Virus record (IMG/VR): IMGVR_UViG_3300035698_009362
Coordinates: 1-24,251 of that record
Source of the DNA: a virus
DNA length: 24,251 bases
Strand: one strand, 5' to 3'
The position numbers and the translations under genes were made by a program. Each line of letters begins with the position of its first letter. Within the stretch, counting starts at the first letter, position 1. The notes under the pieces are model-generated. The model was given only the letters and a program-made list of their open reading frames with translations. It was not told the DNA's origin and ran no database searches. This document shows, piece by piece, positions 1 to 24,251 of this stretch.

Positions 1-78
1 ATGATGAACGGCGTCGACATCCCCGTATTTATCATCGCCTGCGAGTATCCACACTTAACTATTAGGAGTGTTACATAG
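1..78 (+). CDS. C-terminal tail of an upstream gene, or 25-codon ORF
   Basis: The frame is open from the first base of the window to a TAG whose last G is the first base of the next gene's GTG start. If complete it would begin with the two ATG codons at positions 1-6, but no ribosome binding site can be seen because the window begins there. The overlap with the next gene fits the dense packing of this cassette. The 25 residues are not recognisable and no function is assigned. Confidence 0.35.
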   Translation: MMNGVDIPVFIIACEYPHLTIRSVT

Positions 79-380
79 TGCCCATTGGACCATTCATCGC
101 TGAACACTGGAAACTGCTTGCGGCAGGGTTCGGAGCTTCACTCTACGTTTTTAGAAATGCTGGTGACCACCCGATTTCGGCGCGTCTGTTGCAAGTCGGT
201 ATTTCGTCCAGCTTGGGTGCTGCCACTTTTGAAAGTGTCGCAATTTGGGCGGGAGCGCCGGAGGAATTTATCTTAATTGGCGTGATCGTGCTGGGGTACG
301 CGGTCCTGGATACGGTAACAAAAATAGGACGTGATCCCGATTTTTGGAAAGAGATCATTAAAAAGAGGTTGGATAGATGA
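78..380 (+). CDS. Holin-like small membrane protein
   Basis: This 100-residue protein has two or three hydrophobic stretches (about residues 8-25, 38-58 and 62-80) and a charged C-terminal tail (KEIIKKRLDR). That is the usual size and layout of a phage holin, which accumulates in the inner membrane and opens it so that endolysin can act. The GTG start is preceded by AGGAGTG at 64-70, a good Shine-Dalgarno at normal spacing. Its stop overlaps the next ATG (ATGA). The holin call rests on topology and on position just upstream of an endolysin and spanins, not on a recognised family; another small phage membrane protein is possible. Confidence 0.6.
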   Translation: MPIGPFIAEHWKLLAAGFGASLYVFRNAGDHPISARLLQVGISSSLGAATFESVAIWAGAPEEFILIGVIVLGYAVLDTVTKIGRDPDFWKEIIKKRLDR

Positions 381-874
381 CCACTATTGTTCGCCAAACC
401 TTACGCCACCATAACAGGCCGACAATCTGGATCGTGCTGGGCATCATGGGGGCGATGATCCTGCCCACGATCCTGATGCCGCACCTTTGGATCAACCTGC
501 GATCTGTGCATGTGTCGACGGATCGCATCGGCGCGGTTGTGGTTACGGCAGACAGGTCAATTAGGACTGATTTTTGGGGCGATTTTTCGGTGTCAGTTCA
601 CCGCGAGGATGGTCGTTTTGTGTGTCAGGGCACGCCAGTCGCACCCTTCAAATATCACGCATCGGCATCAAAAGTGACACCGGAAAACCCAAAAGCCAAC
701 CTCGCCATCATGTCCTTGGAAAAGTGGCTAGGCGGGCGCGCACCGATTGATGAATGCGTGCGTCAAGGTCTGCACGATGGCGTTTTCTACCTCGTCACTT
801 GCCACATGAAGGTGCAATTCGGAGTGGCAATAGCGCGACGGTGCGTTCCTAGCAATCTGTTTGGAGTAAGTTGA
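377..874 (+). CDS. Single-TM phage protein of unknown function
   Basis: This 165-residue protein has a basic N-terminus (about residues 1-14), one strong hydrophobic segment (about 18-40), and then a soluble domain of about 120 residues with several cysteines (FVCQG, IDECV, LVTCHM, ARRCV). The pattern suggests an inner-membrane-anchored protein with a periplasmic domain that may form disulfides. It begins inside the stop of the holin-like gene (ATGA) and ends directly against the endolysin start, so it is translationally embedded in the lysis cassette. An accessory lysis or antiholin-type role is conceivable from position only. I do not recognise the family. Confidence 0.65.
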   Translation: MTTIVRQTLRHHNRPTIWIVLGIMGAMILPTILMPHLWINLRSVHVSTDRIGAVVVTADRSIRTDFWGDFSVSVHREDGRFVCQGTPVAPFKYHASASKVTPENPKANLAIMSLEKWLGGRAPIDECVRQGLHDGVFYLVTCHMKVQFGVAIARRCVPSNLFGVS

Positions 875-1495
875 ATGGGTAAAAGTGACATAATGATTTG
901 GCAGAGCGCCATGGCTGAACCGGGTTTTTATACCGGGTCGATTGATGGTGACTTTGGTCCCGGCACCCGGCGCGCCTCGTTTGAGGCGGCGAATATGCGT
1001 GACAGCTGGGAGGAACCCAATGAAGCAGGCCGAGCGGCGCTGACCATGATCAACGGTCAGGCTACGCGCAACAAGCCAATTACAGACAATCTGCGGGAAA
1101 AGCTGATCATGGCTGCAACGGCTGTCTACGGGGCCAACTGCAAAGTGGCGGTATATTCGGGCGGGCAGGATCGCGCAGGCCAAGGCAACCGGCGCACCGG
1201 ATCTGTGCGGCATGATGACTTCGGGCAGGGAGGTCGCGCGGCTGACTGCTACATCTACGTCGATGGGCAAAAGATCGCAGGTGTCGAACTGGCCAAGCTT
1301 GATCAATACTGGCTGGCCATGGGATATGGAGGTTGCGGGCTGGAAATGGCCACGGGCGGCATTCACCTGGACGAATGGACAACACCGCCCAGCGGTGGCG
1401 GCATGTTCTGGACCTATAAATATTCGGACGGCAAGCCGTGGGGCGCAACAGTGCGGGGGATGCTTGTTGCAGGGCATCGCGGGGTGAAGCCGTGA
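875..1495 (+). CDS. Endolysin: peptidoglycan-binding motif plus peptidase M15-like domain
   Basis: This protein degrades the cell wall at lysis. Residues about 5-42 match a short peptidoglycan-binding module (YTGSIDGDFGPGTRRA). Residues about 75-200 look like a zinc D-alanyl-D-alanine carboxypeptidase/M15 domain: SVRHDDFGQGGRAAD supplies H113 and D124, and GGIHLDEW supplies H164, the usual His/Asp/His zinc ligands. The hydrolysed bond is probably in the peptide stem or cross-link. No signal peptide is seen, so export depends on a holin. The ATG follows the upstream stop with one-base spacing, and GGAG at about 863 serves as ribosome binding site. At 206 residues it is a normal size for this family. 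Confidence 0.85.
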   Translation: MGKSDIMIWQSAMAEPGFYTGSIDGDFGPGTRRASFEAANMRDSWEEPNEAGRAALTMINGQATRNKPITDNLREKLIMAATAVYGANCKVAVYSGGQDRAGQGNRRTGSVRHDDFGQGGRAADCYIYVDGQKIAGVELAKLDQYWLAMGYGGCGLEMATGGIHLDEWTTPPSGGGMFWTYKYSDGKPWGATVRGMLVAGHRGVKP

Positions 1496-1623
1496 TGCGC
1501 CGCCTGATCAGTGCCATTCGTCGCGAGATTGCCAGCGATGCAATCACCTATTCGGTGTTGCTCGTGTTTGTTGGGATTGGCGTGGCGCTGAGTGTGGCCG
1601 TTGTCATGGCGGTGTGGAAATGA
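1495..1623 (+). CDS. 42-residue single-TM protein of the lysis cassette
   Basis: A basic amphipathic N-terminus (MRRLISAIRREIASD) is followed by one long hydrophobic helix (about residues 18-40). The ATG at 1495 overlaps the endolysin stop as TGATG; an in-frame start at 1438 would lie deep inside the endolysin gene and is less likely. The stop overlaps the spanin ATG. This could be a pinholin-like or antiholin-like peptide, or a small accessory membrane protein of lysis. Only topology and context support that. Confidence 0.6.
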   Translation: MRRLISAIRREIASDAITYSVLLVFVGIGVALSVAVVMAVWK

Positions 1624-1955
1624 TTGCCCGGCTCGCTCCGTACATAATCGCCGCCCTGATCGCCTCAGTCGGTGTCTGGTGGGTCATGGGCCTAAGAGCA
1701 GACAACGTGGCCCTGAATGCCGACAACGCCCGCCTGACGCGCAATGAGGCTGTCTTGCAGGGCGGTATCGACCAAGCCCGTGAGGCCGCAACCGTTGCCG
1801 CTGCTTATGCTCAGTTCGAGCGGGGCAAAACAGCCGAAGCCTCGGCCACAATCGAGGCCATCGGAAACCTGAACCTTGGGAGTTGTCTTGATGAAAAGCT
1901 TGATCCTGACCTTGCCGATATTATTGGGCGCAGGAATGTGCGACCCGAAGATTGA
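1620..1955 (+). CDS. i-spanin (Rz-like inner-membrane spanin subunit)
   Basis: This 111-residue protein has an N-terminal membrane anchor (about residues 5-24, LAPYIIAALIASVGVWWVMG) followed by a predicted coiled coil rich in Ala, Asn, Glu and Gln. That is the standard layout of inner-membrane spanins, which bridge the periplasm and help fuse inner and outer membranes in the last step of Gram-negative lysis. I chose the ATG at 1620, which overlaps the upstream TGA, over an upstream GTG at 1614. The o-spanin gene starts inside its 3' end in another frame, the classic Rz/Rz1 arrangement, which strengthens the call. Confidence 0.8.
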   Translation: MIARLAPYIIAALIASVGVWWVMGLRADNVALNADNARLTRNEAVLQGGIDQAREAATVAAAYAQFERGKTAEASATIEAIGNLNLGSCLDEKLDPDLADIIGRRNVRPED

Positions 1956-2130
1956 GTATGTGCCGATCGAGCGCACGGTGCCTGCCGATCTATTGTTGCC
2001 GGTGCCTATCTCTGATCGCAGGGCTGAAACCTATCGGGATCTGGCCAACCTGGCGACCGAGCATTTGAACAGTGCGCAACTCGCCAACGCCAAGATCACG
2101 GCGCTGGCAAAAATCGTTGGGCCGCAATGA
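1891..2130 (+). CDS. o-spanin (Rz1-like lipoprotein)
   Basis: This 79-residue protein starts with a short signal peptide (MKSLILTLPILLGAGMC) whose Cys at residue 17 could be lipidated. Next comes a Pro-rich stretch (VPIERTVPADLLLPVP) typical of o-spanins, and a helical tail. The first 65 bases overlap the i-spanin gene in a different frame. The lipobox is imperfect (Met precedes Cys), and Asp follows the Cys, a residue that in Enterobacteria tends to hold lipoproteins at the inner membrane. I chose ATG 1891; a TTG at 1876 is in frame but would spoil the signal peptide. The stop overlaps the terminase ATG. Confidence 0.75.
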   Translation: MKSLILTLPILLGAGMCDPKIEYVPIERTVPADLLLPVPISDRRAETYRDLANLATEHLNSAQLANAKITALAKIVGPQ

Positions 2131-4490
2131 CCATCAAGCCATCCAAGCTAGAGTTGAATCGCTACATCAAATTGCTGGAATATGAACTGGCATTGGTCGA
2201 AGCCGAGGATAACCTGATCCGGTTTGCGGAAGTGACCATGCCTGTTGAAAAGGCAATGGATGATGCGTCCAAGACCAAATACGACGCGGCAGATCATCAC
2301 CGCTTCATGGCGGGATTGATGGAAAAGGTTGAGCGCGGCGATACCCGCAAGGTGATCATCAACACAGCCCCACGCCACGGTAAGTCTGAGATATGCACGC
2401 GGCGCTTGGCGGCATGGTACACAGGCCGTCACCCAGAACGCGACATTGTGATTGCCACCTATGGCGCTGATTTTGCCAAGGACTTTGGGGGTGAAGTGCG
2501 TGAAATTATCCGATCCCAACGGTTCAAGCAGATTTTTCCCGACTATGAGATAGAAAAATATGCGACCGACCACATCACCAACAAAGATGGCGGAAACCTA
2601 TATTTCCTTGGCCGTCGGTCGCCTGTGACGGGGCGCGGCGGTGATCTGATCATCGTGGATGACCCCACCAAGGATGATAAGGAAGCGTCCAGTGGAGATT
2701 TCCGTGAAGATTGCTGGCAGTGGTTCACGCAAACACTTTTGACCCGGCGCCATACGGACAAATCTGCCGTGGTGATTACACAGTGCATGACTGGTGAAAC
2801 CCGTGTCTCATTGCCGGATTGTTCGACTGTCGCGCTGTCAGATATTCGCGCGGGCGATATTGTCGCCACCTATGACAACGGACGCCTTTCATCTGCCAAG
2901 GTCACAAAATGGTCTAATCAAGGCCCAGACAACATCTTTGCTGTAACCATGAAATCAGGACAAGTTGTCAGGGCAAATGCGAGGCACCCGTTTCTCGTAG
3001 AAAAAGATGGAACGCTAGAATGGCGGCGAATGGATACGCTAAAGCCGGGAGAAAATATCCTCCGGGCCATCATGGGAAATGGAAAGGCGTCACCTGCAAA
3101 TCAGATGGATGTGACCAACCAGCAAAATGTAAGGGGTTCTGCAACTCGCACTACAACAAGGATAGATGGGAGCGAGGCGTCAGGCCGCCATCTGTCAACC
3201 CTGTCAGCCGCCGCAGGGCGCATTTGCGGGCGCGATATGGCATTGAATTGGAGGACTACGACAGGATGCTTGTTGAGCAAGGTGGTGTCTGCGCTATCTG
3301 CAAAACCCTGCCCGACAACTTACCCGAACATTGGGAGCAGAAGCTATGCGTCGATCATTGCCATGGTCACGGTAAGGTCCGCGCCCTCCTCTGCAATGAC
3401 TGCAACTACATTGTCAGGAAGCGACACACGCCAGAACGGCTTGAGCGCGCCGCCGAATACCTCCGAGTTCACGCCTGACGAGATAGTCAGTATTGAACCG
3501 GACGGGGTTGAGGACGTGTTTGATGTGACTGTAGATCGAACGGAAAATTTCATCGCAAACGGTCTGGTCAGCCATAATACCCGCTGGCATGAAGATGATA
3601 TCGTTGGTCGTCTGACCGATGAATCAAACCCCGTGTTTTCAAAGAAGCTGCGTGAAGGGTTCGAGATATTCAATATTGCAGCCATCGCGGAAGAAGATGA
3701 TCCCATGGGACGCAAACCCGGTGAGCCGCTTTGGCCAGATCGCTTTGGTAGTGAATATCTCGAAGAAATGCAGGAAGCGAACCCCGCGGCCTTTGCCGCC
3801 CTCTACCAATCAAACCCTGTCCCTGAAAGCGGCGTGTTTTATCAAAGGGAAAACCTCTTTGAGTACGATGCGTCCGAATTACCGGATTGTTTGACGATGT
3901 ATGCGGCATCTGATCACGCAGTTGCGACCAAGAACATCAACGACAGAACCTGCCTGATACCCTACGGGGTATGTGAGCGGGGCGATGCTTGGATCATGCC
4001 TGACGTGATCTGGGACCGGATCAGATCAGATGATGCGGTTGAGGAAGTTCTGAACATTGTGACCCGCTACAAGCCGGTGTTCTGGTATGCGGAAAAAGGC
4101 CAGATCGCCAAATCCATTGGACCATTCATTGAAAAGCGCATGGCAGAAGAAAGCCTGTACGTCCCATTCATCATGCACCCGAACGTGGCTGACAAAGTGC
4201 AATTTGCCCATTCCGCCCGCGCGCGGTGTGCCCAAGGTCGTATCCGCTTTCCCCGCTGGGCACCGTGGTGGCAGAAGGCCAAGATCGAAATGCTCAAATT
4301 TCCCAATGCCCGGTTTGATGATTTTGTCGACACCGTATCAATCATCGGGATGCGGATGAATCAGCACCACGGTCCTGGCGCCCATCTGGTTAAAAAGGCG
4401 CCGACAGAAGGCACATTCGGGGCACTCAAAGAGCAATTCCGTGCGCAAGATCGCACAGCACGCGCCAAGGCCGCGCGGGCCGGGTGGTGA
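2127..4490 (+). CDS. terL: Terminase large subunit interrupted by an intein
   Basis: This is the ATP-driven DNA packaging motor and nuclease. The ATPase domain has Walker A APRHGKS (81-87), Walker B LIIVDD (174-179) and the coupling motif QTRWHEDD, which is split by an intein between Q219 and T485. The nuclease domain follows, with candidate acidic metal ligands at D596 (YAASDHA) and D731-D735 (FDDFVD). Of 787 codons, 265 belong to the intein, leaving a 522-residue mature terminase, normal for the family. The gene overlaps the o-spanin stop by ATGA. Packaging should depend on splicing, because the insertion separates the two motor motifs. No small terminase gene is recognised nearby. Confidence 0.93.
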   Translation: MTIKPSKLELNRYIKLLEYELALVEAEDNLIRFAEVTMPVEKAMDDASKTKYDAADHHRFMAGLMEKVERGDTRKVIINTAPRHGKSEICTRRLAAWYTGRHPERDIVIATYGADFAKDFGGEVREIIRSQRFKQIFPDYEIEKYATDHITNKDGGNLYFLGRRSPVTGRGGDLIIVDDPTKDDKEASSGDFREDCWQWFTQTLLTRRHTDKSAVVITQCMTGETRVSLPDCSTVALSDIRAGDIVATYDNGRLSSAKVTKWSNQGPDNIFAVTMKSGQVVRANARHPFLVEKDGTLEWRRMDTLKPGENILRAIMGNGKASPANQMDVTNQQNVRGSATRTTTRIDGSEASGRHLSTLSAAAGRICGRDMALNWRTTTGCLLSKVVSALSAKPCPTTYPNIGSRSYASIIAMVTVRSAPSSAMTATTLSGSDTRQNGLSAPPNTSEFTPDEIVSIEPDGVEDVFDVTVDRTENFIANGLVSHNTRWHEDDIVGRLTDESNPVFSKKLREGFEIFNIAAIAEEDDPMGRKPGEPLWPDRFGSEYLEEMQEANPAAFAALYQSNPVPESGVFYQRENLFEYDASELPDCLTMYAASDHAVATKNINDRTCLIPYGVCERGDAWIMPDVIWDRIRSDDAVEEVLNIVTRYKPVFWYAEKGQIAKSIGPFIEKRMAEESLYVPFIMHPNVADKVQFAHSARARCAQGRIRFPRWAPWWQKAKIEMLKFPNARFDDFVDTVSIIGMRMNQHHGPGAHLVKKAPTEGTFGALKEQFRAQDRTARAKAARAGW
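2784..3578 (+). mobile_element. Intein (terminase codons 220-484)
   Basis: This protein-splicing element lies in the terminase frame. It begins with Cys (CMTGETRVSL, block A) and has a block B-like GQVVRANARHPFLV with the conserved His. It ends with block F/G features (VFDVTVDRTENFIANG then LVSHN), giving the penultimate His and terminal Asn. The next extein residue is Thr485, a valid nucleophile. Excision restores VVITQ-TRWHEDD, a perfect terminase motif, which fixes both boundaries. The block B Thr is Asn here. The splicing parts are about codons 220-310 and 450-484, together the size of a mini-intein. The 140 codons between them make no sense as protein in this frame because they carry an endonuclease gene in the -1 frame. 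Confidence 0.93.
3020..3478 (+). CDS. HNH homing endonuclease (Endonuclease VII family) nested out of frame in the intein
   Basis: This 152-residue protein is read in the -1 frame relative to the terminase. It has a small zinc-knuckle region (C26, C31, C37, C41, H44), a linker RARYGIELEDYDRML, and then a complete Endonuclease VII core: GVCAICK (C91, C94), LCVDHCHGHGKVRALLC (D112, H113, H115) and CNDCN (C125, C128, N129). A free-standing nuclease of this type would cut an intein-less terminase gene and drive homing. The ATG at 3020 has only a weak upstream GGAA. The frame is already open from 2918, so a -1 frameshift product fused to the N-terminal splicing domain is also possible. The TGA falls just where the C-terminal splicing domain begins. 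Confidence 0.88.
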   Translation: MAANGYAKAGRKYPPGHHGKWKGVTCKSDGCDQPAKCKGFCNSHYNKDRWERGVRPPSVNPVSRRRAHLRARYGIELEDYDRMLVEQGGVCAICKTLPDNLPEHWEQKLCVDHCHGHGKVRALLCNDCNYIVRKRHTPERLERAAEYLRVHA

Positions 4491-4537
4491 TGTAACCATT
4501 TACCACTGGTATCTGATTATCCAAAGGAGCCCTACCA

Positions 4538-6622
4538 ATGGATGAGCAAGGCACGATGCAGCGCGGCGATAAGAACGATATTGCTGAATCCCGTGAGGCA
4601 GAGGTCAAGCGGATCATCGACGCCGTAAAAGCCGACGCAAAGCATTGGGAGTATGCCTTTGCGCGGATGAAGGATTGGCGCCGTTTTGCCCGTGGCTACC
4701 AATGGCCCGGAACGACCAAGCAGGACATGTCAGACGCAGACCGCGCCTATGTGGTCAACGTCACCATGCGCCATATCCAGCAACGCACCGCTGCGATCTA
4801 TGCCAAGAACCCGCGTTTCCGGTGGCGCAAATCCAAAAAGATGCTGTCTAAAGTTTGGGATGGCACGCGTGAACAGCTTGAAATGGCCATGCAGGCTATG
4901 GCGCCGCCCGCGCCGCCTATGCCAGACGAAAATGGGTTTGTTGCACCGCCAGCGCCACAGCCTGATGAACAAACCATGATGTCCGCCCAAATGATCATTC
5001 AGGACGCCATGCAGGCGCGGGCCGCGTCCGACAAGAACCGCAAATTGGGTGAAACGCTGTCGGTACTCTACGAATATCAGATCAAAGAACAGACGCACCC
5101 GACCAAGAAAATGATGAAAAAACAGGTGCGGGCTGCGCTTACAAGCGGTGTTTCTTATATAAAACAGACCTTTCAGCGCGCTACGGAACTTTCACCAGAT
5201 GGCAAGAACGCCATCGCTGATCACATGGAGAGGTTGGCGGAAATTCAGCGTCTTGCCGAGGATCTTGATCACGGCGAATTTGACGAACACGATGCTGAAA
5301 TGGAGCAACTTACGCAGTTGATCAAATCTATCGAAGCGTCAGAACAAATCATCCTGCGTGAAGGTCTTGCACTGGATTACCCGGACAGCCGAAACATCAT
5401 CCCCGACCAGAACCTTGAATATCTGCCGGGGTTTGTGGGGTGTGATCGGGTGACGGAGCAATACTGTTTGACGCCAAATCAGATCAAGAAAATCTACAAT
5501 GTCGATGTGACTGACAGCTATAAGAAATACACGATCACCGACACTGATGGACCTCAGCCCGATCGAGAAGGTGCGCGGGTCTGGGAAGTTTGGGACCGAA
5601 CAACCGGCTTGGTCTGCACAGTTTGCGATGGGTATAATGATTATCTGGTCGAGCCCGACGAACCTATCACCTACACCGAACGGTTCTTCCCGTGGTTTGT
5701 GCTGGCCCCCAATGCAATGGATGACAGCGAGGATCCGTTTCCGCCATCCGATGTGGAACTGGTGATGTGTCAGCAGATGGAGATAAACCGCGCCGGTGAA
5801 TCTCTACGCGATCACCGATATGCAGCGCGCCCCGGTCACGTTGCCGCCCGGAACATTCCCGATGCAGATCAAAAAACTATTTCTGGCCGCGCTGCGCATG
5901 ACGTGGTTGTGCTGCAATCGCTGTCTCAAGGCGAGAAAATATCGGACCTATTCCAAGCATTCCCCACCAGCCCCATTGATCCGAACCTCTACAGCACGGC
6001 GGGGTCATTTCAGGACATATTGCGGGCGGTGGGTACACAAGAGGCAAACTTGGGCGGGGCGTCTGGCGCCACAGCGACAGAAAGCAGCATTGCCGAAAGC
6101 AGCCGACAGTCCGTCCTCGCCTCCATGATGGATGAGTTTGACGAATTGCTAACCGAAATGGCGCGAGCCGGTGGGCAAATCCTACAATTGGAAATGTCAC
6201 CCGATCAAGTCTTGGAAATTGTTGGTCCCGGTGCGACATGGGCCGATATGTCGCGTGAGCAAGTAGCCAAGGAAATAGAGCTCGAAGTGATTGCCGGGTC
6301 GTCTGGTCTGCCAAACCAAGCGGTTGAGGTTCAGATCATCGAACGCTTGTTCCCGCTTTTGATCCAGATGCCAAACGTCGATCAGGAATGGGCTTTGAAA
6401 AAACTGCTCACAACGCTTGATGATCGCATGGATTATGAGGACGCCATTAAAATGGGCGAACTGTCCATCACATCTTTGAACGGGCAATTGCAGGGGGCCG
6501 CAAATCGTGGGTCAGCACCTATGGCGGCGGGCGGCGGGGGGTCTAACGCCCCTCAACCACAGATGCCCCAGCAGCAGGGCCCACAGGCGTCGTCCGTTCC
6601 TGTAACCGGTCCCCCTATGTAA
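4538..6622 (+). CDS. Portal (head-tail connector) protein
   Basis: This 694-residue protein follows the terminase and precedes scaffold and capsid genes, the position of a T7-type portal, which forms the ring for DNA passage at one capsid vertex. Its helical N-terminus includes WRRFARGYQWPG. A Pro/Met-rich insert (about 120-145, MAPPAPPMPDENG) and a long charged helical segment (about 215-275) are inserted relative to small portals. The later part contains YSTAGSFQDILRAVGTQEAN and SGATATESSIAESS, typical of podovirus portals. The C-terminus is Gly/Gln/Pro-rich low complexity. AAAGGAG lies just upstream of the ATG. The call rests on order, size and general resemblance. Confidence 0.8.
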   Translation: MDEQGTMQRGDKNDIAESREAEVKRIIDAVKADAKHWEYAFARMKDWRRFARGYQWPGTTKQDMSDADRAYVVNVTMRHIQQRTAAIYAKNPRFRWRKSKKMLSKVWDGTREQLEMAMQAMAPPAPPMPDENGFVAPPAPQPDEQTMMSAQMIIQDAMQARAASDKNRKLGETLSVLYEYQIKEQTHPTKKMMKKQVRAALTSGVSYIKQTFQRATELSPDGKNAIADHMERLAEIQRLAEDLDHGEFDEHDAEMEQLTQLIKSIEASEQIILREGLALDYPDSRNIIPDQNLEYLPGFVGCDRVTEQYCLTPNQIKKIYNVDVTDSYKKYTITDTDGPQPDREGARVWEVWDRTTGLVCTVCDGYNDYLVEPDEPITYTERFFPWFVLAPNAMDDSEDPFPPSDVELVMCQQMEINRAGESLRDHRYAARPGHVAARNIPDADQKTISGRAAHDVVVLQSLSQGEKISDLFQAFPTSPIDPNLYSTAGSFQDILRAVGTQEANLGGASGATATESSIAESSRQSVLASMMDEFDELLTEMARAGGQILQLEMSPDQVLEIVGPGATWADMSREQVAKEIELEVIAGSSGLPNQAVEVQIIERLFPLLIQMPNVDQEWALKKLLTTLDDRMDYEDAIKMGELSITSLNGQLQGAANRGSAPMAAGGGGSNAPQPQMPQQQGPQASSVPVTGPPM

Positions 6623-6657
6623 GCCTGCCCCTATCTTTACAGGCCAGGTAGGAAAAC

Positions 6658-7737
6658 ATGGACCCTAACGAGCAAGTGACTGCCCCAGAGGCAGAGGCGG
6701 ATACGACGCTTACGCCAAGCGAGACGGATGGTGTATCTTCGTCAGATACAACGGATGATGCGCCTGAGAGCGCCGCAGATGCAATTCTGCGGGATTTTCA
6801 GGAAACGTATGGTGATGATGAACCGGACGAACCCGGCGAGTCCGAGGGTGAAGAAGAACCCGAAGCCGATGCAGCAGCAGCCGAGCAGAAACCAGCAGAA
6901 GATGAAAGCGCGTTGGCGGAAGCTGACGATAGCGACGACGATCAGTTCCGCATCCCAGATGATCAATTCAAGGCACTGCCCGATGGCGTCAAAAAACGCT
7001 TGGGCCACCTGAACGCCCGCGCCAAAAAGGCCGAACGTGAATTGGGTTCACAGAATGAGGAAATGGAGCCGTTACGAGACGCGCACCAGAGATTTACGCA
7101 ACTGCAAACCTATGTGACGGACAACGGGATCGAGCCGCAAAACGTCACGCTGGCATTTGATGCGATGGCAAAATTGTCGAAAAATGATTTTGCCGGGTTC
7201 ATTGGAGCCATTGAGCCTTGGTATCTACACGCCAAGCAGGCGATGGGGGAATCTATCCCCGCAGACCTGCAACAACGCGTTGATGATGGGTATCTGACAG
7301 CGGAGGACGCGGCCGAGCTCACCAAAGCGCGCGTTCAAGGCCAGATCAGCCAAGGCAAGGTGAAGCAGCTTACAGAACGAAACGAGTCAATCACGACCGG
7401 GCAACAGCAGGAACGCCAGCGCACGGACATGTTTGATAAGATTTCGGCCCGTGAGGCGGAATTGAAGGCATCCGATCCTGATTATGCCCACAAATCGCAA
7501 GCGATCATGTCCATGGTTGAGTTTGCGTTGAAGGGCGGGGCCGTTCCGAAAACGGCCGCCGATGCGGTGGCACTGGTCAATGATGCGTATGAACGCGTCA
7601 ACACGACCTTTGTAAAGCCACGCACCCCAAAACCAACTCCCCCCCGGCCATCCGCGTCAAACTCCCCCCGCGGGAACCCGCCAGTTGAAACGACACAACA
7701 AGCCATCGTGCAGTCGTTGCGGGATTTCCCGACCTGA
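6658..7737 (+). CDS. Capsid assembly scaffolding protein
   Basis: This 359-residue protein has a strongly acidic, disordered first 110 residues (runs such as DDEPDEPGESEGEEEPEAD). A helical, coiled-coil-like middle follows (about 120-300, including KAERELGSQNEEMEPLRDA). The tail is Pro-rich and basic (about 315-340), and the last residues form a short helix (QQAIVQSLRDFPT). This is the usual composition of podovirus scaffolds, whose C-terminus binds capsid protein during prohead assembly. It lies between portal and major capsid genes, the T7 gene 9 position. AGGTAGGAAAAC precedes the ATG. Confidence 0.82.
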   Translation: MDPNEQVTAPEAEADTTLTPSETDGVSSSDTTDDAPESAADAILRDFQETYGDDEPDEPGESEGEEEPEADAAAAEQKPAEDESALAEADDSDDDQFRIPDDQFKALPDGVKKRLGHLNARAKKAERELGSQNEEMEPLRDAHQRFTQLQTYVTDNGIEPQNVTLAFDAMAKLSKNDFAGFIGAIEPWYLHAKQAMGESIPADLQQRVDDGYLTAEDAAELTKARVQGQISQGKVKQLTERNESITTGQQQERQRTDMFDKISAREAELKASDPDYAHKSQAIMSMVEFALKGGAVPKTAADAVALVNDAYERVNTTFVKPRTPKPTPPRPSASNSPRGNPPVETTQQAIVQSLRDFPT

Positions 7738-7752
7738 TAAGGACGATTTACC

Positions 7753-8853
7753 ATGTCTATGGAAGGCTTCTCAGCGGCCCAGATTTCCCACGCGCAAGCA
7801 ACGGGACTGGACCATTATATCCGAGGCCCGTTGTTTAACAGCGGCATCCAGGAAAAACCCACCCTTGCCAAGTTTGAAAAGAAGGCAAAATCTTTTCCGG
7901 GCGGCAACGAAAACATCAGCGTAGGTGTTAAATTCACCACCGGGGCTGGCGGCACAAATGACAAGGTGGCCGGTTTCTCTCACACTGATGCGGTTGGGTT
8001 CTATAACCCAGGCAACGGGCGGCGCGCCAATTACGTTTGGCGTGAACACCACATCGGTATGACAATGAGTGAAACCGAGTTGAAACGTCACGGCATTCTG
8101 GTTACAGACAGCCCGCGCAAGATCCCCAAGTCCGGGTCTGACCGTGGCCTGCACATCCTTGCAAACGTGCTGGATGAAGCCAACGCCGACTTTGCCGAGC
8201 AATATGCCGATACCATGAACGATCTGGTCTGGGGCGACGGTTCTGCCGACTCCTCTGCCCTGCATGGACTGCGCGCCTTCATTCATGATGTTCCGACAAT
8301 CGGTACAGTGGGTGGCCTGTCGGCGGTGACATATCCACGGTGGCGCAACTTTGCCTATACTGCGGCATTTGCGGCTCACGCTTCATACAGCGCGACCCAC
8401 GGCGGCGGGGCGATTACTGCGGCGGGCACAAATGACGGCGTGTTGCTGACACAGTTGCAAAACCTGTGGCGTCAACTTCGTCGTTATGGTGGCAAGCCTG
8501 ATTGCTTTGCAGCGGGTTCCGACTTCATTGAAGCGATGGAAATGGAAATCCGGGCCAACGGTAACTATTCCGATACTGGCTTCACCAAGAAGCAAGATGG
8601 CGCGATGGGCGAAATGTACTTCAAGGGCACCATGGTCTACTACGACCCAACCCTTGATGATCTTGGCCGATCGAAGTTTGCCTATATCTGGGACAGTTCC
8701 GACATTGGCATCCACGCGCTGGAAGGCGATTGGAAACGTCGTCGCACGCCAGAACGCCCATATGACAAGTTCGTGTTTCATCAGTCCATGCTCTGCACGG
8801 GTCAGATGGTGGCACGTCGTCGCAACTCGTCGGCGGTTCTTGAAATCACGTAA
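7753..8853 (+). CDS. Major capsid protein
   Basis: This 366-residue protein would form the capsid shell. It follows the scaffold gene by 15 bases with an AAGGACG ribosome binding site, and a terminator-like hairpin lies just after it, as is common for highly expressed capsid genes. The N-terminal part has LDHYIRGPLFNSGIQEKPTL and GGNENISVGVKF. Later segments (GGKPDCFAAGSDFIEAME, MGEMYFKGTMVYYDPTLDD) resemble capsid proteins of the HK97-fold class that lack a delta-domain protease. The exact family (for instance N4-gp56-like) could not be settled by eye. Position, size and composition make the role fairly safe. Confidence 0.82.
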   Translation: MSMEGFSAAQISHAQATGLDHYIRGPLFNSGIQEKPTLAKFEKKAKSFPGGNENISVGVKFTTGAGGTNDKVAGFSHTDAVGFYNPGNGRRANYVWREHHIGMTMSETELKRHGILVTDSPRKIPKSGSDRGLHILANVLDEANADFAEQYADTMNDLVWGDGSADSSALHGLRAFIHDVPTIGTVGGLSAVTYPRWRNFAYTAAFAAHASYSATHGGGAITAAGTNDGVLLTQLQNLWRQLRRYGGKPDCFAAGSDFIEAMEMEIRANGNYSDTGFTKKQDGAMGEMYFKGTMVYYDPTLDDLGRSKFAYIWDSSDIGIHALEGDWKRRRTPERPYDKFVFHQSMLCTGQMVARRRNSSAVLEIT

Positions 8854-8859
8854 CCAAAG

Positions 8860-8882
8860 AGGGGGCCGCACTGGCCCCCTTT
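8860..8882 (+). terminator. Rho-independent-like terminator after the capsid gene
   Basis: AGGGGGCC (8860-8867) pairs perfectly with GGCCCCCT (8873-8880) around the 5-base loop GCACT, followed by only a short T tract (TTT then CCC). The 8-bp G+C-rich stem starts 7 bases after the capsid stop. The poor T tract suggests partial termination or an mRNA 3'-end stabiliser, which would lower expression of downstream tail genes relative to capsid. Confidence 0.7.
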
Positions 8883-8909
8883 CCCACATTGCAATGATAG
8901 GAAAATCAA

Positions 8910-9302
8910 ATGCAGATCGCACGTGTTAATGCCCTTCTTCGCCTTAATCAGAACGGAAATCCCGGTTTAATGAGCGTCCCGAAATTCGGACCAGACGCCT
9001 TGCTGGTGACGGAAATCCCAATCCTGCGCATGATCAACGACATTGATGGCGGCGGTGAGGAAGATTGCTGCCTATCGGAAGTGGCCGAGATTGCCCCCGT
9101 TGAGGCAAGCAAGGGCCCGGAATTGGAACGCCTGCGCAGCAAATACGGTCAGGCGCTTGTGAACACCTGCTATCCTGGTGGTCGCGGGCTGCCGCAGGAA
9201 TTGAAGCATTGCGAATTGCCACACACGGCGATGGCGAAGCGATCTGCCAGGGTCGAGGTAGATCAGATCAAGACTGACCCAAAAGCCAAGGTAGAGGCGT
9301 AA
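8910..9302 (+). CDS. Unknown virion-region protein
   Basis: This 130-residue protein lies between the major capsid and connector genes. It has a proline- and glycine-rich N-terminal half (NQNGNPGLMSVPKFGPDALL), a pair of adjacent cysteines (EEDCCLSE) and a charged helical C-terminal half. ATAGGAAAATCAA upstream of the ATG gives a ribosome binding site. Position suggests a head decoration, head completion or connector accessory protein, but I do not recognise it. It ends three bases before the next ATG. Confidence 0.7.
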   Translation: MQIARVNALLRLNQNGNPGLMSVPKFGPDALLVTEIPILRMINDIDGGGEEDCCLSEVAEIAPVEASKGPELERLRSKYGQALVNTCYPGGRGLPQELKHCELPHTAMAKRSARVEVDQIKTDPKAKVEA

Positions 9303-9305
9303 GCC

Positions 9306-9995
9306 ATGCGGTCTGGTATTGCTCTCAGCACGATCCGCGATGAAGTGATGATCGAATCCGGGCAATCCATTGAACCCGGTCACGGGGCGTACAGCGCGCC
9401 CCGGATCAACCAGCTTATCAACCGTATTGAACGTCTGATGCTGGTCGAAGATGAATGGCCGACGCAGCATTTCGAGGAAACGCTTACAGTTTCAGCAGAT
9501 GCACAATATGTCGATCTACCCGTCAATATCACCTTTACGATGATCGAAAGCATATTTGTGGCCTATGGGTCAGAATGGTTGTCCGTAAAGTCAGGAATTG
9601 GCGCGCGCGAGCGGACAATTTACAACACGACGCAACGCGCCCTGCCGATCACAAATTATGAATACAGCGCCAACGCACCAACCCAATTGGAAGTCTGGCC
9701 CATCGGCGGCGTTGCTCAAACGCTCATGGTTGAAGGCTCAAAAACCGTTGGAACCATGGCGCAAGAAACTGACACATGCACGCTTGATGCTGATGTTATT
9801 GTGCTACGGGCGGCGGCTGAAATCCTTGGCCGAGAAAACCAAGCCGATGCTGAATTGAAGTTGTCATTGGCGGCAAGGATGACAGCGAACCTTCTCAAGC
9901 GGCAAGGGTCAACCAAACGAGAATCTTTGAATTTGGGTGGTCGCAGGGCCGTGATCAGGCGTCCGGGGATCGACTACATTCCTGCCGGAAGTTGA
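9306..9995 (+). CDS. Head-tail adaptor, tail tubular protein A-like (T7 gp11-like)
   Basis: This 229-residue protein begins with a helical region (INQLINRIERLMLVEDEWP). A beta-rich middle follows (FEETLTVSADAQYVDLP, THQ-like turns before LEVWPIGG), and then a helical C-terminus that ends basic (RAAAEILGRENQADAELKL then RRAVIRRPG). That layout and the YVDLP/LEVWP signatures are typical of podovirus tail tubular A or adaptor proteins, which join the portal to the tail nozzle. Position between capsid and the next long beta-rich protein agrees. No strong ribosome binding site is seen, so translation may be coupled to the preceding gene. Confidence 0.7.
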   Translation: MRSGIALSTIRDEVMIESGQSIEPGHGAYSAPRINQLINRIERLMLVEDEWPTQHFEETLTVSADAQYVDLPVNITFTMIESIFVAYGSEWLSVKSGIGARERTIYNTTQRALPITNYEYSANAPTQLEVWPIGGVAQTLMVEGSKTVGTMAQETDTCTLDADVIVLRAAAEILGRENQADAELKLSLAARMTANLLKRQGSTKRESLNLGGRRAVIRRPGIDYIPAGS

Positions 9996-9998
9996 CCG

Positions 9999-11627
9999 GT
10001 GGCCTATTTTGTAATCTCCAACTTTTCCAATGGCCGGGACATGCGGCGGTCTGCCGAAACGTCTCCATCTGGATCACTTCGCGTTCTGCGAAATGCGTTT
10101 ATCAACGAGGGTGGTGAGATAGAAAAGCGCAAGGCGTTTGTCTCTCAGGATGAAGTCACCGCCTACGGGCAATTGCCACAATACAAGGGGCAGATATCCG
10201 GGCCATTCGTGTGTGCGGGGGAGCGCAGCACGGCGTTCTTTCGCCACCGGCGTGACAGCCTTCCCGGATCACCCTTTGTTGCGGGCAGCGGTTCTATTGC
10301 CGAAAGCGTTTCAGATTTGGATGCGATCACAGGTCAGACCTTGCAAAAGTTCTGGGTGCAGAAATCCACCACACTGCTACCGGCGATTCACGCGCTTCTT
10401 CACAGCCCATCCAGTTCAGAATTTTCCAGCACGACATATATTGTTGATGGGTATGTTGAACCTGCAAACCTGTCGACGGTTTATCAGCATTTCTCTGTTA
10501 GCTTTACCGGCGATGAGCCGACATCTGAAACGCTTGTCGCCGCTAATGACACTCGAACATATCAACGGGTTCTCAAGAACAAGGGATACGTTGTTAAGGG
10601 GCGCAGCCTGTACGGGTCAGCCGTAGGCGATCCAACCGATATGGCTGGAACAGGGTTTTGGATAACTGACCTGACAACCCAAGGCACGCCCATTGGTGAT
10701 GCGGTGGCTTTGGGGGATTACTTTGGTCAGCTTGTCGTTTTCGGCACACGCGGGATGATGTTTTGGCAGGTAGATCCTGATCCCGCCTTAAACCAGTATC
10801 TGCGCACGATTGAGGGTTCTACCTTTGGGGCGCGGTCTGTCACCGGTTACGGGGCGGGCGATATTCTTTATCTGGCGCGAAACGGTATCCGGTCATTGCA
10901 GGCTAGAGACAGTTCAAACCAAGCGCGCGTCAGTGATGTGGGATCCCCCATTGACCAAGAAATACGCGCGTCACTTGAGTTGGATTTGAACGATACCGAT
11001 CCGATGTTTGGGCAGATTGACCCGGAAGTGAACAACAGCCTGTTCTACGACATGGCGGCAGGTATTGTGCATCAGGACAGTGGGCAGTTCTGGCTTGCCT
11101 TGCGCAATCAAATCCACGTTCTTTCGCGGTATCCGTCAGCAAAGGTTCTCGCTTGGTCCACGTTTGATTTACCTGATCCGCAATATGATACGGCGCTGGC
11201 CGGGTCCAACAAGGCTGGATGGGTGGCCGATTGGTGCGAGATTAACGATAGCGTTGTGCTGCGGAACCTTGCCGATGAGGTCTATGTCTATGGGGGTTCG
11301 TCGGGAAATGAGTACGACACCTCGCAGGTTGAGGTTGTTTTGCCCTTTATGGACATGGGGCGACCTGGATCACGGAAACAATTTATCGGAGTGGATATTG
11401 TTTGCGATGGCGAATGGACGGTTGAATATGCCACGGCCTTTACCGGAGTTGATCGCAACATCATCTGGGGAAAAGCTGGGGTGACGACAGACGGCACGCG
11501 CGCCACGCAGAAAATCGGCTTCAATGCGACGGGCACTGAGATTGCGCTGCGCTTGACCTGCAAAAGCAACTTTGCCGCACGTCTCTCTGAAATTCTGATC
11601 CACTACAACGAGGCTGGCAAGAAGTGA
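9999..11627 (+). CDS. Tail nozzle, tail tubular protein B-like (T7 gp12-like)
   Basis: This 542-residue protein opens with FSNGRDMRRSAETSPSGSLR and then NAFINEGGEIEKRKAF, the conserved start of podovirus tail tubular B proteins, in which early genome-end strands form the nozzle. The body is beta-rich (VFGTRGMMFWQVDPDP, LYLARNGIRSLQARDSSNQA), as expected for a beta-propeller tube. It is shorter than T7 gp12 (about 790 residues). The start is GTG at 9999, three bases after the upstream stop. Its TGA overlaps the next GTG. Role: DNA ejection channel and probably the first host contact. Confidence 0.75.
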   Translation: MAYFVISNFSNGRDMRRSAETSPSGSLRVLRNAFINEGGEIEKRKAFVSQDEVTAYGQLPQYKGQISGPFVCAGERSTAFFRHRRDSLPGSPFVAGSGSIAESVSDLDAITGQTLQKFWVQKSTTLLPAIHALLHSPSSSEFSSTTYIVDGYVEPANLSTVYQHFSVSFTGDEPTSETLVAANDTRTYQRVLKNKGYVVKGRSLYGSAVGDPTDMAGTGFWITDLTTQGTPIGDAVALGDYFGQLVVFGTRGMMFWQVDPDPALNQYLRTIEGSTFGARSVTGYGAGDILYLARNGIRSLQARDSSNQARVSDVGSPIDQEIRASLELDLNDTDPMFGQIDPEVNNSLFYDMAAGIVHQDSGQFWLALRNQIHVLSRYPSAKVLAWSTFDLPDPQYDTALAGSNKAGWVADWCEINDSVVLRNLADEVYVYGGSSGNEYDTSQVEVVLPFMDMGRPGSRKQFIGVDIVCDGEWTVEYATAFTGVDRNIIWGKAGVTTDGTRATQKIGFNATGTEIALRLTCKSNFAARLSEILIHYNEAGKK

Positions 11628-12082
11628 TCCCCAACCCCACAGTTGAGGAAACCCTGTACGTTTGCCAAAACCTACGGGCGGCGTCCCATGATGAGATATT
11701 CGGGGCGACGGAGCGGACAGTGGATCAGTTTGCGTTCGATCTTTCCGCCATGCCGGGGTTCAAGTGGGTTGGTTATCACGAGGGTAAACCCACCGCGATC
11801 ATTGGAGCCCATCCGGTTCACGGCGGTGTTTGGGGATTATTCGGGTTTGGAACGGATGATTGGGCTTCAATCTGGCGCGATGTGACCAGAACAGCCCGTA
11901 GGGACATGATGCAGGCGGTGAAGGGTCAGGGTGCCCACCGGGCGCAATGTGTGACCAGATCGGACCATGTAGATACACACAGGTGGTTGCGGTCCTTGGG
12001 TGCAACCTTAGAAACCCCTATGCCAAAGTACGGGCGGGAAGGCCACGACTACACGATGTTTGCATGGCTAAAGGACGAATAA
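11624..12082 (+). CDS. T7 gp13-like protein with GNAT-type fold
   Basis: This 152-residue protein has a GNAT-like pattern. A helix precedes a strand pair (KWVGYHEGKPTAIIGAHPVHG), then a hydrophobic GVWGLFGFGTDDW segment, a long helix (IWRDVTRTARRDMMQAV), a strand with AQCVTRSDHVDTHRWLRSLGA and a final strand (HDYTMFAWLKDE). The end resembles the acetyltransferase pattern in which the helix after H...W.LGF packs on the last strand. The order after the gp12-like gene matches T7 gene 13, whose product is a virion-assembly protein of this fold, and catalytic activity is doubtful. It starts with GTG overlapping the upstream TGA. Confidence 0.68.
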   Translation: MIPNPTVEETLYVCQNLRAASHDEIFGATERTVDQFAFDLSAMPGFKWVGYHEGKPTAIIGAHPVHGGVWGLFGFGTDDWASIWRDVTRTARRDMMQAVKGQGAHRAQCVTRSDHVDTHRWLRSLGATLETPMPKYGREGHDYTMFAWLKDE

Positions 12083-12709
12083 ATGTGTGGCTCTCCTGAC
12101 GTTGACACCTCCTATCAAGATTTTTCTCGCGCCGAGGCCGAACGCGCCCGCGCCGAAGAAGATGCCCGTCAGGTTCGCATAGGCGAGGGCATGACGGAAA
12201 TTGGCACCGTGTTCGATGGAATGCAGCCCGTCCTTGATCAGCGCCGGTCAGCCATGGAAGGGTTTTACCTCCCACAACTTGATAAGCAGTTTGAGCAGAC
12301 CCGCGACGATCTGACCTATGCTCTTGCCCGGTCAGGACAACTCACATCATCGACAGCAGGCAAAAAACAAGGCGATCTGTCTGAGGCGTTTGGCTTGCAG
12401 CGCGCATCACTAGAAGGCGATATAGCCGGTGATCTTGCATCAACGCAGACTCGGATGAACGCACAGCGCCAGAGCCTTGAGGCCGGGCTGCGCGCATCAG
12501 GTGATGCAACCGCGGCCTCCAACGCGGCCCTGCAATCTGCGGTGACATTTCGTGCTGATACACCAACGCTCAACCCCATTGGCAACGTGTTCTATGGATT
12601 GGCGCAAGGTATTGGCGCGCAACAGCAGGGATACGAAACGGGCCGGATCAAGGCAATCTCAACCCCCAATCCGTTAAACAGCGGTACGGGCCGTGTGGTG
12701 AGGACGTAA
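12083..12709 (+). CDS. Probable internal virion protein, helical
   Basis: This 208-residue protein begins Met-Cys-Gly, followed by a long charged helix (RAEAERARAEEDARQVRIGE). Helical segments rich in Gln/Arg/Ala come next (QQDLSE-like KKQGDLSEAFGLQRASLEGD), and the C-terminal third is Pro/Gly-containing (NPIGNVFYGLAQGIGAQQQG). It directly abuts the gp13-like gene and precedes the gp14-like gene, so it probably belongs to the ejected internal proteins or their assembly. It has no transmembrane segment. I do not recognise a specific family. Confidence 0.65.
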   Translation: MCGSPDVDTSYQDFSRAEAERARAEEDARQVRIGEGMTEIGTVFDGMQPVLDQRRSAMEGFYLPQLDKQFEQTRDDLTYALARSGQLTSSTAGKKQGDLSEAFGLQRASLEGDIAGDLASTQTRMNAQRQSLEAGLRASGDATAASNAALQSAVTFRADTPTLNPIGNVFYGLAQGIGAQQQGYETGRIKAISTPNPLNSGTGRVVRT

Positions 12710-12710
12710 T

Positions 12711-13427
12711 ATGTGCACCGGACTTGAAATTGCCGCCCTTGCCGCCTCCGCTGCCGGATCTGCGGTCAACTCACGGATTCAGAACCAAGCGATTGATGAA
12801 TCTAACCGACAAAACCAAATCGCCATGCAGGAAGAAGGTCGGCAGCGCGGACTTGAAACAGATCGTCAACGACAGTTTGAAGCGGATCAGGCGGCACAGG
12901 TAACGCGGGCCCTCTTTGATGCGGCGCCCGAAAAGATTGTAGAAAAAGCTGATGAAGCGGCTATCGATACAAGCAATCCAATCAATGCCGCAGCGGATAC
13001 CTACAACACCCCAACACTTACGGGTCAGGTGCAAAATGAGGATGTGAATGAAAGCATTGGCGCCACCATTGCATCCGCCACATCACGTACCCGTGAAATG
13101 CTGCGAAACGCGGCCATCCTATCCGGGCAAAGTACAGGCATGAATGATGCGTCCCAATCTCTTGGGCGTATGGGAAGTGAAATCCAAACCATCGGATCTA
13201 ACCGGCGCGGATCTGGAAATGTTGCAAACATGGAAACGCGCGTTCCGGCCGCCCAGGTCACAGCCAGCACCAGCCCCGTGGGCGATCTTCTGATGTTGGC
13301 GGGTCAGGGCGTTGGCGGCTATGCTGGTAAGGCGACGGGCCTTGCCGGTGGCAATCGTCCATTTGATATTGGGTCGATATTCTCGGCCAGAAAATCGGCC
13401 CCATTGTCCGCAATTTCGTGGCTATAA
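12711..13427 (+). CDS. T7 gp14-like internal virion protein
   Basis: This 238-residue protein starts MCTGLEIAALAASAAGSAV, a short Ala-rich hydrophobic helix, then a Gln/Asn/Arg-rich coiled segment (QNQAIDESNRQNQIAMQEEG). T7 gp14, which is ejected and inserts in the outer membrane, has the same start (MC then an Ala-rich hydrophobic stretch, then a Gln-rich helix). The C-terminal part is Gly-rich (GGYAGKATGLAGG). It follows the previous stop by one base. Likely role: first segment of the trans-envelope DNA channel. The similarity is one of pattern, not checked by alignment. Confidence 0.65.
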   Translation: MCTGLEIAALAASAAGSAVNSRIQNQAIDESNRQNQIAMQEEGRQRGLETDRQRQFEADQAAQVTRALFDAAPEKIVEKADEAAIDTSNPINAAADTYNTPTLTGQVQNEDVNESIGATIASATSRTREMLRNAAILSGQSTGMNDASQSLGRMGSEIQTIGSNRRGSGNVANMETRVPAAQVTASTSPVGDLLMLAGQGVGGYAGKATGLAGGNRPFDIGSIFSARKSAPLSAISWL

Positions 13428-13439
13428 GGAGGAAAGCAG

Positions 13440-13946
13440 ATGCAATCGAGCCCATATAACAACCCAATGTTTGCCCAAGGTCTTTCTGGCCTTATCCAAG
13501 GTATGATTGGCACACCCGAAGGCACAGCCAAAAATGAAATGATGGCGTCTGAGGCATTGCTGAATAATCAAACAGCGCAGTACCGAGAAGCCATTGGCGA
13601 TACTGGATTGAGCGGCGATCTGGCGTCGATGATGGTTCGCGCGCTCCAAGCGGGTCCGGGTTACTCAGGCAACGCGCCCAAAATTGGTGACGCTGCGATT
13701 AAGATGGGCGCACTTGGGTTTGGCTCTCCTGAATTGACCCCATCCGGTCCTATCGCAGCTATGATCCAGCAAAGCATGATGAAAGGTGGTGCGCGCGGCG
13801 GCGGAAAGAAAGGCCCGGATCAGTTTGATGCCGATATTGGCGCCGATGCTGCCGAGGCAATCGCGCAAGGCGCTGACCCTGATGCAGTCTACAATCGCGC
13901 AATCAGCATTCAAAAGATGCGCCGTTCCGGCATTCCGGTGACTTGA
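13440..13946 (+). CDS. Probable internal virion protein with C-terminal GADPDAV motif
   Basis: This 168-residue protein is Gly/Met/Ala-rich (MIQQSMMKGGARGGGKKG) and ends in an acidic helix plus AAEAIAQGADPDAVYNR and a basic tail (KMRRSG). The same ending, with variation, closes the next gene. A very strong ribosome binding site (AAGGAGG) overlaps the upstream TAA, suggesting high translation. No catalytic motif is visible. It lies in the block of ejection proteins, so a structural or ejected role is likely. Confidence 0.62.
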   Translation: MQSSPYNNPMFAQGLSGLIQGMIGTPEGTAKNEMMASEALLNNQTAQYREAIGDTGLSGDLASMMVRALQAGPGYSGNAPKIGDAAIKMGALGFGSPELTPSGPIAAMIQQSMMKGGARGGGKKGPDQFDADIGADAAEAIAQGADPDAVYNRAISIQKMRRSGIPVT

Positions 13947-13947
13947 T

Positions 13948-14676
13948 ATGAGCATGTTTGGCGACCTCATCCCAAAGGTGAACCAGCCGGGACCGTCCCT
14001 GCCTGACGATCCACGCACAGCGTCCGCAATCAACAGACCTGTCCTTAATGCTTCATCCAATTCATACGGGCGTGGGCAATCCTTTCCTGAAAGCCCTATG
14101 CCTCAGAGGTTGCCGGAAGAAGCGGACCCGATGGGATTTGAGCGTGGCATTATCAATGCGGCGGCCCCGACGCTGAAAGATCAGATCAGCACGCCATCCT
14201 TGGCCGACCTTCTCGCAGGTGGCGGCAAAAATCCACGCACGATCACCAGCCAAGATAGGTCGGGGCTTCAATCTCGCTTGAAGGCTTCTGTTGCCGATCA
14301 AGAAGGGGCACCAACCCTGACCGATATGTTCACCTCCATTATGAGCGGTGTAGAGGGTGGGCAGTTTGGTAATATCCAAGATGCCGAACGCTATGCGGTT
14401 GATCCACAAAACTGGATGCCAGAGGTCGCACCAACGGTAACGAACGCACCCGGAACAATGCTGTCGCGCCTATTTGGGATGGATGACGGTGTACCAGATG
14501 CTGTCGAGGATATGCCAACAGGACGCAACACTCTCAGGATGCCAGCAGGTGCCCCGCCAGATATTGCACCTGATGAAGCCTTAATGCAGGCACGGGCGGC
14601 AATTCAGTCAGGGAAAGACCCAGATGCAGTTCGTGCGCGCTTGCAAGAAATGGGTATAGACCCCAACAACCTTTAG
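13948..14676 (+). CDS. Probable internal virion protein with FGDLIP and GKDPDAV motifs
   Basis: This 242-residue, largely disordered protein is rich in Pro, Asp, Ser and Ala. The N-terminus MSMFGDLIPK resembles the repeated LFxDLP motif of the giant protein that follows. The C-terminus QARAAIQSGKDPDAVRARLQ repeats the ending of the previous gene. Internal segments SLADLLAGGG and TLTDMFTSIMSG may be further short docking helices. Its start lies one base after the previous stop. It may chaperone or dock the giant protein in the capsid; this is inference from shared motifs and adjacency. Confidence 0.62.
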   Translation: MSMFGDLIPKVNQPGPSLPDDPRTASAINRPVLNASSNSYGRGQSFPESPMPQRLPEEADPMGFERGIINAAAPTLKDQISTPSLADLLAGGGKNPRTITSQDRSGLQSRLKASVADQEGAPTLTDMFTSIMSGVEGGQFGNIQDAERYAVDPQNWMPEVAPTVTNAPGTMLSRLFGMDDGVPDAVEDMPTGRNTLRMPAGAPPDIAPDEALMQARAAIQSGKDPDAVRARLQEMGIDPNNL

Positions 14677-14685
14677 GGGAAAACC

Positions 14686-17600
14686 ATGGGCCTTTTTGAT
14701 GATCTGCCGAACGCTCAAAGATTTGACTTGTTCGAGGATCTTCCCGATATAAACCTCACGCCTGACTTACCGGTTGAACCCGTTGCGCCTGCATTGGCTG
14801 ACGTGATGGCGCCTCCCATGGTGCAGGATGTCACAACCCCTGCCTTGCCAGTTGAACCCGATCTTGCGTCGTTGTTCTCTGATCTGCCAGAATCACCCGT
14901 GAGGCCAAACGCCATGGGTGATGGTTCGATGGTATCGAATGACCCCAATTATGATTGGTCAACAGCGGGGGGTGATCTTGAGGCGGGCGTTCTAGGTCTG
15001 CAACAAGTGATACCGGGCCTGCGTGTTGCCAGTGCAGCCCAGAAAATCAGCACGGCGGCCGGGGCATCAACAGCCAATGCCCGGAATGCGGCTGGTTTAC
15101 GTGCGGAAGCCGATGCGCTTGAAGTGGAGTTGCCCAATCTGCCCGATGATGAAAGCCGCGCTAACCTGTTGGAAGAAATTGCCTTGATGCGCACACGGGC
15201 TGATGATTTTGAAATGACCGATGCGCTATCCGGGGATCAGCAGCAGGACGCACAGCGCGCGACATCCATTGCTGAAATGGCAGGGGGGGCGGCCCCTCTG
15301 GCCCAGCGCATCAGCGAATTGCAAGGTCAGGCCGCAGAAATCCCCATGAACCCAGCTGCGGCGCGCATAATGAACCCGCAAGGGGATGGGCTTGTCGCGC
15401 AGACGGGTGACGTGCTGTCAAACCTTGCAAGTGACCCTATGGGGGCAACACAGTCCATATTCCTACGTACAGCGCCACAGCTTGTCCCGGTGGCAGCAGC
15501 AACGCTTGCAGGGGCAGTCACCATGGGTCCGGGCGGTGCAGCGGTTCTAGGCGGCACCACAGGCGGCGGGCTGGAAATGGGTTCCGCATTTGGGGAACGC
15601 CTAATTAAGACACTCAACGAAAACAAGATTGACCCCAATGATCAACAAGCCGTCACTGAGTTCATCACGAGCAATCCAACGATCCTTGACGATGCGCTGG
15701 CCGACAGTACATCCCGCGCCCTGATCATATCGGGCATGGATGCCGTGTCTGGCGGCGTTATGGGGAGTATCGCGAAGAGAGTTGCCGGAGCGTCACGAGG
15801 TACGCGAGTGGCGGCGGCGGGCGGGGCTACGGGTGTCGAAACCGTTACAGAAGGTGCGGGCGAGGCGGCGGCGCAACAGGCAACAGAAGGCAAGATCAAC
15901 CCTGGCGAGGTCTTGGCTGAAATGATTGGTGCCGGTCCTGTAGGGGCTGTCACTGGCGGGGCCGCAATTGCGCGTGAGGCAGATCGCACACCGGGGCGCG
16001 TTATTGGACGTGAGTTTGGGAAGATGGTCGATGATGCTGAATTTCAGCCCGCACCCTTTGCACCGATCACAACACAAGATGCGCCAACGCCAATATCCCC
16101 AGAGGCACCTATCACAGCGCCGCGCGTCCCCCCTGTCGCAACCCAGCCACCAGAGGAAGAGCCCAATGCCCAAAATGTTGACCAGCAAGCAAGCCCTCAA
16201 ACTCCTGCGCCAGTGCGATCTGGTGACGAAGAAGGAATACAAGGCGGCGAAGCAGTTTTTCAAACGCGGCGGAACGGTGAGCCAGAACAGCAAAGTGGGC
16301 CAGACGTTGTTGAAAATCCATCTAGCCCAACACCCATCACTGAACGAAAGGATGATCTGAGTGGCGAGAAACCTGCACCGACCGAACCGAAGGATGCGCC
16401 AGTTGTGGCAAATCCAGAACGCCGCGCAACCGTTTATACACCTGAGAACGATCCTGTTGATGTGGAATATCAGGTAGTTGAGGCAGACAGTGTTTTAACA
16501 TCGGATCAACAGGGTTTTGACCAGAGCGCACAGCCGCGTGATCGGGCGGGCAACAAGAACAGTGAAATGCAGATTGAGGGGATTGCCAACAACCCAATTT
16601 TTGCACGTCTGAACCGTGCGCCTGAGACAGACCGTGGTGCGCCTATCGTGGGCGAGGATGGCTTGGTTGAAAGCGGTAATGGTCGCACAATGGGTTTGCG
16701 CCGCGCCTATGAACGCGGGACAGCCGCAGAGTACCGTTCCGCCCTTGAGGCAGAGTATCCAGAGGCAGCGGGCATGAAGGCCCCCATCGTGGTCGCCCGT
16801 CGCCTGTCTGACGTGAACCGCGAGGACTTTGCCTATCAGTCCAACAAGCCCGCCACACAGGCGTTGTCAGCGGTCGAGGAAGCCCGTGCAGAGGCGCGCA
16901 TGGTCGACAGCGATGTTCTTGGCCTCTATCGCGGCGGGCCCATCACAGCAGCCGGAAATCGGGACATGGTGCGTGCCTTCTTCAAGAAGCTGCCAGCCAA
17001 CGACCAGAACCGCATGATGAATGAGCAAGGTGGTTTGAGCATAGACGGTGTTCGTCGGGTACAGGCGGCGGTATTTTCGCGCGCCTATAATGATCCCGAT
17101 CTGTTGAATCGCATGGCGTCCAGCGTTGATGACGACATGAAGGGATTTACGACGGTCCTGACTGACCTTGCCCCGCGTGTTGCCAAGATGCGGGATGCCA
17201 TGGATCGCGGTGATGTTGCGGCAGAGGGTGACTTTACCCCGGCCCTGATCGAAGCAGTCAAGGTAATCTCTAATTTCCGGTCCCGCGGCGAAACACTAAG
17301 CCAATACAAAGAGCAAATTGATGCCTTTGCCACTCCTGTTTCACAGGAAGCGCAGATCGTCATGGATGCAATGTTCAACCCGGCAGGAACACGAATGGCG
17401 TCCAAGAAGGCCGTTTCTGATTTTATTGAATTTGCAATTGACGGTGCAGAGGCGCAAGATGCCAGCACGAAAACCCTGCCCGGTGTTGAACCGGTGCCCA
17501 TCAAGAAGCCTGCGGAGATTGTCACAGATGCCAAGCGAAAAGCCGAAACAGACACCGAGCAATCCGCTTTCTTCGATGGCGCGGGGCAATCTGGCCGAGG

Positions 17601-20600
17601 CGCTAACAAAGGCGGGCCTCAAAAACAACGAGCCCCAGATGGTTCGCGCGGGAAAGAAGATGCGGGAACTGTCGCAGACGCCACAGCAAGAATAGGTAAG
17701 CGCCCGCCTGGCAATCTATCACCAGCGTTTCTGGACTTTTCATACACCAACAGGCCATCTGTGTTCTCGCACGCCTTTCGGGCGGCCGGTGTCGATCCGA
17801 CTGACGGGCATTTGATGCCCATAGAAAAGCAGATCAGCATTGTCTCGAAGGCCGTGGAAGATACGTTTGGCATTAAGATCGAACTGCCCAAAATGACGGT
17901 TCAAAAAAAGAACCTCGCGGGCCGCAAGGTCAGTGTCGATCGTACATCCCTGAATGAACGCAAGGCACTGGACCAACTTCTAAACGCCTATCGCCAGCTG
18001 CAAATGCTATCGCATGTCATGGCAATGCCTGAAAAGGCTATCGGTCTGCCCATTGACGGCAAAACCCTGACCCTCTCCCTCGTATCCGGCAATAAGCTGA
18101 AAGGCGCGCTGGGGATGTTCTCATGGGGTGGCGACAAACGGACGATCAGCCTTGCCGACATGAGTAACAGCTTTGCCCATGAGTGGGGCCACGCTCTTGA
18201 TCACTATATGGCGGTACAGTCGGACAAACCCTTGCTCAAGGGCATGCTATCGCGCGCCATGGCAAAACAGGGGGTCATTCCCCCGATGTCACCCAAACGG
18301 GCTATGACGGACGCTTACGCCCATGTGATGTGGTCGATGTTCGGTGACAGCAGTGCATCCGGTCAGGTCATCATCGGCCTGCAAGTGGAAAGCGCACAAT
18401 TGGGTGCGGACGGAAAGCCAACCCCAAAAGCCAACCGGGCTCGTAAAATCCTGACAGACATTCGTGAAGGTCGGACGCCGCCAAAGGAATACTGGTCGAC
18501 GTATTTCAAAACATCCGCTGAGTTTGATCGGCAGGTTGGCGGTGATGGATATTTCACTGACCCGGCAGAAATGTTTGCCCGTGCATTTGAGGCGATGGTT
18601 GGTCATCAGGTATCCGCATTGTCGGATCAGCCACAGGCGTTCTTGTCCAAAGGTGAATGGGCATACAGCGACAAAAACGACATGCGCGCGGCCATGACGT
18701 TCCCAAAGGAAGTGGATGTTGCTCAGTTTTCCTTGGCGATAGCTGGTTTGCAGCACGCCATGGCACGCATCAATCTGTTCGGTCCTGACGCACCGGCACA
18801 AATCCCAGATAATCACGATATTCTGTCCACACGGGGATTGCTCAAGGCTCAGGAAAATTCACTTGGCGGTGCAATCTCTATGGGTGAGGCGCGCGAATGG
18901 GGCCGCACAATGGAACTGATGGGAAAAGCACCGGATGTTTTGAAGGAAAAGGGACGGTCCATCGCTGACGGTTTGTCGGCCTTCCACTCCCAAGCGTTGC
19001 GAACTTCCGCTGCAACAATGTTTGCTATTGCGGATCGTCAGCAAAACCCAAAGGCCAAGGCGGCGCTGACGAATATTGCAAGCGCAGTAGGCAAGCGCCC
19101 TGGCCGGGGGAAATTAGTCAAGAACCTGTGGGAAGAAAATGTTCGGCGTCAGGCCGCGTCCAATATCAACAAAATTGATGGTGCGGTTAAGAAGGCGTTG
19201 CAGAGCAAGGTTGGCGGAAAATTGCGAAACTTGTCCGAGGTAGAACTCCGTGATCTTCGCACACTCCTGACAGACGGCAAGGTTGATGACGCCATGCCTG
19301 CCATGAAGGCACTGGCGGCTGACCTGCGGGCAATCCTGAATGACATCTGGTACGATCTGGACAGCGCCGGGATTAAGGTGGGCTATGCGTCCAATTATCT
19401 GCCGCACATCTACGACCCAGATAGAGCATCCAAGAACCCGGACGAATTTCGAGCGCAGGCCAAGAAAGTCTACGATCTGATGTTTGAGCGTGAAATCGTG
19501 GACAACGATGATCCTGATACACAAATCTCTGATATGCACGCTATTGCGAACGGGCTGATCAAGACATCTGATCCCAACGAGGAAGGCGGCCGGGATGCAA
19601 TGTCACGCCTCACACCTGATGAGGTTAAAGCCGTCAACGGATACTTCAAGGCAGCGCGCGACTTGAAGAAAGCCAAGAAAGGGTTGGGTAAACTCACGCA
19701 GCCATCGGCCATTGCAAAACGCCAAGCCCAGATTGATCAGATCGAGGGGGAAATTGACGGTCTGCGCGATGCGGCAACGGATATTCTGCGCGACAAGTGG
19801 TCGTCGTGGTCATCCGAAAAGTGGATGATTGGCATTCGTACAGGTCAATTGGATGAGTTTGGGTCCATAGGTCCAACGTCAAACTTCCTAAAGGGGCGTG
19901 TTTTGCCAAACGAGGCAGGCCAGATCATGCGTAAATTCATGCACGAAAACCCCATTGAAATGATCAGCGACTATGCGTTTACCGCAGCAAAACGGGCAGA
20001 GTATGCGCGGGTGTTCGGGTCTGAAAATGAAAAGCTGAAAAATATGCTTGATGCGGCGGAAGGCGCCACCAAAGCTGATATAAACATGATGAAAGAGGCG
20101 GTTCGCGCGGCAACTGGCCGGATCAATGGCGCCGGTTCCGGTTTCCAGGCGTTCAAAACAACCACGTTTTCAGCGGGCAATATGGCACTTTTGACCCTTG
20201 CAAGTTTCTCAAGCCTTGCGGAACCCATCACGGCGGGCCTTCGATCTGGTCAGGTACGCGATAGTTTCGGCGCAATGGCACAGTTTTTCAGCGGTATGGT
20301 ACGCAAGGGCCAGCGCAAGGAACTGTTTGAGATTGCGCGCACCATTGGTCTGATCATGCCATATGCCACTGATACGCTCATGGAAAACCGTCTGGGCGCG
20401 GACGTGATGCAGGGCAAGCCGTGGTTGAGCGGCGTTGTCAGCCGGTCATTCATTGTAAACGGATTGACCCCCCTGACGCACTATCAGCGGGCCATGATGC
20501 TGCCCGTCGCCAGCCGGGTTCTATATCGGCATTTGCAGGCGGTAGCGACGAACAAGACGCGGATTCGGGATAAAGTGTTTGGCGACAAAAACGGGTTTTC

Positions 20601-21507
20601 CAACGGTGAGTTGAACGAACTTGGCGTTGCGGAAGGGGATCGCGCGTCACTTCTTGAGTGGATGGACAGTGTGGACGGTATGCCATCGCCGGATGATTTG
20701 TACGGACCTGATGGCCGGATGCACAAGGCGGCGGAATTGTGGTCGGCTGCAACCTATCGGTTTTCGACAGAAACCATTCAAGACCCTCTCAAGACCGATC
20801 GAACCATTCTCGCCAACAACCCTGATCATGCAGCTATGTACGGGATCATGTCATTCATCGACGCCTTTACCCGTAACGTGATCTGGCGGACCTTGGAGCG
20901 CGGCATCAAGGATGGTGATGGTCGGGCCGCCAAGGGTGGTAAGATGGCCTATAACGCGCTCACGTCTTTGCCTATGTGGGGTACGTTGATCACCGGTCAA
21001 ATCTTGGCGGGAGTTCTGCGGGATGCGATGATGAACGGTGATGATTGGGAAAAGCATGAAGAAAAAGGCGATCTTGAGGAATGGCTGATTAAGCGCGGAT
21101 TCGAGCGTAGCGGCATCACTGGGCGCCTAAGCCCAATCATTAACATGTTCACGGGGATCAGATACGACACTGACCCCACAAGCTTGTTTGCAGGGCCCTA
21201 TGCAGCGTTTTTCCTCAACAACATGGCGAAGGTGGTTAAGGCGGGGTCTGGAAACCGGAACTCTCCAAACACCAATACATCCGAATATAATGCCGCATCG
21301 GCCATTTATCAGACGATGGTAAAACCCGTTGGAGTCGGTTTGATTTCGGGATTGATGCCGCTTGGACCAATGAGCGTCAATGCCTCAAGGGCAGGCGTAG
21401 GCTTTCTTTCGGCGCGACCCACAGAGCGCAAATTCTCTGAGGCACTTGTGGGCGAGAAGGGGGCAAAGCATGTTGGATCGCCGCCCTGGTGGGAAATGGG
21501 GGACTGA
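14686..21507 (+). CDS. Giant polyvalent virion protein with DdrB/ParB-like and HEWGH zincin-like (LPD1-type) domains
   Basis: This 2273-residue protein has LFxDLP motifs (about 3, 15 and 65) and two Ala/Gly-rich hydrophobic segments (about 256-300 and 345-430), perhaps membrane-active. A Pro/Gln-rich linker (440-590) leads to a DdrB-like ParB-superfamily domain (about 594-740, with ESGNGRTMGLRR). Another linker (945-1005) precedes a zincin-like domain with H1165-E1166-W-G-H1169 and E1295 in PAEMFARAFE, the pattern I recall for LPD1. A long helical C-terminus (1400-2273) includes NYLPHIYD near 1573 and resembles LPD38-type ends. It takes the position of T7 gp16 but lacks a visible transglycosylase motif. 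Known polyvalent proteins are ejected with DNA and counter host defences; that role is inferred. Confidence 0.85.
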   Translation: MGLFDDLPNAQRFDLFEDLPDINLTPDLPVEPVAPALADVMAPPMVQDVTTPALPVEPDLASLFSDLPESPVRPNAMGDGSMVSNDPNYDWSTAGGDLEAGVLGLQQVIPGLRVASAAQKISTAAGASTANARNAAGLRAEADALEVELPNLPDDESRANLLEEIALMRTRADDFEMTDALSGDQQQDAQRATSIAEMAGGAAPLAQRISELQGQAAEIPMNPAAARIMNPQGDGLVAQTGDVLSNLASDPMGATQSIFLRTAPQLVPVAAATLAGAVTMGPGGAAVLGGTTGGGLEMGSAFGERLIKTLNENKIDPNDQQAVTEFITSNPTILDDALADSTSRALIISGMDAVSGGVMGSIAKRVAGASRGTRVAAAGGATGVETVTEGAGEAAAQQATEGKINPGEVLAEMIGAGPVGAVTGGAAIAREADRTPGRVIGREFGKMVDDAEFQPAPFAPITTQDAPTPISPEAPITAPRVPPVATQPPEEEPNAQNVDQQASPQTPAPVRSGDEEGIQGGEAVFQTRRNGEPEQQSGPDVVENPSSPTPITERKDDLSGEKPAPTEPKDAPVVANPERRATVYTPENDPVDVEYQVVEADSVLTSDQQGFDQSAQPRDRAGNKNSEMQIEGIANNPIFARLNRAPETDRGAPIVGEDGLVESGNGRTMGLRRAYERGTAAEYRSALEAEYPEAAGMKAPIVVARRLSDVNREDFAYQSNKPATQALSAVEEARAEARMVDSDVLGLYRGGPITAAGNRDMVRAFFKKLPANDQNRMMNEQGGLSIDGVRRVQAAVFSRAYNDPDLLNRMASSVDDDMKGFTTVLTDLAPRVAKMRDAMDRGDVAAEGDFTPALIEAVKVISNFRSRGETLSQYKEQIDAFATPVSQEAQIVMDAMFNPAGTRMASKKAVSDFIEFAIDGAEAQDASTKTLPGVEPVPIKKPAEIVTDAKRKAETDTEQSAFFDGAGQSGRGANKGGPQKQRAPDGSRGKEDAGTVADATARIGKRPPGNLSPAFLDFSYTNRPSVFSHAFRAAGVDPTDGHLMPIEKQISIVSKAVEDTFGIKIELPKMTVQKKNLAGRKVSVDRTSLNERKALDQLLNAYRQLQMLSHVMAMPEKAIGLPIDGKTLTLSLVSGNKLKGALGMFSWGGDKRTISLADMSNSFAHEWGHALDHYMAVQSDKPLLKGMLSRAMAKQGVIPPMSPKRAMTDAYAHVMWSMFGDSSASGQVIIGLQVESAQLGADGKPTPKANRARKILTDIREGRTPPKEYWSTYFKTSAEFDRQVGGDGYFTDPAEMFARAFEAMVGHQVSALSDQPQAFLSKGEWAYSDKNDMRAAMTFPKEVDVAQFSLAIAGLQHAMARINLFGPDAPAQIPDNHDILSTRGLLKAQENSLGGAISMGEAREWGRTMELMGKAPDVLKEKGRSIADGLSAFHSQALRTSAATMFAIADRQQNPKAKAALTNIASAVGKRPGRGKLVKNLWEENVRRQAASNINKIDGAVKKALQSKVGGKLRNLSEVELRDLRTLLTDGKVDDAMPAMKALAADLRAILNDIWYDLDSAGIKVGYASNYLPHIYDPDRASKNPDEFRAQAKKVYDLMFEREIVDNDDPDTQISDMHAIANGLIKTSDPNEEGGRDAMSRLTPDEVKAVNGYFKAARDLKKAKKGLGKLTQPSAIAKRQAQIDQIEGEIDGLRDAATDILRDKWSSWSSEKWMIGIRTGQLDEFGSIGPTSNFLKGRVLPNEAGQIMRKFMHENPIEMISDYAFTAAKRAEYARVFGSENEKLKNMLDAAEGATKADINMMKEAVRAATGRINGAGSGFQAFKTTTFSAGNMALLTLASFSSLAEPITAGLRSGQVRDSFGAMAQFFSGMVRKGQRKELFEIARTIGLIMPYATDTLMENRLGADVMQGKPWLSGVVSRSFIVNGLTPLTHYQRAMMLPVASRVLYRHLQAVATNKTRIRDKVFGDKNGFSNGELNELGVAEGDRASLLEWMDSVDGMPSPDDLYGPDGRMHKAAELWSAATYRFSTETIQDPLKTDRTILANNPDHAAMYGIMSFIDAFTRNVIWRTLERGIKDGDGRAAKGGKMAYNALTSLPMWGTLITGQILAGVLRDAMMNGDDWEKHEEKGDLEEWLIKRGFERSGITGRLSPIINMFTGIRYDTDPTSLFAGPYAAFFLNNMAKVVKAGSGNRNSPNTNTSEYNAASAIYQTMVKPVGVGLISGLMPLGPMSVNASRAGVGFLSARPTERKFSEALVGEKGAKHVGSPPWWEMGD
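16166..16360 (+). CDS. Candidate nested gene in the giant ORF (+1 frame), 64-residue basic protein
   Basis: Within linker codons 494-558 of the giant protein, the +1 frame encodes a Lys-rich helical protein (starts MPKMLTSKQALKLLRQCDLV, then TKKEYKAAKQFFKRGG). AGGA at 16154-16157 sits 8 bases before the ATG. Counted by hand, 48 of 64 third positions are G/C in this frame, against 21 of 64 in the giant's own frame, where the text is Pro/Gln/Glu-rich linker. This is how a real overprinted gene would look. No family is recognised. An alternative is a pair of compensating frameshifts in the giant, leaving the original frame exposed. Confidence 0.5.
   Translation: MPKMLTSKQALKLLRQCDLVTKKEYKAAKQFFKRGGTVSQNSKVGQTLLKIHLAQHPSLNERMI
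17528..17695 (+). CDS. Candidate nested gene in the giant ORF (+1 frame), 55-residue basic protein
   Basis: In the second linker of the giant protein (codons 948-1003, just before the zincin-like part), the +1 frame encodes a compact charged protein (MPSEKPKQTPSNPLSSMARG, then NLAEALTKAGLKNNEPQMV). GGAG at 17514-17517 lies 10 bases before the ATG. Third-position G/C is 38 of 55 in this frame and 25 of 55 in the giant's frame, where residues such as GQSGRGANKGGPQK look like linker. It is in the same relative frame as the other nested candidate. An internal ATG at 17576 could give a shorter form. Function unknown. Confidence 0.4.
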   Translation: MPSEKPKQTPSNPLSSMARGNLAEALTKAGLKNNEPQMVRAGKKMRELSQTPQQE

Positions 21508-21515
21508 TCGGCCCC

Positions 21516-21719
21516 TTACGTGATTGGTGTGTCTATCTCGATTTCGGTTCGAGATATTGGGTGTAAAAGCAGTTCCCCATCATTGCTAGTCAGGGTGAGT
21601 ACACCGTCAGTTTTTCGGATGGTGAACGTGCGACCATCGTCCATTTCGATCAGAACACGGCCATCATTTGCGGGTGTGGTCCACCCTTTAAGCGTTGGAT
21701 CAAAGGTCTGGATTTGCAT
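21516..21719 (-). CDS. Small hypothetical protein, 67 residues
   Basis: This is the last gene of the leftward operon, ending 8 bases from the end of the convergent giant gene. The protein is beta-rich with two Asp-Gly turns (NDGRVLIEMDDGRTFTIRKT) and resembles a small beta-sandwich or barrel. TAAGGACGC upstream of the ATG is the ribosome binding site, close to those of other genes in this operon. No family is recognised. Confidence 0.7.
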   Translation of the reverse strand: MQIQTFDPTLKGWTTPANDGRVLIEMDDGRTFTIRKTDGVLTLTSNDGELLLHPISRTEIEIDTPIT

Positions 21720-21728
21720 TATGCGTCC

Positions 21729-22079
21729 TTAAATTGCTTCGATTTGGCGGCGTTTTTCGTACCGCATATTTGATAAGTCGCGCGCCAGAATTTGGCGGCA
21801 AACTGCGTGAGGAAAGTAGCCCCGCAGGTAGTCAATTTCCGTGATGCAAAACTCACTGATTGGCAGGGCTTCATCCCAGTAAGCACTAACCCCTAGATCA
21901 CGGTTCAACCGCCAGTACAATTCAGCGCAGTCGGCATGGACGCGCCATGTGTAGAATGAGCCATCGTAAGTGCCTTTTTGCAGGTGGTGCTTGACCCCCT
22001 TGGGTATGTCGAGGCCGCACTCGGCGCACTTGTGGGCCTTCCGTGCAACGGGTGTAGTGTCGTTCTGGAATCCGTGCAT
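21729..22079 (-). CDS. Putative zinc-ribbon protein, 116 residues
   Basis: The N-terminal half has RKAHKCAECGLDIPKGVKHH followed 20 or so residues later by RVHADC, giving a C-x2-C ... H-x2-C zinc site with a short beta hairpin between (GTYDGSFYTW). Such small treble-clef or ribbon proteins are common in phage accessory regions and often bind nucleic acid or act as adaptors. The C-terminal half is helical. It starts after the intercistronic AAAGGACGCCTAGAAA sequence. Function is not known beyond metal binding, which is itself predicted. Confidence 0.72.
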   Translation of the reverse strand: MHGFQNDTTPVARKAHKCAECGLDIPKGVKHHLQKGTYDGSFYTWRVHADCAELYWRLNRDLGVSAYWDEALPISEFCITEIDYLRGYFPHAVCRQILARDLSNMRYEKRRQIEAI

Positions 22080-22095
22080 TTTCTAGGCGTCCTTT
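22077..22095 (-). repeat. Intercistronic ribosome-binding repeat, copy 1
   Basis: AAAGGACGCCTAGAAAATG (reverse strand) contains the Shine-Dalgarno and start codon of the zinc-ribbon gene. The same 19 bases recur exactly at 23542-23560. Partial relatives head the genes starting at 21719 (TAAGGACGCATAATG) and 22959 (TTAAAGGACCGC). Confidence 0.75.
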
Positions 22096-22528
22096 ATGAT
22101 GATGGCAGAGACAGGATATTTTCACGCTCAACACGCTGCAAAACTGTCTCACCGTTTGGTAGTAGAATTTGCCCAAGGAACGCGCTTTGGAATGATAATA
22201 TTCCGCATTCAACAGCGGTGATCTGACCTTTGACCCAATCTCGCAGGATTGAGAACACAGCGATATGCCCCTGAGCCATTGCGTCGGCCTCTTTCCATAG
22301 GGCTGGTCGCCGCTTGTCCTTTCGGGTTTTCATCAAAGCCACCGCATATCCCTTGGCGCTGGCGACCACGCTAACCCGTTGGTCGCGATACTTGAATTGC
22401 ACGGTCAGTGTGCCATCCTCGTAGTCCTCAAAGAACCCGAACGATTGAGCGCCAAACCCCTGCAAAATTGATTGCAGATCATTCATGGCCTGTTTGCCGC
22501 TGGTCGCGCTTGCATATGGCAAAGTCAT
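22094..22528 (-). CDS. Hypothetical protein, 144 residues
   Basis: This protein mixes strand and helix (FGFFEDYEDGTLTVQFKYRD, then VSVVASAKGYAVALMKTRKD) and has no membrane segment. The ATG overlaps the upstream stop as ATGA. An internal Met at residue 15 could be the true start, because the first 14 residues (PYASATSGKQA) look unstructured, but no better ribosome binding site precedes it. Its stop lies 14 bases before the zinc-ribbon gene. The family is not recognised. Confidence 0.68.
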   Translation of the reverse strand: MTLPYASATSGKQAMNDLQSILQGFGAQSFGFFEDYEDGTLTVQFKYRDQRVSVVASAKGYAVALMKTRKDKRRPALWKEADAMAQGHIAVFSILRDWVKGQITAVECGILSFQSAFLGQILLPNGETVLQRVERENILSLPSS

Positions 22529-22791
22529 AATCTGGTCTTTCTATGTCGGGGAATTTCGTTGTTCGGCCAGAAGTCGAAAACGCAGGCTTTCGCGTGTTCC
22601 CACATCGCCTCTTTTGCGCGCTCTGGTTCGCCGCCTGACTTGGTTGCGATCAAGACGAAGGCACACATTAAGTCTGCCGCTGCCGTGGCGTTGTCGCCGC
22701 CATGCTCCTTCGCATTCATCTGGGCTTGCACGACGCAGGCTTCGATCCGGCGCTTCGTTTTTGTGGCGTCATCTGGCATGTCAGAAGTCAT
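22525..22791 (-). CDS. Hypothetical protein, 88 residues
   Basis: This is a mostly helical soluble protein (TKTKRRIEACVVQAQMNAKE and DLMCAFVLIATKSGGEPERA) with a basic tail (PRHRKTRL). The ATG directly follows the TAG of the upstream 55-codon gene, and its stop overlaps the next ATG, so translation is probably coupled. No motif is recognised. Confidence 0.66.
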   Translation of the reverse strand: MTSDMPDDATKTKRRIEACVVQAQMNAKEHGGDNATAAADLMCAFVLIATKSGGEPERAKEAMWEHAKACVFDFWPNNEIPRHRKTRL

Positions 22792-22959
22792 CTAAACAGC
22801 CAACCTGCGCTGGTCAAAGTCGTAAATTGTCTTGTCGGATGCGGCTGCTAAGTCTCTGCTGTCCTCGAATGCTTCTCGCTCGGATTTGTACGGCCCATGT
22901 ATTTTCGAGAAATCCGAACCAACGTTCACAGTCTCTATATTTATCCAAAGTTCGAACAT
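22792..22959 (-). CDS. Small hypothetical protein, 55 residues
   Basis: I read this short gene directly from the reverse strand: it starts MFELWINIETVNVGSDFSKI and ends DFDQRRLAV. It is preceded by AAAGGACCGC, the operon's usual ribosome binding motif, and followed with no gap by the next ATG, leaving the operon continuous here. The protein looks like a small alpha/beta fold with the pattern strand, loop, helix (YKSEREAFEDSRDL). Function unknown. Confidence 0.65.
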   Translation of the reverse strand: MFELWINIETVNVGSDFSKIHGPYKSEREAFEDSRDLAAASDKTIYDFDQRRLAV

Positions 22960-22971
22960 GTCTGCGGTCCT

Positions 22972-23085
22972 TTAATCTTCGGTGTCAGGGAACCGCGCAT
23001 CGAGGTCAAGCGCGGCGGAATTTTGTCCGGTGTAGCAGGTCTTAAATTCGGCAAGATCGTCGGTGCCATCCAGTAGCAGGATCAT
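22972..23085 (-). CDS. Very small acidic protein, 37 residues
   Basis: This short gene fills the space between two other small genes. It starts MILLLDGTDDLAEFKTCYTG and ends RFPDTED. AAGGCGC lies upstream of the ATG. The protein is acidic, and its ending GAAGATTAA followed by AGGAC is nearly identical to the end of the 38-codon gene at 23559. Spacing, ribosome binding site and strand agree with neighbours; the product is unrecognised. Confidence 0.55.
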   Translation of the reverse strand: MILLLDGTDDLAEFKTCYTGQNSAALDLDARFPDTED

Positions 23086-23097
23086 GTTGTTTGCGCC

Positions 23098-23328
23098 TTA
23101 TCTTTTATATGTTTTCGGGTCAATCTCACCGCGCTTTACTTCGTATATGGCTTCGTCAAAACCAGCAGTGACACCACGTTCATATTCAGCGCTCATGGCG
23201 CGTTCGTGGGCGCTGACACTGATATAGGCCACAGCGTCAGGATCACACTCAGGGTAATCACTGACATAATCGTAGTAGCTGTCATTGTATAACCAGACAC
23301 GATCTTCGCCGATGTTTCCGAGTGACAT
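23098..23328 (-). CDS. Hypothetical acidic, Tyr-rich protein, 76 residues
   Basis: The N-terminal half is unusually rich in Tyr and Asp (YNDSYYDYVSDYPECDPDAV), followed by a helical, charged half (HERAMSAEYERGVTAGFDEA). AGAGGGACC upstream of the ATG is a strong ribosome binding site. The high negative charge and exposed aromatics recall DNA-mimic or host-inhibitor proteins, but that is speculation. No family is recognised. Confidence 0.68.
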   Translation of the reverse strand: MSLGNIGEDRVWLYNDSYYDYVSDYPECDPDAVAYISVSAHERAMSAEYERGVTAGFDEAIYEVKRGEIDPKTYKR

Positions 23329-23340
23329 GATATGGTCCCT

Positions 23341-23544
23341 CTATGTATTAAAATTGGGGTGAGTTTTTATGTGATCTAAAAGGTCTTGAGACGTACACGC
23401 CCAATTCAGTTCGATGAACTGCGATACTGACCTCAAGACCGCCCCCATCACAACAGGATCATCACACAGCGGTAAGTGCTGTGAAGCGGTCCCTGCGTTA
23501 TCCAGCATATCGCGAGCTGTGAAAGTGAAATTATCTTCCGGCAT
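23341..23544 (-). CDS. Small hypothetical protein, 67 residues
   Basis: This soluble protein has a helical pattern (TFTARDMLDNAGTASQHLPL, then VVMGAVLRSVSQFIELNW). It begins just after the 19-base sequence AAAGGACGCCTAGAAAATG, which also heads the zinc-ribbon gene at 22079. It ends 12 bases before the Tyr-rich gene. No motif is recognised. Confidence 0.66.
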   Translation of the reverse strand: MPEDNFTFTARDMLDNAGTASQHLPLCDDPVVMGAVLRSVSQFIELNWACTSQDLLDHIKTHPNFNT

Positions 23545-23560
23545 TTTCTAGGCGTCCTTT
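23542..23560 (-). repeat. Intercistronic ribosome-binding repeat, copy 2
   Basis: This is an exact second copy of AAAGGACGCCTAGAAAATG (reverse strand), heading the 67-residue gene. Just upstream, GAAGATTAAAGGAC (stop codon plus Shine-Dalgarno) is also shared with the junction at about 22969-22982, so the repeat extends into the end of the preceding gene there. Confidence 0.75.
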
Positions 23561-23675
23561 AATCTTCGGGTTTCTTGTGGGGTCTCCGGCCAATGATAAA
23601 GCCGAAAACCCAAGGCGCTAACCAGTTTGGAAATCTGATGTTATCGAACGCACACGCCGCCAATTTACGCATCAT
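23559..23675 (-). CDS. Small putative membrane protein, 38 residues
   Basis: I read this gene directly from the reverse strand: MMRKLAACAFDNIRFPNWLA followed by PWVFGFIIGRRPHKKPED. A short hydrophobic segment (about residues 17-29) is followed by a basic tail, so it may insert in or lie on the membrane. Its start overlaps the end of the upstream gene by 11 bases. Its stop supplies the ribosome binding site of the next gene. Function unknown. Confidence 0.55.
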   Translation of the reverse strand: MMRKLAACAFDNIRFPNWLAPWVFGFIIGRRPHKKPED

Positions 23676-24021
23676 CGGTCAGGTCAGACAGCAATTTGGT
23701 GCGCTCTGCAATCTCATCCTCAAGGGTCTTGATCAACGCGGCTTTCTTTTCCTGTTTCTCGCGCTCAAAACGCTCACCCTTCGCTTCTTCGGTTTCACTC
23801 GGAACCGCCGTAAAGAACCGCTGTCCCTTGCCTGATGCGGCCCGCACAGTCATGCTATCAAAGCCCATTTTAACCCCAAGCGCGGCCCAAGCGCGGTTGG
23901 CGTTATCTTGTGGGGATGATCCTGTGCTTCCGCCAATCATCATCACGGGCGTCGACTTGCCAGCATCAAGTAGGGCTTCCATGTCGGCTTCGGTCATTTC
24001 GTAATCGGCGCGTGGCATCAT
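23665..24021 (-). CDS. Conserved-looking phage protein with PVMMIGGSTGSSPQ motif, 118 residues
   Basis: The N-terminal part has EALLDAGKSTPVMMIGGSTG and then NANRAWAALGVKMGFDSMTV, a pattern I recall from hypothetical proteins of alphaproteobacterial phages. The C-terminus is a charged coiled coil (FEREKQEKKAALIKTLEDEI). I chose the ATG at 24021, with AGGA 8 bases upstream and the previous stop just before it, rather than the in-frame start at 24063, which would overlap the upstream gene. Met16 at 24018 is equally possible. Function unknown. Confidence 0.68.
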   Translation of the reverse strand: MMPRADYEMTEADMEALLDAGKSTPVMMIGGSTGSSPQDNANRAWAALGVKMGFDSMTVRAASGKGQRFFTAVPSETEEAKGERFEREKQEKKAALIKTLEDEIAERTKLLSDLTDDA

Positions 24022-24031
24022 CTCATTGGTC

Positions 24032-24235
24032 CTATTGTGTAAGCAGTTTCGGACGGCTTTCAATGTCGTCTAAACCCTGCAAGATTTCATAATCCGACAA
24101 GACACCCTCTGCCATGCCGATGGCGTAGTTTTCCTTGCCGCCGTCCATGTTCAGGTGGCTAACGTCAAAGTAAGGCACTTTGGACTTACCCCCGAAACCG
24201 CCAAGCATCCGAGTGCCGACGATCTGCTTGTACAT
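24032..24235 (-). CDS. Hypothetical protein, possibly the C-terminal part of a longer gene
   Basis: The 67 residues from the ATG at 24235 contain LGGFGGKSKVPYFDVSHLNM and EGVLSDYEILQGLDDIESRP, a soluble alpha/beta style. The frame stays open to the window edge, and no clear ribosome binding site precedes the ATG, so this could be an internal Met of a gene that begins outside the window. It is the first visible gene of the leftward operon; the promoter must lie further right. Confidence 0.6.
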   Translation of the reverse strand: MYKQIVGTRMLGGFGGKSKVPYFDVSHLNMDGGKENYAIGMAEGVLSDYEILQGLDDIESRPKLLTQ

Positions 24236-24251
24236 GAAATGCCGCTTTCGA

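Follow-up and report, generated by a model that had tools for sequence, protein, structure and literature searches.

A terminase intein with a second gene inside it

In the window, i. e. the whole analysed stretch of 24,251 nucleotides of viral DNA, the terminase gene terL is a single open frame of 787 codons on the plus strand (2127-4490), and an intein of 265 codons sits inside it (2784-3578, plus strand). The intein begins with the codon for Cys220 at 2784 and occupies the C-motif of TerL (VVITQ|C...HN|TRWHEDD), with the junctions VVITQ|CMTG and VSHN|TRWHEDD; its assignment is based on domain profiles, on these junctions and on relatives in which the site is empty. The N-extein (2127-2783, plus strand) contains the ATPase part (Terminase_6N, PF03237; phrog_4758), and the C-extein (3579-4490, plus strand), which starts with the +1 Thr, contains the nuclease domain of the terminase (phrog_38, TIGR01630). 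Both terminase halves are recognised by Pfam, NCBIfam and PHROGs, and both intein halves by Pfam and NCBIfam: the matches are to the Pfam profile Intein_splicing (E=7e-16) and to the TIGR profiles intein_Cterm (3e-7) and intein_Nterm (2.6e-5). The 787 codons of terL, Cys220, the coordinates of the intein and the extein junction, as given in a preliminary description of this DNA, proved correct.

The AlphaFold model of the intein in the TerL frame shows a confident HINT fold that is interrupted by a disordered stretch of 121 residues. The N-terminal splicing domain (residues 1-99; 2784-3080, plus strand) carries blocks A and B with C1 and RANARH68, the C-terminal splicing domain (residues 221-265; 3444-3578, plus strand) carries blocks F and G (ENFIANGLVSHN; TIGR01443), and the linker between them comprises residues 100-220 (3081-3443, plus strand). 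The pLDDT reaches 94-98 for residues 1-90, 83 for residues 91-100 and about 96 for residues 231-265, and it is below 50 in the linker. As judged by Foldseek, the best PDB matches of the model are the DnaB, RecA and GyrA inteins (lowest E value 4e-9). The residues of a class-1 intein are present (C1, RANARH68 and VSHN265|T), and C1, H68 and N265 are invariant among the aligned inteins (alignment A6). These data support the view that the insert is a class-1-type intein with a mini-intein-like splicing domain, as does the comparison with about 170 homologs. The linker is the TerL-frame reading of nuclease DNA: it is stop-free and rich in Ser, Thr and Ala, as had been described before, but the disordered stretch amounts to about 121 residues rather than to 140 codons.

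The nuclease is encoded in the -1 frame (offset 2) by a complete gene for an HNH protein of the Endonuclease VII type with 152 amino acids (3020-3478, plus strand; stop codon TGA at 3476-3478). Its assignment is based on the Pfam domain Endonuclease_7 (PF02945, E=2e-17), on the match to T4 Endonuclease VII, on the AlphaFold model (pLDDT 85.7) and on purifying selection (see below), and thus confirms the earlier claim of a nested nuclease gene. The active-site region (3290-3406, plus strand) encodes the zinc ligands Cys91, Cys94, Cys125 and Cys128 and the catalytic residues D112-H113...N129, all of them invariant in an alignment of 48 nucleases; the CxxC...DH...CxxCN motif is intact in 169 of 171 sequences. 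Among the relatives of solved structure, T4 Endonuclease VII comes closest by profile. The Foldseek match of the model to this protein is modest (E=0.016, TM 0.30), and we therefore prefer the sequence (profile) evidence. The two enzymes share the zinc CxxC...CxxC motif and the D-H...N active site, whereas the nuclease described here has an extra N-terminal Cys/His zinc motif and is nested in an intein. It had been proposed that the nuclease ends where the C-terminal splicing domain starts: the gene is indeed nested, but it overlaps the N-terminal domain by about 60 nt and the beginning of the C-terminal domain by about 30 nt.

The two-frame arrangement is conserved in a widespread family

The preliminary description had suggested a comparison of the frame status of homologous inteins. 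Four scans of IMG/VR and one scan of GTDB yielded 176 distinct loci with an N-terminal splicing domain, the HNH nuclease and a C-terminal splicing domain. A nuclease in the -1 frame together with a stop-free TerL frame was found in 174 of these loci, and both frames are free of stops in 172. The HNH is at offset 2 in 175 loci, the sole exception being L154 due to one 1-nt indel. Similarly, the TerL frame is open in 174 loci, i. e. the host gene is not broken into two ORFs; in L361, an ambiguous base (N) breaks the frame. An in-frame nuclease was not present in any of the 176 loci of the IMG/VR and GTDB census. The nested out-of-frame nuclease is thus the conserved architecture of a widespread family, and the copy in the window is not unique. 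Wherever the flanks were checked, the insertion site is the TerL C-motif. Most loci belong to environmental viruses and prophage-like contigs from phyla other than those of the actinobacteriophage hosts. The titles of the host contigs include Mycolicibacterium, Nonomuraea, Anaerolineae, Gallionellaceae, Geobacteraceae, Sulfuritalea and Endozoicomonas, and most of them are metagenome bins. Most of the GTDB matches that lack the HNH (L169-L194) represent other inteins, located in genes other than terL, and this set could serve only as weak controls. When the nuclease was compared with the GenBank phages by tblastn, it matched terminase genes in phages of Gordonia and Mycobacterium, at the -1 offset in every case, and among the matches listed none of these terminases has a nuclease annotated at the nested position.

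Selection switches frames at the borders of the nuclease

For the window alone, the absence of stop codons from the TerL frame across the nuclease is unremarkable (P=0.32, synonymous permutation), and the case therefore rests on the homologs. In 92 of 92 loci, the TerL frame over the nuclease is open with 0 stops, as compared to about 25 open frames expected from synonymous permutation, and the remaining sense frame over the same DNA contains 750 stops in these loci. If the loci are clustered at less than 70% nuclease identity, 91 of 91 clusters have an open TerL frame (joint log10 P about -82). Moreover, the equivalent frame is open in only 4 of 71 free-standing EndoVII genes related to the nuclease. 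A frame that is open by chance can thus be ruled out for the family, and the idea that selection keeps the second frame free of stops is borne out.

The divergence at the three codon positions of TerL tells which frame is selected for its amino acids. It is 0.175/0.140/0.449 (positions 1/2/3) in the N-terminal splicing domain and 0.153/0.063/0.486 in the C-terminal one, with the highest value at position 3, and 0.144/0.461/0.212 in the nuclease core, with the highest value at position 2. Since the second codon position of TerL coincides with the third one of the nuclease, the amino-acid-selected frame switches at the borders of the nuclease. The mean identity across the same DNA is 53% in the HNH frame versus 28% in the TerL frame. 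Separate estimates for the two frames, which the preliminary description had also suggested, gave a dNN/dSN of 0.22 for the nuclease and a dNN/dNS of 0.70 for the TerL frame; like the codon-position counts, these values are derived from overlapping locus pairs and are descriptive rather than independent tests. The weak amino acid constraint that the value of 0.70 might indicate for the linker may reflect transition bias, and we do not claim it. The element provides a clear example from nature of coding in two frames, with one frame selected for its sequence and the other almost only for the absence of stops.

Intein and nuclease travel together

The terminases most closely related to that of the window have an empty site, TQ|TRWHEDD (L195 with 77% TerL identity, L196-L199 with about 60%). 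In the pair L018/L049, the HNH is 89% and the splicing domains are 86% identical, with only 35-43% identity in TerL, and in the pair L003/L005 TerL is about 90% and the HNH 49% identical. These discordant identities indicate that intein and nuclease move as a unit between unrelated terminases, independently of the host gene. The nuclease can also be lost: L067 (1451-2254) and L167 (2559-3374) carry a nonsense codon in the nuclease only, and L266 (2501-3103), which is counted among the 172 loci, has a frame-preserving internal deletion in the nuclease; the TerL frame is intact in all of them. These copies correspond to the endonuclease-loss phase of the intein cycle. Thus, nuclease activity is not universal in the family, and the nuclease is free to mutate or to die with the host frame left untouched.

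Enzymes of the EndoVII family can also be Holliday-junction resolvases, and for this reason the homing specificity of the nested nuclease is something that we infer. It is conceivable that the nuclease is a resident resolvase or a packaging-associated HNH gene that overlaps the intein and plays no role in homing: EndoVII domains do occur in resolvases of phages, and terminases can be assisted by HNH proteins (PMC11855218). We regard this as very improbable, since the closest terminases with an empty site do not have the nuclease, which follows the intein into divergent terminases and decays while the intein stays.

Start signals of the nuclease are embedded in intein codons

The ATG of the nuclease in the window (3020-3022, plus strand) is formed by the third base of a GAA codon (Glu) and the TG of an intein Trp codon (3021-3023). 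Such an NTG start, cut from a conserved intein Trp codon (nTG|G; HPFLV..DG..W), is present in 174 of 174 loci (148 ATG, 25 GTG and 1 TTG), and in the loci in which a fourfold-degenerate codon precedes this Trp, its third base is A or G in 20 of 20 cases (P=5e-7). A Shine-Dalgarno-like GGAG is usually located 8-11 nt upstream of the NTG; it is strong in 135 of 174 loci, weak in 22 and lacking in 17. In the window, this signal is a weak GGA at -11 to -9 (3009-3011, plus strand), within the codons for the 'DG' of the intein. The third base of the Gly codon at this site is distributed as A98 G39 T18 C7, versus T385 C321 A201 G179 for Gly codons elsewhere, and the mean anti-SD pairing energy is -6.0 versus a background of -2.3. 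Initiation signals are thus overprinted on codons of a catalytic domain. With its own NTG in all loci and an SD-like signal in most of them, the expression of the nuclease is probably uncoupled from the splicing frame, as had been proposed.

A programmed -1 frameshift of terL might produce the nuclease as a fusion to the N-terminal splicing domain, and the location of the nuclease in the -1 frame, which in the window is open for 102 nt upstream of the ATG, would fit this idea. However, in at least 12 loci the codon directly before the NTG is a stop, in 99 of 174 a stop lies within 10 codons, and slippery heptamers are found in only 8 of 174 loci; it is the NTG and the SD that are conserved instead. 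With stops so often directly upstream of the start, frameshifting is not the route; we consider it very improbable and have rejected it, since the 174 loci share neither a conserved slippery site nor an open upstream frame.

One mRNA that is probably read in two ways

The anatomy of the element, the conservation of both frames, the embedded start signals and the co-mobility of intein and nuclease are direct observations. Very probably, they reflect a mobile TerL6-f/C-motif intein that carries its homing endonuclease as a gene of its own, nested in the -1 frame, with the terL mRNA being read in two ways. Ribosomes coming from the terL start would synthesize a precursor of 787 amino acids, in which the nuclease DNA is read as about 121 disordered residues that link the HINT halves. 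This precursor is predicted to splice to a terminase of 522 amino acids, and the linker would be lost with the intein; splicing has been demonstrated for the homologous TerL6-f intein of phage Chandler (PMC5050341). Ribosomes that initiate at the internal SD and NTG within the codons of the N-terminal splicing domain would produce the HNH/EndoVII nuclease as a free protein of about 17 kDa. The nuclease presumably cuts intein-less terL at the C-motif, and repair would then copy in the intein together with the nuclease. The two readings of the mRNA would explain why selection acts on the amino acids of the nuclease in one frame and on essentially only the absence of stops in the other. The weak SD of the window (GGA only) and the 17 of 174 loci that lack a clear SD speak against this model, as do the decayed nucleases of a few loci and the fact that EndoVII-family enzymes can be resolvases. 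As to the origin of the arrangement, a nuclease has presumably invaded a mini-intein; in all members, the nuclease starts at the same position and in the same frame, which would suggest a single ancestral out-of-frame invasion.

Two further explanations have practically no chance. The two frames might be an artefact of indels, sequencing errors or the decay of an originally in-frame bifunctional intein, as the broken frames of L154 and L361 (2 of 176 loci) could suggest, yet 172 distinct loci from isolates and metagenomes have the same -1 frame with both frames open, and their codon-position signatures and start sites match. Since the -1 frame is common to the homologs and none of those found has the nuclease in frame, both the scenario of two indels and that of a decayed window copy among in-frame relatives, which the preliminary description had considered, are excluded; the occurrence of the same arrangement in about 170 related viruses identifies it as a real dual-coded element, and sequencing error and decay are thus refuted by the census. 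The removal of the insert as an RNA intron, for which the EndoVII-like nuclease inside the two-piece joined terL of L409 (see below) might be cited, is equally out of the question: the insert has the complete set of intein splicing blocks, a HINT fold and a frame without stops, and protein splicing is known from the Chandler homolog (PMC5050341).

Relation to known inteins and hidden nucleases

Large inteins carry an in-frame LAGLIDADG or HNH endonuclease domain, and the usual view of an intein with an endonuclease is that of a single polypeptide with two functions. In contrast, the nuclease described here is out of frame, has its own start and stop, and is not part of the spliced intein. Homing and splicing share DNA and not protein, so that the expression of each can be tuned separately. 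In fractured genes, split inteins flank a free-standing endonuclease. They resemble the element in the window in the expression of the endonuclease apart from the splicing parts, which is presumed here, but the window intein is contiguous and the host frame unbroken, and splicing would thus occur in cis.

The closest known counterpart is the TerL6-f intein of mycobacteriophage Chandler (gp6), which Kelley et al. (2016) assayed and found to splice in a reporter; in the sections of this paper that bear on the point, an identifiable endonuclease is tied only to the TerL1-b and -c inteins, and a nested frame of TerL6-f is not mentioned (PMC5050341). Our analysis revealed that Chandler TerL6-f carries the same out-of-frame EndoVII HNH. 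It thus shares with the window the C-motif site, homologous splicing blocks and the nested -1 nuclease, whereas the window is derived from a podovirus-type virus with an unrelated TerL and not from an actinophage. As the ShiLan domain, Arsenault et al. (2025) have described an out-of-frame ("hidden") HNH in a non-splicing insert of phage methylases, again with its own start and stop and with the host frame left open; no splicing element could be detected in this insert, which is believed to be retained in the protein (PMC11855218). Unlike that of the ShiLan domain, the nuclease of the window lies in a functional-looking intein with splicing blocks and HINT fold, and SD and NTG are conserved in its family. 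With respect to overlapping frames, the passage concerned of the same paper refers to a 2025 preprint on the 'non-canonical architecture' of actinophage inteins (PMC11855218).

The nuclease is a gene so far unannotated within the terL of dozens of phages in GenBank and of well over 100 environmental viruses. For actinophages, Gosselin et al. (bioRxiv 2025, 'Actinobacteriophage Inteins ... Non-Canonical Architecture', 10.1101/2025.01.02.630785) probably deal with this or a similar arrangement, to judge from their title and from the context in which they are cited (PMC11855218). The preprint may thus describe the actinophage members of the family, and priority is uncertain; the title restricts it to actinobacteriophages, whereas the majority of our loci come from environmental viruses and from prophage-like contigs of other phyla. 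We see even chances that the family is a global intein lineage, distributed over viruses and prophage-like contigs of several bacterial phyla, whose homing endonuclease would never be part of the spliced polypeptide and would always be made from an internal ribosome-binding site and start within splicing-domain codons, with splicing and homing translated separately from overlapping frames. Such a general and obligatory architecture with embedded initiation signals is not known to have been described. Internal initiation within an actively translated gene can be tested directly in Chandler on M. smegmatis.

Other insertions in terL and other genes of the window

In locus L221 (3861-4862), the C-motif site is empty and an intein of 334 codons is located elsewhere in terL, in the Walker B region (TGRGAD|C...HN|CLLIDDP); no EndoVII HNH was detected in this intein. 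In the Vequintavirus locus L409 (MZ501073.1, 683-3113), the annotation joins terL from two pieces and places a putative EndoVII-type homing endonuclease inside, so a nuclease of this type has reached terL via another splicing element.

Directly upstream of terL in the window, two overlapping frames on the plus strand (1614-1955 and 1876-2130) probably encode an Rz/Rz1 spanin pair; the second one matches the Rz1-like profile LysC (PF23793, E=4e-7), and the Rz-like spanin family phrog_456 was also matched in the pair. The frame at 14686-21507 (plus strand) encodes a large polyvalent protein of 2273 amino acids, which contains a ddrB-ParB domain (E=2e-29) and an LPD1 domain (E=9e-7). The gene at 7753-8853 encodes a podovirus-type major capsid protein (NF033394), which among the GenBank phages matches only those of Microcystis phage Mae-Yong1326-1 (46%) and Rhizobium phage RHph_N65 (39%); the same two phages are also the top matches for TerL.
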